Assembly: GCF_008087625.1 (NCBI RefSeq)
Contig: NZ_CP042997.1
Span: forward strand, 6,572,001 to 6,636,000
Reading direction: 5' to 3'
Length of the DNA stretch: 64,000 nt
Source: Aquisphaera giovannonii
GTDB lineage: Bacteria; Planctomycetota; Planctomycetia; Isosphaerales; Isosphaeraceae
Both the position numbers and the translations under genes were made by a program. Within the stretch, counting starts at the first letter, position 1; the number at the start of each line of letters is the position of its first letter. The notes under the pieces are model-generated. The model saw only the letters and a list, made by a program, of their open reading frames with translations. It did no database searches and had not been told where the DNA came from. Shown here piece by piece: positions 1 to 64,000 of this stretch.

Positions 1-1013
1 GCTTCGCGAAGGGGCTGCTCGCCCTGGAGCGCAACTGGCAAGGCCCATTGCGGACGAACGAGGGCGTGGAGCGGACGCTGTCGCTCTTCCAGGCCCTCGA
101 GAAGGAGGCCACGCCGGACGTCCTCGGCAACTGGCGATTCCAGCAGGCCGTCTACCGCGCCTATTACGACGCCTACATCCGCCGCCGGCTGCTGGCCGAG
201 ACGAAGATCCAGGATGAGGCCCTGGCAGCCCTGGGGACGGCCCGGGCGAAGGGCGTGGACGCGGCGATCGCGGAGGCGGAGCGGGGCCTCGCCCGGCTCT
301 ACGAGGTCGGCCCGCTCGACGCGATCCGCGCCCGGGTACGGTCCCTGGGCGACGACCTGTTCGCGAGCGTCCGGATGCAGCTCAGCGAGCCGCTCCACGA
401 CGCGATCGCGGTGGACCGGGGCGCGAACCTGGACACGCTCGACATGCCGCTGACGGACCGGCTCTGGCTGCGCGACCGGCTCGCCGAGGCGCGTCGGATC
501 CGCGACGAGCCGGGCCGCCTGGCCGCCGTCGAGGCGATCCTCCATCGCACCGACCCCGGCCCGGGCGGCTTCTACGACGACCTCGGAAACCTCGAGAAGC
601 AGCCCCACCTCGTCCGCGGGCTCGACTACGCGGCCGACCCCGACTTCCGCCGCTCCCCGTACGTGGGGTTCGGCTCGAGGGCGGGCTGGCCGATCGCCTG
701 GTGCCAGAACGCCCAGACCCTCCACGACGCGCCGCTCTCGATGCGCTACGAGGGCCTGGACGCCTCGGCGAGGTACCGGGTGCGGATCACCTATGCCGGG
801 GACAGCTTCCGGAACAAGATCCACCTGGACGCCGAGGGGACGCCGGTCCACGACTGGTTCCAGAAGCCGGACCCGCCAATGCCCGTCGAGTTCGACGTGC
901 CCGCCTCGGCCACGGCCGACGGTCGCCTCGAGCTGACGTGGAGGCAGGAGCCCGGCAAGGGACGCAACGGCCGGGGATGCCAGGTCGCGGAGGTCTGGCT
1001 GCTGAGGAAGTGA
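1..1013 (+). CDS. hypothetical protein, C-terminal part (5' end outside window)
   Basis: The reading frame is open from the first bases of the window, so only the C-terminal ~337 residues are visible. I do not recognise the family. The first ~200 residues are rich in Arg, Glu and Leu and look helical (no membrane segment). The last ~130 residues, from the segment around YVGFGSRAGW, read like a beta-sandwich domain with alternating polar/hydrophobic strands and Trp/Tyr pairs, ending in VWLLRK and a stop. This would fit a secreted protein with a C-terminal carbohydrate- or protein-binding module, but that is inference. The Rieske oxygenase gene follows after 34 bases on the same strand, so the two may be co-transcribed. 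Confidence 0.6.
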   Translation, partial: FAKGLLALERNWQGPLRTNEGVERTLSLFQALEKEATPDVLGNWRFQQAVYRAYYDAYIRRRLLAETKIQDEALAALGTARAKGVDAAIAEAERGLARLYEVGPLDAIRARVRSLGDDLFASVRMQLSEPLHDAIAVDRGANLDTLDMPLTDRLWLRDRLAEARRIRDEPGRLAAVEAILHRTDPGPGGFYDDLGNLEKQPHLVRGLDYAADPDFRRSPYVGFGSRAGWPIAWCQNAQTLHDAPLSMRYEGLDASARYRVRITYAGDSFRNKIHLDAEGTPVHDWFQKPDPPMPVEFDVPASATADGRLELTWRQEPGKGRNGRGCQVAEVWLLRK

Positions 1014-1047
1014 TCGAGGCCGGGAACGGAGCGGGGGACCCTGCGCG

Positions 1048-2160
1048 ATGAGCACCGACGCGAAGGCCCGGGCGAGCCTGCCCGCGGACGCCCTCAGCCT
1101 GCCGGGGTGGTACTACACCGACTCGGAGCATTTCCGCCGCGAGATGGACCGGTTCTTCGCGGGGGGCTGGGTCCACGCCGGACGAGCCGAGGAGATCCCG
1201 ACTCCGGGGGACTTCGTGCTCCGCGAGGTCGCCGGCGAGAGCCTGATCCTGGTCCGCGGCGACGACAGCACGATTCGCGCCTTCTACAACGTCTGCCGCC
1301 ACCGCGGCACGCGGCTCTGCGAGGCGGCCTCCGGGAACTGCGGGGGGTTCCTCCGCTGCCCCTACCACGCGTGGGCCTTCGACCTGGCCGGCCGGCTCGT
1401 CGCCGCGCCCCAGATGGACGACCTGCCGCACTTCTGCCGCGAGGATTATCCGCTGATTGGGGCGGCGGCCTCGACCTGGGACGGCCACGTCTTCGTGAGC
1501 CTCGCGGAGTCGCCGCGGCCGCTAGAGGACGCGCTCGGCGACCTGCCCGGCCGGCTCCGTCCCTGGGGCATGGACGAGCTGCGGCTGGGCAGGCGGACGG
1601 TCTACGACGTGGCCGCGAACTGGAAGCTGATCATCCAGAACTACTCGGAGTGCCTCCATTGCCCGGGCGTCCACCCGGCGCTCCAGCGGCTCTCCCACTT
1701 CCTGAGCGGCGAGAACGACCCCGCGAACGAGAGTTACCTCGGCGGCCGGATGTCGCTCCGCGAGGGCATCGAGACCCTCTCCATGGACGGCGCGAGGCGG
1801 CGGCCCTTCCTGCCCGGACTCTCCGAGGCCGATCGCCGCCTGGTCCTCTACTACGCGATCCTGCCCAACTTGCTGCTCAGCCTGCATCCGGACTACGTCA
1901 TGACCCACACGCTCCACCCCCGGTCCGTCGGCCGGACGGAGGTCGTCTGCGAGTGGCACTTCCACCCGGAGGCGATGTCCCAGCCCGACTTCAGCCCGGA
2001 GGACGCGGCGAGTTTCTGGGACATGACCAACCGGCAGGACTGGCACGTCTGCGAGCAGATGCAGCTCGGCGTCGCCTCGCGGGCCCACCGCCCCGGCCCC
2101 TACTCGAACCGGGAGGACCTGCTCCACGGGTTCGACCGATTGGTCCGCGTTGACGGCTGA
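1048..2160 (+). CDS. Rieske [2Fe-2S] aromatic-ring-hydroxylating oxygenase, alpha subunit-like
   Basis: A 370-residue protein with the full two-domain layout of Rieske non-haem iron oxygenases. The N-terminal Rieske motif is C83-x-H85 (NVCRHRG) and C104-x2-H107 (RCPYHAWAF), which bind the 2Fe-2S cluster. The C-terminal catalytic domain has the mononuclear iron ligands H204 and H209 in the segment NYSECLHCPGVHP, and a probable third ligand D331 in DWHVCEQMQ. Enzymes of this type use O2 and electrons from a ferredoxin or reductase to hydroxylate or demethylate aromatic rings, quaternary amines or sterol-like substrates; the substrate cannot be read from sequence. No reductase lies next to it. 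The ferredoxin at 2344-2574 is on the opposite strand and is of the 4Fe-4S type. Start ATG at 1048. Confidence 0.9.
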   Translation: MSTDAKARASLPADALSLPGWYYTDSEHFRREMDRFFAGGWVHAGRAEEIPTPGDFVLREVAGESLILVRGDDSTIRAFYNVCRHRGTRLCEAASGNCGGFLRCPYHAWAFDLAGRLVAAPQMDDLPHFCREDYPLIGAAASTWDGHVFVSLAESPRPLEDALGDLPGRLRPWGMDELRLGRRTVYDVAANWKLIIQNYSECLHCPGVHPALQRLSHFLSGENDPANESYLGGRMSLREGIETLSMDGARRRPFLPGLSEADRRLVLYYAILPNLLLSLHPDYVMTHTLHPRSVGRTEVVCEWHFHPEAMSQPDFSPEDAASFWDMTNRQDWHVCEQMQLGVASRAHRPGPYSNREDLLHGFDRLVRVDG

Positions 2161-2343
2161 GGGCCCGAGTGCCGGCGTCCCTGCACACGACACCGACCGG
2201 GCGTCTGCCTTGCCCCCGTGGGATCCGCCTCCGCGCGGCGACCGGGTGGGCCAGGTCCGGCGGTCGCGGGGATTGGACGCCGGCCTGCATCCGGGAGGGC
2301 GAGGCTCGCGGGATTCAAACTCCTATCCCAAATCGGCCGCGGA

Positions 2344-2574
2344 TCAACCGTCGTCGCCGATGGCCTCGACGGGGCACTCCTCGAGCGCGCTGCGGCAGGC
2401 CGCCTCCTCCGCCGGGCCGTTCGGCTGGCGGAGGACGAAGCTGCGGCCCTCCTCGTCGTTGCGGCCGAAGTTCTCCGGGGCGGTCTCCCGGCAGAGGTCG
2501 CAGTCGATGCACGTGGCGTCGACGTAGAACCGGCCGGGGACGTTCTCGGGGACTCTCTCGCTCAGGTCAGCCAT
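2344..2574 (-). CDS. 4Fe-4S ferredoxin
   Basis: A 76-residue acidic ferredoxin. It shows C22-x2-C25-x2-C28 followed by C67-P, the ligand pattern of a single-cluster [4Fe-4S] (or [3Fe-4S]) ferredoxin. One more cysteine, C60, lies in the region where some single-cluster ferredoxins have a disulfide. It is the last gene of the ilvN-ilvC direction, 36 bases after ilvC, so it is probably carried on the ilvC transcript. It could serve as a small electron carrier for iron-sulfur enzymes, but no partner is fixed by context. The ATG at 2574 was chosen over the GTG two codons upstream; neither has a strong Shine-Dalgarno site. Confidence 0.85.
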   Translation of the reverse strand: MADLSERVPENVPGRFYVDATCIDCDLCRETAPENFGRNDEEGRSFVLRQPNGPAEEAACRSALEECPVEAIGDDG

Positions 2575-2610
2575 GGTCACGACTCATCGAGGGCCGCTTG
2601 CTGCGCCGGA

Positions 2611-3615
2611 TCAGGCTTCCTTGGCGTTGATCCAGGGCATGAGGGCCCGGAGCTTCTTGCCGACCAGCTCGACCGGGTGCTGCTTCTCGAGCCGCCGCGT
2701 GGCCTTGAAGGCGGGCTGGTTGGCCTTGTTCTCGAGGATCCACTCGCGGGCGAACTGGCCGCCGCGGATCTCCGCCAGGATCTTCCGCATCTCGGCGCGG
2801 GTCTGCTCGTTGACGATCCGGGGGCCGCGGGTGTAGTCGCCGTACTCGGCCGTGTTCGAGATGCTGTATCGCATGTAGTTCAGGCCGCCCTGGTACATCA
2901 GGTCCACGATCAGCTTCAGCTCGTGGAGGCACTCGAAGTAGGCGCTCTCGGGCTGGTAGCCGGCCTCGACGAGCGTCTCGAAGCCCATCTTCACCAGGGC
3001 GCTCACGCCGCCGCAGAGGACGACCTGCTCGCCGAAGAGGTCCGTCTCGGTCTCCTCCGCGAAGGTGGTCTGGAGCACGCCCGCGCGGGTGCCGCCGACG
3101 CCCTTGGCGTAGGCCAGCGCCAGGGCCTTGCCGGCCGGCGTGCAATCGTCCGCGGTGGCGATGAGGCAGGGGACGCCGCCCCCCTTGACGTACTCGCTGC
3201 GGACGAGGTGGCCCGGCCCCTTGGGGGCCACGAGGGCGCTGTCCACGCCGGCCGGGGGCACGACCTGGCCGAAGTGGATGTTGAAGCCGTGCGAGCAGAG
3301 CAGGAGGTTGCCGGGCTTCAGGTTCGGCCTGATGTCGCGGGCGTAGACCTCGGCCTGGACCTCGTCGGGGAGGAGGATGTTGACGAGGTCGCCCGCCTCC
3401 GCGGCCTCGGCGGCGGAGACCGGCTTGAACCCGTCGCGGACGGCGAGGTCGTAATTGGCTGAGCCCGGGCGCTGGCCGACGACGACATTGCACCCCGAGT
3501 CCCGCAGGTTCTGGGCCTGGGCGTGGCCCTGGCTGCCGTAGCCGATGATGGCGACGGTCTTCCCCTTGAGCAACCCGAGGTCGGCGTCCTGGTCGTAGTA
3601 CATCAGCGCGGGCAT
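2611..3615 (-). CDS. ilvC: ketol-acid reductoisomerase (NADP+)
   Basis: A 334-residue class I (short) ketol-acid reductoisomerase, of normal length. It converts 2-acetolactate or 2-aceto-2-hydroxybutyrate to the 2,3-dihydroxy acids with NADPH and Mg2+, the second common step of valine, leucine and isoleucine synthesis. The N-terminal Rossmann motif is GYGSQG (residues 25-30), H109 lies in [11 protein letters not shown], and the C-terminal knotted helical domain includes the [11 protein letters not shown] segment typical of the family. The small subunit of acetolactate synthase is encoded just upstream on the same strand. Between the two genes, 41 bases before this ATG, sits a textbook intrinsic terminator, so ilvC expression needs either readthrough or its own promoter overlapping that hairpin. 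Confidence 0.96.
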
Positions 3616-3656
3616 CGACGTTCTCCTGGTGCGGTGCGGGCCCTGGCCCTGTGGAT

Positions 3657-3691
3657 AAAAAGGCCCGGGGCCGCAAGCGGTGGCCCCGGGC
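3657..3691 (-). terminator. intrinsic terminator or attenuator between ilvN and ilvC
   Basis: On the minus strand a perfect 10-bp all-GC stem (GCCCGGGGCC paired with GGCCCCGGGC, arms 3682-3691 and 3663-3672) closes a 9-base loop. One C, then five U residues (3657-3661), follow the second arm. This is the canonical Rho-independent form. It lies 65 bases after the ilvN stop codon and 41 bases before the ilvC start, a position that suits an attenuator controlling readthrough into ilvC. No branched-chain leader peptide is visible in the short spacer. Confidence 0.8.
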
Positions 3692-3755
3692 GTCGGATCG
3701 GCGGGTGTTGGTCGTTCGGTCGGGCTCGCGACGAGGGGTCAAGCCTGCCCGGCGG

Positions 3756-4400
3756 TTACAGCTCGGAATGGCCCTGCACGGAGGCCTCGTCCTCGTCGTC
3801 GGCCGGGGGGGCCGGCGCCTCGGGGGCGTCCTCCAGGTGGCCCATCCCCCGCACCAGGGCGATGCCGCCGGTGCGGGCGAGCTCGAGGATGCCGTAGCCG
3901 CGGACGGCCTCGATGAACGCCTCGATCTTCCTCTCCTTGCCGGAGATCTCGATCATGAGGTGGTCCGGGCTGACGTCCACGATCCGGGCCCGGAAGATCT
4001 GGGCCAGCGTCTGGACCTCGGGGCGGTCGCCGGCCTTCGCCCTGAGCTTCAGCAGCATCAGGTCGCGCTCGACGTAGTCCTCCCGGGATATGTCCTGGAC
4101 CTTGACGACCGGGATCATCTTCTCCAGCTGCTTGCGGACCTGCTCGAGGTGCCGCTCGTCCCCCTTGACGACGACGGTGATCCGCGAGAGCTGCGGGCTT
4201 TCGGTCTCGCCGACGGCGAGGCTGTCGATGTTGAAGCCCCGCGAGGCGAACATGCCGGAGATCTGCGCCAGGACGCCCGGCTGGTTCTGCACCAGCACGG
4301 AGAGCACGTGGCGGCTCCGGCCCGTCACCACCGGGAGCCTCGCGGCCGCCCCGCCCGGGGCCGGGTTGGCATTCGATCCTGAGCCCGCTGCTGTCGCCAT
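3756..4400 (-). CDS. ilvN: acetolactate synthase small (regulatory) subunit
   Basis: The regulatory subunit of acetohydroxyacid synthase, 214 residues from the ATG at 4400. An N-terminal ACT domain begins at the segment HVLSVLVQNQPGVLAQISGMF (about residue 31), followed by the second small-subunit domain around VERDLMLLKL. The subunit activates the large catalytic subunit (IlvB) and confers feedback inhibition by valine. ilvB is not in this window. The start at 4400 is preferred over an upstream in-frame codon at 4466 because GGGGAAAAG lies just before it, and because family members begin shortly before the ACT domain. The N-terminal ~30 residues and the C-terminal Pro/Ala/Asp/Glu-rich tail are extensions beyond the family core. 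It could equally be named ilvH. Confidence 0.93.
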   Translation of the reverse strand: MATAAGSGSNANPAPGGAAARLPVVTGRSRHVLSVLVQNQPGVLAQISGMFASRGFNIDSLAVGETESPQLSRITVVVKGDERHLEQVRKQLEKMIPVVKVQDISREDYVERDLMLLKLRAKAGDRPEVQTLAQIFRARIVDVSPDHLMIEISGKERKIEAFIEAVRGYGILELARTGGIALVRGMGHLEDAPEAPAPPADDEDEASVQGHSEL

Positions 4401-4611
4401 CGACTTTTCCCCACGCCGGCCTGCCCGCGTCGCGTGAACCGCGGCGTGGCTCCCACGTCCGAGCACAACCAGCCAAAGAATTTACATCTTTCCTGCCAAT
4501 TCACGCAAGGGCTTCGCGATCCGCCGCGGCGCCCTCAGACACCCCGGGCCGGCGAGCGGTTCGGCCTCGCCGGCCCGGTGGTCCGATCCGCGGGTCTGCC
4601 GACCGGCCCGA

Positions 4612-6189
4612 TCAGGGCTGGATCGGGGGCAGCCCCGGGGGGAGCCCGCCGCCGGGGAGCCCGCCGCCCGAGGGGAAGCCCGAGGGCATCGAGCCCTCGC
4701 CGCCCGGGGCCTTCTTCGGCTGGAGCAGCGCGACGGGGTCCACCTTGATGGACCGGAAGCTGTCGCCGGGCGTGACGTAGTACCACGGGCCGAAGCGGTC
4801 GGTCAGCTCGTCCGCCTTCTTCTTGCCGTCGGCCAGCTTCTTCTCGTAGTCCTTCTGGGCCTGCTCCGCCCGCTCCTTCTTCGCCTTCGCCTTGGCGACG
4901 ACGGCCGGGTCGTTCGGGTCGGTCGCGAACGGCTTGGCGGGGATCGTGCCGGGCGGGGTGATCGGCTTCGGGTCGTCCTCCTCCGGCTTGGGCTTGCCGA
5001 TCAGGGCCGGGTCGTAGGACGCCGTGACCATGACGTAGCGGTTCTCGGCCGCGCCCTGGTCCTTCTTGGGGGCCTCCTTGGCCTTGCCTTCGGCCGAATC
5101 GGCCTTGTCCTCGGACTCGCCGGAGGTCAGCTCGGCCCCGGTGCCGAAGGCGAGCTCGCCGAACCGGAGGGTGTAGACGACCCCTTCGTCGGTGTAGACC
5201 TTCACGTCGCCCTGGTTGGACAGCATCTGGCCGTCCCGGGTCGGGAAGAAGCCCTTGGCGGCGAGGCCCTGGAGGACGTTCTTGGGGAACTCGAAGTTCT
5301 TGTCGCCGCTCCGCTTCAGCTCCCGGGTGACGCCCGCCGGCTTGACGCGGACGCCGACGATCTTCAGGTCCGCCAGGGCGTCGGCCATGGCCCGCAGCTT
5401 GTCGGCGTCGAGCTCCTTGTCGGCCGGCATGCCCTCCATCGTCCAGGGCGAGCTCGAGTCCTTGCGCTCGATCGTGACGATCGGGCCCTGCTCGATCCCC
5501 TGCTCGAGGCTCACCTTGTGGTTGTCGAAGACGACCTTGCGGACGTGGCTGGCGTCCAGCTTGAGGAGGTTCGTCTCGATCCAGTCGGCGAACCGCGCCG
5601 AGGGCTCGGCCTTGAGGCGGACGCCGTAGACGCGCTTCGTGTCCGGGATGCGGACGTAGTGCTGCGTGGTCTGGTCCTTGGAGTCGGCCCCCTTCGAGGT
5701 GCTGCCCTTGATCTCGGAGCCGATGATGAAGTCGGCCAGGACCTTCTCGGCCGAGTTCCGGAGGGTGATCCGCTTGCCGCGACCCTTGAGCGTGGTCGCC
5801 TTCGTATCCAGGGGGTCGATCACGTTCATCGCCTCGTAGTCCTCGGGGCGATCGGAGCGGATCGTGTCCTTGATCAGGTCCATCACGGCCGCGGCCGTCT
5901 TCGAGAGCCGGTCGCGGGCGTCCGCCGGGTAGTCGTGGTGCGACGGGATGACCCAGCGGTTGTTCTTCAGCATGACCCGGAAGCGGATCGGCTCGGCGAG
6001 CTGGGCGTCGTAGTCGACGACCTCCAGGTCGGTGCACTCGAGCGGGTCCTTGAAGTCCGGGTAGAACGGCTGGCCCTGGTCGTTGAAGACGTCGGAGCGG
6101 ATCGTCCGGTCCCTCGTGGTGACGAACGCCGCCCCGGTGAGCACCAGGGCCACGGCGGCGAAGATCAGGGTCTTGAATAGGTCGGTCAT
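4612..6189 (-). CDS. DUF4340 domain-containing membrane-anchored protein
   Basis: A 525-residue protein with one N-terminal transmembrane segment (residues ~5-25, LIFAAVALVLTGAAF) followed by a long extracytoplasmic region. The sequence after the anchor, including segments such as RWVIPSHHDYPADA, matches the DUF4340 pattern as I know it. A lysine/glutamate-rich low-complexity stretch and a Gly/Pro-rich tail (PSGGGLPGGGLPPG) end the protein. It is the last gene of a minus-strand set with the GldA-type ATPase and the GldF-GldG fusion. DUF4340 genes commonly follow such ABC genes, so it is probably an accessory part of that system. Start ATG at 6189 precedes the membrane anchor directly; an open frame extends further upstream but has no credible start. 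Biochemical role unknown. Confidence 0.85.
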   Translation of the reverse strand: MTDLFKTLIFAAVALVLTGAAFVTTRDRTIRSDVFNDQGQPFYPDFKDPLECTDLEVVDYDAQLAEPIRFRVMLKNNRWVIPSHHDYPADARDRLSKTAAAVMDLIKDTIRSDRPEDYEAMNVIDPLDTKATTLKGRGKRITLRNSAEKVLADFIIGSEIKGSTSKGADSKDQTTQHYVRIPDTKRVYGVRLKAEPSARFADWIETNLLKLDASHVRKVVFDNHKVSLEQGIEQGPIVTIERKDSSSPWTMEGMPADKELDADKLRAMADALADLKIVGVRVKPAGVTRELKRSGDKNFEFPKNVLQGLAAKGFFPTRDGQMLSNQGDVKVYTDEGVVYTLRFGELAFGTGAELTSGESEDKADSAEGKAKEAPKKDQGAAENRYVMVTASYDPALIGKPKPEEDDPKPITPPGTIPAKPFATDPNDPAVVAKAKAKKERAEQAQKDYEKKLADGKKKADELTDRFGPWYYVTPGDSFRSIKVDPVALLQPKKAPGGEGSMPSGFPSGGGLPGGGLPPGLPPIQP

Positions 6190-6426
6190 CGTCGATCCTC
6201 GGGGAAGGGCCCGGCGGCTCGGGCTCGTATCGCTTCGATCATTGCTCGGGTGATTCTCTCGCGGCGGGATCCGGGATGTCCGGAGCGGTCGACGCCACCC
6301 CACGGCCCTCCACCGCAACGGGGGGAGGGGCCCCGGAGTGCCGCCCCGTCGCTCGCGGGCCAGGCGAAGGCTGGCGAGGGGGGGCCGGGGCGGCCCCCCT
6401 CGCAGGGTGCGTCGCGGGGGAGGCGG

Positions 6427-9195
6427 TCAGGCCAGCCGGGTGGGGACGGCGCCCCGGTTCTCGCGGCCGAGGCGGACCCCGAAGACGATCAGGCCCAGGA
6501 TCAGCGGGGGCAGCGGCGGGATCGCCGCGGCCATGAACCGCACCTGATTCTCGATGGCCCGCGTCTTCTGCTCGGAGTCGGCCTTCGCCTCGCGGACCTT
6601 CTCGAGCCGCTCGTCCTCCACGTTGGCCTTCTCGACCTCGAGCCGCCGCTGGGCGATGCTCTGGAGGTTGTTGAGCTGGATCTCCTTCTCCCGCTCGTCG
6701 ATGTCGGTCCGCGACTTCACCTCGGCCACCTGCTTGTCGAACCGCTTCTGGGCGTCGTCGAGCTTGGCCTTGGCTGCGTCCTCGGCGAGCGTGGACTGCT
6801 TCTGATACTGCTCGACGAACGTCCTCGTCTGCTCCTCGATCCTGGCGAGCGTGCGGTGCTTGAGCCGCTTCTTGCGGAGCTCGACGAACGAGTCGTCGCC
6901 GGCCAGCACGTCCACGCAGTTCAGGACGAAGGTCACGTTGTCGAAGTCCAGGTTGGCGATCTTCTGGCGGCGGAGCTCGAAGAACTGCTCGCCGATGAGG
7001 TCCATGTCGGCGACGGCGATCACCTTGATGGTCGCCGGCTTGTCCTTCGCGTCCTTGGCCGCGTCGCCCTTCTTGGCGTCGGCCTCCTTGGGCGTGGCCG
7101 AATCCCCCGCCGCGGGGCCGACGAGCCTGGCGGCGAGGGTGTAGCCGCTGCCCGAGGGGGTGTGCCGGCGGCGGGGATTGATGCCCATCCCCATGAAGCC
7201 CTGCTGCACCGCGTCATCCCAGGGGACGATGCCGCCCGACTCGTCGGTGCGGAGCAGGGGGGTGAACTCCGGCCCGGCGCCGCCGGCCTTCGGCCGCAGC
7301 AGGCCCGGGAAGATCGTCACCATCTGCTGCAGGCCCGAGGTGATCGGATCCTTCCCGTTGAAGGCGTCCTCGTTGCCGCCCCCCTTGCCCAGGAAGACGA
7401 TCTCCGGCTCGAGCATGGCGAGCTGCGGGATGGGGTTGTATCGATTCCAGACGATCTCCGTGCTCGGCCAGTCGAGGCCGATCAGGTCCAGCAGCGGCTT
7501 CAGGTTCCCCTTCGGCTCCGGCGGCGGGCCGCCGCCGAACATCCCGCCGGGGGGCATCTTGGGGACCTCGGGGGCGAGCTGCGGGTTGAAGGCCGGGAAC
7601 GGGTCGAGCAGCAGGAGGGCCGGCCCGCCCGCCTTCACATAGGCCGTCAGGTTGTCGATCTGCTTCTGCGTCAGCGAGTACGGCAGGCCGACCACGAGGG
7701 CGTCCAGGTCCGTCGGCACCGGCGCGTCGGGCGAGACCGTGCTGACCTCGTACTGCTTCTTCAGCTCGCCGACGACCGACCACTCGGGGGTCGAGTTCAT
7801 CGACCGCATGTCGAAGCCGCCCATCATCTTGGCGTCGGTGCTGAGGATGCCGACCTTCTTCCGCCCGGTCCGCGAGACCACCCGGATCGATCGCGTCAGC
7901 TCATACTCGACCGGCAGGCCTCGGTCGAAGAAGGGGATCACGACCTCCTCCAGGCCGGAGGTGAAGGCGACGCCCAGGATCACCTCGGAGACCGACCGCT
8001 TGGCCTGGTCCTCGGTGAGGATCTGCTTGGGCTCGATCCCGAACCGCTTCTCCGCCTCGCGGGCGGCGTCGGAGTACAGCTCCGCCGGGACGAGGTTCAG
8101 CTTCACCCGCCCGCCGCTGGCCGCCTCGAACTCGCGGAGCAGGCCCAGCAGGTCGGACTTGGTCTGGACGAAGTCGCGGGGCACCTCCGGGCTGTAGTAG
8201 GCCTGGACGAGCACCGGCTTGTCCTCGGGGATCTGCCGGACCAGCGCCAGCGAGTCGGCCGACAGCGTGTGCATCTTCTCCGCGCTCATGTCCTTGCGCA
8301 GGCCGGCCTTCTCGATCATCAGGTTGAGCGAGAAGAGGCTGACGAGGACCGCCGCGAACCGGATCGCCGAGTGCACCCAGCGCCCGCTGCTCGCCTCGCC
8401 GCCGGCCCAGTGACGGCGGCCCAGGAGCATCATGTTCAGGTAGAGCATCGCCGCGGCCAGCGAGACGAAGTAGAAGACCCCGGACAGCGGGATCACCCCC
8501 GTGCCGAAGTCGCGGAACTGCGCCGGCACCGACCAGCCCTCGATGAGCCGCCGGAGCGAGCCCGCCGCCGGCGAGCCCAGCCATTCCAGGAAGACCGGCA
8601 CCGCGCAGAAGAGGGCGCCCAGGATGAAGCCCACCGTCACGTTCGAGGACAGCAGCGAGGCCACCATGCCGAAGGCGATCAGCATCGCGCCCATCAGCCA
8701 GTAGCCCACGTAGGTGGCGAACATCGCGCCGTAGTCCGGCGCGCCCAGGAACCGGAGGACCACCAGGTGGCTGAGCGAGAAGCCGAGCGCCACGGTGTAG
8801 ATCCCGAGCGCGGCGAGGTACTTGCCCAGGACGACGTCCAGGTCGTGGGCCGGGAGGGTCAGGATCAGCTCGTCGGTGCCCTGCCGCCGCTCGTCGGCCC
8901 AGGAGGTCATCGTGATGGCCGGGATGAAGAACAGGAGCACGTACGGCATGTAGCGGTTGAGCTGGTCCAGGTTCGCCAGGTTGCTGGCGAAGAACTCCGG
9001 CTGCCAGAAGGCGACGCAGGAGCTGATGATCACGAACAGCGTGATGAACACGTACCCGGCGGGGTTGCTGAAGTAGCTCTGGAGGTTCCGCTTGAAGAGC
9101 GCCCAGATCACGTGCGGGCGGAAGGCGCCGGGCGCGGAGGCCCGCCTCCTGGCCGCCGGCGGCTTGCTGGTCGGTTGGGTTTCGAGGGTGGTCAC
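6427..9195 (-). CDS. fused ABC-2 permease and GldG-like auxiliary protein
   Basis: A 922-residue fusion. Residues ~30-290 form an ABC-2 type permease with about six hydrophobic helices (GldF-like; contains SWADERRQGTDELILTLP, the loop typical of GldF/NosY permeases). After a further helix, the long central region (~300-750) resembles the GldG / ABC_transp_aux domain, with segments such as VLVQAYYSPEVPRDF and ADMDLIGEQFFE. Near the C-terminus there is a charged coiled coil (~780-880, many E/K/R) and a last transmembrane helix (IPPLPPLILGLIVFGVRLG). In Bacteroidetes GldF and GldG are separate proteins of a gliding-motility ABC complex; in planctomycetes similar proteins occur without known gliding. 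The ATPase partner is encoded 103 bases upstream. Confidence 0.88.
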   Translation of the reverse strand: MTTLETQPTSKPPAARRRASAPGAFRPHVIWALFKRNLQSYFSNPAGYVFITLFVIISSCVAFWQPEFFASNLANLDQLNRYMPYVLLFFIPAITMTSWADERRQGTDELILTLPAHDLDVVLGKYLAALGIYTVALGFSLSHLVVLRFLGAPDYGAMFATYVGYWLMGAMLIAFGMVASLLSSNVTVGFILGALFCAVPVFLEWLGSPAAGSLRRLIEGWSVPAQFRDFGTGVIPLSGVFYFVSLAAAMLYLNMMLLGRRHWAGGEASSGRWVHSAIRFAAVLVSLFSLNLMIEKAGLRKDMSAEKMHTLSADSLALVRQIPEDKPVLVQAYYSPEVPRDFVQTKSDLLGLLREFEAASGGRVKLNLVPAELYSDAAREAEKRFGIEPKQILTEDQAKRSVSEVILGVAFTSGLEEVVIPFFDRGLPVEYELTRSIRVVSRTGRKKVGILSTDAKMMGGFDMRSMNSTPEWSVVGELKKQYEVSTVSPDAPVPTDLDALVVGLPYSLTQKQIDNLTAYVKAGGPALLLLDPFPAFNPQLAPEVPKMPPGGMFGGGPPPEPKGNLKPLLDLIGLDWPSTEIVWNRYNPIPQLAMLEPEIVFLGKGGGNEDAFNGKDPITSGLQQMVTIFPGLLRPKAGGAGPEFTPLLRTDESGGIVPWDDAVQQGFMGMGINPRRRHTPSGSGYTLAARLVGPAAGDSATPKEADAKKGDAAKDAKDKPATIKVIAVADMDLIGEQFFELRRQKIANLDFDNVTFVLNCVDVLAGDDSFVELRKKRLKHRTLARIEEQTRTFVEQYQKQSTLAEDAAKAKLDDAQKRFDKQVAEVKSRTDIDEREKEIQLNNLQSIAQRRLEVEKANVEDERLEKVREAKADSEQKTRAIENQVRFMAAAIPPLPPLILGLIVFGVRLGRENRGAVPTRLA

Positions 9196-9298
9196 CGCGG
9201 GGATCCTCTGCTGGATGAAGGCCGCCGGCGTCCGCCGGGGGCCTGCCGTGTGTCAATCCGTCTGGTGTCGTCGGGGCATGCCCGTGAGCCGGGCCCGA

Positions 9299-10027
9299 TC
9301 AGACCGGCTGGGCGGTCAGCTTGTAGAAGGCCTGCTCGAGGTTGCCGGCCTGGTGGGCCAGGTCGGCGGGCTTGCCGTCGAAGACGATCTTGCCGTCGTG
9401 GATGAACAGGACGCGGTCGGCGACCGGCTCGACCTCCTGGAGGATGTGGGTCGAGACGAGGATGGTCTTGGAGCGGCCGAGGTCGCGGATGAGCGTGCGG
9501 ACGCCCTTGATCTGGTTCGGGTCCAGGCCGCTGGTGGGCTCGTCCATGATCAGGACCTCCGGGTCGTGGAGGAGGGCCTGGGCCATGGAGACGCGCTGGC
9601 GATACCCCTTGGACAGCTTGCCGATCGGCTTGTGCGCCACGGTCTGGAGCGAGCACTGCTCGATGACGTCGTCGACCCGGCTGGCCAGCCTCGCGCCGGA
9701 GAGCCCCCGGGCGGTGCCGAAGAAGCGGATCAGGCCCATCGGGGTCATGTCGGGGTACAGGGGGCCGTTCTCCGGCAGGTAGCCGAGGTGCTCGGCGGCG
9801 GCGATGCGGTCGGCCTGCACGTCGATCCCGGCGATCCGCGCCGAGCCGTGGGTCGGCGCGACGAAGCCGGTGAGGAGCCGCATCGTCGTGGTCTTCCCGG
9901 CGCCGTTGGGGCCGAGGAACGCGACGACCTGCCCCCTGGGGATGCTGAAGGTGACGTTGCGGACGGCCAGGAACGACCCGAACTGCTTGCACAGTCCGTC
10001 GGCCTCGATCATGACGGGTGTGGACAT
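9299..10027 (-). CDS. ABC transporter ATP-binding protein (GldA/CcmA type)
   Basis: A 242-residue ABC ATPase. Walker A is GPNGAGKTT, the signature motif region reads LSKGYRQRVSMAQAL, Walker B is VLIMDEPTSGLD, and the switch histidine lies in LVSTHILQE. It is the nucleotide-binding partner of the downstream permease/GldG fusion and, with the DUF4340 gene, forms a three-gene minus-strand unit. The start at 10027 was chosen because the ABC fold begins within a few residues (MIEADGLCKQFG); an upstream in-frame extension to 10270 is arginine-rich and unlike protein. Substrate unknown; GldA-type and multidrug or Na+ exporter ATPases share these motifs. Confidence 0.93.
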   Translation of the reverse strand: MSTPVMIEADGLCKQFGSFLAVRNVTFSIPRGQVVAFLGPNGAGKTTTMRLLTGFVAPTHGSARIAGIDVQADRIAAAEHLGYLPENGPLYPDMTPMGLIRFFGTARGLSGARLASRVDDVIEQCSLQTVAHKPIGKLSKGYRQRVSMAQALLHDPEVLIMDEPTSGLDPNQIKGVRTLIRDLGRSKTILVSTHILQEVEPVADRVLFIHDGKIVFDGKPADLAHQAGNLEQAFYKLTAQPV

Positions 10028-10352
10028 GCCGACAACTTCCTCCCGGGCCACGAATCCAAATGAGTCGCCGGCCGTCGTGGGCCGGACTGATGCGATGCGA
10101 GCCGAGCCGACCCCGCCTCGGGCGCGGCCAAGAGTGGGAGCCCGCCCATGAGTCGGCTGCATCGCGGTGCCAGTGAGCGCGGCGGCCGGCCGCTCCCCTT
10201 CGCTATCTACGAGCGGAGGCCGAAGGGGTTCATTATGCGCACCCGGAAAACCCGTTGCAACCGCCGGCATCCTCGCCGCGGGAGGAGTCGCCGCCCCGCG
10301 CGAACCCCGGCCCGCCGGAGGGGTCTAACCTGCGTCCGCGGGCTTCGGCCCC
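10028..10352. other. intergenic region before the ABC operon and tRNA-Arg
   Basis: No credible gene. It should hold the promoter of the minus-strand ABC operon, but I see no convincing sigma70 or sigma54 site. GC is typical of the window. Confidence 0.5.
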
Positions 10353-10381
10353 TTGCCAGCACGCAAACGGTTCGCTACGAT
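10353..10381 (+). promoter_or_regulatory. sigma70-type promoter of tRNA-Arg
   Basis: TTGCCA (10353-10358) and TACGAT (10376-10381) are separated by 17 bases. Each differs from the consensus hexamers at one or two positions. The predicted start site would be near 10388, about 19 bases before the mature tRNA 5' end. Confidence 0.65.
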
Positions 10382-10406
10382 ACTCCCACGTCGAGCGAAT
10401 CGCGAC

Positions 10407-10480
<74 letters not shown>

Positions 10481-10619
10481 CTCAAGAACACGTCTCTCCG
10501 GGGCAGCCTGGGACCATTCTGGACCCACTTTCCCCGCGGTTTCCTCGGTCCCGTTGAGTCCGCCAGAGGCCGGCGATGTGGGCAGAGTGTGGACAAATTC
10601 GCATAAGCGTTCGCTTTCC

Positions 10620-12138
10620 GTAATCCTTCAGCCGTCTGCAGCCACTCTCGCTGGTAGTGGCGGTAGCTGGCCGGTGCGCAGGGAGTCACGGACACCATCC
10701 AGGACGGCGGAGACGGGGTTGTGGCCTCGCTGTTTGAGGGTACGGAAGACGCTCATCAACACCGACTGGGTCTCGGCACCCTCGTCGCTCCCGTTGGCGT
10801 AGCTGTTCTTCCGCACCATCACCGCCGGGCGGATCTGCCGCTCCGCGTGGTTGTTGTCCGGCGGCACCTCGGCCCGGTCCAGGAACGTGAACAGCTCGGA
10901 CTCGTGCCGCCGCAACCGCTTCACCAGCCGCCGCGCGTGCCGCTGCTCCCAGGGCTGACCCAGCAGCTCGTGCAGCCGTCCTTGCAAGCGTCGCCGCCGC
11001 GCGGCGAATCCCTCCGGCGACAGCTCCTCCCGCCGTTTGCTCAGGCGCAGCGCGTCGCGGATCAGCCGCCTCAAGAGCTTGCAGAAGGCCGGCCAGTCCC
11101 CACCCGGATTGTGATAGTGCTGCGTCCGTTTCAGGTCGCGCAGCAGGTGGGGCAGGCACTTCTGCTTCCGCGCCGAGACGACCGCGTTGTAAGCCGCCCA
11201 GAAGTCGGTGACCAGCACCCCGGCGAACTCCTCCTTGAAGAACCGCTTCAACGCCGGCGACCCGCGGCTGCGGTCGATCATGTAGTAGGTGACGTCCGTC
11301 GTGGTGAAGCACCACAGCCAGTGCGTCTTGCCGTTGACCCGCCAGCCGGTCTCGTCGGCGTGCAGGACGGCGCTGCCGAGGGCCTCGGCCTGGATCTCCA
11401 GGTACCAGGCGAGGAGCACCTCCCGCAGCCGGTGCCACATCTGGACCAGCCCGCCGGCGGAGAGCTCGAAGTGTAAGTGGAAGTTGAAGACGTCGACGAT
11501 CTGGGCCAGCGTGGTGCCCAGCAGGTAGTGCAACCAGGCCGAGAGCACCACGACGCGCAGGCCGATGGCCGAGCCGGGCAAGGCGTCGGTGACGACCGGC
11601 TCGACCGTGGCGCGACAGCCCGGGCACCAGTAGCGGCGGATCGTGTGCTCGGTGACCACGGGGGTGATGTCGGCGGGGATGTCCTCGACGACGCGCGTCC
11701 GCGAGGAGTCGCAGGGCCGCACCGGGGCGTGGCACCTGGGGCAGGTCGAGAGGGTGTGTTCTTCGTGGCGGTCGATCCGCGGCGGCGCCGGGCGGCGATG
11801 GCCGGGGTGTCCCGGCCTGGCGCCTTTCGGCTTGGCCCGCCCCTTGGCGGTCGGCTTCTGGTACGGCGGGGTCTGGCCCGACGGGGCCGAGGGGTCGGGC
11901 GTGGTCGACGCGACGGGCTGCTCCTCGGCCAGTTGCTTGGCCAGGGTCAGCAGCGCGAAGACGACGGCCTCCTGCCCTTGCTGGAAGATCAGCGCGGCCT
12001 GCTCCGCCGTCAGTTGTGGGCCGAGCAGGGCTTGCAGTGATGCCGTATCCAGGGTGCCCGTACCCGCGGTTGCCATGCAAGAAGTTGAACGTCATCGCCG
12101 CCGACTCGCAAGATCACTGCATTCGGCTGAAGGGTTAC
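10620..12138 (-). mobile_element. complete IS66-family insertion sequence, tnpC only
   Basis: The element is 1519 bp. Its ends are imperfect inverted repeats: left 10620-10641 (GTAATCCTTCAGCCG...) and the complement of 12117-12138 (GTAACCCTTCAGCCG...), matching at 19 of 22 positions and starting with GTAA. It is flanked by a perfect 8-bp direct repeat, CGCTTTCC (10612-10619 and 12139-12146), the target duplication size known for IS66. It carries only the transposase gene tnpC, without tnpA or tnpB, as in the ISBst12-like branch. Intact ends, ORF and target duplication point to a fairly recent insertion. Next to it is a Tn3-family remnant. Confidence 0.93.
10628..12076 (-). CDS. tnpC: IS66 family transposase
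   Basis: A 482-residue transposase. The N-terminal ~80 residues are a helical/linker region; a zinc-ribbon follows with CPRC (TCPRCHAPV) and CPGC (WCPGCRA); then the DDE catalytic domain with the segments HADETGWRVNGKTHW (first Asp), VLVTDFWAAYN (second Asp) and the conserved C-terminal NNHAERQIRPAVMVRKNSY containing the Glu. These are hallmark IS66 TnpC motifs. The gene is full length and uninterrupted, so the enzyme may be active. It is expressed from inside the element or from flanking readthrough. Confidence 0.95.
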   Translation of the reverse strand: MATAGTGTLDTASLQALLGPQLTAEQAALIFQQGQEAVVFALLTLAKQLAEEQPVASTTPDPSAPSGQTPPYQKPTAKGRAKPKGARPGHPGHRRPAPPRIDRHEEHTLSTCPRCHAPVRPCDSSRTRVVEDIPADITPVVTEHTIRRYWCPGCRATVEPVVTDALPGSAIGLRVVVLSAWLHYLLGTTLAQIVDVFNFHLHFELSAGGLVQMWHRLREVLLAWYLEIQAEALGSAVLHADETGWRVNGKTHWLWCFTTTDVTYYMIDRSRGSPALKRFFKEEFAGVLVTDFWAAYNAVVSARKQKCLPHLLRDLKRTQHYHNPGGDWPAFCKLLRRLIRDALRLSKRREELSPEGFAARRRRLQGRLHELLGQPWEQRHARRLVKRLRRHESELFTFLDRAEVPPDNNHAERQIRPAVMVRKNSYANGSDEGAETQSVLMSVFRTLKQRGHNPVSAVLDGVRDSLRTGQLPPLPARVAADG

Positions 12139-12192
12139 CGCTTTCCTACGTTTTGCCCACAGGTCCGGCAGGCTGTTGACCACGCTCCCGAG

Positions 12193-12513
12193 GAGCGGGC
12201 GTAAGCGGGTGCGGCTGAACCCTGCCTCGACCTCGAAGCGGCACTTGGTGTACGGGCTGATGTGCTCGAACCGGGCCGGCGAGAGCCGGGCGGTGACCTC
12301 CTCGTTTACCGTCCTGCCATCGGCCCGTAGCTGCTCGACCACGGCTGCCATGTAGACGGTGTTTCACGTCACCACCGCGTTGGTCACCAGGTTCAGGCAC
12401 CCCGCCTGGTTCTGCAGCTCCACTTCGCCCTGACGGAGTCAGTCCTGCAGGCGCGGCAACGACCGCTTCGCACTCCCGATCAGCGAGATGAACTGGCCGC
12501 GTAGCGACCCTTA
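12193..12513 (-). pseudogene. Tn3-family transposase, C-terminal remnant with two in-frame stops
   Basis: Reading one minus-strand frame from about 12513 gives RGQFISLIGSAKRSLPRLQD, stop, LRQGEVELQNQAGCLNLVTN, AVVT, stop, NTVYMAAVVEQLRADG and then SPARFEHISPYTKCRFEVE. This is the C-terminal catalytic portion of a Tn3-family TnpA, where family members read ...VVTWNTVYM... and LSPARxEHIxPYG. The second TGA (12370-12372) replaces the conserved Trp (TGG to TGA); the first TGA also breaks the frame. The N-terminal two thirds of TnpA, resolvase and terminal repeats are absent. The IS66 element lies 46 bases beyond its end. Confidence 0.82.
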
Positions 12514-12620
12514 CGCCGGTTGTCTGTTCCAATTCGACTGACTCCCCGCTAACCTCGCGTGATCGGCCAGCCCGAAGTCCGGGCACCGGCCGAGTGGTCA
12601 TCCCGCGCGGCGCAATCGCG

Positions 12621-13988
12621 ATGATCCTGATCTACAACCGCTCGGGGTTCCTGCTGGGACTGGCGGGGATCCTCGCTGGCCTCGCGGCCATGATGGCGGG
12701 GGGCAAGCTGGCGTTCGGGATCCCGGCGCTGGCCCTCGTGTGGCTGGCGGGCGGCCTGTGGTGGCGGAACACTCCGAAGGACCACGCCTCCAAGCGGCCC
12801 TATCCCTCCCTGTTCTTCATCCCCCTGCCGTTCGCCGCCGTGCCCCTGATGTTCCTGGGGGTGTTCGCGTTCTTCGCCGAAAGCGCCGGCGCCGCGAGGC
12901 GAAGCGACCCCCGCGTGGTGAAGCTCGACGACGACGTGAAGTCCCTCAAGGCCGACGCCGAAGGGGGGGACCCCGGCCTGGCGGGCGCGGTCCACGAGGC
13001 CCTCGCCGACGCTTCCGGCCGATGGAGCGGCGACGCGGACGACTGGCACATCTTCGCCCGCACCGGCGGCGACTCGGTGCTCCTGCTCGTGCTCGTACCC
13101 GACCTCAAGAAGATCGAGGAGCCCGAGAGGATGAAGCTCCTCGGCGACCTCGAAGCGATCCTCGAGAAGCACCCCGGCACGGCGGGCAAGAAGCGCTTCC
13201 TCGGCGTGCGCGGCAAGTACGCCTTCGGCGCCATCCGCGTGTCGCCCGACTACACCAGGGTCGCGACCGTGGTGGCCGACACGCCCTTGCTCGAGTTCTA
13301 CGGCGAGCCGACCAAGGAGCGCGACCCCGCCGACAAGGAGAGGGGCGAGGCCAGGCCATCGGCCCCGGCGTCGAGCGCCGCCAAGGCCGATGTTGACCCG
13401 ATCACCGAGGCGCTCGAGACGCTCAGGGGTGCCGACGTGGTGAAGCAAAATCTCGCACTCCACCAGCTCCGGATCACCCGGCCCGAGGCGTCACGTCGCG
13501 ACGAGGTCGTGAAGGCCCTGCGGGTCGAGTTTGACCGGAGGGATTCATCCGGGCTGATCAATGTGGTGCCCGTGCTGACGGCCTGGGCGACCCGGGAGGA
13601 ATTGCTGGATGCCCTGACCTCTCGCCTGCACGACAAGGATGACGGGGTCGCCCGCAGCATGGTCCTGGAGCTGAAGGAGATCGACGATCCGAGGGTATTC
13701 GACCTGCTGCTGACACGGCTGGAAGACCCCGGCGATGATTTCAACGTCGTGCAGTACATCGAGAAGCGCGGGCCGGCCGCCGAGCCTTCGGTCCTGAAGT
13801 ACGCGGCCCACCGCGATCCGGTCGTGAGGGCCAGGGCGTTCAAGATCCTGCGGAATATCGGAGGCGAGGCGTCGCTCAAGGCCCTGAGAGCCGCCCAAGC
13901 CGACCCGGATGAGGCCGCCCGCTCTGCCGCCGAGACGGCCCTCTCGGAGGTCGAGGGCCGCGTGAAGTCGCGGGGCCCGACCCCCTGA
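12621..13988 (+). CDS. hypothetical membrane protein with HEAT-like repeats
   Basis: A 455-residue protein, not recognised as a named family. Three hydrophobic segments lie near the N-terminus (about residues 8-26, 28-46 and 62-82). A central region (~90-260) is predicted to be extracytoplasmic or cytosolic alpha/beta. The C-terminal ~190 residues show repeated helical pairs of about 30 residues, such as RVFDLLLTRLEDPGD and DPVVRARAFKILRNIGGEAS, with the look of HEAT/PBS repeats, which usually bind proteins. The ATG at 12621 was preferred to a GTG at 12594, because hydrophobic sequence begins at once and the upstream stretch borders the Tn3 remnant. No functional link to its neighbours can be read. 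Confidence 0.72.
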   Translation: MILIYNRSGFLLGLAGILAGLAAMMAGGKLAFGIPALALVWLAGGLWWRNTPKDHASKRPYPSLFFIPLPFAAVPLMFLGVFAFFAESAGAARRSDPRVVKLDDDVKSLKADAEGGDPGLAGAVHEALADASGRWSGDADDWHIFARTGGDSVLLLVLVPDLKKIEEPERMKLLGDLEAILEKHPGTAGKKRFLGVRGKYAFGAIRVSPDYTRVATVVADTPLLEFYGEPTKERDPADKERGEARPSAPASSAAKADVDPITEALETLRGADVVKQNLALHQLRITRPEASRRDEVVKALRVEFDRRDSSGLINVVPVLTAWATREELLDALTSRLHDKDDGVARSMVLELKEIDDPRVFDLLLTRLEDPGDDFNVVQYIEKRGPAAEPSVLKYAAHRDPVVRARAFKILRNIGGEASLKALRAAQADPDEAARSAAETALSEVEGRVKSRGPTP

Positions 13989-14145
13989 GCTCGGGACCCG
14001 GGATGGCAAGCCGCCACGGGCGTTCCCGCAGGAAGGGCGAGATCCGAGAGCCAACGCCTGATGATCGTTGTTTTTCGCTCCCTTGCTATCGGAAGGCCGC
14101 ATCCTCCCCAAGTCACCACGCCGAATCTCCTTCATCGATGACATG

Positions 14146-14273
14146 GCGTCCGTGGATGGATCGGCCCGGCTATCGGGCGCGGGGGCGTAGGAAACCTTAT
14201 CTCGTCCGAACCTCCTCGAGTTATACAGCGCGCGGTCGGCGTCGCGTACCAAGTCGACGATGGTGCAGGATCC
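14146..14273 (-). pseudogene. duplicated fragment of the GGDEF gene 3' end
   Basis: These 128 bases repeat 14374-14501, inside the 3' end of the diguanylate cyclase gene, at an offset of 228 bases and roughly 90% identity. Read on the minus strand they give GSCTIVDLVRDADRALYNSR and then RFGRDKVSYAPAPDSRADP, closely parallel to the C-terminus of the intact protein. There is no own start codon or catalytic GGDEF core, so it is a non-functional tandem partial copy beginning right after the intact gene's stop codon. Confidence 0.85.
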
Positions 14274-14288
14274 CGGGCGAAGCGACTC

Positions 14289-15299
14289 CTAGGCCCCGCC
14301 GCCGGCGGGGCTCAGGCGGATCGAGGCGGCGGAGTGGCCGACCGCAAGCCGTTCGTCTTTCACCGTTGACCTCGCGTCCGGGCATGGATCGGCCCGGCTA
14401 TCGGGCGCGGGGGCGCGGGAAACCTTGTCTCGCCCGGACCTCTTCGAGTTGTACAGCGCGCGGTCGGCCTCGCGTACCAGGTCGACGATGGTGCAGGATC
14501 CGGCCGGATCGGCCGTGGCGACGCCGAAACTGGCCGTCACCGGCCGATGGGACCAGGGGCCTGCCTTGATGGCCGCCCTCAACCGGTCCGCCGCGGTCGC
14601 GGCGTCGTCCGAGCTGGCCCCCGGCAGGATGGCGGCGAACTCCTCGCCGCCGTAGCGGGCGACGACGTCCTGCTCGCGGACCCAGCGGAGCAGGCAGGCG
14701 CCGACGCGTCGGAGCACCTCGTCGCCGGCCTGGTGCCCGAAGGCGTCGTTGTATGCCTTGAAGTGGTCGACGTCCAGCATGACCAGCGACAGCGGCCGGC
14801 CGAGCCGGCGTGCCTGGGACAGGAGGAGTTCCGCGTCCTGCTCGAAGCGGCGGCGGTTCTTGACGCCGGTCAGCGCGTCGACGGCGGCGAGCTCCGCGAG
14901 CTGCGCATTGCGCCGGGCGAGTTCCCCGTGCACGGCCAGGATCCGCTCGGCGATCTGGAGGCGGACGGTCAGCTCGTCCGGATCGGGGGGCTTGGTCAGG
15001 AAGTCGTCGGCCCCGGCCTGCAGGCCCAGGAGCCGGTCCTCGCGGGCGCCGCGGGCGGTCACGAGGATGATGTAGATGTAGCGATCGCCGCCGGCCGAGC
15101 GGATGCGCCGGCAGAGGCCCGGCCCGTCGAGGCGAGGCATCATCCAGTCCGAGATCAGGACGCTCGCCTCGCCGCGTCCCAGGGCTTCCCAGGCGGCCTC
15201 GCCGTCGGGGGTCACCTCGACTTCGTGGCCCATCCGTTCCAGGGTGCGCCTCAGGAACAGGGCCGCCGTCGCCTGGTCTTCGGCGACCAAGATCTTCAT
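14289..15299 (-). CDS. response regulator with GGDEF domain (diguanylate cyclase, PleD/WspR-like)
   Basis: A 336-residue protein: receiver domain (residues ~1-120, phosphoacceptor D51 in LISDWMMPRLDG, conserved D8 and K103), short helical linker, then GGDEF domain (~135-295) with an intact GGEEF active-site loop at 217-221. RxxD at 208-211 lies exactly five residues before GGEEF, the canonical inhibitory I-site that gives product feedback. It should make cyclic di-GMP from two GTP when phosphorylated. Its ATG overlaps the stop of the hybrid kinase gene (ATGA), so the two are translationally coupled and very likely partners. A 40-residue tail of no known fold ends the protein, and a decayed copy of this 3' end lies just downstream. 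Confidence 0.94.
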   Translation of the reverse strand: MKILVAEDQATAALFLRRTLERMGHEVEVTPDGEAAWEALGRGEASVLISDWMMPRLDGPGLCRRIRSAGGDRYIYIILVTARGAREDRLLGLQAGADDFLTKPPDPDELTVRLQIAERILAVHGELARRNAQLAELAAVDALTGVKNRRRFEQDAELLLSQARRLGRPLSLVMLDVDHFKAYNDAFGHQAGDEVLRRVGACLLRWVREQDVVARYGGEEFAAILPGASSDDAATAADRLRAAIKAGPWSHRPVTASFGVATADPAGSCTIVDLVREADRALYNSKRSGRDKVSRAPAPDSRADPCPDARSTVKDERLAVGHSAASIRLSPAGGGA

Positions 15300-18200
15300 G
15301 TGCCTGTCCCCTGGAGTCGTTCGAATGCATCCCGGGCCCTCTCCCATCCGTGCCGCACCGAGGGCAGGCCGACCGCCGCCGCCGCCGCCTCGCCGCGGCG
15401 CCCCGCCTCCTCGACGGCCAGGCAGGCGGCGGCGAGCTCGTCGGCGCCGACGGTGGCCGAGATCCCCTTGAGGCTGTGCGCGTGGGACGCCGCGGCGGGG
15501 GCATCCCCGCTGCGGACGGCCTCCTCCAGCGCCTCCAGGCAGCCGGGGGCCGAGTCGAGGAAGGAGTCGGCCAGCTCGCGGGCGAAGCCCGCGTCGTTGC
15601 CGCAGTTCTCCAGCAGGCGGCCGACGATCGGGCCGGGCGGGCGGGGCCCGGGGCCCGCGTCGGCCCCGCGCCCGGCCAGCGCCATCCTCAGCTCGGCCTG
15701 GCGTACCGGCTTGGCGAGATAGCCGTCGAAGCCCGCCGCCGCGCACCGCTCGAGGTCCCCCTCCATCGCGTGGGCCGTCAGCGCGATCACATGCTGATGC
15801 CGCCCGGACGCCTTCTCCCCGTCCCGGATGGCCCGGATCGCCTCCAGGCCGTCCATCTCCGGCATCTGGATGTCCATCAGCACCACGTCGAAGGTCCGGG
15901 CCGCGAGGGCCGCCAGGGCCATCCGGCCATCGGGCACGACCTCCACGTCGTGACCGAGGTCTTCGAGCATCCAGACCGCGACCTTCTGGTTGACGAGGTG
16001 GTCCTCGGCCAGGAGGACGCGCAGCCTCGGCCCGCCCGGGTGCTGCGTCGGGGTGATCCCCGGCTCGGCGGGCGGCGGTGCCGGGTCGGGGTCGGGCCCC
16101 GTCGCGAGGGCATTCATGAGGGAGTCCATGAGGTCGGATTGTCGCACGGGCTTCACCAGGAAGGCGGAGACGCCCAACGTTCGGTGCCGGTCATCGTCCG
16201 GCCGGCCGGCGGAGGTCAGGAGCAGCAGCGGCGTGTCGGCGATCGAGCCGTCGGCCCGGATCCGGGCCGCGAGGTCCAGGCCGTCCATCTCGGGCATCAT
16301 GCCGTCGATCAGGGCGGCGTCGAACGGCTCTCCCCGGTCCGCGGCGGCCCGCAGGGCGGCCAGCCCGGCGTGGCCCCTGTCCGCCGAGGCGATGCGGACG
16401 CCCCATCGGCCCATGAGCTCCTCGAGGATCATCCGGTTCGTGGCATTGTCGTCCACGACGAGGACCTTCCGCCCCTCCAGGGTCGTCGGCCGGGGGGCGG
16501 CGGGGGCCCCCGATGCCTCGGGCTGCCGCCCGAGGCGGGACGTGAAGTGGAACGTGCTGCCCCGGCCGGGCTCGCTCTCGACCCGCAGCGTCCCGCCCAT
16601 CATCGCCACCAGGTTGGCGGAGATCGTCAGGCCCAGGCCCGTCCCCCCGAAGCGGCGCGTGGTCGAGCCGTCGGCCTGCTCGAAGGGGGCGAAGATCGCC
16701 CCGACCTTCTCCGGCGGGATGCCGATCCCCGTGTCCGAGACGTCGAAGCGGACCGTGACGTCCTCATCCCCCGCTTCCTCCAGGCCGGCCCGGAGCACGA
16801 CCTCCCCCCGCTCCGTGAACTTGACCGCGTTGCCCACGAGATTGATCAGGACCTGGCGCAGCCTCCCGGCGTCGCCGACGAGGGAGTCCGGCACCTCGGG
16901 GTCGATGCGGCAGGCCAGCTCAATCCCCTTGGCGTGCGCCCTCAGGGCCATGACCCTGAGGGCCTCCTCCAGGGCCTCCCGGAGCGCGAACGGCGCCGGG
17001 TCGAGGGTCAGCTTGCCCGCCTCGATCTTCGAGAAGTCGAGGATGTCGTCGATGATGGTCAGCAGGGACTCGGCGGACGACCGTGCGAGCATCAGGTATT
17101 CGCGCTGCCGGGGCGTCAGCTCGGTGGCCAGCGCCAGCTCCGTCATGCCGAGGATGCCGTTCATCGGCGTGCGGATCTCGTGGCTCATGTTGGCGAGGAA
17201 CTCGCCCTTCGCCCGGGCGGCCGCCTCGGCCTCCTCCTTGGCTCGCAGGAGCGAGGCCTCGGCTTCCTTGCGGGCCGTCACGTCCACGCAGCACGTGAGG
17301 TAGCCGATCGTCGTGCCGTCATCCAGGAGCCGCGGGATGCTCCTGAACGCCAGCCAGCGGAACCCTCCGTCGGCGTGGCGGAGGCGGTACTCGGCCTCCA
17401 GGGGCGTCCGTTGCGAGATGACGCGCCCGTGATCCTCCTCGAGGCGGGGCCGGTCGTCGGGGTGTATCCGCCCGTCGAGGGCGCGGCCGACCGGCGTGCC
17501 CTCGGACAGGCCCAGGAAGTCCAGGCCCGTCTGGTTGACGAAGGTGAATCCGGCCGCGCGATCCCCCATCAGGATCACGACCGGGGCGTTGTCGGCCAGC
17601 TCGCGGAAGCGCCTCTCGCTCTCGCGGAGCGCCTCCTCGGCACGCCTCCGCGGCGTCACGTCCTCGATCATGGAGACGAAGTGCAGGGGGCGTCCGCCGG
17701 CGTCCCGGACCAGCGAGACGCTCAGGACGACCCAGACCGTGCGGCCTTCCTTGTGCCTGTAGCGCTTCTGCAGGCTGTAGGAGCCGATCTCGCCGGCGAG
17801 CGCCCGGCCCACCTGCGCGAGGTCGGCGTCCAGGTCGTCCGGGTGGGTGAGCGCCTGGAAGTCCGTCGCCAGGAGCTCGGCCTCGGAGTAGCCGATGATC
17901 TCGCAGAGCGTGCGATTGACGCCGAGCCACCTCCCCTCCGGCGACACCAGGGCCATGCCGACGGCCGCGGCGTCGAAGGCGCCGCGGAACCGCTCCTCGC
18001 TCAGGCGGAGCGCCTCGCCGGCCCGCAGCCGATCGGTCAGGTCGTGCCACACGACCAGCAGGACGGCCCGCCCGGCGACCTCGACCGGGGTGAGCGTGAC
18101 CTCGCAGGGGAAGGCCTCTCCGTCGGCGCGGAGATGCCACCAGTCGAACCTGTGGGAGCCCTCGCGGCGGGCCCGAGAATCCATCTCCCGGCACTTCTCC

Positions 18201-19537
18201 ATGGAGGCGCGCCCATCCGGCTGGAGCTCGGGCGAGAACCTGGCCGGGTGGGAGCCGATGATCTCCGCCTTGTCGCGGCAGCGGAGCATCCGGACGGCGG
18301 CCTCGTTGCAGTCGATGACGCCCTCTTCCTCCCCGAACAGGAGGTGGGCGTCGGACGACTTCTCGAAGAGCACGCGGAAGGTATCCTCGGTCCGCTTGCG
18401 CTCGGTGACGTCGTCGGCGGCGCCCAGGATTTGTAAGGGGCGGCCGGCGTCGTCGCGGAGGAAGACCATCTCGCGGGCCCGGAGCCAGCGCCAGGAGCCG
18501 TCGGGACGACGCATGCGGAACTCCGCCTCGGCCACCTCCCCGTCGCGCAGGGCGCCGAAGCGGCCGCCTTCCTCGCCGATGGCCAGGCGGGCGGCGTCGT
18601 CCGGATGGACCAGGCCGTCGAGCTCGCCCCCGGACATGGAGCGGACCTGTTCCGGAGTGTAGCCGAGCACCTGGGTGACCTGCCCGTTGGTCCAGACGTT
18701 TCGCCGGGCGCGGAGGTCATACAGGTAGAGTATCGAGGGTATGGCCTCCGCGAGGCCCTCCACGAACCGGTGGCGCTCGAGGGCCTCCCCCTCGGCCCTC
18801 CTCCGCTCGGCGACCTCGGCCTGCAGGGCGGCATTGGTCCGCTCCAGCTCGGCGGTCCTCACCTCGACCAGCCGCCCCACCCTCGCCCGGATGGCCTCCG
18901 ACTCGGCCTGGCGGAAGGAGACCTCGGCCAGTTCGCGGCGGGATTGCACGCAGCCGAAGATCAGGACGACGTCCTCGAAGAGGATCCACGCGGTGTGCTC
19001 CGCCCATCGCCACGACGCCGCCCCCGGGTCGCCGAAGATCGAGGCCGGCCAGTAACGGCCGCGCCAGTAATGGTCCACGACCACGACGACGGTGGCGGTC
19101 GCCAGCACGCGCCAGTCGCGGTAGAGGGCCAGGAAGGCCAGCGAGACGAGGACGTGGAAGTGGGCCTCGATACGCCCGCCGGCGAGATGGATCAGCATCG
19201 CGCCCATGAGCATCTGGGCCAGGGCGACGGCCTGCCGCGTCGACGCGCGACCCGGGCGACGCAGGGCGAGGGCCACGGGGAGGCTGACGATGACGCCGCC
19301 GCCGAAGGCCGCGGCCCAGAGGTGGACGTGAATCCGCGAGACGTCCCCGAACCAGGTGTACGGGGACAGCCAGAGTGCGGCCGCGATCGCCGCCAGCCAC
19401 TGGTACATCAGGAGGGCGGCGAACAGGCGGTCGGACCGCCGGTAGCCGTCCCGCAGGTGGCCGTCCAGGAGCGCGACCCCCCTCGCCCGAGCCTCCGGGC
19501 CGGCCGACGTCACCGAAGGCTCTTTCGGGTCAATCAC
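15296..19537 (-). CDS. hybrid sensor histidine kinase with histidine-rich membrane sensor, four PAS, two REC and HPt
   Basis: A 1413-residue BarA-like phosphorelay protein. Residues ~36-200 form about six membrane helices with conserved-looking histidines (H70, H72, H117, H126, H128, H156, H181), including [12 protein letters not shown] and YRDW. A coiled coil leads to four PAS domains (~255-380, 382-505, 512-635, 640-760). HisKA follows with H786 ([12 protein letters not shown]), HATPase (~885-1000; N box [34 protein letters not shown]), REC1 (D1078), REC2 (D1222) and an HPt domain (H1354 in HSLKG). The start is a GTG at 19537 that overlaps the upstream stop (GTGATTGA); the open frame further upstream is antisense-like and overlaps the upstream gene. 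The output is probably the diguanylate cyclase encoded next. The signal sensed is unknown. Confidence 0.92.
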
Positions 19538-20171
19538 GGCGGCCGGTCCCTGCGGCTTGGGCACGGCACGATGGCTTCGACGGCGATGCCAGCGGGCAGC
19601 CGTAGACTGCGTGCGATGGGGAGGTGGCCCGGCCGGAGCTGACGAAGGCCACGACCGAGTCCAGCCCCTCGTTGCCACCGCGGTGGCCCCGGGACGGCGT
19701 GACCCCGCCGCTGAAGGCCAGCCGGCCTTGCGCGTCGTAGGCGAGGACGCGGCCGGAGGTCTCGACGCCGAATCGCCGGGCCTCCGCCCCATCGAGGTCG
19801 TCCCAGATGCGACACCCCTGGAGGGCGGCCGCCCGCGGGTCGATGCCTCGGCCCGCCTCGCCGAGCAGCGAAGGATGCCTGACCAGGACGAAATCGACGG
19901 CCGGCCGGCCTTCGGCCCGGCCAAGGGCCCCCGTCAGCTCGTCGACGGTCGCCCGGGAGCACGGGCAGAGCGGATGGAGGAAGATGAGGACGTTCGGCCT
20001 CCCCGGGTCGACGCGGATCGCAGTCCCGGCCGGCCAGCGACCCGGCGGCGAGCCCGCGCCTCCCGGCCGGACGGCGTGGGGGTTGAGAGTCATGACGATG
20101 GCACCGCCCGCAACGCCCCAGGCGGAGGCGGCGAGGCCGAGGCGAATCGCGGATAGGCGGTTTAATTGCAT
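19530..20171 (-). CDS. thioredoxin-fold protein with CPC motif (RedB-like)
   Basis: A 213-residue protein with one N-terminal membrane anchor (~residues 8-28) and a thioredoxin-like domain outside the membrane. The redox motif is C69-P-C71 in FLHPLCPCSRATVDEL, a CxC form rather than CxxC. A further Cys lies in ALQGCRIWDD, and FSGGVTPSRGHRGGNEG resembles the cis-Pro region. From memory, planctomycete proteins of this pattern are sometimes labelled RedB; I treat that as a weak name. It is the first gene of the kinase-cyclase operon and overlaps the kinase start by 8 bases, which suggests a redox or metal-linked input to the kinase. The C-terminal ~30 residues are low in structure and may be an artefact of coding overlap. 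Confidence 0.8.
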   Translation of the reverse strand: MQLNRLSAIRLGLAASAWGVAGGAIVMTLNPHAVRPGGAGSPPGRWPAGTAIRVDPGRPNVLIFLHPLCPCSRATVDELTGALGRAEGRPAVDFVLVRHPSLLGEAGRGIDPRAAALQGCRIWDDLDGAEARRFGVETSGRVLAYDAQGRLAFSGGVTPSRGHRGGNEGLDSVVAFVSSGRATSPSHAVYGCPLASPSKPSCRAQAAGTGRRD

Positions 20172-20680
20172 GGTGGCGTGGAAGCCCGGGAGGGGGGCAC
20201 CGCCATTGGCGACGCATGATATCGGGGGCAGCTCCTTCGCCGTCTCCCGACTGCTGCGGAGGTGTCCTCAGCATGAAGTCTAGGACACGGAGCGATCGCG
20301 CCGGGGCTGCCAATCCCGAAAGTGGCGGACCCCGTTTCGCCGCCAGAGTCAGCCTGACCTGGGGCGTCCCTCGACGCCGAGGGACGACGATGCGCGCGAC
20401 TCGCGGACGATCGCTGCCGTGTTCCCCTGCTGTTCCGTGGAACGGCGGGCGGACGACCTCATCGATCCCGGGCGGCGTCCCGTCCCGCTCGTCCCGGCGG
20501 TCACGCGCGCCCGGTGGCTCGGCGGCATTTCGCATGCGGCGTCGGATCGCGATCCGATGGAGCTCCCGTCTACCTCCCGGTGAATCCCGGGGGGCGCGGT
20601 AGATCCGTTCGAACTGGAGCATGATGGACCGGGGCGGTCGTTCGCGAGTGACGGGCCACGCTCGTGACGGTCATCGCGAC
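20172..20680. other. intergenic region with no credible gene
   Basis: 509 bases between two minus-strand genes. Open frames here show no domain, no ribosome site and shadow-like composition. It should contain the promoter of the thioredoxin-like/kinase/cyclase operon near its left end, but no clear hexamers are seen. Confidence 0.5.
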
Positions 20681-21709
20681 CTACCGCTTCTTCCCGGGTT
20701 GGGGCATCTGCAAGGAAGTGCATCCATCTAGGGGTGGCGACGAATGGCGAGTTACCGGCCCGTCCGGTCGGCGGACCGCGGCCCGAGCTGCCGCCTCGAT
20801 GTCCCGGGCCGCCCTCAATTGGCCGCGGATGAGGGAATGGACGATCCGGCGATGAGGGCGCGCCAGCCGCAGGGCGGCGAGCCATCGGAGGCGTGCAAGG
20901 AGCCTGAAATCGAGCCCTTCGGGGGGCCACAGACCGTGGATGTGGAGCATCAGGGTCCGGGAGTAGCCGTTCCCTTCCGCGAGCCGGCACATGTACTCTT
21001 CGGTGAGACGCCCGGCGGGGATCAGGTGCGTGAGTCGGAGTTCGGGGAAGACCCCGGTGCCGAGTCCCATGGAATAACACTTCATTCCGATGTCGATGTC
21101 GCCGCAACCCATCAGCTCATCGCCGACCCGATCCAGGGATCGGTGCAGAGGCTCGGATTCCACGGCCTCCAAGTAGGCCAGAGCGACGGACCGCCGCACG
21201 CACATACCCGCCCCGTAAGGCGTGGCCGCCTCGACGTCGAAGACGTTCGTCCAGGCTTCGTGTTCGGGGACGCGAATGGCGAGGTGTCGGACATACCGCC
21301 GGCACCAGGGCGGCACCTCGGCTTCGTATTCCGGATCGACGCGGCCGCTCCAGGCCCCGATTTGCGGCCATCGCGCGGCGATGCGCGACGCCTCCTCGAG
21401 ATAATTCGGATCCAGGACATTGTCGTCGTCCACGAACACCAGGATGTCGCCGCGAGACTCCGAGATGGCCCGGAGCCTGGCGTTGGTCAGGCCGAGCCGG
21501 CCCTCCTCGATGCCCCTCGCGGCCGGGTGCCAGGACAGGTCCACTTCCTCGAGGATCGGCCGGGCGGAATGATTGTCGACGACGAGGAGTTCCCAACGGT
21601 CGCGTGGGAGCGTCTGCTCGCGGATGGAATCGACGACGCGTCGCAGCCAGTCCGGCCTGGCATTGTGAGTACAGATCACGACCGTCATTCGGCACGCGAG
21701 AGAAATCAT
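20681..21709 (-). CDS. family 2 glycosyltransferase
   Basis: A 342-residue GT-A fold glycosyltransferase. The N-terminal strand is MTVVICTHNARPDWLRRVV, followed by LLVVDNHS and the DxD-type metal/nucleotide-sugar motif VFVDDDNVLDP. The segment LTNARLRAISESRGDILVF is standard for GT2. CGDIDIGMKCYSMG is the likely acceptor/catalytic region. No membrane segments are seen, so it acts at the cytoplasmic face. The ATG at 21709 has GGAAA just upstream; a second in-frame ATG at 21688 has no ribosome site. It lies at the edge of the glycan locus but is separated from the exporter operon by another gene on the plus strand. Sugar donor not predictable. Confidence 0.88.
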   Translation of the reverse strand: MISLACRMTVVICTHNARPDWLRRVVDSIREQTLPRDRWELLVVDNHSARPILEEVDLSWHPAARGIEEGRLGLTNARLRAISESRGDILVFVDDDNVLDPNYLEEASRIAARWPQIGAWSGRVDPEYEAEVPPWCRRYVRHLAIRVPEHEAWTNVFDVEAATPYGAGMCVRRSVALAYLEAVESEPLHRSLDRVGDELMGCGDIDIGMKCYSMGLGTGVFPELRLTHLIPAGRLTEEYMCRLAEGNGYSRTLMLHIHGLWPPEGLDFRLLARLRWLAALRLARPHRRIVHSLIRGQLRAARDIEAAARAAVRRPDGPVTRHSSPPLDGCTSLQMPQPGKKR

Positions 21710-22532
21710 GATTTCCAGGTTCGGACCCAGGAGCGGCTCCCACGCCGGAGGGAGCCGACACGCGGCGAGTCCCCCGTAAGGCCGAGCTCCCGTTCACGAA
21801 GCGCCCGGCATTCCGAGGTGCCAACCCATCTGCGATCGCAATTAGCAAAAACTATTCCACACGGAATCGCCGCTTCCGCGGTATCGCGACGTCGGCTTCC
21901 CTCCGTCGGGTAGCGAGCCGAGCCCGTACATGATGGCTGTGTGCGGCCGCGACGGTGCCCGCCGGAACGTCGATGAAAATCACGCTCCTCGACGAATGGC
22001 TCGCGAGCCATAACGCCTGCGGAGACCAATCCGACGAGTCGATGATTTCCGGGTCCTCAAAGACCCCGCACGTCTTCACATCCGCCATGCTGCGGGTGAG
22101 GCCTGGGCGAGGGGCGTCGATTCTCCCGCCGCATATCGGCTCACTCCGGCGGATACCGAGTCCCAACCAAAAATCAACGTAGCATTGAAATCCATTGGAT
22201 TAAACTCTAATTTTCTTTAAAAGATTTTCATGTTTGGAGGCTGCATCCGCAGCAAGTATCCGGTTGATTGTACTGCGTCCGTCCGAGATTGTGGGCGAAT
22301 TCTTTCGTTTACCGGAAAGTGTTCGGTCATTACACTGGCCTCGAAGGGATTCTCATTGCCGGGCGGCGTCGCCGGGGTTTTTCGATAGCAACCCGCTCGC
22401 CCGCCCGTGCGTCCCATCGTCCGATGCGCCTCGGGATCGGCCCTCCGCCAGGGTGCGAGACTTCGCGGAGCGGAGTCGACGCCTTGGGGGGCGGGCCTTC
22501 GCGGCGTGCTTTGGAGTGGAACGGCCAGGTCC
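21710..22532. other. long intergenic region with a low-GC patch
   Basis: 823 bases between divergent genes. A minus-strand frame at 21852-22166 (104 codons) has no recognisable domain and I do not call it. At about 22165-22265 the composition drops to AT-rich (runs such as TTTTCTTTAAAAGATTTTCATG), very unlike the rest of the window. This patch may hold promoters for the flanking glycosyltransferases or be a scar of transferred DNA; no clean -35/-10 pair could be assigned. Confidence 0.45.
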
Positions 22533-23495
22533 ATGGTCTGCGTCAGTTGTATCGTCATCTTCTATCAGGCCGGGAAGTACCTGCGCGAGGCGATCGCGAG
22601 CGTCTTCGCCCAGCGATACGAGAGCTGGGAGTTGATCCTCGTCGATGACGGGTCCACGGACGTCGGCACCGCCCTGGCCCTCGCCTGCGCGGCGGAGCAT
22701 CCGGACCGCGTCCGCTACGTGCAGCATGAGGGCCACGCGAACCGCGGGATGAGCGCCTCGCGGAATGCGGGCGTTGCGGCCTCTCGGGGCGAATTCGTGG
22801 CGTTCCTGGACGCGGACGACGTGTGGCTGCCGGAGAAGCTCGCGAGCCAGGTCGAGATCCTTCGCGACAGGCCCGAAGCGATGATGGTCTACGACGCGGC
22901 GAGATATTGGTACCCGCGGCCCGGGGCGACGGTTGAAGGGGAGTATGGGCGCCTGCGGCGACTCGGATTCCCGCCCGGGACCCTGGTCCATCCTCCGGAT
23001 CTGGTCCCCCTGTTCCTCGGCGACGAGTCGGAGACCCCGGGCACGTGCAGCGTGCTCCTGCGGAGGTCGGCCTTCGACCGGATCGGAGGCTTCGTCGAGT
23101 CCTTCCGCGGAATGTACGAGGACCAGGCTTTCTTCTACAAGTTGTGCCTGGAGCTGCCGGTCTACCTGTCCGGCGAAGTGACTTCCCTCTACCGCCAGCA
23201 TCCCGATTCGGCCTGCCACGTGGCGGTCCGCGAGAATGTTTACGACCCCCATGGGAGGAGCCTGTCGCAGGATGTGTTCCTGGATTGGCTCGCGGCTTAC
23301 GTCGCGGATCGACTCCGTTCGCGGGACGCCCCCGCGAGGCACCTCCCCGACGCGGTGAAGGATGAACTGCTCTGTCGCCTGGGGTTCGCCCCGTTCCACC
23401 GGTTTCGGAGGCTGCTCCGGAAGGCCGCGAGGCGCGCCCCCTTGTGGCGTCGGATCCGCGCCCGCCTCTCGCGGTTCCGGGACAAGGTCGTTTAG
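22533..23495 (+). CDS. family 2 glycosyltransferase
   Basis: A 320-residue GT2 enzyme with the N-terminal fold SCIVIFYQAGKYLREAI, nucleotide-binding LILVDDGSTD, NRGMSASRNAGV and the DxD-type motif FLDADDVWLPEKL. The C-terminal half includes MYEDQAFFYKLCLELPVYLS, in which the E-D pair is the usual catalytic base region. It closely resembles the minus-strand glycosyltransferase at 26640-27671 (shared order of VDDGSTD, NRGMSASRN, LDADDVWLP, YEDQAF and LYRQH), so the two are paralogues. The start at 22533 is chosen because the fold starts right there; an open frame continues 42 codons upstream with Arg-rich sequence. Its 3' end overlaps the convergent neighbour by four bases. Confidence 0.9.
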   Translation: MVCVSCIVIFYQAGKYLREAIASVFAQRYESWELILVDDGSTDVGTALALACAAEHPDRVRYVQHEGHANRGMSASRNAGVAASRGEFVAFLDADDVWLPEKLASQVEILRDRPEAMMVYDAARYWYPRPGATVEGEYGRLRRLGFPPGTLVHPPDLVPLFLGDESETPGTCSVLLRRSAFDRIGGFVESFRGMYEDQAFFYKLCLELPVYLSGEVTSLYRQHPDSACHVAVRENVYDPHGRSLSQDVFLDWLAAYVADRLRSRDAPARHLPDAVKDELLCRLGFAPFHRFRRLLRKAARRAPLWRRIRARLSRFRDKVV

Positions 23496-24673
23496 AAGTC
23501 CTTCGCCCCGGGAGGGCCCATCGCGTCGACCGCCGGAGGTAGTCCGTCCCGGTGGGGCCCCCGCCGCGACGGCGATAGGGCCCATTCCCGGAACCGGGGA
23601 GAGGCCACGAGGAACCCTTCTTCCAGCAGCCTGCCCGTGCCGGCGTCGCGGCGGGCCGTCGGCAAGCGGAGCGAGAGGTCGGGCCGCGGCGCCAGGACCA
23701 TCCAGTAGGCGCGGTACTCGTCGCTCGTCACCCGTCCATACCTGCCCGTCGCGGCCGCCTCGCGGACCTTCTCGTAGAACGCGCCGGTGAACGGGTAGTG
23801 CCTCAGGACGCACGTGAAGTCCGCGACCAGCGCGTTCACGGCGTGGTGCCAACCCTGGAAGAGGCGGAGGCCGTCGCCCACGCGGACGAGGGCCGCCTTC
23901 GTCAATCCATTCTCCGTGCCGAATACGAGTCGGCGGATGCCCCCGGAGTGCATCTTCACGGCCTCGTAAGACAGCCGAGACCACTCATAATCGGTGGCGA
24001 CGATCCCGGACAGGTCATAGCAGGGGTACGCGGACTCCAGGGGGATCGTCGGGTCGTCGCCGGCCCCGGACAGGGGGCCTTCGGGGAAGAAGTCCAGCAT
24101 CTGGGCCACGACCGCGGTGAAGCCCCCTCCCGAGAGATACCGGAGGAGCTCGTCCAGGGCCACGCGGTCGGAGTACGGGTAGTCGAAGAGCTCGTCGATG
24201 TCGCAGCAGAGGTTCCACCTGCCCTCCGAAAACCGCCGGGCCAGGTAGGCCTTCATGGCGTTCTCGTAGCGGGAGTACGGCAGGAGGCAACGGAGCACCG
24301 TCACCCGTTCGTGCCGGCACGCGGCGGGGACGGTGCCGTCGGTCGAACCGTTGTCGAGGAAGACGATGTGCTTGACGCCCAGGCCGATGTGGTGCCGGAC
24401 GAACTGGTCGACGTAACGCTCGCCGTTCCGCATCACGCAGATGGCGATGAGCTCGTCCTGCCCGCAAGGGATATCCGTCGGCCCGTGAACGAGGCGGACC
24501 TCGGCCGCGACCCGCGCCGGCCGGATCCGACCGTCGAGCATCAGGCCCTCGAGTCGGCGCGGGGCTCGGGCGACACCGCGACACGCCGCTCGGAGCCATC
24601 GAAAGGGGCGCCGGCCGACCCGCCGCAACCAGGCGGGCAAGGGCCGCCCGCGACCTCCGGACTTCGTCGACAT
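23492..24673 (-). CDS. glycosyltransferase, Glyco_tranf_2_4 (GT92-like) type
   Basis: A 393-residue protein. After a basic N-terminal ~75 residues comes the catalytic domain, with ELIAICVMRNGERYVDQFV, HHIGLGVKHIVFLDNGSTDG and CCDIDELFDYPY (the DxD motif), the order seen in the Glyco_tranf_2_4/GT92 group. FQGWHHAVNALVADF and HYPFTGAFYEK follow; the latter resembles the conserved HYxxR/K-type region of these enzymes. The chosen ATG (24673) has GGAG 10 bases upstream; another in-frame ATG lies at 24688. It is the last gene of the exporter operon, 38 bases after the deacetylase gene. Donor and acceptor unknown. Confidence 0.82.
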   Translation of the reverse strand: MSTKSGGRGRPLPAWLRRVGRRPFRWLRAACRGVARAPRRLEGLMLDGRIRPARVAAEVRLVHGPTDIPCGQDELIAICVMRNGERYVDQFVRHHIGLGVKHIVFLDNGSTDGTVPAACRHERVTVLRCLLPYSRYENAMKAYLARRFSEGRWNLCCDIDELFDYPYSDRVALDELLRYLSGGGFTAVVAQMLDFFPEGPLSGAGDDPTIPLESAYPCYDLSGIVATDYEWSRLSYEAVKMHSGGIRRLVFGTENGLTKAALVRVGDGLRLFQGWHHAVNALVADFTCVLRHYPFTGAFYEKVREAAATGRYGRVTSDEYRAYWMVLAPRPDLSLRLPTARRDAGTGRLLEEGFLVASPRFREWALSPSRRGPHRDGLPPAVDAMGPPGAKDF

Positions 24674-24710
24674 CGAGAGACGCTCCATGCCCGACCGAGG
24701 ACGGGGCACC

Positions 24711-25736
24711 TCAGGCGGAAAACCAGCGTCGTACCCTGGCGGCGAATTCGTCCCCGCCCCAATTCCCCACCCAGAACCTCGGCAGCTCCCATGGGCGACC
24801 GGGCCGGCGTACCGGCTCCTCCCGGGTCGTACAGGCCGCGACGAACCCCGCATCGCGGACCTCCGCGACCGTCTCCGGCGAGAGTGCGCCGTATGGGTAG
24901 GAAAAGTGTTCCACCCGGCGACCGAGGATCTCCTCGAGGATCGTCTTTCCGGATCGAATCTCCTCCCTCTGCCGGTCCACGCCGAGGGAAGGGAGGAGCG
25001 GATGGGAACGCGTATGGGCCCCGATCTCGACGAGTCCCCCCTCCCCGAGCCCGACCAGCTCATCGGGCGACAGCGGCCGATAGTCGGGGCGGGTCAGGGG
25101 CGGGGCCCCGGCCCACGCGCGGAGCCGGCCCATGACCCGCCGGAGCGTTCGAGGGGGCATGGGCTGGAGCAGCCGGTAGAGATCGCGATACAGGGCGTGG
25201 CGGGGGCTCGGGGTCGCGTCGTCGGCGAAGCTCCAGCCTCGAACCCGCTCGAAGTCGTCCGCATCGAATGCCGCGGACGCGCCCAGCTCGGCCTGATAAG
25301 TCCCCCCGTCGAGGTCCAGGGCGAGGGACGGGGGGAGCCTGCCGGGGCGGAGCAGCATCCCCTCCAGCTCGTCCCACCAGAATTCGCCGGTGACGCCGAC
25401 ATGGCCGCCTATGATGAACGCGGTGGCGGGCACGTCCAATCGCTCGAGCTGGGGCCGAGCCCGCAGGAGATTGTCCGCGTACCCGTCGTCGAAAGTCACG
25501 GCCACGGAGCCGCGAGGGCGCGGCCGGGCGGCGAACAGGCGGCGCAAAGGGACGGGGCTCGCGTGGCGCCTGAGCACCTCCATCTGCTCGGCGAAGTTGC
25601 GGGGAGACACCGCGAGCCCGAACGGGTCGGAGGCCAGCTCGGCGACGCGATGGTACAGCAGGATCAGCGACTCGGGGAAGACCCGCCGCCGCAGCCAGGT
25701 GCGGGCGCGTCCGAGGGGTGAGGATGGCCGCGTCAC
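24711..25736 (-). CDS. polysaccharide deacetylase family protein
   Basis: A 341-residue carbohydrate esterase 4 (NodB) type protein. Metal and catalytic motifs are visible: TFDDGYADN (motif 1, catalytic Asp), EIGAHTRSHPLL (motif 2, HxxxH zinc ligands) and FSYPYG (motif 3). The insert between motif 1 and motif 2 is long (over 100 residues, including GEFWWDELEGMLL), as in the longer two-part deacetylases. It probably removes acetyl groups from a surface glycan built by neighbouring transferases. The start is a GTG (25736) overlapping the methyltransferase stop as GTGA, so the genes are translationally coupled. No clear signal peptide, so action on a cytoplasmic lipid-linked intermediate is possible. 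Confidence 0.9.
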   Translation of the reverse strand: MTRPSSPLGRARTWLRRRVFPESLILLYHRVAELASDPFGLAVSPRNFAEQMEVLRRHASPVPLRRLFAARPRPRGSVAVTFDDGYADNLLRARPQLERLDVPATAFIIGGHVGVTGEFWWDELEGMLLRPGRLPPSLALDLDGGTYQAELGASAAFDADDFERVRGWSFADDATPSPRHALYRDLYRLLQPMPPRTLRRVMGRLRAWAGAPPLTRPDYRPLSPDELVGLGEGGLVEIGAHTRSHPLLPSLGVDRQREEIRSGKTILEEILGRRVEHFSYPYGALSPETVAEVRDAGFVAACTTREEPVRRPGRPWELPRFWVGNWGGDEFAARVRRWFSA

Positions 25737-26458
25737 GGGGCCGCTCCCCCGCCCTTCACGGCGCGGACGGCGACGATGACCTGGTACTCGGGATCCCGAC
25801 GATCGAGGTCGGACCGCCGGACATCCTCGCACGCGAGCCCATAGAGGAAGGCGCAGGCGGCCATGACATTCCCGTGGCCTTCGACCGCGACGTTCCCCGG
25901 CCCGAAGGTTTCCCCGAACAGCCTGGCGGCCGAGTCCGTCGTGAAGCTCCAGTGCCAGGAGCCCGGCCACTCGCCGCGGTTGATTCGCGTGACGCCCGGG
26001 ACGGTGAGGAGGAGGGTCCCGCCGGGACGGAGGATCCGATGGAGGGTACCGCTCGCCGCCCGCACGTCGTAGATGAACTGGAGGGTCTGGGTCAGGATGA
26101 TGCAGTCGAACGCCTCCGACGGCAGGTGGCCGGCATTCGTCAGGTCGGCCACGAAGGTCGCGAGGGGGTTCCCTTCCTCGAGGTGGAGGACGTCGCTGCG
26201 GTCCACTCGCCCCCCGCCGAATCGCCTCGTGTACGCGTCGTCGCCGACTTCCAGGACGCGGCCCTTCACGTCGCTCGAGCAGCGTCTCAGGAACCCCTCG
26301 ATGTAGAACCGATCGATCGGTGTGCCCCGGTCGAACCCCCACTCGCGGCTGACCGGGGCCGGGCCGAGCGCGAGGCGGAGGGCGAGGGCCCTGCGGGATC
26401 GCCGACGGCCCCAAAGTCTCCAGGAAGATTGAAGCACTTTCAGGGCACCCTCCGTCAT
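25733..26458 (-). CDS. class I SAM-dependent methyltransferase
   Basis: A 241-residue methyltransferase. Motif I reads GRVLEVGDDAYTRRFG, the acidic post-I region DVLHLEEGNP, and the later strands FDCIILTQTLQFIYDV and RILRPGGTLLLTVPGVTR match the Methyltransf_11 pattern. Placed inside the glycan export operon, it probably methylates a sugar of the polymer (as terminal methylation does in some Wzm/Wzt systems) or a sugar precursor; this is inference. Start ATG at 26458, preceded by GGGGGG. The stop overlaps the start of the deacetylase gene. Confidence 0.88.
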   Translation of the reverse strand: MTEGALKVLQSSWRLWGRRRSRRALALRLALGPAPVSREWGFDRGTPIDRFYIEGFLRRCSSDVKGRVLEVGDDAYTRRFGGGRVDRSDVLHLEEGNPLATFVADLTNAGHLPSEAFDCIILTQTLQFIYDVRAASGTLHRILRPGGTLLLTVPGVTRINRGEWPGSWHWSFTTDSAARLFGETFGPGNVAVEGHGNVMAACAFLYGLACEDVRRSDLDRRDPEYQVIVAVRAVKGGGAAP

Positions 26459-26639
26459 GATTGGCCCCCCGATGCCGTCCGCACGGTTCCTGCCGTCGCA
26501 TCGCCTCCCCGGGGATATCGCACACCGCCGCGTCGACCGGATCTCCGCTTCGGCCTGCCGCTCGCGAACGAGCTCGCGAGTCGGGACGTCGTCGGCCGTC
26601 GCAAGCCCGTTTCCGAGGCCGAGCCGACCGGCGACGGGC

Positions 26640-27671
26640 CTATCCCGCCGGTCGTCCGTCGCGAGGTGGTCGACCCCGGGGCGATGATGGCGAGGAGACC
26701 TCGCTCGTGGCCCCGCGGGCACGCGAGAGAGCGCGGGAGACTTTCCCGCACGACCGCCTCAGGGCCTTGTAGAACGGGCGTCCGGCCCGGCGGATGGCAT
26801 CGAGGTACGGGTGGTCATACGGCCGCAAGGCTCTCTTCATTGCTCGCAGGACGTCCGGATCGCGGCAGCCCTCACGCTCCAGGTACTCGGCCAGCCACCG
26901 AAGGTAGCGGGCGCGTACGGCGTGATATCGGCCCGCCCGCTTGACCTGAGACACGCACGACCCGCGATGCTGGCGGTACAGGTCCCAGGTCTCGCCGGAG
27001 ACGTAAACCTTCTCCTTGAGGTACACCTTCGCCAGGAACGCCTGGTCCTCGTAGAGTTGGAGGTCGCCGACGAACGCTTCTTCGAATGCCCCGTGGCGTG
27101 CCACCAGGTCGGCCCGGAAGAGGATGTCCGACGGGCAGGGGGCCGTCCCGCCTCCGAGCGGGTAGTTGATCCGGAGCAGCCCCGGGGGGTCCACGATGCT
27201 CCCGGCGGCGACGTCGTATTCGGGCGCCGCGTCCCGCCCGGCGTCCTCGGCGCGGCCCGTCCAGCCGAACCAGTACCGCGACCTTCCGATGACCATGCCG
27301 ACCTCCGGCCGGCTCGCGAGGATCGCGACCTGCTCCTCGAGCTTCCTGGGGAGCCAGACGTCGTCCGCGTCGAGGAGGGCGATCAGGCCCCCGCGGGCGC
27401 AACGGATGCCCAGGTTCCGCGACGCGCTCATGCCCCGATTGACGTGCCCCGGGTGTTCCAGGTAGCGGACCTTCCCCGGCTCCCGACCCGCGTAGTCGCG
27501 GGCGATCGCGGAGCTCCGATCGGTCGACCCGTCGTCGACGAGCAGCAATTCCCAGTGGGTATAAGTCTGGCCGAAGACGCTCCGGATGGCTTCCTCGAGG
27601 AAGGCCCCGGCATCGAGGAAGATCGTCACCACGCTGACCAGGGGCGCGGCGGCACTCGGTGTCAGGTCCAC
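26640..27671 (-). CDS. family 2 glycosyltransferase
   Basis: A 343-residue GT2 enzyme with VSVVTIFLDAGAFLEEAI, LLLVDDGSTDRSS, NRGMSASRNLGI, LLDADDVWLPRKL (DxD) and YEDQAFLAKVYL. It is a paralogue of the plus-strand gene at 22533-23495. The tail after ~residue 310 is basic and Ser/Arg/Pro-rich. The proposed GTG start (27671) overlaps the end of the ABC ATPase gene by 10 bases, giving translational coupling. It is the third gene of the exporter operon. Confidence 0.88.
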   Translation of the reverse strand: MDLTPSAAAPLVSVVTIFLDAGAFLEEAIRSVFGQTYTHWELLLVDDGSTDRSSAIARDYAGREPGKVRYLEHPGHVNRGMSASRNLGIRCARGGLIALLDADDVWLPRKLEEQVAILASRPEVGMVIGRSRYWFGWTGRAEDAGRDAAPEYDVAAGSIVDPPGLLRINYPLGGGTAPCPSDILFRADLVARHGAFEEAFVGDLQLYEDQAFLAKVYLKEKVYVSGETWDLYRQHRGSCVSQVKRAGRYHAVRARYLRWLAEYLEREGCRDPDVLRAMKRALRPYDHPYLDAIRRAGRPFYKALRRSCGKVSRALSRARGATSEVSSPSSPRGRPPRDGRPAG

Positions 27672-28909
27672 GTCGCGGCCCTCCCGGACTGGCGCCACCG
27701 ATGCGGGACGCAGACGCTGCCGTTGTCGTCCCCGGCCGTCTCGGGGCGTCCCCTCATCCGGCCCGGCTCGACCTCGAAGAAGGCCGCCCCTTCGAGGTGA
27801 TCCTGCAGTTCCGGACCCGTGTACAGCGAGGCGTCCAGGTGGTATCGGCCGGGCCGCAGCGGCAGCTCGTCGAGCTCGCAGACCAGTTCGTTCCCGAGCG
27901 AGGGCTCGTCGACGTCCGCGGGGGAGCGCACGGAGCTGTCGAAAGTGACGACCGCCTGACCGACCCTGTCGTAGATGGTGAAGCGGCAGCTGAGGTGCGG
28001 CAGCGCCTTCTCCGATCGAAACCGGAAGCACGCCGGCGCCCCCGTGGCGAGTGCCGCACCCCCGGCCGCGGACACGGAGAGGTCGGCGATCCTCGTCCAC
28101 CCCATGCCCAGCCGGTCGGCCCTCTCCGAGATGTCGAGCGCGGAAGACTCCTCGATCGATCTGAGGTAGGCGTGGACCGCCGACGAGGCCTCGCCGTCGT
28201 ACTCGATCCTTCCGGCCCTCAGGAAGATGACTCGGGGGCAGAGCGACTGCACCGTGCTCAGGTTGTGGCTGACGATCAGGACCGTGCGCCCCCCGCGGGC
28301 CACCTCCCCGATCTTCGCCAGGCAACGCCTCTGGAACTCGGCGTCGCCCACCGCCAGGACCTCGTCGACAAGGAGAATCTCGGGGTCGAGGTGCGCGGCC
28401 ACGGCGAAGGCGAGGCGCACGTACATCCCGCTCGAGTAGTGCTTCACCGGCGTGTCGAGGAACATCTCGACGCCGGAGAACTCGACGATCTCGTCGAACT
28501 TGCGGCGGGTCTCCGCCAGCCGCATGCCGAGGATCGCGCTGTTGAGGAAGATGTTCTCGCGACCGGTCAGCTCCGGATGGAAGCCCGTGCCGACCTCCAG
28601 CAGCGAGCTGACCCGGCCGTATAGGTCGACCATGCCTCGCGTGGGGTACGTGACCCGCGAGAGGATCTTCAGGAGCGTGCTCTTCCCCGCGCCGTTCCCC
28701 CCGACGATCCCGACGATCTCCCCGACGCGGATCTCGAAGCTCGCGTCGCGGAGCGCCCAGAGCTCGCCCTCGCCCGGGGCGGACCTGAGGAACGCACCCC
28801 GGCCCCGGAGCGTCTCACCCAGGAGCTCCTTGAGGCTGTCGTGCCTGCGCGCGTGGCCGAGCCTGTAGCGCTTCGACAGGCCTTCGGCTCGGATGTCGAC
28901 CCCCGCCAT
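27662..28909 (-). CDS. ABC exporter ATP-binding protein, Wzt-like with C-terminal glycan-recognition domain
   Basis: A 415-residue protein of two parts. The N-terminal ABC domain has Walker A GGNGAGKST, signature YSSGMYVRLAFAVA, Walker B ILLVDEVLAVGD and the H-loop VSHNLS, all in the TagH/RfbB/Wzt form. Residues ~260-415 form a beta-sandwich that resembles the Wzt C-terminal domain, which in O-antigen systems recognises the modified end of the polymer; a typical segment is LRPGRYHLDASLYTG. This suggests that the exported glycan carries a terminal mark, for which the operon methyltransferase is a candidate. The ATG at 28909 overlaps the permease stop by one base (TGATG). Confidence 0.93.
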   Translation of the reverse strand: MAGVDIRAEGLSKRYRLGHARRHDSLKELLGETLRGRGAFLRSAPGEGELWALRDASFEIRVGEIVGIVGGNGAGKSTLLKILSRVTYPTRGMVDLYGRVSSLLEVGTGFHPELTGRENIFLNSAILGMRLAETRRKFDEIVEFSGVEMFLDTPVKHYSSGMYVRLAFAVAAHLDPEILLVDEVLAVGDAEFQRRCLAKIGEVARGGRTVLIVSHNLSTVQSLCPRVIFLRAGRIEYDGEASSAVHAYLRSIEESSALDISERADRLGMGWTRIADLSVSAAGGAALATGAPACFRFRSEKALPHLSCRFTIYDRVGQAVVTFDSSVRSPADVDEPSLGNELVCELDELPLRPGRYHLDASLYTGPELQDHLEGAAFFEVEPGRMRGRPETAGDDNGSVCVPHRWRQSGRAATWT

Positions 28910-29802
28910 CAGAGTAGGTCCACCAGGGTTTCCTCGCCCCTCTTGAGCGCGAACAGCCCGCCCACCACCAGGGCCAGCACCGCCAGGAGGCTTGGCCAGG
29001 ATCCCGCCGGCCCGTCCCATGGAGTGCCCAGCAGGCACCATCGGTAGCCGCCGATCACACCGACCATGGGATTCAGGTCATAGAGGGGACGCCACCGATC
29101 CGGGACGATGTCGAGCGGATAGGCGACCGGCGACACGTACATCCCGATCTGCAGGAAGAACGGCAGGGCGTGCCCTATGTCCCGGTACCTCGCGTTCGCG
29201 ACCGCCAGCCAGAGGCCGAACGCCAGGACCGTGAGCAATCCCCAGAGGACGATCAGGGGCAGGGCCGCCAGGCGATGAGTCGGCATGAAGCCGAATGCGA
29301 GCATGACGATGAGAAGGATGAGCGTCGTCACCGCGAGGTCCACCAGCGGGGTGAGGACCGCGGCCAGCGGGAGCACGAGCCGCGGGAAGTACACCTTGCC
29401 CACGAGGTCGGACGCGTCGACGAGGCAGGAAACGCAACGCCCGAGCGACTGGGAGAAATAGTTCCACGCGACCAGCCCGGACAGGGCGAACAGGGGATAC
29501 GGGACGCCCTCGGAATGGAAGCCGGCGATGCGGCCGAAGAGCAAAGAGAAGACGATCACCGTCAGCAACGGCTGCAGGACGACCCAGACGACCCCGACCG
29601 CCGTCTGCTTGAATCGCACTCGCAGGTCCCGCAGCGACAGGATGGCGAGCAGCTCCCGTCGCGACCACAGCTCGGCGAAATCCCGCAGGCTCAGGGAGGC
29701 GCGGGGGCGGACGCGTGCGACGGGCGTCGTCCGCCCTCGAGGGGCGCTGCATGCCGACGGAGGGGTGGTTGATCCGTTGCTTTCCGCCGTAGAATAGGGC
29801 AT
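28909..29802 (-). CDS. ABC-2 polysaccharide exporter permease, Wzm-like
   Basis: A 297-residue ABC-2 permease with about six membrane helices. The N-terminal amphipathic region LWSRRELLAILSLRDLRVRFKQ and the following VGVVWVVLQPLLTVIVFSLLF are typical of Wzm/TagG/KpsM. The helices LVAWNYFSQSLGRCVS, LVLPLAAVLTPLVDLAV and MYVSPVAYPL continue the family pattern. It forms the membrane channel with the Wzt-like ATPase encoded next and starts the glycan operon. The first ~30 residues are Ser/Thr/Arg-rich and not conserved, so a later start is possible. Divergent from the glycosyltransferase at 30006, with ~200 bases between them. Confidence 0.92.
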   Translation of the reverse strand: MPYSTAESNGSTTPPSACSAPRGRTTPVARVRPRASLSLRDFAELWSRRELLAILSLRDLRVRFKQTAVGVVWVVLQPLLTVIVFSLLFGRIAGFHSEGVPYPLFALSGLVAWNYFSQSLGRCVSCLVDASDLVGKVYFPRLVLPLAAVLTPLVDLAVTTLILLIVMLAFGFMPTHRLAALPLIVLWGLLTVLAFGLWLAVANARYRDIGHALPFFLQIGMYVSPVAYPLDIVPDRWRPLYDLNPMVGVIGGYRWCLLGTPWDGPAGSWPSLLAVLALVVGGLFALKRGEETLVDLL

Positions 29803-30005
29803 GTTTCCGTGTCACCAAGGCTGACGGCATCACGCTCTTCTTCAAACCTACAGCATTCGTGGCGAGAATTCCACGGGCTCCGTCCAGTCCGGAGGAAGAG
29901 CCTGCCGACGACGTTCGCCGCGACATGGTCCGCGGGCGGTGGTCCGGCCAGAACTCGACTGAACACCCCGCGCACGCGGCCATCGCGCCCTCGGGCGATG
30001 AAGCA

Positions 30006-31025
30006 ATGGTTCATGACGGCCTCGAAAAGAATGGTGTCCGCCGCGGAGACGTCGCTCCGGCCGTGTCGGTGCTGATGCCCGTCTACAACACCCGTCGGTA
30101 TGTGCGGCAGGCGGTCGAGAGCATCCTCGGCCAGACCTTCGAGGATTTCGAGCTGATTGTCATGGATGACCAATCGACCGACGGCTCGCTGGGCGTCGTC
30201 GAAGAGTGCCGACGTCGCGACGACCGCGTCCGCCTGTTCCCCCGCGCCAAGACCGGATACTGCCGCCTCCTCAACGAAGCCCTGGGACTCGCCCGCGGGA
30301 GGTACCTCGCCCGGATGGATTCCGACGACGTCTCCCTCCCGGACCGTTTCGAGAAGCAGGTCGCCTACCTGGAGGCGAACAGCGACTGCGTGGCCGTCGG
30401 TTGCCGCGTCCGCGAGATCGACCCCCACGGCCTCCACCTGGACGTCTCGCGGAATGAGCTCGATCACGACGGAATCGTCGCCCGACTCCTGGAGGGGGCC
30501 GGGGCGGAGATACCCCATCCCGGGGTGATGATGCGGACGTCCGCCGTCGTCGAGGCCGGCGGATATCGCCCGGAATTTGAGCCCGTCGAGGACCTGGACC
30601 TCTACCTGCGCCTCGCCGAGCGGGGCCGACTCGCGAACCTCCCCGGCGTGCTGCTGGAGTATCGGCAACATTTCACGAGCGTGAACTACCTGCGGGCCGA
30701 CGAGCAGGTGCGGCTCGCGAGCCTCGTCGTGGCCGAGGCCATGACCAGGCGGGGGCAAGCCGTCCCGGGATCCTTCGCGGTCCCGCCGTGGCGTATGCCG
30801 ACGAAGGCGGAGAGCTATCGCAACTGGGCGGAGGCGGCGCTCCGATCTCGTCGGCGGGGCGTCGCCATGGAGTACGCGGTGAAGGGGGTGATGGCGGGCC
30901 CCGCCGAGGGCGTGTCATGGGTCGTCCTCGCCGGGGTCCTGGCCGGCACCCTCCGTTCCTTCGCCCGGTCGGCCCGCGACGCCTTCCGTCGGATGGCGTC
31001 ATCGCCCGGAGGATCCGGTCGATGA
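30006..31025 (+). CDS. family 2 glycosyltransferase
   Basis: A 339-residue GT2 protein with VSVLMPVYNTRRYVRQAV, LIVMDDQSTDGSLG, LARMDSDDVSLPDRF (DxD) and PVEDLDLYLRLAERG. The C-terminal ~70 residues include a hydrophobic stretch (VSWVVLAGVLAGTLRSF) that may sit on or in the membrane. Start choice is uncertain: the ATG at 30006 leaves 18 residues before the fold, while ATG 29925 or a GTG at 29859 would add 27 or 49 residues of low-complexity sequence. It is transcribed away from the exporter operon. Its end overlaps the end of the caspase-like gene by 27 bases. Confidence 0.86.
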   Translation: MVHDGLEKNGVRRGDVAPAVSVLMPVYNTRRYVRQAVESILGQTFEDFELIVMDDQSTDGSLGVVEECRRRDDRVRLFPRAKTGYCRLLNEALGLARGRYLARMDSDDVSLPDRFEKQVAYLEANSDCVAVGCRVREIDPHGLHLDVSRNELDHDGIVARLLEGAGAEIPHPGVMMRTSAVVEAGGYRPEFEPVEDLDLYLRLAERGRLANLPGVLLEYRQHFTSVNYLRADEQVRLASLVVAEAMTRRGQAVPGSFAVPPWRMPTKAESYRNWAEAALRSRRRGVAMEYAVKGVMAGPAEGVSWVVLAGVLAGTLRSFARSARDAFRRMASSPGGSGR

Positions 31026-31970
31026 AGGCACGTAGATGCGACCGAGCTCGAGCATGAGGGCCTCGAGTTGCCGGTAGTACTCCGCCTCCGGCAGCTTCTG
31101 CTTCCGCACTCGGAGGGCCGTGATGGCCAGCTCGAGCTCGTCGCGGCGGCGGCGACCCTCGGGACTGAGCCGTCGCTCGCGGTCGCTGGGGATCAGGTGG
31201 AGCTGGTGGGCGCGTGGGCCGTCGAGCTGGGCGCCGGCCTTGGCCTGCTTGGTCGCGTGGACGCCGCGGAAGAAGTCGGCGGGAGTGCCCAGGCGGTCGC
31301 CGTTGTCGTCGAGGATCGGGTGCTCGGTGGCCAGCCGGGATTTGGAACGGTAGAACTCGGCCACCCGGCCGCTGGCGACGAGGAAGGCCTCCAGGAGGGA
31401 GACCTGGCCGTCCTTGTCCAGGTCCGTGCCGGGATCGCCGATCGACTCCGCCAGGTACTGGCCGAAGCGGGCGTAGTTCTGCTCGTCTCCGGAACGCGTG
31501 GCGGTGGCGATGATCCGATTCGGGCCCGACAGCCGGGGCACGAACGGCCCGCTCGCGGCCGTGCAGTCCAGGACCGCGACCGGGCGCTTCATCGGCTTGA
31601 GCCACTCGAGCAGCTCGGCGTCGGTCGCGTCGGGGCCGCGGAGGTTGATCTTGGCCTCACGCCCGTCGAACGTCCCGTGACCGATCAGGACCAGCCAGAG
31701 CGGCTCGGTGCCGCCGGCGCGTTCGGCGAGCGCGGCCCGCAGCCGGTCCCTGTCCGTCGGATTCCCCTCGGGCCCCTCGCCGATCAGGACGCAATCGGCC
31801 GACCCCTTCGCCGCGGCGGCCTGCCAGAGCGATGCCCAGCGATGGAATTCGCGGCCGTATTCCTCGCTGCCGGGGGTGCCGACGACGACGAGGACGGTCG
31901 GGCGGTCCGGCGTGGGCGTCGGTTCCGGCGCCGGGGCCAGGGCGAGGGCCATCGCGAGCAGGATCGGCAT
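30999..31970 (-). CDS. caspase-like (C13/C14-type fold) secreted cysteine peptidase-like protein
   Basis: 323 residues from the ATG at 31970 (a GTG at 31979 is also possible; GGTGAA just before the ATG favours the latter). A short hydrophobic N-terminus (MPILLAMALALAPAP) suggests export. The core has the caspase/legumain arrangement: a beta-strand ending in LVLIGHGTFDG (catalytic His, H98) and, about 38 residues later, VAVLDCTAASGPF (catalytic Cys, C136). A DxDxDG calcium-loop-like segment (DLDKDGQVSLLEAF, ~184-197) follows. The C-terminal ~80 residues are helical and charged. It is the last gene of the MoxR/DUF58/BatA/DUF4175 operon, 22 bases after its neighbour. Substrate unknown; the peptidase label rests on the His/Cys geometry. 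Confidence 0.75.
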   Translation of the reverse strand: MPILLAMALALAPAPEPTPTPDRPTVLVVVGTPGSEEYGREFHRWASLWQAAAAKGSADCVLIGEGPEGNPTDRDRLRAALAERAGGTEPLWLVLIGHGTFDGREAKINLRGPDATDAELLEWLKPMKRPVAVLDCTAASGPFVPRLSGPNRIIATATRSGDEQNYARFGQYLAESIGDPGTDLDKDGQVSLLEAFLVASGRVAEFYRSKSRLATEHPILDDNGDRLGTPADFFRGVHATKQAKAGAQLDGPRAHQLHLIPSDRERRLSPEGRRRRDELELAITALRVRKQKLPEAEYYRQLEALMLELGRIYVPSSTGSSGR

Positions 31971-31991
31971 GGGATTCACCGCGGGGTCGGG

Positions 31992-34361
31992 TCAGGCAAG
32001 GTTGTTCAGCCGCCGCAGGGCCCACTCGGCCGCGAGGCAGGCGATGGCGATGAGCAGGTAGGCCGGGTGGTGCCAGAGCGGGGCCGTCCGCAGCTCCGTG
32101 ACCGGCACGCGACGCGACGGCAGGGACTCGACGAACGAGTCGAGCCGATCCGCGTCCACCACCTCGCCCCCGGTCTTCGCGGCGAGGCTCGCCAGGAACT
32201 CGCGGTCGGGCGCGAGGCGTGCGAACTCCTCGGCCGCCGGCTGGGCCGCCCATCCGGCCTCGCGCGTGCCGACCGGCGCACCGTCGGCGGAGGTGGCGGA
32301 GGCGGCGAAGCGGTGGGGGCCGGGCTGGCGGGCCACGTAGGTCGCCGTGTAGAGGTCGGGCTCGCGGGCGTCCGGCCGGGCGTCGAGCGCGACGGTGCCG
32401 CCGTCCGGGAGCGTCACCGCGACGGAGACCTTCGCGTTGTCGAGCGGCCGGTACTCGGCGTCCCGGGCCCGGACGGCGATCTCGACGGCCTGCGCCGGGG
32501 CGTCCTCCCGGGGCCGGACGGAGACGTCCACGCGGCCGGGCACGTCGGCGACGAGCCACCGGGCGGTCTGTCGCCAGGAGCGGTCGAACTCGGTCTCCTC
32601 CGGGCGCTCGCGGCGGATGCCCCAACGCCAGAGGTCGCCGATCAGGAGGGCCGCGACGTGCCCCTTGCCGAAGGTCTGGGCGACGAGGGCCGGGAGGGCG
32701 TTGCCGTCGTTGTCGGAGACCTCCGCCAGCGTCACGGCGCCCGGCTTGATGCGTCCCACGCGGCTGAGCGTCTGGAAGGGGGGCATGGAGGCCAGGCGCT
32801 TCTGCTCCTCCTCCTCGGTCTTCCGCGTCCGGACCCAGGGCTGGAGCCAGCCCTCGCGGGTGAGGACCAGCCGGTACCGGTCCGACTCCTGGGTCAGGGA
32901 GGCCGGGGCCGAGTTCAGGTAGACCGGCAGCAGCTCCCCGACGGGCGTGCGGTCGTACTTGCCGTCGGCGAACGCGTCCGGGCCGCCGAGCATCAGCAGG
33001 CCGCCCCCGCGGGCGGCGACGAAGTTCCGCAGCAGGCCGAGCTGGTCCTGCGTGAAGAACGAGGCCTCCAGGTCGTCGATGACGATCGCGTGGTACTTGT
33101 AGAGCTCCTCCGCGGTCTTCGGGAAGCCGTCGCGCAGCTCGGCGTCGTCGGCGAGGTCGCCCATGCGGACCAGGACCGGCTGGTCGTTGCGCTCGACCGT
33201 GTCGGGGTCGGCGTCGTCGAACCCCTTGAAGAACGGGCTGACCGTCCGGTCGCGGGCGCTGCTCTGGAAGTCGAACTTCGGCTGCCGCCGGGCGATCCGC
33301 AGCAGGGTGACGAGCTGGAGCTGGTCGTCCGCCTCCAGGGCACGGTGGAGGAACTTGTACTCCCAGTTGGGCCGGCCGCTGACGTACAGGATGCGGTACG
33401 GGCCGCCCCCCTGGTCGATGACGACGAGCCGCCCGTTGTTCGCGAGCGTCTGCTCGGCCGACGCCTTCGGGTCGGTCCCCCGCTTCGTCGCCTCCTCCTC
33501 CGCGGCCGCGAAGGCGCGGACGGTGTAGAACCGGATCCCCCTGCGATCGGGCCGGAACTGGAAGCGGAAGCTCAGCGGCTTGCCGTCTCCCTGGGATTTC
33601 TCCTGCTGACGCTCCACGACGTTGCCGGCCTCGTCGAGCACCGCCGCGACGATGGGCTGGCCGGCGAAGCCCGTCGCCGAGACCTCGGCGCGGAGGACGA
33701 CCGGCGCCGCTTCGAAGTTGGTCTGGCTGGCCGCCACGCCGCGGACGCCGATGTCGCGCACGACCCCGTGCGAGGGCGGGATCACCGGGTAGATCGGCGG
33801 GAGGGACTTCGCGTCGATCTCGCCGGCGTCCGTCCGGTTCCCGTCTGAGAAGAGGAGGACGCCGGCCAGCGGGAGCCCCTGGAACCGCTTCGAGAGCGCG
33901 GCGAGCGAGGCCCCCAGGGACGACCCGACGCCGTCGAAGGCGAGGCGGTCGAAGTCGTCGATCGACCTCAACCGGGAGTCGAAGGCGAAGCGGCGGACGT
34001 CGAACTCCTGGCCCAGTCTGGCCTGCCAGCCCGAGCCCTGCCGGAGCCGGTCGCGGATCTCCTCGCCGCGCGACTGGGCCTCGCCCTCGTCGCGGATGCT
34101 CAGGCTCTGGCTGTCGTCCGCCAGCAGGGCGAAGGCGTTCGCGCCCGGCCGGGGCCGGCTGAAGGTGAGCAGGGGCTCGATGAGGATGAGGGCGAGCGAG
34201 GCGATCGCCAGGGCCTTGAGGCCCGCGCAGGCCAGGCGGATCGGGGTCCGCGCGCGGGCCGTCGCGTAGCTCCAGAGGACCGCGGCACCGGCCACGGCGA
34301 TCAGGGCCGCGGCGGCCGTCCACCACTGCGGTGCGCCCAGGGTCAGGCCCGGCATCGTCAT
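31992..34361 (-). CDS. membrane protein with VWA-like and glutamine-amidotransferase-like domains
   Basis: A 789-residue protein. Two N-terminal membrane helices (~15-32 and 48-66) are followed by a VWA-like domain with a DxSxS metal site at residues 82-86 (LADDSQSL). A beta-rich region follows and then, at about residues 430-560, a segment resembling class I glutamine amidotransferase-like domains (MLGGPDAFADGKYDRTPVGE) without a visible catalytic Cys/His/Glu triad. A C-terminal membrane helix is WHHPAYLLIAIACLAAEWAL. This domain order is typical of the large proteins in planctomycete BatA-type operons. The ATG overlaps the preceding stop as ATGA. It probably forms a membrane complex with the neighbouring VWA proteins. 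Confidence 0.82.
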   Translation of the reverse strand: MTMPGLTLGAPQWWTAAAALIAVAGAAVLWSYATARARTPIRLACAGLKALAIASLALILIEPLLTFSRPRPGANAFALLADDSQSLSIRDEGEAQSRGEEIRDRLRQGSGWQARLGQEFDVRRFAFDSRLRSIDDFDRLAFDGVGSSLGASLAALSKRFQGLPLAGVLLFSDGNRTDAGEIDAKSLPPIYPVIPPSHGVVRDIGVRGVAASQTNFEAAPVVLRAEVSATGFAGQPIVAAVLDEAGNVVERQQEKSQGDGKPLSFRFQFRPDRRGIRFYTVRAFAAAEEEATKRGTDPKASAEQTLANNGRLVVIDQGGGPYRILYVSGRPNWEYKFLHRALEADDQLQLVTLLRIARRQPKFDFQSSARDRTVSPFFKGFDDADPDTVERNDQPVLVRMGDLADDAELRDGFPKTAEELYKYHAIVIDDLEASFFTQDQLGLLRNFVAARGGGLLMLGGPDAFADGKYDRTPVGELLPVYLNSAPASLTQESDRYRLVLTREGWLQPWVRTRKTEEEEQKRLASMPPFQTLSRVGRIKPGAVTLAEVSDNDGNALPALVAQTFGKGHVAALLIGDLWRWGIRRERPEETEFDRSWRQTARWLVADVPGRVDVSVRPREDAPAQAVEIAVRARDAEYRPLDNAKVSVAVTLPDGGTVALDARPDAREPDLYTATYVARQPGPHRFAASATSADGAPVGTREAGWAAQPAAEEFARLAPDREFLASLAAKTGGEVVDADRLDSFVESLPSRRVPVTELRTAPLWHHPAYLLIAIACLAAEWALRRLNNLA

Positions 34362-37300
34362 CGGCCGCTCCCCAGCCTCTCGTAGTAGCGACGGACGCCC
34401 TCCGCGAACTGCGGCGGCACCTGGTCCCGGTCGATGGGGACCAACGAGTCGGGCGATTCGCGACGGCGGACCTCCTCGGCGATCCGGTTGCGGAGCTCGC
34501 GGATCGGGTCGGCGACCATGCCTTGCAGCTTGGTCCAGTCCGGCACCTTCGAGTGCCGCTTGAACTCCTCGCGGGCCCCCCGGACGCGGTCGCGGATGCG
34601 GGCGGCCTCGGCGCGGAGGTCCTGGTTCTCGAGCAGCTCCTCCACGTCCCGCATGCGGTCGGACCACTCGCGGAACCCGCCGCCGGTGATCGGCCCGCCG
34701 GGCCCGTTCGAGTTGCGGGTGCCCTCCGCCAACCGCTCGAGCGTGCGGTCGGCGTCCGAGCCTCCGCCGCGCGGACTGCCGCCGGGGTTGTTCGGGGAGC
34801 CGCCTCCGGGATTGCTCGGCTGGGGCGTATCCGCGGCATTGCCTCGAAGGGAGCCGGGGCGTTGGCCGCGTGCCTGACCGCCCCCCTCGCCCTGTACGGG
34901 CTGCTGCCCCTCGGGGCTCTCCGTTCCGGAACCCTGTCCGGGCTGCCGCCCCTCGGGCCCCTCCTGTCCGGCCCCCTGTCCGGGCTGCCGCCCCTCGGGT
35001 CGGTCCTGTCCAGGTCGCTGACCGCGGCCCGGATTCTCGCCCGGTTTACCCTGCCCGGGCTGCTGACCTTCGGGCCGCTCCTGGCCGGGCCCCTGACCTG
35101 GCTGCTGACCTTCGGGCCCGTCCTGGGCGGGGCGCTGTCCGCCGGCTTGATCGCCCTTCTCGCCCTGACCGGGCTGCTCCTGGCCACCTTCGCGATCGCC
35201 GGGCTGCCGCTGGCCACCTTCGCGATCGCCGGGCTGCGGCGGGAAGTTGCGACGCGACCGGGCGGGGTCCTGTCCCGTGGCCTGGGCGATCTCGCGGTCG
35301 ATCTGGTCGGCCAGGTCCTCCACCTCGCCCTGCGCCCGGCGGAGCGCGGCGGTCTCGTCTCCGAGGAGGCTTCGAGCGGCCTGCTCGACCCCCTCGCGGA
35401 CCTGGTCGATCCCCTCGCCGGCCTGGCGGGCGGACTTCGCCGCCTCGTCGGCGAAGCCGGCCTGCGCGAGCTTCTCGGCCTGCTTGAGCGACTCGGGGAC
35501 GGCTTGCTCGTCCGCCTTCCGGGCGGCGTCGAAGAGGTTCTTCGCGAGCAGGGGCTCGGATTCCTCCGCCTCGCTGACGGTCTGCTTCATCCGCTCGGTG
35601 AGCTGGTCCAGGGCTTGCTCCTGCTGCTGGAGGCCCTGCGTGAGCTGCTTGCGGTCCTCGGTGTCGCGGAGGCTCTGGCGGGCGCTCTCCTTCCAGGCGT
35701 CGAGCTTCTCCGAGAGGCGGTCCTGGTTCTCGTCGAGCCGGCGGGCCTGGTCGCGCATCTGGTTGAGGGCGTCGGCGAACTGGTTGGCCGATTGCTTGCG
35801 GAGCTCGTCGCGGACCTCGTTGAGCTTCTGCCCGGCGCGGGTGCCCTCGGTCAGGGCCTGGGAGACCTGGCCCTTCTCCAGGGCCTCGGAGGCCTGCCGG
35901 ACGTGCTCGCGGCCCTGCTGGACCTGCTGCCGGGCGTCGGCCATCCGCTCGCGGTTCTGCTGGTTCTCCATCCGCTCCTGGAGCTCGTCGGTGTCGCGGA
36001 GGATCTGCTGCTGCTGCTCGCGGAGCCGCTTGAGCTGCCGCTCGATCTCGTCCTTCGCCGCCTGCTCCTTCGCCGCCTGGAGCGCCGCCTGAAGCTCCTT
36101 GAGACGCTCGTTGACGTCCGCCTGGCGCTGGGCCAGCTCCTTCAGGCGGCTGGTCACCTGGCGCGTCTCTCGCTGCTCCTGCTCCTTCTGGCTGAGGGCC
36201 TGCTTAGCGCGGCTCTTGTCCTCGAAGCGGTCCTCGTCATTGTTCAGCTCCAGCTGGTCGAGCTGCCGCTGCATGGCCTGGGCGTCGGAGGACCGGCCCC
36301 GCTGGCGCGACCGGCTGCGGACGACCTCCGTCTCCCGGGCCCGGAGCTTCAGCAGGGCCTGGTAGGCGAGCTGCTCGGCCGCGAGCGCCGGCTGGAGCGG
36401 CTGGACGGCCGCTTTGTCGGCCGCCTCGTTCAACGGCTTGATGGCGTCGGCCATGGCCTTTAGGGCCTTCTCCAGTCCGGCCTTCGAGGCGGGGTCCTGG
36501 AGCCTGCCGCCGAGGGCCTTCGCCTTCTCGACGACCGCCTCCTGGCCCTCGCGGACGGCCTTCAAGTCGGCGGCGAAGCTCTCCGTCCGCTTCGATCCGG
36601 CCTCGCGGCGGAGGATCTTCCAGGTGCCGTTGATCACGTCCTTCTGCATCTGGGCCAGTTCCTCCGCCTGGCGGGCGTTGCCGCCGCCCTGCGGCTCGTC
36701 CTGCTCGTTCTCGGCGCTGGCGGAGGGCTGCTCGCCCTGGCGGAAGATCTCCTCGAAGTGGCGGACCTCGGCGAAGTACATGTCGCCTTCCGTCCGCCTC
36801 GGCTTCCCGTCCGGGCCGATGTCCTCGGCCCAGACCGAATACGTGATGAGCTGGTCGGGGGCGGCCTTGAGGGCCTCGAAGTCGACGAGGTGCTCGACCT
36901 GCGCCTTCTTCTGGCCGGGGCGGGATTCTTCACCCAGCACGATCTCCACCGGATCCTTGCCGGCCGGGGTGAGCCGGATGCCGCGGCGGGTCACCCCGAA
37001 GTCGTCGGTCACCTGCGCCTTGAGCTTCAACTCCTCCACCGGCGAGACGCGGACGTCGTGGCCCGGTTGGCTCATGGCGATCGTCGGCGGCCGGTTCGGG
37101 GTCACGTTCACCGACAGGTCGGCCGCGAGCTTGTTCACGCGGCCGTCCGCGTCCTTGAGCCGGACCTTGTAGCGGTGCGACTCGTCGAGGGTGAGCGACG
37201 CGCCGTACACGGGATTGCCCGCGGCGGCCTGCGAGAGCGGCGTCTCCTTGCCCTTCTCGTCCAAGAGCGTCGCCGAGGCCACCTCTTTGTTGGTCCGGAA

Positions 37301-38215
37301 GCTCAGGCTCGCCCTCGTCCCCTCCACGGCGGTCACGTGGCGGATGTCCTCGCCGACCTTCGTCGGCAGGCCCGTGTAGCCCGGGTATTCGAGCGTCGCG
37401 TCGGTCCGGACCAGCTCCGGGTTCTCGTAGACGCGGACGCGGTAGCTCGGGCTCTTGCCGCCGGCGAACTCGACGTGATACGCGAGATCCGCGGCCACCG
37501 ACTCGACGCGGCCGGCGAACGTCGGGTCCTCCAGGCTCCTCGTCATCGGGGCGGGGGAGGGGGAGCCCTCGACGACGAGCTTCGCGTCCGGGGGCACGGC
37601 GGCGGGGAACCGGGCGACGACCAGCAGCGGGCTGCCCTTCTCGAGCTCCGCGTCGCCCGGGGTGACCTCGACCTCCGTCGCCCCCGAGATCGCCGCGGCC
37701 GACGCCTTGACCGGGGCATCCGGGGACGGGCGGACGGCCATCGCGAAATAGCCGAAGGCCGCGACCAGCGCGCAGACGCCCGCCGCGTGGCCGGCCCGGG
37801 CGGCGAAGATCCGGGCCTCGGGGATCATCCGGCCCCAATCGTGGGCCCGGTTGTGCTCGACGGCGTTCTCGACGACGGCCGCCTGGAGGAAGCCGAGCGG
37901 GCCGGGGCGGTTCAGGCCCTCCTCGACGGCCGTGATCAGCCCGGCGTCCAGGTCCGGGTGGGCCTCCTCGATCCGCCTCGCGACCTCGACCGGGTCCCTC
38001 GGCCTCCGCGTCGCGAGCGCCGCGCACGCCAGCCCCGAGGCGAGCGTCACGCCGGCGAGCACCGCCATGACCTCGTAGGACGGCGTGCCCGTCGCGGCGA
38101 TCACGGCGACCATCATCGCCCAGCCGAGCCAGCAGAACGCCAATCCCCCCCAGAGCCGGACCTGCCGGGTGCGGCGGGCGACGCGTTCCAGGGCTTGCTG
38201 CAATTCCCGGATCAT
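34358..38215 (-). CDS. DUF4175 domain-containing membrane protein with coiled coil and Gln/Gly/Pro-rich repeats
   Basis: A 1285-residue protein. Three N-terminal hydrophobic helices (~22-40, 46-66 and 130-150) lie within a region resembling DUF4175. Extracytoplasmic beta-rich domains follow (~165-480). Residues ~500-970 are a very long Gln/Glu/Arg/Ala-rich coiled coil (for example LKELQAALQAAKEQAAKDEI). Residues ~985-1130 are a Gln/Gly/Pro/Glu repeat region of the form PEGQQPGQG, encoded by near-identical DNA repeats. A helical C-terminal domain ends with PPQFAEGVRRYYERLG. The length and layout suggest a scaffold spanning from the membrane. Both ends overlap neighbours as ATGA, so it is translated within the MoxR operon. 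Confidence 0.85.
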   Translation of the reverse strand: MIRELQQALERVARRTRQVRLWGGLAFCWLGWAMMVAVIAATGTPSYEVMAVLAGVTLASGLACAALATRRPRDPVEVARRIEEAHPDLDAGLITAVEEGLNRPGPLGFLQAAVVENAVEHNRAHDWGRMIPEARIFAARAGHAAGVCALVAAFGYFAMAVRPSPDAPVKASAAAISGATEVEVTPGDAELEKGSPLLVVARFPAAVPPDAKLVVEGSPSPAPMTRSLEDPTFAGRVESVAADLAYHVEFAGGKSPSYRVRVYENPELVRTDATLEYPGYTGLPTKVGEDIRHVTAVEGTRASLSFRTNKEVASATLLDEKGKETPLSQAAAGNPVYGASLTLDESHRYKVRLKDADGRVNKLAADLSVNVTPNRPPTIAMSQPGHDVRVSPVEELKLKAQVTDDFGVTRRGIRLTPAGKDPVEIVLGEESRPGQKKAQVEHLVDFEALKAAPDQLITYSVWAEDIGPDGKPRRTEGDMYFAEVRHFEEIFRQGEQPSASAENEQDEPQGGGNARQAEELAQMQKDVINGTWKILRREAGSKRTESFAADLKAVREGQEAVVEKAKALGGRLQDPASKAGLEKALKAMADAIKPLNEAADKAAVQPLQPALAAEQLAYQALLKLRARETEVVRSRSRQRGRSSDAQAMQRQLDQLELNNDEDRFEDKSRAKQALSQKEQEQRETRQVTSRLKELAQRQADVNERLKELQAALQAAKEQAAKDEIERQLKRLREQQQQILRDTDELQERMENQQNRERMADARQQVQQGREHVRQASEALEKGQVSQALTEGTRAGQKLNEVRDELRKQSANQFADALNQMRDQARRLDENQDRLSEKLDAWKESARQSLRDTEDRKQLTQGLQQQEQALDQLTERMKQTVSEAEESEPLLAKNLFDAARKADEQAVPESLKQAEKLAQAGFADEAAKSARQAGEGIDQVREGVEQAARSLLGDETAALRRAQGEVEDLADQIDREIAQATGQDPARSRRNFPPQPGDREGGQRQPGDREGGQEQPGQGEKGDQAGGQRPAQDGPEGQQPGQGPGQERPEGQQPGQGKPGENPGRGQRPGQDRPEGRQPGQGAGQEGPEGRQPGQGSGTESPEGQQPVQGEGGGQARGQRPGSLRGNAADTPQPSNPGGGSPNNPGGSPRGGGSDADRTLERLAEGTRNSNGPGGPITGGGFREWSDRMRDVEELLENQDLRAEAARIRDRVRGAREEFKRHSKVPDWTKLQGMVADPIRELRNRIAEEVRRRESPDSLVPIDRDQVPPQFAEGVRRYYERLGSGR
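34895..35240 (-). repeat. degenerate coding repeats, including a 30-bp exact tandem
   Basis: Repeats within the DUF4175 gene that encode PEGQQPGQG/PEGRQPGQG-type units. A 28-base unit starting CTGGCCACCTTCGCGATCGC occurs twice at a 30-base period (35180-35207 and 35210-35237), giving QPGDREGGQ twice. Other units of similar sequence are spaced irregularly. Such arrays change length by slippage. Confidence 0.85.
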
Positions 38216-40305
38216 GATGCGTGGGCCTCCGCTGGGGTCGCCCGGGGGCGGCCGAGCCAGCCCCCGAGCCAGGTCTCGACGATCAGGACGGCCAGGGCGG
38301 CCAGGATGAGCGGCCGCCAGAGTTTCTGACGACCCTCCAGCTCCTCGATCTGCAACTGGCGCATCGCCTCGCGGTCGGCCTCGACCCTCGCGGCGTCCTT
38401 GGACAGGCGGCAGCCGAGCCGCTCCAGCGTCTCGGCGTCCATGGGCGCGGTCCGGGTCTCCGCCGGGTCCAGGTTGACGGCGAACTCGACCCGGCCCTTG
38501 GCCGTCTCGGCCGCGTAGAGCCCCGGGGCGTCGGTCCCGGAGAACGAGCCCACTCCCGCCTCGATCGCGACCGACGAGCCGTCCGGCTTGCGGACGGTGC
38601 GGGTGCCCTCGGGCAGCCGGACCTGGTCGCCGACGAGCCGCTGGGGCGAGAAGCCCGGATCGGCCCCCGGGCCGGCGAGGAGGCCGTTCAACAGCGGCAC
38701 GAACTTGGACGACCGCGCGAGCTGGCCGTCCGCCGGCCTCCAGCCGCTGGCCATGATCACGACCCGCCCCTTGCCGACGGGCTTCTCCACGATCGCCGGG
38801 TCGCCGCCCTCGAAGCGGGCCAGGACGCGGGCCCCGGCCAGCTTGTCCGCGGGCAGCCGACGGTGCTTCCAGAAGCGGATCTTCGTGAAGTCGTTGAACT
38901 GGGGCGAGGCGAACGGCGCGAAGAGCGGATGGTCGAACGCGATCTCGGTCAGCATCGCGTCGCCCCGCGTCGGGCCCTCCTCGACGATCAGGCCCGGGGC
39001 GTCCGCGAGGGTCGCGAGCGTCGGCACGTTCCCCGCCGCCCCGAGCACCACGAGCACGGTCCCGCCGTCGTTCGCGTACGCACGCAGGCGCTCGGCGTTC
39101 GGCGTGGGCGTCTCGGCCGCCGCGACGACCAGGGGGATGGAGCGGCCGGGGTCCATCGCCAGGGGGGCGTCCGGGGAGACGGGCTCGACCGTCACGGGGC
39201 GTGCCGACGTGCCCTCGAACGCGCGCTTCAGGTAGTAGAGCAGGCCCGAGGCGTCGTCGGCCGCGTCGCGGCCCAGGAAGAGGACGAAGGCCGGCTGCGC
39301 CGAATCGACGGCGAGGTGGAGCGTGTCGTCGAAGTCGTCCGCGTCCCCCGTCAGCTTGACGGCGTGCCCCGGCGGAGTACCCGCGGGCCGGGGCATGCGG
39401 ACGACGCGGGTCTCGCCGGGCGGGACGTAGGCCGGGACGGGCTGCCCCTTGCCGTCAGCCCAGGCGAGCGTGAAGGCCTCGTTCTTCGACGCGGCGTCGT
39501 TCGTGACGCGCACCCTCAGGTCGCCGGCATCCTTCTCGTCCTTCGCCTCCCTGTCTTCCCTGCCGGCGACGGCGCCGAGGCCGGCGTTGGAACCCTCGCT
39601 GGTGACCGTCTTCAGCTCCAGCTCGACGTCCCGGGGCCACTCGAAGTCGCCGAGGACGTCGAGCTCGCTCCCCTGCTGGAGGTCGCTCACCAGGACGATC
39701 CGGCGGGCCAGCTTCGAAGTGTCGCCTGCCGCGTCGCCCGCGTCCTCGATTACGCCGGCGGCGTGGACCAGGGCCCGGCCCAGGCGGGTGGCCTGCCAGC
39801 CCGGCGCGAGCTGATCCACGAGCGACCTCGCGACCACGGCCCGGCGGGCCGGGTCGAGCTTCGACGACTCCTCGAATCCCAGCAGCGTCCGGGGCGAGCC
39901 GTCGAACGCGATCACCGCGAGCTGGTCGCCGGGGAGGCAGCCGTCGATGACCTCGGCCGCCGCGGCCCTGGCCTTCGGCCAGAGGTCGGCCCGCTTCATG
40001 CTCGCGCTCGTGTCGATCAATAGCGCGATGCGGCGGTCCCCCCGGCCCAGGCTCATGCCGGCCGTTTCGCGGAGGAAGGGCCGGGCGAAGGCGACGGCCA
40101 GCAGGATGAGGGCGGCCGCGCGGAGCAGGAGCAGGGGCCACTGGTCCAGCCGGCTCCGTCGCGTGAGGCGGGGCGGCGACGGCTCCAGGAAGATCAGGGA
40201 GCTGAAGGGCACCTCGCCGCGGGTCGTGCGGCGGATCAGGTGGAGGACGATCGGCGCCGCGACGGCGAGGGCACCCAGGAGGTAGAGCGGCGTGAGGAAG
40301 CTCAA
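38212..40305 (-). CDS. BatA-domain and VWA-domain membrane protein
   Basis: A 697-residue protein. The N-terminal BatA-type region (MSFLTPLYLLGALAVAAPIVLHL, then RRTTRGEVPFSSLIFL) and a second helix (QWPLLLLRAAALILLAVAFA) lead to a VWA domain with an intact MIDAS DTSAS starting at D98. Beyond ~300 residues there are beta-rich and GATase-like segments (GGTVLVVLGAAGN) and a final helix near the C-terminus (LILAALAVLIVETWLGGWLG). BatA-type proteins work with MoxR and DUF58 proteins in a membrane or periplasmic complex of unclear function (stress tolerance and chaperone-like roles are proposed). Start at 40305 overlaps the DUF58 stop; the end overlaps the DUF4175 start. Confidence 0.9.
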   Translation of the reverse strand: MSFLTPLYLLGALAVAAPIVLHLIRRTTRGEVPFSSLIFLEPSPPRLTRRSRLDQWPLLLLRAAALILLAVAFARPFLRETAGMSLGRGDRRIALLIDTSASMKRADLWPKARAAAAEVIDGCLPGDQLAVIAFDGSPRTLLGFEESSKLDPARRAVVARSLVDQLAPGWQATRLGRALVHAAGVIEDAGDAAGDTSKLARRIVLVSDLQQGSELDVLGDFEWPRDVELELKTVTSEGSNAGLGAVAGREDREAKDEKDAGDLRVRVTNDAASKNEAFTLAWADGKGQPVPAYVPPGETRVVRMPRPAGTPPGHAVKLTGDADDFDDTLHLAVDSAQPAFVLFLGRDAADDASGLLYYLKRAFEGTSARPVTVEPVSPDAPLAMDPGRSIPLVVAAAETPTPNAERLRAYANDGGTVLVVLGAAGNVPTLATLADAPGLIVEEGPTRGDAMLTEIAFDHPLFAPFASPQFNDFTKIRFWKHRRLPADKLAGARVLARFEGGDPAIVEKPVGKGRVVIMASGWRPADGQLARSSKFVPLLNGLLAGPGADPGFSPQRLVGDQVRLPEGTRTVRKPDGSSVAIEAGVGSFSGTDAPGLYAAETAKGRVEFAVNLDPAETRTAPMDAETLERLGCRLSKDAARVEADREAMRQLQIEELEGRQKLWRPLILAALAVLIVETWLGGWLGRPRATPAEAHAS

Positions 40306-41293
40306 CGGAAGCCCCCTCGCGACGACGACGTCGCGGCCCTCCGGTTCGGCGCGCCGATCCGCCGGGCCCGGGCCTTCAGGAGGTCGAACAGCATCAATTC
40401 GAGCGGCGAGTCGGTGGAGATCGGCTGGAACTCGATCCCCAGGTCGGTGCAGGCGCGGCGGACCTCGTCCGCGTGGTCGTGGAACCGCTTCAGGTAGCTC
40501 CCGCGGGCGGAATCCGGGTCGATGTAAAGCTCCCTGCCGGACTCCGCGTCCCGGAACATGGCCGGCCTGTCGAAGGAGAAGGTCAGCTCCGCGGGGTCGA
40601 GCGTGCGCAGGACGATGACCTCGTGGCCACGGGACCGCAGGTAGCCGAGCTTCGAGCGGAGCATGTCCGCGGGGGCGAGGAGGTCCGAGATCAGGACGAT
40701 GAGCCCCCGCTTCTTCACCGTCGCGGCGATCTCCTCCAGGGGGGTCGCCAGGTCAGTCGCGCGCCCTTTCGGCTCGCGGTCGAGCATGGCCAGGACCCGG
40801 CGGAAGTGGCCCGGGCGGTGGCGGGGCGGCAGGTAATCGGTGATCCGGTCCTCGAACGTGACCAGGCCGACGGCGTCGCGCTGGAGGGTCAGGAAGTAGG
40901 CGATCGTGGCGGCGGCCGTGCGGGCGTACTCGAACTTGGGGAACTCGCCGGAGCGGTACCCCATGGAGCGGCTCGTGTCCAGCACGAGGTGGCAGCGGAG
41001 GTTGGTCTCGTCCTCGAACCGCTTGACGAAGTAGCGGTCCGAGCGGGCGTAGAGGCGCCAGTCGAGGTAGCGGGGGTCGTCGCCGGGGGTGTACTGGCGG
41101 TACTCGCTGAACTCCACCGAGAACCCGTGGAAGGGGCTGCGGTGGATGCCCTTGATGAACCCCTCGACCGCGGCCCGGGCGCGGAGCTGGAGGCTCTTGA
41201 TGCGGAGCAGGGCCTTCGGGTCGATGAGCGACCGCGAGTCGGCTCGCACGCCGGCGCTCGGCTTGGTCGCTGTCCGCGGTCGCTCGGCGGGAC

Positions 41294-41297
<4 letters not shown>
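40302..41297 (-). CDS. DUF58 domain-containing protein
   Basis: A 331-residue DUF58 protein. The family signature YTPGDDPRYLDWRLYARSDRYFVK (residues ~69-92, quoted here in part: PGDDPRYLDW) is followed by a VWA-like segment with a MIDAS-type DTSRS at residues 107-111. Later strands include GLIVLISDLLAPAD. There is no membrane segment, so it is probably cytoplasmic, between the MoxR ATPase and the BatA-type membrane protein, with which it is encoded and translationally coupled (ATGA at both ends). Confidence 0.93.
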
Positions 41298-42304
<1,007 letters not shown>

Positions 42305-42373
42305 GATGGCTCCCTTCGGATCGACCGACCTCGCCGCCGCCCTCGCGGCGAGCCCTGTTGCCTTGCGAAGCGG

Positions 42374-43258
42374 TCAGTGGGTCATGGCGTAGGTGACGAT
42401 GTTGATGCCCATCGGGTACGACTTCTTCTCGGAGAACTCGTGGAAGTACTCGGCGTTCTCGCCCTCGCGCTCCCAGCCGTCGCCGAGGTCCGTGTTGTGG
42501 CAGATGAGGACCATCAGGCGGTCCTTGTCGTCCGAGATGCCGCGGTAGTGGACCTCGCGAGAGCCCGGCCCGTGGTCCTCCCAGGTCTCGCCCGAGTAGG
42601 CCCAGGTGTGGATGCTCGGGACCTGCGGCCGCTCCTTCAGCCGGTAGACGCACTGGAAGACCGGGTGCGAGAGGTCCAGCTCCGCCGGCTCCCGGTCGGG
42701 GAAGACGCGCTTGATCTCGCGGTAGAAGTTCTGGTACTGCGCCTCGCCCCAGAAGTCGTCCACCATCAGGAAGCCGCCGTTGAGCAGGTAGCGGCGGAGC
42801 GCGACGACCTCCTCCTCGGAGAAGACGAGCCGCCCCGGCTCGATCATGTAGAGGAATGGGTAATCGAAGAGGTCCTCATCGGTCAGCCGGACGATGACCG
42901 ACTTCGGGTTCACCTTGAGCGACGTCAGCTGCTGGAGCCGGTACGAGAAATTGAGGTCGCTGTCCGGCCAGTCGGTGTCCCACGTGCCGCCGCCCCAGCC
43001 ACCTCGGCCCCGGCGGCCCATGCCGTAGCCGGAGCTGTACTGCACCCGGGCGAACGTGAACACGTCCTTCTTGAATCGCTCGTCGACCTTCCAGTCCGGC
43101 ACGCCCGCGCGGTCGTCTGGGATGCCGTCGAGCGGGTTCTGCCTCCGCCAGCCGCCCGGCCCGCGCCCCCAGGGCGGCTGGGCAATGGCCATGCCGCCGA
43201 CGACGCCGATCAGGCCGAGGGCAGCGACCGCGAGGAGTTTCCGGCGGCTTCGCGGCAT
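42374..43258 (-). CDS. DUF4159 domain-containing exported protein
   Basis: A 294-residue protein with an N-terminal export signal (LLAVAALGLIGVVGGMAIAQ, cleavage near residue 26). The DUF4159 region (~65-290) has VFTFARVQYSSGYGMG, WDTDWPDSDLNFSYRLQQLT, DEDLFDYPFLYMIEPGRL and the strand-loop YLLNGGFLMVDDFWGE. The fold is GATase-like without an obvious catalytic triad. A Gly/Arg/Trp-rich insert (RRGRGGWGGG) sits near residue 80. It begins the MoxR operon on the minus strand. Exact role unknown. Confidence 0.88.
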   Translation of the reverse strand: MPRSRRKLLAVAALGLIGVVGGMAIAQPPWGRGPGGWRRQNPLDGIPDDRAGVPDWKVDERFKKDVFTFARVQYSSGYGMGRRGRGGWGGGTWDTDWPDSDLNFSYRLQQLTSLKVNPKSVIVRLTDEDLFDYPFLYMIEPGRLVFSEEEVVALRRYLLNGGFLMVDDFWGEAQYQNFYREIKRVFPDREPAELDLSHPVFQCVYRLKERPQVPSIHTWAYSGETWEDHGPGSREVHYRGISDDKDRLMVLICHNTDLGDGWEREGENAEYFHEFSEKKSYPMGINIVTYAMTH

Positions 43259-43331
43259 GGTCCGTGCTCCGAAAGGCTGGCGCTGTCCGGGCGAATGATG
43301 AGGCGGGCGGGAAGGCCCCGGGAGGGCGAGG

Positions 43332-45962
43332 CTAGTGCCCGTGCGAGCTCCCCGAAGGTGGCCTGGGCGTCGTGCCCGCGTGATCGTTGTCGACGAGATC
43401 GAGCAGGAGTCGGTGCGCGTCGAGGAACCGCGGGGCCTCTTCCAGCGACTTGAGGACCTCCCGGCGGGCCTCGTCCTTGCGCCCAGCCTCGCCCAGGAGC
43501 TTCGCCAGGCGGAAGTGGGTCTGGGCCGGGTCGGTGTCGTCCAGCAGGGCCAGCGCCTTCCACGCGGCGATGGCGTCGTCGCGGCGGCCGAGGTGCTCGA
43601 CGGCCCTCGCCAGAGAGCGATGAGGGGCCGGGACCAGCGGATTGACCGCCAGCAGCCGGTTCGCGTTCCGGGCCACGCCGTCCCAGTTGCCGGCGGCCTC
43701 GTCGAGCTCCATGAGGCGGATGTAGGCGGCCGAGGCGTCGCCGTCGCGGGCGGCCAGCTCGTCGAGGACGGCGTGCTCGGCCGCGGGGTCGGAGGCTTGC
43801 CGGTCGATGGCGGCCAGGAGCATGTAAGGGTTTTCCGGGCCCACGTACTCGGGGTACCTCTCCTTTAGCTCGGTCAGCGCGGCCTTCGCCTCCGGCCATC
43901 TCTTCTCGGCGATCAGGCGCGTGGCCAGGAGTTGGCGTCCCTTGAAGCTGGTCGGGTGGGACTTCAGCCAGGCCTCGACATCTCGCGAGCTGGCATCGTC
44001 GGCCACGTCCACGTCCTCCCAGGTCAGGCCGCGGGCGGTCGCCTCCGCCCGCTCCCGGGCGAAGCGCGCAAACGCCCCATCCAGTTCACTGAGCGACATC
44101 CGCGTCCGCGCCGGCAGGGAATCGTTGATCGTCCGGCCCGCGCCGAGGTCGTCCAGCACCCCCTTCAGGCCGTCGAGGCCCGCCGACTTCACGAGGAATT
44201 CCACGGCGAGGGCCGACTCGAAGTAGGCGAACTGGATGTGCTGCGCCGACTTCGGGGCGAGGAAGGCCGAGCTGAGCTGGCTCAGCGGGGTGAGGTCGTC
44301 CCCCAGGATCATCTCCCGGAAGCGGGGATTGAGGACCGTCTTCCAGGCCGGATCCTGCTGGCCTTCCTCGTAGACGGAGATCCCCTCGCTGAGCCAGCGG
44401 GGCATCTTGTTCCGGGTCTTGCTGAGCGTGACCGAATGGCAGAACTCGTGCCACAGGACCGACTCCCAGTTCGACGGCGACTCCCCCTGGGAGGCCGGGC
44501 TGTTCGCCGTGATCACCGGGCCGAAGCAGACGCCGAGGAAGCCGTCGGCCCCGGGGAGGCCGAAGGTCCGGACGGCGAACTCCTTCTTCCGGGGGAAGAT
44601 CTCCACGATCACGCGTGAGGGCAGGGTGGCCCCGTATTTCGCGGCGAGCGTCGACCGCGCCCGCTTCAGGAGGGCCAGGACGCGGGGGCCGTAGAGGTCC
44701 GCCTCGCGCGGGTCCATCCGGACGACGAGGCCGTCCTCCTCCAGGGTGCGGAACTTCGCCAGGAGGTCGTGGAGCGTCATGAGGTTGTACGCGACGACAT
44801 TGTACCCGTCGGCGGCGAAGACCTCGCCGGCGAGCTTCCACCCCTCGGCCTCCTCGCCCAGCCGCAGCAGCGTCTCCGCGAGCTGGACGCGGGCCGGCAT
44901 GTAGCCGGCGTCGAAGGCGAGCGCCCGTCTCAGATAGGTGGCCGCCTCGGCGAAGCGATATTTCTGGGCGAGCTTGCGGCCGATGAGCGCGTCCACCTCC
45001 GGGTTGGCCGGCCAGGGCGCCAGGGCCGACTTGCGCGCCGAGGCCTCGGCCGCCTCGTCGGATCGCAGATGGGCGAGCACGGCGCGATAGACCCAGGCCC
45101 GGGGTTCCGACGGGTTGATGGCGGAGACCGAATCCAGGACCTTCGCCGCGTCGGCGTACTTCTCGGAATCGACCAGCGCATCCGCCGTCAGCAGGAGGGC
45201 ATCGACGTACCGCGGATTGATCTTCAGCGCCTCCTGGAGCGACTTGGCCGCCGCGGCCCTGTCGTCGTCCGCGAAGGCCAGCGCCATCAGGTAATGGTAG
45301 CGGGGATCCTCCGCGGCCTCCTTCGGGGCCTTGCGGAGCGTCTCCGCGGCGAGGGCGTGGTCCTGCTTGTCGAGCGCGAGCTCGGCCGAGGCCATGTAGG
45401 CGTCGAGGAAGTCCGGCACTTGCCGGATGACCGAGTCATAGAACTGGTCGAGCACCTTCTTCGGGTCGGCCCCACGCAGCAGCAAGAACCGGCCCAGCGC
45501 AACCTGACCTTCCGCCGTGGCATAACGGCGGGGGAACGACTGGACCTGCTCCTCGATGTCCTTCATCGCCTCCGGCTCGCCGCCGGCCAGCCCATTGAAG
45601 CGGCGGACGTCGCGTCCCAGGAGGTAAAGGTTGAGGCTCGCCGGATATCGGCGGGTCGCCGCCTTCAGCGACTTGAGGGCCTCGTCGTACTTCCCCTGGG
45701 CCATCTCGGCGCGGATCTTCAGCGCGGGCCAGGCCTCGTCACGCTCGCCGTCCCGGATCGCCTCGGCCGCCTGCCGCGCGCAGCCGGCGTAGTCCCCCCG
45801 CCTCAGGAGCTTCGCCGCCTCATCGGCGTCGGCGGCGAGTGCGGGACCCGCGGCCGTGAATGCTCCCCATGCGACGACGATGGCCAGGAGGGGCCGGCCG
45901 GCGGCCGGCCGTCGATAACCGGCGGGAGGACCGGGATGGGGTGGATCGATCGGCGTGGGCAT
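43332..45962 (-). CDS. TPR-repeat protein with gluzincin-type metallopeptidase core
   Basis: An 876-residue exported protein: signal-like hydrophobic stretch PLLAIVVAWGAFTAAGPALA, then many TPR-like helical pairs (~45-400), then a peptidase domain and more TPRs (~590-870). The zinc motif HEFCH lies at about residues 504-508 in ESVLWHEFCHSVTL. The downstream Glu is probably in PRWLSEGISVYEEGQ, as in Peptidase_MA-like gluzincins. The start at 45962 is chosen over the ATG at 45992 because AGGGAG lies 7 bases upstream of it. That ribosome site is the 3' arm of an 8-bp inverted repeat. It is separated from the DUF4159 gene by 73 bases and could belong to the same transcript. Confidence 0.85.
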   Translation of the reverse strand: MPTPIDPPHPGPPAGYRRPAAGRPLLAIVVAWGAFTAAGPALAADADEAAKLLRRGDYAGCARQAAEAIRDGERDEAWPALKIRAEMAQGKYDEALKSLKAATRRYPASLNLYLLGRDVRRFNGLAGGEPEAMKDIEEQVQSFPRRYATAEGQVALGRFLLLRGADPKKVLDQFYDSVIRQVPDFLDAYMASAELALDKQDHALAAETLRKAPKEAAEDPRYHYLMALAFADDDRAAAAKSLQEALKINPRYVDALLLTADALVDSEKYADAAKVLDSVSAINPSEPRAWVYRAVLAHLRSDEAAEASARKSALAPWPANPEVDALIGRKLAQKYRFAEAATYLRRALAFDAGYMPARVQLAETLLRLGEEAEGWKLAGEVFAADGYNVVAYNLMTLHDLLAKFRTLEEDGLVVRMDPREADLYGPRVLALLKRARSTLAAKYGATLPSRVIVEIFPRKKEFAVRTFGLPGADGFLGVCFGPVITANSPASQGESPSNWESVLWHEFCHSVTLSKTRNKMPRWLSEGISVYEEGQQDPAWKTVLNPRFREMILGDDLTPLSQLSSAFLAPKSAQHIQFAYFESALAVEFLVKSAGLDGLKGVLDDLGAGRTINDSLPARTRMSLSELDGAFARFARERAEATARGLTWEDVDVADDASSRDVEAWLKSHPTSFKGRQLLATRLIAEKRWPEAKAALTELKERYPEYVGPENPYMLLAAIDRQASDPAAEHAVLDELAARDGDASAAYIRLMELDEAAGNWDGVARNANRLLAVNPLVPAPHRSLARAVEHLGRRDDAIAAWKALALLDDTDPAQTHFRLAKLLGEAGRKDEARREVLKSLEEAPRFLDAHRLLLDLVDNDHAGTTPRPPSGSSHGH

Positions 45963-45968
45963 CGACAG

Positions 45969-45999
45969 GCTCCCTACCGAAGATGCGGGCATAGGGAGC
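45969..45999 (-). promoter_or_regulatory. hairpin covering the ribosome site of the TPR-peptidase gene
   Basis: On the minus strand GCTCCCTA and TAGGGAGC form a perfect 8-bp stem with a 15-base loop (arms 45992-45999 and 45969-45976). The 3' arm contains the Shine-Dalgarno AGGGAG seven bases before ATG 45962. The loop contains the alternative upstream ATG (45992). Folding would block initiation, a possible translational switch or thermosensor. Confidence 0.5.
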
Positions 46000-46395
46000 T
46001 ATGTTAGTGGTCGGACCGCCCGGACCGCCACGGGTCTTCCGGGGTTGGCCCCTTCTTCGACCTGCGTCCGTCCTCCACCAGGCCGGCTGCCCCGGCGGCG
46101 TTACGGCGGAGGGCGGAGGCGATGATCGTCACCCCTCCGAGGTCGAGCTGGCGGCGCGGTCATCGCGGGGATCCCTCGCCCTGGGGCGGAGATCGAGGTG
46201 CCGACCGGCTCGGGGCCTGCCGGGGAGCTGTGCCGACGGCCGGAGGTCGCCCAAGCGGCGTACCGCGGGGCCTCGCGCGTCTCGGCCCCGACGGGCCGAT
46301 GCCGGGATGCGGGGCGACTGCATGGGAGATGGTGACTCCACGTTCGCCGGGCGGGACGGCCCACGCGACAGTTCATGCCGGAAGGGCTCGGGGAG
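46000..46395. other. intergenic region, no gene seen
   Basis: About 400 GC-rich bases between the kinase gene's end and the leader of the TPR-peptidase gene. No domain-bearing frame, tRNA or clear terminator with a U-run was found. It should hold the promoter of the TPR-peptidase gene near its right side relative to that gene. Confidence 0.45.
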
Positions 46396-49300
46396 TCAGC
46401 GGCGGGGCGCCGGGCGGGACATGCCGTCGAACGCCTCGATCAGGAGGTCGTTGAGCTCGTCGCGCTGCGTGGAATCCAGGGAGCCGGCCCCGCGGGCATG
46501 CCAAACGAGCGCCCTCAGGAATTCGGGCCAGCCGCCGAGCGGATCGCCCGATCGTCGGCGTACCAGGGCGAGTGGGTACAGGTCGAAGCCGTCGGTGGCG
46601 CCGCGCCCCAGCCGAAGGCTCTCGAGCAGCTCGGTGGTCGCCTCGGCGTACTGCCCGAGGCGGAAGAGGGTCAGGCCCAGCGTGTTGTGATAGGCGGCCT
46701 GGCCTGGATCGAGGGCGACGGCGCGACGAGCCTGGGGCAGCGCCAGCTCGAGGCTCCGGAACTCGATGCGGCCGGTGCAGATGAGCCAGGCCAGGGCGTT
46801 GCAATCGAGGGCCCCGCGGCCGCCGGGCTCGTCGTCGAGCGCCCCCGCGTCGTCCCCGGTGGCCCGGCGTGCCATGGCACGCCAGTGCCTCGCCACGATG
46901 TTGGACGGGACACCCCGGAGGACCGCGTCCAGGATCGGCAGGGCCTCGCGGGGCCTGCCGGCCTCCACCATGGCCGCGGCCATGAGCGTGTTCGTGGCGT
47001 TGTCCCAGGGCCGTTCGGCGGCCAGCCCCTTCAGGTCGACCAGGGCCTCCCTGGCATGCCCGTCGAGGATGCGAGACTCGGCGCGGCCCAGCCGCGCCCG
47101 CCACCATGTCGGGTCGATCTCGGCGGCCCGGCCGAACGCACCGAGGGCCGCGGCCGCGTCGCGGCGGTGCCTGAGGAGGAGCCGGCCCCGCTCGCAATGG
47201 GCCTCGGCCCACCCGGGTCGCAGGGCGACGGCGCGATCCAGGTAGTCGAGCGCGCGGTCGAACGCCCTGCGGCGAATCGAGGCGGCGGCCAGCCGGTGAT
47301 AGAGCTCCGCCGACGGACCTCCGACGAGGAGCCGGAGCCTGGCCCGGACCTCCTCGCCGATCCACTCGGCGAGCGGCCCCGGAGGCGGGTCGAGGAGCGT
47401 CACCGGCAGCGGCCGGACCGGCCCCTCCGCGGGCAATGGCGGGGCGTCCCAGTCGAGCCCCATCTCGCCCAGTTGGCGGCGAATGGCGCGCAAGTCCCAG
47501 CAATAGACCCAGCGATCCGAGGCGCACGACACGGCGAGGCGCGTGCCGTCCGCGGAGAAGGCGACGTTGTAGACCCGCTCCAGGTCGGGCGGCTCGAGTC
47601 GCACCACTTCCCGCCCGTCGTCGGGGCGGAGCAGCCGGACGACCCCCTCGGCCGTGGCCGTCGCGAGCAGCCGGCCGTCGCCGCTGAAGCCGCTGGCCAC
47701 GCCGCCGACGACCGCGCCGGGGGACCAGTCCCCGACCCGGTAGAGCCGGCGGCCGCTCTCCGTGCCGACGAGCAGCCACTGCCCGTCCGGGCTGAATTCC
47801 GCGGCGGTCCTCTCGGCCGCGGGGAACGAGACGAGCGGGCGTCCCGTGGCGGCCTCGTAGACCCCCACCCCCTGGCCGCCGTGCCAGCTCGCCAGGGCGA
47901 CGAACCTCCCGTCCGGGCTCAGCGCGAGGTTCCGCACATCGGCCTGGGGCCCGGGCCAGGTCAAGCGCCCGGGGCGATCGACCTCGATCACGACCGTGCC
48001 CGCGGCCATCGCCGCCGCGACGAATCGCCCGTCGAGGCTGGCGGCCAGGGCGTGCCCGCCGCCCGGCTCGAGGTCCGCCAGGCGCACCGGGCCCGGCAGG
48101 GCGAGCGAGCCGTCGCGGCCGATCGACGGCCGCCAGCGGAAGAGGCCGTCGCGGCCGTTCGTGATCAGCTCGCCTCGCCGGGTGAAAGCGACGCGGCTGC
48201 ACGGGACGCGGAGCTCGGCCACGAGCCGGCCGTCCGCGAGGTCCCACAGGCCCGCCCATTCGGTCCGGGCGACCGCCAGGAGCCTGCCGGTCGGGTCGAC
48301 CGCGACGGCGTTCGCAGAGGCCGATCGTTCGCCGGCCGGCAGCAGCGTCCGGCACTCGACGCCCGTGACGTATTCGGCGAAGCCCATGGTTTCCACGGAC
48401 TCGCCCGCCGCCAGGACGCCGCGGAGGCCCAGTTCCTGGCCGCCGATCAGCCCCGCGACCAGGCGATGCTGACCCCCGGCCACATCGTGGAGCCGCCAGA
48501 GCCCGTCCCAGGCGGCGCTCGAGACCGTGGACCCGTCTGGGGCGAAGGCAACCTGCACCCCCCCGCTGTGGGCCGACCCCGACCGAAAAGACTCGCCCCT
48601 GCGGACATCCCAGGTCGTGATCCAGCCGTGTTCGTCGCCGGCCGCGATGTGCTCGCCGCGCGGGTGCCAGGCGATCGAGGTCACGGCCTCCGCTCCCCTC
48701 AGCAAGGCCCGCCGGCGGCCGGTCGCGGCGTCGAAGACGGCGACGCCTCCCAGAAGGCCGGCCGCCAGCGACCGCCCGTCGGGTGAGTACGCGAGATCGC
48801 GCGGCGGCTGCTCCGCGCGCCAGGAAACGGCCGGGACGCGATCCCGGGCCCGGATCAGGGTGATCATCCCGTCCGCGGCCGCCGACGCGACCTCCTGACC
48901 GTCGGGGCGCACGTCATGGGCGACGACGGCCGCGGCCCGGTCGAGGAGCTGGGCCGGAGTGCCATCGCGGAGGTCCCAGGCGCGGAGGCCGCCGGACGCG
49001 GAGCGCGCGGCGAGGACACGCCCGCCGGCGTCCAGCCTGAGGAACTGGTCCCCCGGATAGGACTCCAGGGCCGCCAGGTCCCCGCCCTCGGCATGGGAGA
49101 CCCGCACTCGACCGTCGATGCCGGCCAGGGCGATGGTCCGCATCGACGGGTCGAAGCGGTAGCTCATCCGGGGGCCGAGCCCCCAGCCGGCCGGCCTCCC
49201 GTAGCGGATGTCGGGAAGGGCCATGCTGGCGACCGCCTGATTCCTCAGGTCGTCGAAGAAGGCCGGCGGCTCGCCGGTCTGCCGCCCGAGGGCGGCCGCC

Positions 49301-50775
49301 TCGCGGATCGCGGCCAGGCTCTCGAACCGCTGGCCGGGCCGTCGGCTGGTGCGGCCGGCCCGGGCGCGATCGGCGAGCGAACGCGCGAGCTGCCGCGTCC
49401 GCTCGCGTTCGGCGTCGGTCGCCTGGCGGCCGAGCGTCACCGCGTGCTCGCGGGCGCTCTCGGCCCAGAGGGCGAAGCCCGACGTCCCCGCGCCGAGGGC
49501 GGCCAGCAGCACGCCCACGGCGATCGCCAGGGCCGCCTCCGCCGGGTCGCGTCGCCACCATCGCCGCGCCCGCTCGACCGGGCCCGCCCGTCGCGCCCGG
49601 ATCGGCTGGTCGGCGAGGAAGCTGTCCAGGTCGGCGGCGAGGTCCGCGGCGGTCGGGTAGCGATCGCCCGGCTCGCGGGCCATGGCCTTCAGGCAGATCG
49701 TCTCCAGGTCGCGGGGGATCGCCGGGTCGATCGCCCGGGGCCGGGGAGGCCGGGCGCGGCAGATCGCGTCGATCAGGGCCACGCGGTCCGCGCCCCCGAA
49801 GGCGGGGCGCAGCGTCAGGACCTCGTACAGCGTCGCGCCCAGGGAATAGATGTCCGACCGGGCGTCGGCGCGGCCGCGGAACCGCTCCGGCGCCATGTAG
49901 CGGAGCGTGCCGACGAGGTCCCCGGTCCGGGTCAGGTCGTCGTCGTCGGCCGATTTGGCGAGGCCGAAATCAACCACCCAGGGCATGCCCTGCGCGTCGA
50001 GCAGGATGTTCGAGGGCTTGATGTCGCGGTGCAGCACCCCCTGGCCGTGCGCGTAGTCCAGCGCGGAGGCCACGCGGGACGTCAGGCGGGCCAGGTCGCG
50101 GAAGGCCTGGGGCGTCCGCCGGCCGTCGGGATCCGCCCACTTGAGCGCGTCGTGGGTGGGCTCGGACGGCCCCTCGGCCTTCGCCGGGCCGGGGGGCGTC
50201 GGCTCCCCCCCCGTCGAGATCGACCGGGTCGACGCGAACGGGTCGTCCGCGCCGACCCGCCGCACGCGGGAGACGTCCAGCACCTGGGCCAGTGTGGGCC
50301 CGTCGATGAACTGCATCGCGTAGTACTGGACGCCCTCCGCTTCGCCCACCGAGAAGACCGGGACGATGTTCGTGTGGTGCAATCGGGCCGCCGTCCGGGC
50401 CTCGCGGAGGAACCTCTCGCGGGAGGCCCCGAAGGCCCTCTGGGGCAGGACCTTGAGGGCGACCCGGCGGCCGAGGGTCTCCTGCGACGCCTCGTAGACG
50501 ACGCCCATGCCGCCGACCCCCGCCCGGCGGAGGAGCCGGAACTCGCCGATCCGCCCGGGGGCCGGGGGGCCCGCCGCCTGGGCGGCCGGGCCGGCCTTCT
50601 CCAGCTCGACCAGGGCCGGGAAGAGGAGGCGGATCTGGGGGGCGAGCTCCGGGAATCGCTCCTCATACTCGCCCATCGTCGGCCGCTCGCCGCGTCGGTA
50701 GCGCGCGGCGAACTCCTCGGCCAGGGAGTCGAGGGGATCGACGCCGGGATCGGCGGATTCCGCGGACGAGGTCAT
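46396..50775 (-). CDS. serine/threonine protein kinase with WD40 and TPR domains
   Basis: A 1459-residue planctomycete-type sensor kinase. The kinase domain (~75-380) has a Gly loop (RRAGVGGMGVVYEA), K108 in VALKVL, HRD at LHRDIKPSN (D251), DFG 269-271 and APE (YMAPERF). An insert of ~55 residues (~168-222, Ser/Thr/Pro-rich) sits between hinge and catalytic loop. A membrane helix follows (AIAVGVLLAALGAGTSGFAL), then WD40-like propeller repeats, mostly ending in patterns such as VRVSH or LRAWDL (~530-1130), and C-terminal TPRs (~1140-1400). It is translationally coupled (ATGA) to the ECF sigma factor gene upstream, so the two probably signal together: the kinase may control the sigma factor. 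Confidence 0.93.
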   Translation of the reverse strand: MTSSAESADPGVDPLDSLAEEFAARYRRGERPTMGEYEERFPELAPQIRLLFPALVELEKAGPAAQAAGPPAPGRIGEFRLLRRAGVGGMGVVYEASQETLGRRVALKVLPQRAFGASRERFLREARTAARLHHTNIVPVFSVGEAEGVQYYAMQFIDGPTLAQVLDVSRVRRVGADDPFASTRSISTGGEPTPPGPAKAEGPSEPTHDALKWADPDGRRTPQAFRDLARLTSRVASALDYAHGQGVLHRDIKPSNILLDAQGMPWVVDFGLAKSADDDDLTRTGDLVGTLRYMAPERFRGRADARSDIYSLGATLYEVLTLRPAFGGADRVALIDAICRARPPRPRAIDPAIPRDLETICLKAMAREPGDRYPTAADLAADLDSFLADQPIRARRAGPVERARRWWRRDPAEAALAIAVGVLLAALGAGTSGFALWAESAREHAVTLGRQATDAERERTRQLARSLADRARAGRTSRRPGQRFESLAAIREAAALGRQTGEPPAFFDDLRNQAVASMALPDIRYGRPAGWGLGPRMSYRFDPSMRTIALAGIDGRVRVSHAEGGDLAALESYPGDQFLRLDAGGRVLAARSASGGLRAWDLRDGTPAQLLDRAAAVVAHDVRPDGQEVASAAADGMITLIRARDRVPAVSWRAEQPPRDLAYSPDGRSLAAGLLGGVAVFDAATGRRRALLRGAEAVTSIAWHPRGEHIAAGDEHGWITTWDVRRGESFRSGSAHSGGVQVAFAPDGSTVSSAAWDGLWRLHDVAGGQHRLVAGLIGGQELGLRGVLAAGESVETMGFAEYVTGVECRTLLPAGERSASANAVAVDPTGRLLAVARTEWAGLWDLADGRLVAELRVPCSRVAFTRRGELITNGRDGLFRWRPSIGRDGSLALPGPVRLADLEPGGGHALAASLDGRFVAAAMAAGTVVIEVDRPGRLTWPGPQADVRNLALSPDGRFVALASWHGGQGVGVYEAATGRPLVSFPAAERTAAEFSPDGQWLLVGTESGRRLYRVGDWSPGAVVGGVASGFSGDGRLLATATAEGVVRLLRPDDGREVVRLEPPDLERVYNVAFSADGTRLAVSCASDRWVYCWDLRAIRRQLGEMGLDWDAPPLPAEGPVRPLPVTLLDPPPGPLAEWIGEEVRARLRLLVGGPSAELYHRLAAASIRRRAFDRALDYLDRAVALRPGWAEAHCERGRLLLRHRRDAAAALGAFGRAAEIDPTWWRARLGRAESRILDGHAREALVDLKGLAAERPWDNATNTLMAAAMVEAGRPREALPILDAVLRGVPSNIVARHWRAMARRATGDDAGALDDEPGGRGALDCNALAWLICTGRIEFRSLELALPQARRAVALDPGQAAYHNTLGLTLFRLGQYAEATTELLESLRLGRGATDGFDLYPLALVRRRSGDPLGGWPEFLRALVWHARGAGSLDSTQRDELNDLLIEAFDGMSRPAPRR

Positions 50776-51413
50776 AGTCCCTCCAGGCCCCCGGGCAGCC
50801 CCGAGAGGCTCTCGCGGAGCCGTTCCAGCGCCCGCAGGTAACGCTTGGCGGCGGCGGCCTCGGTGATCCCGAGCGTCCGGGCCGACTCGGCTCGCGTCAG
50901 CTGCTCGAAGTGTCGGAGCGAGAGGATCTCGCGGTCGAGGGGCTCCATGGCCTCCAGGGCCTCGAGCAGCCGCCGCTTGCGTTCGGCCCGGATCGCGTGC
51001 TCGCTGGCGCGGCTCCCGGCGTCCAGGAGCTGCCCGGCCAGTGCCTCGGAGGAGACGGCCTGCCAGTCCGGGCGGTCCAGCGAGACCTCGAGCGACGCCG
51101 CCCGCTTCTGCCGGCCCAGGTGGTCCCTGTGGATCCGGCCCAGGTGATGCGCAGCCAGGTAGCGGAGCCAGAGGAAGAAGGGCAGCTTGGGGCTCGCCAG
51201 GTAGCCCTGCAGGCGCACCGAGGCGTCCAGGAACGTCTCCTGGAGGATGTCGGAAGGGTCGAACCGGCCGAGGAGGCGCGGATTCAGGCGAACGGCCACC
51301 ATCCGCCGCAGCCGCTCCCTGTATCGGCCGACCACCTCCTGCCAGGCCGCGGTGTCGCCCGAGGCGGCCAGGGCTAGCCACCGTTCGATGTCATCGGAGT
51401 CCGACGTGCTCAT
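50772..51413 (-). CDS. ECF-type RNA polymerase sigma factor (planctomycete kinase-linked group)
   Basis: A 213-residue sigma-70 family protein. Region 2 (~residues 15-95) includes FDPSDILQETFLDASVRL and FFLWLRYLAAHHLGRIHRDH; region 4 (~150-205) is a helix-turn-helix, LRHFEQLTRAESARTLGITEAAAAKRYLRALERL. No extracytoplasmic anti-sigma gene is present; instead the next gene is a Ser/Thr kinase overlapping it by four bases. Such sigma-kinase pairs are abundant in planctomycetes. Target promoters cannot be read here. Confidence 0.94.
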   Translation of the reverse strand: MSTSDSDDIERWLALAASGDTAAWQEVVGRYRERLRRMVAVRLNPRLLGRFDPSDILQETFLDASVRLQGYLASPKLPFFLWLRYLAAHHLGRIHRDHLGRQKRAASLEVSLDRPDWQAVSSEALAGQLLDAGSRASEHAIRAERKRRLLEALEAMEPLDREILSLRHFEQLTRAESARTLGITEAAAAKRYLRALERLRESLSGLPGGLEGL

Positions 51414-51761
51414 CCGTCCGATGATAACCTGCCCCGAACCGCGGGCGACGCGACATCCCCGAATTTCAACCTCGCGCGCCGCGGAGCAGGAAGGCCGGCC
51501 GAATCGCCCCCGTCGGGAATTCGGCCGCCGCGCAACCGGAGGGATGGGATGCGTAAGCGCGGGGGGATGCGGCGGATGACGGAATTGGCGACCGCACGGT
51601 AGAAACCCGCACGGAATCGGCTATAACACTCCCATCGTTTCTGGCCAGTCGTCGAGCGCGGACGGACCGGGTCGGTCGCGGCCCCGGGGCCGGGCGGTAC
51701 TCGTCCGGCCGGGCCGAGCGTAGGTCCGAGGTCCGCGGTTCAGAGCGAAAGAGGGGATTCC
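51414..51761. other. divergent intergenic region between the sigma factor gene and the aquaporin gene
   Basis: 348 bases. It contains an inverted repeat CGGCCGAAT (51496-51504) / ATTCGGCCG (51519-51527), possibly an operator or an RNA hairpin. A TATAAC element near 51623 with TAGAAA 16 bases upstream is a weak candidate promoter for the aquaporin gene. A ribosome site (GAAAGAGGGGA) precedes the aquaporin ATG. Confidence 0.4.
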
Positions 51762-52418
51762 ATGACCATTGCGAAGGCCGTCGTTGAGTTCATCGGCACT
51801 TTCTTCCTCATCTTCACGGTAGGGATGACCGTGAAGACCCCGGACGCGGCGGCCCTGGCGCCGCTGGCCATCGGATCGGCCCTGATGGTGATGGTCTACG
51901 CGGGCGGCCATTTCTCCGGCGGGCATTACAACCCGGCCGTGACGCTCGGCGTGACCCTTCGCGGGAAATGCACCTGGGGAGACGCGATCGCCTACTGGAT
52001 CGCCCAGTTCGCAGCGGCGGCGGCGGCCGCGGGTGCCGTGCTGTTCATCAAGGGGACGGGGACGCCCGCACCCGGGCCGGCGGCGGCCGGGACGACGTAC
52101 AACGTGGCGGCCTGGTTCCTCGGCGAATTCCTGTTCACGTTCGCGCTGGTCTACGTCGTGCTGAATGCGGCGACGGCCAAGGGGACGGAGGGCAATTCCT
52201 TCTACGGCCTCGCGATCGGCTTCACGGTGGTGGTCGGTGCCTTCGCCATCGGCCCGGTCTCCGGGGGGGCCTTCAACCCGGCCGTCGGCCTGGGGGCGTT
52301 CCTCATGGGACTCGCCGACCCCACGCACCTGATCGTCTACCTGCTGGCCGATTTCGCCGGCGGCGCCGTGGCGGCGCTCCTCTTCCTGGCCCTCAACATG
52401 GGCGGCGACCGGCCCTGA
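51762..52418 (+). CDS. aquaporin / MIP family channel
   Basis: A 218-residue six-helix channel of normal family length. The two half-helix motifs are NPA at 57-59 (SGGHYNPAVTLGV) and NPA at 172-174 (SGGAFNPAVGLG), so the pore fold is intact. The residue after the second NPA is Val (V175); in classical aquaporins and GlpF this position is the selectivity-filter Arg (NPAR). This form occurs in some bacterial MIP proteins and should alter the ar/R filter. The stop codon overlaps an ATG that could start tadA (TGATG). Water or small neutral solutes are the likely cargo; specificity unknown. Confidence 0.92.
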   Translation: MTIAKAVVEFIGTFFLIFTVGMTVKTPDAAALAPLAIGSALMVMVYAGGHFSGGHYNPAVTLGVTLRGKCTWGDAIAYWIAQFAAAAAAAGAVLFIKGTGTPAPGPAAAGTTYNVAAWFLGEFLFTFALVYVVLNAATAKGTEGNSFYGLAIGFTVVVGAFAIGPVSGGAFNPAVGLGAFLMGLADPTHLIVYLLADFAGGAVAALLFLALNMGGDRP

Positions 52419-52450
52419 TGCCGGCCCCGCCCCGCCCGCAGAAAACGCCC

Positions 52451-52927
52451 ATGGACGATCTGGACTGCCAGATGATGCGGCGGGCCCTGGTGCTCGCCGC
52501 GGAGGCCCGGGCCCTCGGCGAGGTCCCCGTGGGGGCGCTCGTCGTCCGGGCCGGCGTGGTGCTCTCCCAGGCGTACAACCTCCGGGAGACGCTCGACGAT
52601 CCCACGGCCCATGCCGAACGGCTGGCGATCACCCTCGCCGGCCGTTCGCTCCGCTCCTCGCGGCTGGACGGCTGCACCCTCTACGCGACGCTGGAGCCTT
52701 GCCCGATGTGCGCCGGGGCGGTCCTCCAGGCCCGCATCGCGCGCGTCGTCTACGGCGCGGCGGACCCGAAGGCGGGTGCCCTGGATAGCCTCTATCGCCT
52801 GGCCGGCGACCGCCGGCTCAATCATCGGGCCGAGGTCATCGGCGGCGTGCTCGCGGAAGAATGCGGCGAAATCCTGAGTCTGTTCTTCCAGGAACGCCGA
52901 CCTTCCTCTAAACTGTTGAAAGATTGA
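52451..52927 (+). CDS. tadA: tRNA-specific adenosine deaminase
   Basis: A 158-residue deaminase of the CDA fold with zinc ligands H54 in HAE (E56 is the proton shuttle) and C84/C87 in LEPCPMCAGA. The first loop (EVPVGALVV) and the C-terminal region are typical of TadA, which converts A34 to inosine in tRNA-Arg(ACG). The matching substrate, tRNA-Arg(ACG), is in this window at 10407. The ATG at 52451 is the conservative start; an ATG at 52418, overlapping the aquaporin stop as TGATG, would add 11 residues in the same frame. A guanine deaminase-like alternative is less likely. Confidence 0.92.
   Translation: MDDLDCQMMRRALVLAAEARALGEVPVGALVVRAGVVLSQAYNLRETLDDPTAHAERLAITLAGRSLRSSRLDGCTLYATLEPCPMCAGAVLQARIARVVYGAADPKAGALDSLYRLAGDRRLNHRAEVIGGVLAEECGEILSLFFQERRPSSKLLKD
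52886..52914 (+). promoter_or_regulatory. candidate sigma70-type promoter of tRNA-Ser
   Basis: TTCCAG (52886-52891) and TAAACT (52909-52914) are 17 bases apart, inside the end of tadA and 25 bases before the tRNA. Start would be near 52921. Confidence 0.45.
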
Positions 52928-52938
52928 GCGGCAACCCT

Positions 52939-53026
52939 GGAGGGGTGCCTGAGTGGTTGAAAGGGCCGGTCTCGAAAACCGGTGTACCCCTCCGGGGTAC
53001 CGTGGGTTCGAATCCCACCTCCTCCG
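52939..53026 (+). tRNA. tRNA-Ser (anticodon CGA)
   Basis: An 88-base class II tRNA. The acceptor GGAGGGG pairs with CTCCTCC (one G-U), the anticodon stem CCGGT/ACCGG holds loop CTCGAAA (anticodon CGA, reading UCG), a long variable arm GTACCCC/GGGGTAC is present, and the T arm is GTGGG/CCCAC with loop TTCGAAT. The discriminator base is G and CCA is not encoded. Confidence 0.97.
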
Positions 53027-53634
53027 CTAGCCAAGACCGGCGATGATGCCGGGTTCGACCTCGCCAGAACGCGTGCTCAATGGGGACGCTACGCGATCCC
53101 ACTTGTCAAGGGGCCCGCCTCCCGCCTCGCGAGCGTCCGCCGGGTTCCACCTCGCCGCTCTGCCGAAGGTCCCGTTTCCCGTCTTCTCCATCTCAACCAG
53201 GTTATGGATTCGACGGCGTTGGGCTTCCAGTGCCATCCCGTTGCCGGGCGGCATCAGCCACGCAGGTTTCTCCTCGATGTTCGTCTATTCTTCGCCAATT
53301 GTTGACCCGTGGAACAAGTCCATCGGTGTGTGGTTAATAGTGGGTCATGTGTTCAGGGCGGCGCGCGATCAGGTAGAAATGTCGAAAAAAAGACACGCGG
53401 CCGGGCTGGTTTTGTGAAGATCCGTTTAGGATGAACCCCAGGATCAACATCATCGATAGCCTTCGTTGACCATGCCCCGGACTCTATGCTAGTTTGTGCC
53501 CGCCTCACTGAGAAACCGTAAGGACAGAAAACGCCTCGCCGGAAATCGACCCCGACACGCAGGTGCAGTCGGGTCGTAGAGATTCGGAAGCTCGGGATGG
53601 CCTTGCGGCAGGAACTCGCGGAGACCAGGTAACG
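53027..53634. other. intergenic region with AT-rich half and candidate promoter
   Basis: About 608 bases between tRNA-Ser and the sugar transferase. Open frames here lack any domain. The right half is less GC-rich. A small hairpin CCGGC/GCCGG (53037-53052) follows the tRNA. TTGACC (53466-53471) and TAGTTT (53490-53495), 18 bases apart, are a possible promoter for the sugar transferase, which would give a leader of about 135 bases. Confidence 0.4.
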
Positions 53635-54375
53635 ATGAACCTCCGATTGGGATCGACATCAGGGGAAAAGCACCCAGGCGATGCCGCCTCGATCAGAGAT
53701 GGTGAGTTGGAGCTCGCGGCGATTGCGGGCGGCAGGGCCTCCGGGCTCATGGCCGACCGGACTTACGACATGCTCAAGCGTTGCATCGACCTCTGCGGGG
53801 CCCTGGTCGGCCTCCTGCTGTTCGCGCCGGTCATGCTGGGCGTGGCGATGCTGATCCGCCTCGACTCCCCGGGGCCGGTGCTCTTCAGGCAGTTGCGTCG
53901 CGGCCGGAATGGCCGGCTCTTCTACGTCCTGAAGTTCCGGACGATGGTCGCCGACGCGGAACGCAAGCTGAAGGAGCTGGAGCAGTTCAACGAGTCGGAG
54001 AACGGCGTCCTCTTCAAGATGAAGCACGATCCCCGGGTCACCCCCCTGGGCCGCTTCCTCCGGAGGTCGAGCCTCGACGAGCTGCCCCAATTCCTGAACG
54101 TGATCCGCGGCGAGATGAGCCTCGTCGGTCCCAGGCCCCTCCAGCTGCGGGATAGCGACAAGCTGCTGGACCTCGATCCCGAGGGATACGACACCCGGCT
54201 GAAGGTCCTGCCGGGATTGACCGGGCCCTGGCAGGTCGGCGGCCGGAGCGACATCGACTATGCCCAGATGGTCGAGCTCGACCGCGAGTATGTCGAGTCG
54301 CGGTCGCTTCTCGGGGATATCCGAATCATCTTCCAGACCGTTCTGGTGGTGGTCGTGGGCCGCGGGGCTTACTGA
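53635..54375 (+). CDS. sugar-phosphate polyprenyl transferase (WecA-unrelated, WbaP/Wzx-type initiating transferase)
   Basis: A 246-residue bacterial sugar transferase. One membrane segment (CGALVGLLLFAPVMLGVAMLI, ~54-74) is followed by the catalytic domain, with DSPGPVLFRQLRRGRNGR, LKFRTMVADAE, DPRVTPLGRFLRRSSLDELP and VIRGEMSLVGPRP; these are the canonical short-form polyisoprenyl-phosphate hexose-1-phosphate transferase motifs. It lacks the N-terminal multi-membrane region of long WbaP proteins. It would load the first sugar on undecaprenyl phosphate to start exopolysaccharide synthesis. The start ATG (53635) has GGAG at 11 bases. A strong terminator-like hairpin follows, so the gene is probably monocistronic. 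Confidence 0.92.
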   Translation: MNLRLGSTSGEKHPGDAASIRDGELELAAIAGGRASGLMADRTYDMLKRCIDLCGALVGLLLFAPVMLGVAMLIRLDSPGPVLFRQLRRGRNGRLFYVLKFRTMVADAERKLKELEQFNESENGVLFKMKHDPRVTPLGRFLRRSSLDELPQFLNVIRGEMSLVGPRPLQLRDSDKLLDLDPEGYDTRLKVLPGLTGPWQVGGRSDIDYAQMVELDREYVESRSLLGDIRIIFQTVLVVVVGRGAY

Positions 54376-54401
54376 TCGGCATCCATCAGGCCGTTGACAG
54401 G

Positions 54402-54435
54402 ACGACCCGGACCTACCATCGTAGGCCCGGGTCGT
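54402..54435 (+). terminator. hairpin terminator after the sugar transferase gene
   Basis: Arms 54402-54416 (ACGACCCGGACCTAC) and 54421-54435 (GTAGGCCCGGGTCGT) pair over 15 positions with one mismatch around a CATC loop. A weak T-rich stretch (TGTGTTG) follows, so this is terminator-like but not a perfect intrinsic terminator. Confidence 0.65.
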
Positions 54436-54537
54436 TGTGTTGACGCCCCCCGCCGGAATTTCCCCACGCCGGCCCTGTCTTGCCCGCCCTGGATCGGCCT
54501 CACCAGGCGATTGCCCCTCTCGGATGGAGTGCCCCGC

Positions 54538-55434
54538 GTGAGCGTCACGGCAGCCCTCATCGATGGCAAGGCGCTCGCCGACCGCGTGCGCCGGCGGGTG
54601 ACGGATGAGGTCGCCCTGTTGCGGGCGAGGTCCGGCATCGTCCCGGGATTGTCCGTCGTGCTCGTGGGGGACGACCCGGCCAGCCACGTCTATGTCCGGA
54701 ACAAGCAGAACGCCAGCAGGGCTGCGGGCATGACCGGGGAGACGCTCCGGCTGCCGGCCGATATCAGCCAGGCGGAGCTGCTCGCGACGATCGACCGCCT
54801 GAACGCCGATCGGTCGGTGCACGGGATCCTCGTGCAGCTCCCGCTGCCCCGCGGGCTGGACGAGCGGTCCGTGATCGAGCGCATCGACTCGCTCAAGGAT
54901 GTGGACGGGCTCCATCCGAGCAACGCGGGGCTCCTCGCCCAGGGGAATCCCCGGTTCGTCCCCTGCACGCCGCTCGGCGTCCGCGAGCTGCTGATCGACG
55001 CGAAGGTCCCGACGAGGGGGGCCCACGCCGTCGTGCTCGGCCGCTCCCAGCTCGTCGGCAAGCCGATGGCGCTCCTGCTCATGCAGAAGGGGGAAGGGGG
55101 CGACGCCACGGTGACCGTCTGCCACACGGCGACGAAGGCCCCCGCGGCCATCGCCAGGCAGGCCGACATCCTGATCGTGGCGATGGGCCGCCCCGAGGCG
55201 GTGACCGCGGACTGGGTCAAGCCCGGCGCGGTGGTCATCGACGTGGGCATTCACCGCCGCGGCGACGGCTCGCTGTGCGGGGACGTCGATTTCGCGGGCG
55301 TCGCCCCGGTCGCGTCCCGGATCACCCCCGTGCCGGGCGGCGTCGGGCCGATGACCGTGGCCATGCTCCTGAAGAACACCCTGCTGGCCGCGACGCTGGC
55401 CGCCGGAGGGCCCGCGTCCGGCCCGAACGCGTGA
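54538..55434 (+). CDS. folD: bifunctional methylenetetrahydrofolate dehydrogenase / methenyltetrahydrofolate cyclohydrolase
   Basis: A 298-residue FolD of normal length. It interconverts 5,10-methylene-THF, 5,10-methenyl-THF and 10-formyl-THF with NADP+. Conserved elements visible: SHVYVRNKQ (catalytic Lys), HGILVQLPLP, DVDGLHPSN, VLGRSQLVGKP (Rossmann loop), DVGIHRRGDGSLCGDVDF and TPVPGGVGPMTVAML. The start is taken as the GTG at 54538, since the fold starts at once (VTAALIDGKALA); an open frame extends upstream across the terminator-like hairpin. The isomerase-like gene follows after 10 bases. Confidence 0.95.
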   Translation: MSVTAALIDGKALADRVRRRVTDEVALLRARSGIVPGLSVVLVGDDPASHVYVRNKQNASRAAGMTGETLRLPADISQAELLATIDRLNADRSVHGILVQLPLPRGLDERSVIERIDSLKDVDGLHPSNAGLLAQGNPRFVPCTPLGVRELLIDAKVPTRGAHAVVLGRSQLVGKPMALLLMQKGEGGDATVTVCHTATKAPAAIARQADILIVAMGRPEAVTADWVKPGAVVIDVGIHRRGDGSLCGDVDFAGVAPVASRITPVPGGVGPMTVAMLLKNTLLAATLAAGGPASGPNA

Positions 55435-55444
55435 GGGCCTCTCC

Positions 55445-56281
55445 ATGATCCGCCTGGGGATCTGCAACGAGCTCTTCGAAGGCTGGGACATCGAGGCGGT
55501 CTGCCGGACCGTCAAGGGGCTGGGATACGACGGCCTCGAGATCGCCCCGTTCACGCTGGCGCCGCGGATCGACGAGCTCCCGGCCGACCGCAGGCGAGAG
55601 CTCAGGACGATCGTGGAGGACAGCGGGCTGGAGACGATCGGGCTCCACTGGCTGCTCGCCAGGACGGAGGGCTTCTACCTGACCTCGCCCGATCCCCTCG
55701 TCAGGCAGCGGACGGGCGAATACCTGCTCCGGCTGGCCGAAGCGACACGCGACCTCGGAGGCTCCCTCATGGTCCTCGGCTCGCCGAAGCAGCGCGACCT
55801 GCTGCCCGGCGTCGGCCTCGACGAGGCGACCCGGTACGCCCTCGAGGTCTTTCGCCGGATCATGCCCAGCATCGCCGGCATGGGCATCGACCTCTGCTTC
55901 GAGCCGCTCGCGCCCTCCGAGACGAACTTCATCAACACCTGCGCGCAGGCCATGGAGCTCGTCCGGCAGGTCGGCCAGCCGCGGTTCAAGCTCCACATGG
56001 ACGTGAAGGCCCAGAGCGGCGAGGCCGGGACGACCGTGCCCGACCTGATCCGACGCTACGCCCGCGACGCGGGCCACTTCCACGCCCAGGACGTGAACCT
56101 GCGCGGGCCCGGCATGGGGGACGTGGATTTCCGGCCGATCATGCGGGCCCTCGTCGAATCGGGATATGACCGCTGGGTGTCGGTCGAGGTGTTCGATTTC
56201 TCGCCGGGGGCCGAGGAGACGGCGCGACAGAGCGTCGCGTGCCTCCGCGAGTCGCTGAAGGCCGCGACGGCGGGCGCCTGA
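55445..56281 (+). CDS. sugar phosphate isomerase/epimerase family (xylose isomerase-like TIM barrel) protein
   Basis: A 278-residue TIM-barrel protein of the AP_endonuc_2 family. Pattern segments include GYDGLEIAPFTL, IGLHWLLART, GIDLCFEPLAPSETNF (metal-binding Glu), FKLHMDVKAQ (metal ligand region) and HFHAQDVNLRGPGMGDVDF. WVSVEVFDFSPG ends the barrel. Members isomerise or epimerise ketoses or act on inositol derivatives; the exact substrate is open. It lies 10 bases after folD, probably in one transcript. The ISKra4-like element is inserted 31 bases after its stop. Confidence 0.85.
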   Translation: MIRLGICNELFEGWDIEAVCRTVKGLGYDGLEIAPFTLAPRIDELPADRRRELRTIVEDSGLETIGLHWLLARTEGFYLTSPDPLVRQRTGEYLLRLAEATRDLGGSLMVLGSPKQRDLLPGVGLDEATRYALEVFRRIMPSIAGMGIDLCFEPLAPSETNFINTCAQAMELVRQVGQPRFKLHMDVKAQSGEAGTTVPDLIRRYARDAGHFHAQDVNLRGPGMGDVDFRPIMRALVESGYDRWVSVEVFDFSPGAEETARQSVACLRESLKAATAGA

Positions 56282-56321
56282 CGCCGGGGCCCTCGCGATC
56301 CCGCCATCACGCGGGTGCACG

Positions 56322-57626
56322 TCAGCTTCTGATTTTCTTGCGCGTTAATCTGGGCGCTCGTGGCCGGCGAGTGAAGGGACAGCCCGGACGTGTCTCGAGG
56401 TGCGCCTCCAGCCGTTCGTCGTCCGAGAGCGCCGCGGCGCGCACCTGGAGGATGGCCTCGGCCCCCTCCGGGTCGTTCCAGAACATCTCGGTCCCCTTGA
56501 CCCGGTAGTTCACCTCCTTGACGAGCGACTCCATCCAGGCCGTCGTCACCGGCAGCCCGCTCCGGCGATATTCGGGATATCTCATGCGCCCTTCGTTGTT
56601 GCTCAGGTAGGTGATCGTCACGGCCAGGACCTTCCGCGGGTCCTGATCCGGCGCGGTCGCGGGCGGCTCGCCCAGCTTCGCCCGCCAGGCCTGCAACTCC
56701 TCGATCACCTGGCCGACCTCCCCTCGCCATGCGCCTCGCATCCAGGCCAGGTACCGGTCCCACGCGTCCTCGGGCCCCTCGTGCACGGCCTTGGCCACCA
56801 GGAACAGGTAGCTCAGCACGTGGATGAAGTCGAGGATCGGCGTAAACTCGCCGAAGTGCCGCTTCCGGATCGACCAGTTCCACGCCAGCCCATCGCCCAG
56901 GAACGCCTTGGCTGACGCCTCGGGGAATCGCCGCCGCTTGGCTTCCCGCGCCATCTGCTTGCCGAACTCCTTCGAGTCCGCCATGCTGCTCAGCACGGTG
57001 CGCACCGACCGCTTCGGCCGCCAGTCGGCCGGCGGCACCATCTCCATGCCCTCGGGGGGCTCGCCGGCCCGCGATGGCGACTCGGGCGGCGAGGCCATGG
57101 AGGCGACCGACAGGGCTTCGGTCTCGGCGATCTTGGCCACGTGCTCCGGGTCGGCGAAGCAGGCCGGCGGCTCGGGCTCGGGGTCTTCCTCGGAGGTCGT
57201 GGGCCGGGCCCGGATCAGGCAGGCGTTCTTGGTCTCTCGCCACCCCTCGGATGTGCGGTGGACGCCGGGGCCGTGTCCCGGCTCGCGGGTGCGGATCCGG
57301 CCGCCGTCGCATTCGACCACCGCCAGCGCCGGCGGGCCCTCGGGGCGCCGTGCCAGCGAGTCATCGGTCCTGGGATCGGCGTCCCGACGTCGGGCCAGCT
57401 CGAGGCCGACGTCGCGCACCACGCGCTCGATGGTCTTGGCCGAGACGGGCTGGCCGGCCACCTGCTTCATCACGATGGCGGCCCGCTTGAACGAGCGGGC
57501 CTCGGCTCCGGCGTAGGTGAGCCGTCGCACGAGGGTCGGGGTCAAGGCCCGAGCATCAAGGCCCAGCGCCTCCCGGAGGGGGGAAAAACCCGCGGCGACA
57601 GCGGGGGCAATGACCCATCGGCTCAT
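56322..57626 (-). CDS. ISKra4-like transposase, DDE catalytic frame
   Basis: A 434-codon frame, the C-terminal part of the transposase. Acidic residues of a DDE triad are visible: VVECDGGRIR (D), FLGDGLAWNWSI (D) and, near the C-terminus, TTAWMESLVKEVNYRVKGTE (E). It has no ribosome site of its own near its 5' end. It overlaps the upstream zinc-ribbon frame by 71 bases and shares a T5C6 run at 57578-57588, where a +1 (or -2) change of frame joins the two. The product would be about 540 residues. Either programmed shift/slippage or a disabling indel explains the break. Confidence 0.85.
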   Translation of the reverse strand: MSRWVIAPAVAAGFSPLREALGLDARALTPTLVRRLTYAGAEARSFKRAAIVMKQVAGQPVSAKTIERVVRDVGLELARRRDADPRTDDSLARRPEGPPALAVVECDGGRIRTREPGHGPGVHRTSEGWRETKNACLIRARPTTSEEDPEPEPPACFADPEHVAKIAETEALSVASMASPPESPSRAGEPPEGMEMVPPADWRPKRSVRTVLSSMADSKEFGKQMAREAKRRRFPEASAKAFLGDGLAWNWSIRKRHFGEFTPILDFIHVLSYLFLVAKAVHEGPEDAWDRYLAWMRGAWRGEVGQVIEELQAWRAKLGEPPATAPDQDPRKVLAVTITYLSNNEGRMRYPEYRRSGLPVTTAWMESLVKEVNYRVKGTEMFWNDPEGAEAILQVRAAALSDDERLEAHLETRPGCPFTRRPRAPRLTRKKIRS

Positions 57627-57927
57627 CGAAGTCCAGGGGGCCGTCTATCGAAGTGACGGAGCGACTCCTGGGGACGACCTCGCAGCGGGTGCCGCACTCG
57701 GGGCACTTGACCGAGCGGGTCGCGTGCGAGGCCAGCTCCCCCATGTGACGGGCTTGCACCGTACGGCTGAGCCGCCGCCCCAGCTCGTGGGCACGGGCTT
57801 CGATGACCGAGTAGTGGGGGATGCCCACCACCGTGCCGTCGGCCCGATCGAGGGCCACGGCGATGCGTGCCGCCTCCTTCAGGAGTTGGTCCAATCTCGC
57901 CTGAAGTTCGGCCATCGTCCCATCCAT
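57556..57927 (-). CDS. ISKra4-like transposase, N-terminal zinc-ribbon frame
   Basis: A 123-codon frame starting at ATG 57927. The first ~50 residues are helical; then VKCPECGTRCEV and HCPRCRRGFFPPPG form a four-cysteine zinc ribbon. The second cysteine pair is followed directly by the T5C6 run where reading must shift to the DDE frame. In one-frame relatives the sequence FFP continues straight into the next domain, as it does here after the shift. Confidence 0.82.
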   Translation of the reverse strand: MDGTMAELQARLDQLLKEAARIAVALDRADGTVVGIPHYSVIEARAHELGRRLSRTVQARHMGELASHATRSVKCPECGTRCEVVPRSRSVTSIDGPLDFDEPMGHCPRCRRGFFPPPGGAGP

Positions 57928-58238
57928 GGATCGGCCTCCGCCGGGGTAGATCGGGCCTCCAAAGCACCGAAGGGCCGCACTCTACCACGGAACCACCGCG
58001 TTCCTCCATTGACATCCTCGTCCTCGCAGTAGAAGGCGCAGAAGCTGACGTGCACCCCCATCACGCGCCGACACGCCGATTGCCCTGTTCAAGTTCCGCC
58101 GACCTGCTATCCTCCGCGCGCCGAGTTCCCATCCACCCGGGGGATCGGTGTCACGTCTCTAAGGACCCCGGGGGCGGCGAAGACTGGATTTGCGCGGAAC
58201 CGTCGACACGGACGCGTCCGCCAAGGAGGAGGTACACC

Positions 58239-59243
58239 GTGGCGGCCCATAGCCGATCGGACGGGAGAGTACGAAGTCGCCCCGTCATGGAGGCGCTGGA
58301 GGGGCGGACTGTCCTGTCGACCTTCAAGGCCTCCAACATAGGCGAGCTCGTAGCGGACATCGCCCATGCGGCGCAGACCCCCGGCGCCAATACCATCCTG
58401 CTGTCGTCCGGCAATTACGTCGCCCCCCAGTCGATCCAGATCCGCGGCGTCCAGAACCTGACCATCGCGCCCGCCAAGGCGGGCGCGACGGTGAACCTCA
58501 TCGGCGGCGTGACCGATCGGGTCCTCACCATCGACGGCGGCGACGTGACCCTGAAAGGTCTGAACATCTCGAACGGGGGCGGGGCCCTCGGCGCGGGCAT
58601 CGGCGCCCGGAACGCCAATCTGACCCTGGACAACGTGCGCGTCTTCGACAACGTCGCCACGAGCGCGGCCGGGGGCGTTTACGTGCAGGGCGGCTCGCTC
58701 AACCTCAGGAACAGCTCGATCCTGAACAACCGCGTCGGCCATGCCACCGGATCCACCGGCGGCGGGCTCGTGGCGGTCGACGCGGCCACGCAGATCAGCA
58801 GCTCGGTCATCAACCAGAACTCCGTCTTCGCCGTGGACCTGACTTCCGGCAAGGCGACGACCGGCGTGGGGGCCGGGATCTACACGAGCGGGGGGACGCT
58901 GAACGTCGCCAAATCGACGATCTCGCAGAACGTCATCAGCTCCAGCTCCATCGGCCCCACGACCACCGCCCTCGGGGGCGGCGTCTACACGGCGAACACC
59001 GCGGCGACCGTGTCCGGGTCCACGATCAGCAACAACGGGCTCTCCACGTTCTCCACGAGCACGGCGAACGCCCAGGGCTCGGCCTTCGCCACCTCCGGCG
59101 GCAGCCTCGCGGTGACGAGCAGCACGATCACGAAGAACGGACCGGGCGGCTGGCGATCGTTCTGGAACCGGAATGCGACGGTCACGCTGACCAATAGCAC
59201 GCTGGACGGCCAGAGGATCTCCGGGACCCGGAACGTGACGTAG
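58239..59243 (+). CDS. secreted beta-helix surface protein with LEGRxxLS N-terminal motif
   Basis: A 334-residue protein from the GTG at 58239, which has the strongest ribosome site of the window (AAGGAGGAGG, 6 bases upstream). Residues 20-27, LEGRTVLS, match the planctomycete-type N-terminal LEPR/LEGRxxLS motif found on secreted proteins. The rest is a right-handed parallel beta-helix: about ten turns of Asn/Gly/Ser/Thr-rich strands such as VTLKGLNISNGGGALG, SLNLRNSSILNN and GTLNVAKSTISQN. No membrane segment or catalytic residues of a pectate lyase are evident; it may bind polysaccharide or other surface material. The ISKra4-like element lies about 180 bases upstream and may affect its promoter. 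Confidence 0.85.
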   Translation: MAAHSRSDGRVRSRPVMEALEGRTVLSTFKASNIGELVADIAHAAQTPGANTILLSSGNYVAPQSIQIRGVQNLTIAPAKAGATVNLIGGVTDRVLTIDGGDVTLKGLNISNGGGALGAGIGARNANLTLDNVRVFDNVATSAAGGVYVQGGSLNLRNSSILNNRVGHATGSTGGGLVAVDAATQISSSVINQNSVFAVDLTSGKATTGVGAGIYTSGGTLNVAKSTISQNVISSSSIGPTTTALGGGVYTANTAATVSGSTISNNGLSTFSTSTANAQGSAFATSGGSLAVTSSTITKNGPGGWRSFWNRNATVTLTNSTLDGQRISGTRNVT

Positions 59244-59426
59244 ACGCCGCGTGCGCGACGTGGACGCCACGCGTGGCACGCGACTCGAACGCAGACTCCG
59301 ACGACCTCCGCGAGGCGGGGCGACGCCCGCTCGCCTTGCCGCCACCCCCGGTTCGTCTTAGGATGAATCGCCGGGCCTCCAGGCCCCGGCCGGTGGGTTG
59401 CGGTGAAGTCCTCGAGGAGTTTGCTC

Positions 59427-62309
59427 ATGCGTCCCGGACCTCTCTTTCGCGTTCCAGGCGCCTGCCTAGCCGCCCTCCTGGTGCCCGCCCTGGGGCTCAT
59501 GGCCCCGGCCAAGCCGGCCTGCGCGGCCGACGAGCCCGCCCGGCCCGCCCAGAAGGACAGCTCCCCGCGCGCCCGGCCCAGGGACGTCACGCTCAGCCTG
59601 GCGGTCGAGCCCGCGGAGGCGAAGCCCGGGCAGACCGTCACCCTCAAGGTGACGGCGAAGCTTAATCCCGGCTGGCACATCTACACGTACGCGAAGAAGC
59701 AGGAGGGGGACGGGCCGCGGAACACGCTCTTCGACCTCTTCGGCCCGGCCGGGCTGGAGATCGCGGGGCCCTGGAAGGCTTCCAAGGAGGCGGAATCCCA
59801 CGCCGAGCCCGCCTTCGAGAACAAGGTGTTCTCCTACTACGAGGATGAGGTCACCTGGAGCCTGCCCCTGAAGGTCCCCGCCGACGCGGCCGCGGGGAAG
59901 AAGCAGATCCGCCTCCAGGCCAGCTACCAGATCTGCAACGCCGAGAGCTGCAGCTTCCCCGGGCGCTGGACCCTGCCCGCGGCCACGCTCACCGTGCTCC
60001 CGAGAGGATCGACGCCGGCCGGCGAGGTGCGCCGGGATCTCCGGAGCCCGCTGGATGCGGCCCTGTACGCGAGCCTGACCGGCCTGGTCCAGGGCGACGC
60101 CGGCAAATCGCCCGCCCCCGCCCCGAAGAAGAAGGACGTCGGCGTCCGCCTCCGCCCCAAGGGCATGACCGTCAAGGCCGCCGTCGAGCCGGCCGAGGCG
60201 AGGCCGGGTGCCACGGTCACGTACAAGGCGACGGTCGAGCTGGAAGAAGGCCTGCACATCTACGCGATGGCGAAGGGGGAGGCGGCAGAGGACGGGCCGG
60301 TCCCGACCACCTTCGACTTCTTCGATCCCGGGGGCCTGAAGATCGAGGGGACGTGGAAGCCCGAGCGGGACCCCGAGGTGCGTCCGGATCCGACCCAGGA
60401 CAATAAGATTGTCGAGTCCTTCGAGCACTCGGTGACGTGGAGCATCCCCCTCGTCGTGCCGGCCGACGCCGCCCCGGGGAAGAGGATCCTGCGATGCCAG
60501 ATCGGGTATCAGGTCTGCAATGACAAGTTCTGCTTCCCGATCGGTCAATGGACCCTGCCCGATGTGGTCCTGAACGTCTCCGGCGAGGGGGGCAACGCCG
60601 CCGCAGTCGCGGCCGCGACGCCGCCCGCGCCGGCCCAGGTGGCACCGTCCCCGCCGGCGACGGGCGAGCCCGCCCCTTCTTCCACGCCGGCCTCGCCCGC
60701 CAGCTCGACGGCCCCGACCGCGGTACCGGCCCAGCCGGCGAGCCCGGAGGCGTCGGTCCGTTCTTCTGGCGAGGGTGAGAAGGGCGAGGCGACGCTGAGC
60801 GAGATCGCCCGGAAGAAGAACGAGGGCCTCATCCCGTTCCTGCTGGCCTCGGCGCTCGGCGGGCTCTTCGCCCTGGTGATGCCCTGCGTTTGGCCGATGG
60901 TGCCCGTGACGGTCAACTTCTTCGTGAAGCAGGGGCAGTCTAAGACCTCGGGCGGGAAGGCGACCGAGCTGGCCATCACGTATTGCCTGGCGATCATCGG
61001 CATCTTCACGGCGGTCGGCGTGCTCTGCTCCTTCCTCTTCTCGTCCTCCTTCCTCCAGACGCTGGCGAACAATCCCTGGCTCAACCTGACGGTGGCCGCG
61101 GTCTTCCTCGGCTTCGGCCTGAGCCTGCTGGGCCTGTTCGAGATCCGGCTGCCGAGCTTCCTCCTCAATGCGTCGGCACGCGGGGAGAGCCGCGGCGGAT
61201 TGGTCGGCGTGATCTTCATGGCGCTGACGCTCACGATCACGTCGTTCACCTGCACCTTCCCGGTGGTGGGCGGCCTGCTCGTCATGGCGGCCGGCGGCGA
61301 CTTCCTCTATCCCATCCTCGGCCTCGCAACGTTCGCGACCGTGCTCGCCCTGCCGTTCTTCGTGCTGGCCCTCAGCCCGGGCTTGCTCGCCAGAATGCCC
61401 CGCAGCGGCGACTGGATGAACACGGTGAAAGTCGTCGGCGGCCTGATCGAGATCGGCGCGGCGCTCAAGTTCCTGAACACCGCGGAGATCGCCTGGGTCA
61501 CGCCGGAGAATGCCTTCTTCGACGCGCAGGTCGTCCTCTCGGCCTGGATCGTCCTGTCCGCGGTCTGCGGGCTGTACCTGCTGGGCGTCTTCCAGACGGA
61601 CCACGATTACGAGGAGGTGAAGATCGGGGCCTTGCGCATGGTCATCGCCTCGGTGTTCCTGGGCATGGCCCTCTACATGGCCCCGGCGCTCTTCGGCCGG
61701 CCGCCCCAGGGCTTCATCTGGGACCGTCTCATCGTCGGCATCCTGCCGCCCGACTCGTCCGAGTTCGAGCCCAGGCCGGCCCAGCTCATCGCGGGAGGCG
61801 GAACCGCACCGGCCGGCGAGGTGAAGGCGTCCTCCCCCGACCCCGCCCAGGCCGAACGCGAGCAGAAGAGCTTCCACGGCGTGGCGTGGGGAATGAGCCT
61901 GGAGCAGGCGAAGGAGCAGGCGGCCCAGCAGAAGAAGCCGATCCTCATCGACTTCACGGGCGTGAACTGCGCCAACTGCCGGCTCATGGAGAAGAGCGTC
62001 CTCCCCCGCGCCGACGTCGTGACACGCCTCAGGGAGTTCGTGACGGTCCAGCTCTACACCGACCGCGTGCCCATCAACTCGATCACCGCGGCACAGCGGC
62101 AGGAGCTCGCGGAGAGGAATCAGGAGCGACAGCTCGACCTGACGCAGGAGGCGACGAACCCGTTCTACGTCGTGATGACGCCCGAAGGGAAGGTCGTCGC
62201 GACGATGGGCGGCTACAACGAGCCCAAGGCCTTCGTCGACTTCCTGACGAACGCCCTGGAGAAGTCGCGAGACGCGGCGAAGGTCGCCCAGGCGTCTCCG
62301 GGCCGCTGA
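59427..62309 (+). CDS. DsbD-like protein-disulfide reductase with two N-terminal domains
   Basis: A 960-residue transmembrane electron-transfer protein. After a signal peptide come two tandem DsbD alpha-like domains (~residues 45-195 and ~245-385), with cysteine pairs in YQICNAESCSFP and YQVCNDKFCFP. A Pro/Ala/Ser-rich linker leads to a DsbD-type core of about eight helices with C487 (MPCVWPMVPV) and C609 (TSFTCTFPVVGG). A C-terminal thioredoxin domain has CANC at 848-851 (FTGVNCANCRLMEK). Such proteins pass electrons from cytoplasmic thioredoxin to periplasmic thiols. The ATG at 59427 (GAGGAG 8 bases upstream) is preferred to the GTG at 59403. E. coli DsbD has one N-terminal domain, so the duplication is unusual. 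Confidence 0.9.
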   Translation: MRPGPLFRVPGACLAALLVPALGLMAPAKPACAADEPARPAQKDSSPRARPRDVTLSLAVEPAEAKPGQTVTLKVTAKLNPGWHIYTYAKKQEGDGPRNTLFDLFGPAGLEIAGPWKASKEAESHAEPAFENKVFSYYEDEVTWSLPLKVPADAAAGKKQIRLQASYQICNAESCSFPGRWTLPAATLTVLPRGSTPAGEVRRDLRSPLDAALYASLTGLVQGDAGKSPAPAPKKKDVGVRLRPKGMTVKAAVEPAEARPGATVTYKATVELEEGLHIYAMAKGEAAEDGPVPTTFDFFDPGGLKIEGTWKPERDPEVRPDPTQDNKIVESFEHSVTWSIPLVVPADAAPGKRILRCQIGYQVCNDKFCFPIGQWTLPDVVLNVSGEGGNAAAVAAATPPAPAQVAPSPPATGEPAPSSTPASPASSTAPTAVPAQPASPEASVRSSGEGEKGEATLSEIARKKNEGLIPFLLASALGGLFALVMPCVWPMVPVTVNFFVKQGQSKTSGGKATELAITYCLAIIGIFTAVGVLCSFLFSSSFLQTLANNPWLNLTVAAVFLGFGLSLLGLFEIRLPSFLLNASARGESRGGLVGVIFMALTLTITSFTCTFPVVGGLLVMAAGGDFLYPILGLATFATVLALPFFVLALSPGLLARMPRSGDWMNTVKVVGGLIEIGAALKFLNTAEIAWVTPENAFFDAQVVLSAWIVLSAVCGLYLLGVFQTDHDYEEVKIGALRMVIASVFLGMALYMAPALFGRPPQGFIWDRLIVGILPPDSSEFEPRPAQLIAGGGTAPAGEVKASSPDPAQAEREQKSFHGVAWGMSLEQAKEQAAQQKKPILIDFTGVNCANCRLMEKSVLPRADVVTRLREFVTVQLYTDRVPINSITAAQRQELAERNQERQLDLTQEATNPFYVVMTPEGKVVATMGGYNEPKAFVDFLTNALEKSRDAAKVAQASPGR

Positions 62310-62324
62310 CGACGGCTCAGCGGC
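62302..62324. terminator. hairpin between convergent genes, holding both stop codons
   Basis: Perfect 8-bp inverted repeat GCCGCTGA (62302-62309) / TCAGCGGC (62317-62324) with a 7-base loop. The left arm includes the TGA of the DsbD-like gene and the right arm the TGA of the dehydrogenase gene. No T-run follows on either side, so termination is plausible but unproven. Confidence 0.4.
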
Positions 62325-63348
62325 GGGCCTCGTAGAGCGGCGGCAGCCCCAGCGAGCGCCGGACGTGCTCGACCTCGAAGGGGTCGTTCACCGGCGACTC
62401 GGGGGGCGTGCCGCGGAGCACGGCCGCGACGTCGCGGGCTACCATCGCGGCCATGTTCGTCAGCCCTTCCTCGGTCTGCGCGGCGCTGTGGGGGGTGAGC
62501 AGCACGTCCGGGCGGCCGATGAGCGGATGCCCCTGGGGCGGCGGCTCCACCGCAAAGACGTCGGCGCCGTAGCCCCAGAGCCTGCCGGCATCGAGGGCCT
62601 CGGCGACCGCCGCCTCGTCCACGACCGGGCCGCGGCTCGTGTTCACGAGGATCGCATCCGGGCGCATGAGGGCAAGGGCGTCGCGGGCGATCATTCCGCG
62701 CGTGCTCGGGTCCAGCGGCACGTGCATCGTGACGTACTCGGAGGCCTCGAGGACCTCCCGGAAGCTCGCCCGCCGCGCGCCGGTGCGGACCTCGACGTCA
62801 TGCGGCGCGGGGACGATGTCGTTGTAGAGCACGCTCATGCCGAAGCCGAGCCGGGCCGTCTCGGCGACCCGACGGCCGATCCGGCCGAAGCCGATGATGC
62901 CCAGCGTCCGCCCCGCGACCTCACGGCCCACCAGGCTCGTTCTCGCGTCATAATTGCCCTTCGCGAGCTCAGAGGTCATCCTCGGGAAATGCTTCGAGAG
63001 GCCGATGAACATCGCGAAGACGTGCTCGGCCACGCTCTGCGTGTTCGCCCCGGGGGTGTAGACGACCTGGACGCCCCGCGACGTGGCCGCGGCGACGTCG
63101 ATCTGGTCGTAGCCCACGCCGTGCCGCCCGACGACCTTCAGGCCCTTGCCCGCCGCGTCGAGCACGGCCGCGTCGATCTTCCCGCCGGTCCGGATGATCA
63201 CGGCCTGGGCGCCCCGGACCTCCCTGCCGATCGTGCCCGGGTCGTTGCCGGTCGCCATGCGGACGTCGCCCGCCTCGCGGAGGAGGCGCAGGCCGGCCTC
63301 CTTCATCGGGTGGATCAGCAGGATCAAGGGGCCGCTCGGGCTGCTCAT
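62317..63348 (-). CDS. D-2-hydroxyacid dehydrogenase (phosphoglycerate dehydrogenase-like)
   Basis: A 343-residue NAD-dependent D-2-hydroxyacid dehydrogenase. The Rossmann motif GFGRIGRRVAE (~residue 155) is followed by NTSRGPVVDEAAV (catalytic Arg region), DVFAVEPP (Glu) and LTPHSAAQTEE (catalytic His). RHGVGYDQIDV and ANTQSVAEHVFA are typical of the SerA/hydroxyacid group. It lacks the C-terminal ACT or ASB domain of long SerA, so it may act on glycerate, glyoxylate or a related acid instead of 3-phosphoglycerate. Start ATG 63348. It converges on the DsbD-like gene with 7 bases between stops. Confidence 0.9.
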   Translation of the reverse strand: MSSPSGPLILLIHPMKEAGLRLLREAGDVRMATGNDPGTIGREVRGAQAVIIRTGGKIDAAVLDAAGKGLKVVGRHGVGYDQIDVAAATSRGVQVVYTPGANTQSVAEHVFAMFIGLSKHFPRMTSELAKGNYDARTSLVGREVAGRTLGIIGFGRIGRRVAETARLGFGMSVLYNDIVPAPHDVEVRTGARRASFREVLEASEYVTMHVPLDPSTRGMIARDALALMRPDAILVNTSRGPVVDEAAVAEALDAGRLWGYGADVFAVEPPPQGHPLIGRPDVLLTPHSAAQTEEGLTNMAAMVARDVAAVLRGTPPESPVNDPFEVEHVRRSLGLPPLYEARR

Positions 63349-63491
63349 GCGAGGGTCATCCGGCCGGAGGAGGACTCGAGGAGGATGGCGGCGAATGCGT
63401 ACGGCACTATTATAGGGACTGACCCGAAAGTTTCCGCCGCGGTTCGGCCTGCCGGCCGGGTCGTCGCGCCCCGGAGGCCGCTGCCCCCCGC

Positions 63492-64000
63492 ATGATCGCC
63501 CCGACACCACCGCGGCTCCGCGCGGACTGGACGCTCCTCGTCCCCCTCTTCATCGGGCTCGTGCTGCGTGCGGCGGCCATGTCCGTGGGCTCCGGGGCGT
63601 TCGAGGATCCGGACAACTACCTGCCGCTGGCCCGTTCCGTCGCCCGCGGCGAGGGCCTCGCCTGGAAGGGCCGGCCGACGGCCTACCGGCCCCCCCTCTA
63701 CCCCCTGATGCTCGCCCCGATCGTCCGCCTGGCCGATCCTCGCCCGAACCCGGCCATCGCGGTGCTCCACCTCATCTTCGGCGCGGCGACGACCTGGCAG
63801 GCGACCATGGCGGCGAGGCGATGGGGCCTGGGAGATCGCCGCGCCCTCGCCGCCGGCCTGATCGTGGCGTGCGACCCCGTCCTCGTCTGGCAATCTCGAT
63901 TCATCATGACCGAGACCCTCGGCGCCCTGCTCGTCGCCGCCGCCGTGGCCGAGCTCGCCCGCCCGGGGTTCCGTGGGTTGCTCGGGGGCGGGCTGGCGCT
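63492..64000 (+). CDS. GT39-type (ArnT/PMT-like) membrane glycosyltransferase, N-terminal part
   Basis: An open frame from ATG 63492 runs past the window end, giving the first ~169 residues. An N-terminal helix (TLLVPLFIGLVLRAAA) is followed by FEDPDNYLPLARSVARGEG and RPTAYRPPLYPLMLAP, the first periplasmic loop of GT-C transferases in the ArnT/PMT family, where the acidic residue after the first helix is catalytic. Several more helices follow (IAVLHLIFGAATTWQ, ALAAGLIVACDPVLVW). Such enzymes move sugars from polyprenyl-phosphate carriers to lipids or proteins. Incomplete at the 3' end; no stop seen. Confidence 0.82.
   Translation, partial: MIAPTPPRLRADWTLLVPLFIGLVLRAAAMSVGSGAFEDPDNYLPLARSVARGEGLAWKGRPTAYRPPLYPLMLAPIVRLADPRPNPAIAVLHLIFGAATTWQATMAARRWGLGDRRALAAGLIVACDPVLVWQSRFIMTETLGALLVAAAVAELARPGFRGLLGGGLA

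Follow-up and report, generated by a model that had tools for sequence, protein, structure and literature searches.

The locus raises one question. An insertion sequence (IS) with perfect ends carries its transposase gene in two reading frames, and the break may be either a chance indel in a young copy or a programmed change of frame made by the ribosome or by the RNA polymerase. The element lies in the window, the whole stretch of 64,000 nucleotides of Aquisphaera giovannonii DNA that was analysed, and feature positions are given in window coordinates.

Structure of the element

The boundaries of the element are as follows.

56313-58057, minus strand (leftward transcription): complete ISKra4-like IS, 1745 bp
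56304-56312, no strand: left copy of the target-site duplication, CCATCACGC, 9 bp
58058-58066, no strand: right copy of the target-site duplication, CCATCACGC, 9 bp
56313-56331, plus strand: terminal inverted repeat past the 3' end of the transposase, 19 bp
58039-58057, minus strand: terminal inverted repeat ahead of the 5' end of the transposase, 19 bp

The terminal repeats, GGGTGCACGTCAGCTTCTG and CAGAAGCTGACGTGCACCC, are complementary at 100% of their 19 bp, and the same 9 bp stand on either side of the element; the perfect ends and the duplication reported in the first-pass annotation are thus both present. The available part of PMC3942029 gives inverted repeats of 18-39 bp and duplications of 8-9 bp for the ISKra4 / p-MULT 4 family, the latter also for the p-MULT 4 superfamily, and both lengths found here fall inside these ranges.

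The transposase is encoded by two overlapping frames.

57556-57927, minus strand: ORF A, read in frame 0, 123 aa with a zinc ribbon (CPEC...CPRC), predicted to be made on its own as a short product
57578-57588, minus strand: slip site TTTTTCCCCCC, frame-0 codons TTT TTC CCC CCT; a message one base shorter enters the B frame
56322-57578, minus strand: ORF B, DDE catalytic part; read from the slip onward it has 418 aa plus a stop and starts LREALGLDAR
57306-57308, minus strand: putative catalytic Asp 1 (ECDGG), retained in 43 of 44 long B relatives
56892-56894, minus strand: putative catalytic Asp 2 (LGDGL), retained in 44 of 44 long B relatives
56529-56531, minus strand: putative catalytic Glu (WMESL), retained in 44 of 44 long B relatives

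As first annotated, the two frames meet at TTTTTCCCCCC (57588-57578 on the minus strand, with T5 at 57588-57584 and C6 at 57583-57578), and ORF B, with its stop at 56322, is offset by +1 relative to ORF A. The end of ORF A, stop codon included, lies 22 nt past the last C; measured from the first T the distance is 33 nt, which makes the earlier figure of about 30 bases a fair one. The sequence TTTTTCCCCC is found once in the window against 0.06 times expected from shuffles.

Of three families compared with ORF B, ISKra4 (model NF033572) scores best (E 1.1e-47; 163 bits, under the cut-off of 205), and it is also the best model for ORF A (E 2.8e-7; 30 bits, under the same cut-off of 205). All zinc-ribbon Pfam matches of ORF A are below the Pfam cut-offs, and a sequence search of the PDB gave a single match at E 0.29, put down to chance. 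An AlphaFold model of ORF B (pLDDT 80.7) has its best structural match in the ISCth4 transposase (Z 13.5, rmsd 4.8, 275 aligned), the next unrelated structures having Z of about 10. ISCth4 is an IS256-type Mutator-like IS, and ORF B is predicted from the model to have a Mutator-like DDE fold. The two Asp and the Glu are presumably catalytic, a role assigned by analogy.

The IS is placed between genes. The neighbours in 54394-62309 are a FolD-like tetrahydrofolate dehydrogenase/cyclohydrolase, a xylose-isomerase-like TIM barrel and a DsbD-like protein with a thioredoxin domain. An ORF at 58239-59243 (probable start GTG at 58239) begins about 180 bp past the end of the IS, which is transcribed away from it. 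Its product has MEALEGRTVLS near the N-terminus and resembles a beta-helix surface protein by eye; a Pfam search of the longer ORF 57867-59243 gave no match. Some ISKra4 elements are reported to insert upstream of promoters.

Copies in the host genome

The A. giovannonii genome (10.5 Mb, 3 contigs) contains seven near-identical copies, each of 1745 bp. The 19 bp inverted repeats are perfect in six of them, with one mismatch in the seventh (L007), and the target duplication is 9 bp in six and 8 bp in one. Only six variable columns were found in the alignment of the seven, none of them at the slip site. An eighth copy (L008/L057, genome positions 7010532-7012082) has 74% identity.

The other copies had been named at the outset as the place where an uninterrupted frame might be found. 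None was: all eight, the 7/7 near-identical copies as well as the diverged one, have T5C6 with the same +1 offset. The genome has eight T5C6 sites altogether, every one inside this IS, while the reversed pattern, used as a control, occurs four times. The eighth copy retains its T5C6 site but carries a TAG inside ORF B, and is therefore decaying.

The host genome is 99.94% complete and no close uninterrupted copy was found in it. It does have an unsplit, distantly related ISKra4 element (sharing 24% identity with the B part of L014, one of the relatives), with at least 15 full-length copies (L103-L117) and open frames of 498-513 aa above the family cut-off. In the two of these that were read, L103 and L117, the zinc ribbon runs on as CPRCREGHCPAD... 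with neither FFP nor a frame change.

The split in related elements

Planctomycete genomes were searched for relatives and the regions fetched, which gave 64 distinct junctions with both halves placed automatically. Loci without a detectable A or B start were excluded before counting, and L031 gave no match. Several fetched rows were repeats of one place (L144, for example, repeats L093), and counts are of distinct junctions. Phe-Phe-Pro stands in frame 0 at the break in 57/64 junctions, with an offset of +1 in 53, 0 in two and +2 in two. The remaining seven lack the motif and are at +1 (L021, L093, L132), 0 (L133) or +2 (L060, L136, L148). L012, read by hand and outside the 64, has one frame across a T7C2 site and a B part broken further on. 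A later-fetched set of 11 new junctions, ten of them at +1, was drawn from groups overlapping the first and is a repeat, not an independent test.

In a tree of 59 rows the +1 state is found throughout a 53-row part (46 rows at +1 with the motif, two at +1 without it, three at +2 and two at 0), the 0 and +2 states being scattered tips. The tree came from a quick search with long outgroup branches, the outgroup not being on one side of any branch, and its use is restricted to the spread of the +1 state through this part. Changes of run length are seen in L133 (T4C6) and L073 (T5C8), which are in one frame, and in L088 (T5C4), which is two bases off. From their sequences L073 and L133 look like natural run-length repairs, and the run may be a replication hot spot.

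Both ORF A and ORF B are under purifying selection. dN/dS for ORF A is 0.07-0.63 in seven of eight pairs (three of these on just 39-50 codons), the eighth being saturated, and for ORF B 0.09-0.38 in all eight. Split elements are multi-copy in several planctomycete genomes, which indicates that the split form moves. The +1 split junctions known here are from Planctomycetota. Among viral contigs, 18 stretches fit a pattern and none was a relative; the ISKra4-like matches from plasmid searches (19, 3 and 14 records) were distant and cyanobacterial, and the seven records inspected of the 19 had no +1 junction.

Sequence of the slip site

The codon and hairpin analyses are based on the 53 motif junctions at +1. 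TTT encodes the first Phe in 52 of these, where 13.7 are expected from the elements' own usage, and CCC encodes the Pro in all 53, where 18.1 are expected; for the second Phe, 28 junctions use TTT and 25 use TTC. The codon after CCC is TCA, CCT or CCA in 41 junctions and a stop in none.

The commonest run types are T7C3 (23), T5C6 (14), T6C4 (4) and T5C5 (3), and the rarer ones T6C6 (3), T7C5 (2), T8C3 (2) and T6C5 (1), so that T5C5 or T5C6 is found in 17/53 junctions. One junction (L067, TTC TTC CCC) has no T-run. The composition of the run is variable and its total of T and C is 10, 11 or 12 nt in 52/53, which suggests a length constraint. The RNA-DNA hybrid is 9-10 bp long according to the available part of PMC5009743.

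The choice that the first-pass annotation had left between programmed frameshifting or slippage and a chance indel resolves clearly: the split is programmed, because it is shared by 8/8 genome copies, is at +1 in 53/57 motif junctions and has a codon choice far from background.

A hairpin directly upstream of the T-run

The junction has a further feature, absent from the first-pass annotation.

57589-57605, minus strand: terminator-like hairpin, CCCGC-TGTCGCC-GCGGG, with a 5 bp stem that abuts the T-run, overlying the second CxxC codons

In the window this hairpin is a modest one, with 5 bp and about -8 kcal/mol. It is unexceptional against synonymous recodings (z 0.0; dinucleotide z -1.09), and is the sole site in a terminator scan of 56200-58200, where 0.6 are expected by chance. 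Of the 53 junctions, 51 have a hairpin that stops 0-2 nt short of the T-run and 50 have one of at least four pairs; for 50 of the 51 the base of the stem is 10-13 nt away from the last C. No anchored hairpin was found at the junctions of L015 and L142. The stems of relatives are often longer than that of the window, as in L045 (GTCCCGGC-TGTC-GCCGGGAC).

The energy of the anchored hairpin is -8.4 against -4.1 in synonymous recodings drawn from the elements' own codons (mean z -1.43 +- 0.14). At the control positions, comprising eight other upstream anchors and eight downstream windows (the latter scored by plain folding energy), mean z is -0.47 to +0.43. With sequences clustered at 60% protein identity, z is negative in 29/30 clusters, and the ten later-fetched +1 junctions have a mean z of -1.41. 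When the 30 nt upstream are scored by plain folding energy instead, the signal is weaker (mean z -0.95) than that of the anchored hairpin. Individually, 16/46 junctions had p <= 0.05 in a first run with an unfixed random seed; the recoding test was repeated with fixed seeds.

Among the T5-type sites (18), pairing is 83% in the register that abuts the run, against 31-60% in the 12 others, and TA and CG alternate at one pair of the stem. The 32 T7-type sites use several registers with no single dominant one, so that for them the hairpin is argued from the energy test. L147 and L145 have lost the CxxC here (bases read by eye), yet they have a stable hairpin at the T-run or one base before it, with z of about -3. 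The hairpin is therefore not simply a by-product of the zinc-ribbon codons.

Proposed mechanism and its alternatives

The transposase is likely to be produced through hairpin-dependent transcriptional slippage. The RNA of the zinc-ribbon codons would fold into a hairpin within the exit channel of the RNA polymerase while the 9-10 bp RNA-DNA hybrid spans the run of U and then C, which is U5C6 in the window and often U7C3 among the relatives. The hairpin would draw the RNA ahead by one template base, a forward shift that a single rU:dG wobble could tolerate, and one nucleotide would be omitted. Normal translation of the shortened message would fuse ORF A and ORF B into a full-length transposase with zinc ribbon and DDE part, and the unslipped message would give the 123-aa zinc-ribbon protein alone. 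From this we infer that the full-length transposase is rare and the short protein common. The latter is plausibly an inhibitor that binds the ends of the element, a restraint on transposition suggested by analogy with IS1 and IS3.

Held somewhat less firmly, though still probable, is the wider proposal that such slippage is ancestral to a whole clade of Mutator-superfamily ISs and their sole route to a transposase. U5C6 and U7C3 would have interchanged while the 10-13 nt from stem base to run end were kept, the same bases encoding the zinc ribbon and the hairpin that causes slipping.

The main rival is programmed +1 ribosomal frameshifting, in which peptidyl-tRNA-Pro on CCC would slip forward one base to CCN and into the B frame. 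The invariant CCC (53/53), the single direction in 53/57 junctions and L067, which has CCC with no T-run, all agree with it. Constant direction is taken as a mark of ribosomal frameshifting in the available part of PMC3711429; however, that criterion is apparently meant for A/T runs that slip both ways, and slippage of the T5C5 type is unidirectional by mechanism as described in the available part of PMC5009743. The conserved structure, moreover, is directly 5' of the site, where the ribosome would already have melted it. As to stimulators near the junction, no additional structure was found across the eight downstream windows and no conserved SD-like sequence by the site (3/53 junctions). The bias of the codon after CCC, never a stop, also tells against this rival, and a slip on CCC has no need of the near-fixed TTT or of a near-constant T+C length. 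The conserved hairpin beside the T-run favours transcriptional slippage over ribosomal shifting, and we infer that it is the polymerase that slips; ribosomal shifting is considered unlikely.

A start of ORF B of its own, by internal initiation or translational coupling, would make a frame change unneeded. In 27/53 junctions the 90 nt upstream contain some ATG, GTG or TTG in the B frame, a start-type codon lies 12 nt past the shift point, at a near-invariant Leu, in 18/53, and the window has an ATG at 57626. The other 26 junctions, however, lack a start codon over those 90 nt, the upstream positions show no conservation (the commonest is shared by 7/53) and ATG is used in just seven. As the run, the codon bias and the hairpin are also left unexplained, an independent start is very improbable.

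Slightly less credible again is a chance indel in defective copies that are mobilised in trans by an intact helper. The diverged eighth copy, with its stop inside B, does show that some copies decay, but the genome has no close uninterrupted copy, its unsplit ISKra4 element is only a far relative, the same offset runs through the 53-row part of the tree, and there is purifying selection. Phase variation, with replication slippage in the T/C run toggling copies over generations, has just as little to recommend it: it would fit the in-frame variants L133 and L073, but run length is the same in 7/7 young copies, the two to seven fetched copies of one element in each of six other genomes share identical junctions, and on the tree it is the out-of-frame state that is widespread. 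On the evidence of copies, relatives, tree and selection, an independent start, a chance indel with its helper and phase variation were thus set aside, leaving transcriptional slippage as the preferred explanation.

Comparison with known systems

IS1 and IS3 use -1 ribosomal frameshifting at A-rich sites and so make a rare fusion transposase next to a short protein that binds DNA. The products proposed here are of the same two kinds, but in IS1 and IS3 the shift is -1 and made by the ribosome.

Within the same superfamily, the available part of PMC3942029 describes the ISMich2 group of p-MULT 4 (Mutator-like) as having a two-ORF transposase, thought to be programmed, with -1 translational frameshifting. 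The two-ORF transposase and the presumed programmed frame change are common to both, whereas the change here is +1, one base being lost in the window and in 53/57 junctions, a comparison made by description only. That part of PMC3942029 describes neither a hairpin nor a T/C run for ISMich2. It is possible that ISMich2 and the planctomycete group are identical, or that the sign conventions differ.

IS1447 of the IS3 family resembles the present element in making an IS transposase by transcriptional slippage next to a predicted stem-loop, but it has an A7-A9 homopolymer and slips in both directions (PMC6211511, available part).

The closest parallel is the Roseiflexus IS630 element, for which stem-loop-mediated slippage at T5C5 is credited to Penno et al. 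2015 in the available parts of PMC5009743 and PMC6211511. A hairpin, GCGGGCgcaaGCCCGC, stands directly 5' of T5C5, and the RNA polymerase drops one C (U5C5 to U5C4, unidirectional), with no slippage outside this context and one rU:dG tolerated at most (PMC5009743, available part). The two systems share, as far as that account goes, the heteropolymeric T-then-C site, the hairpin directly 5' of it, the required loss of one base and a transposase as product. They differ in that the transposase families are unrelated, that the site is T5C6 here and often T7C3 in relatives, and that the hairpin here overlies zinc-ribbon codons and is kept across a planctomycete clade. Slippage in the Roseiflexus element was shown by experiment, whereas for the ISKra4-like element it is predicted from sequence. 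The slippage experiments known to us concern T5C5, and we know of none for U7C3, the commonest form here (23/53).

Gene callers that expect one open frame are likely to miss split transposases of this kind or to call them broken. The 57 natural junctions are a ready mutational series for run composition, stem and spacing. No earlier report of hairpin slippage in ISKra4-like elements was found among the titles and abstract openings listed, ISfinder/TnPedia and most subscription journals lying outside the scope of the search. The mechanism would be one already known, here in an unrelated IS family and apparently ancestral to a clade. Stem-loop-driven slippage on a heteropolymer rests so far, as far as found, on one IS; the ISKra4-like elements would, if the proposal is true, be a second, unrelated and clade-wide case beside the Roseiflexus IS630, and would make such slippage a recurrent means of metering transposase.
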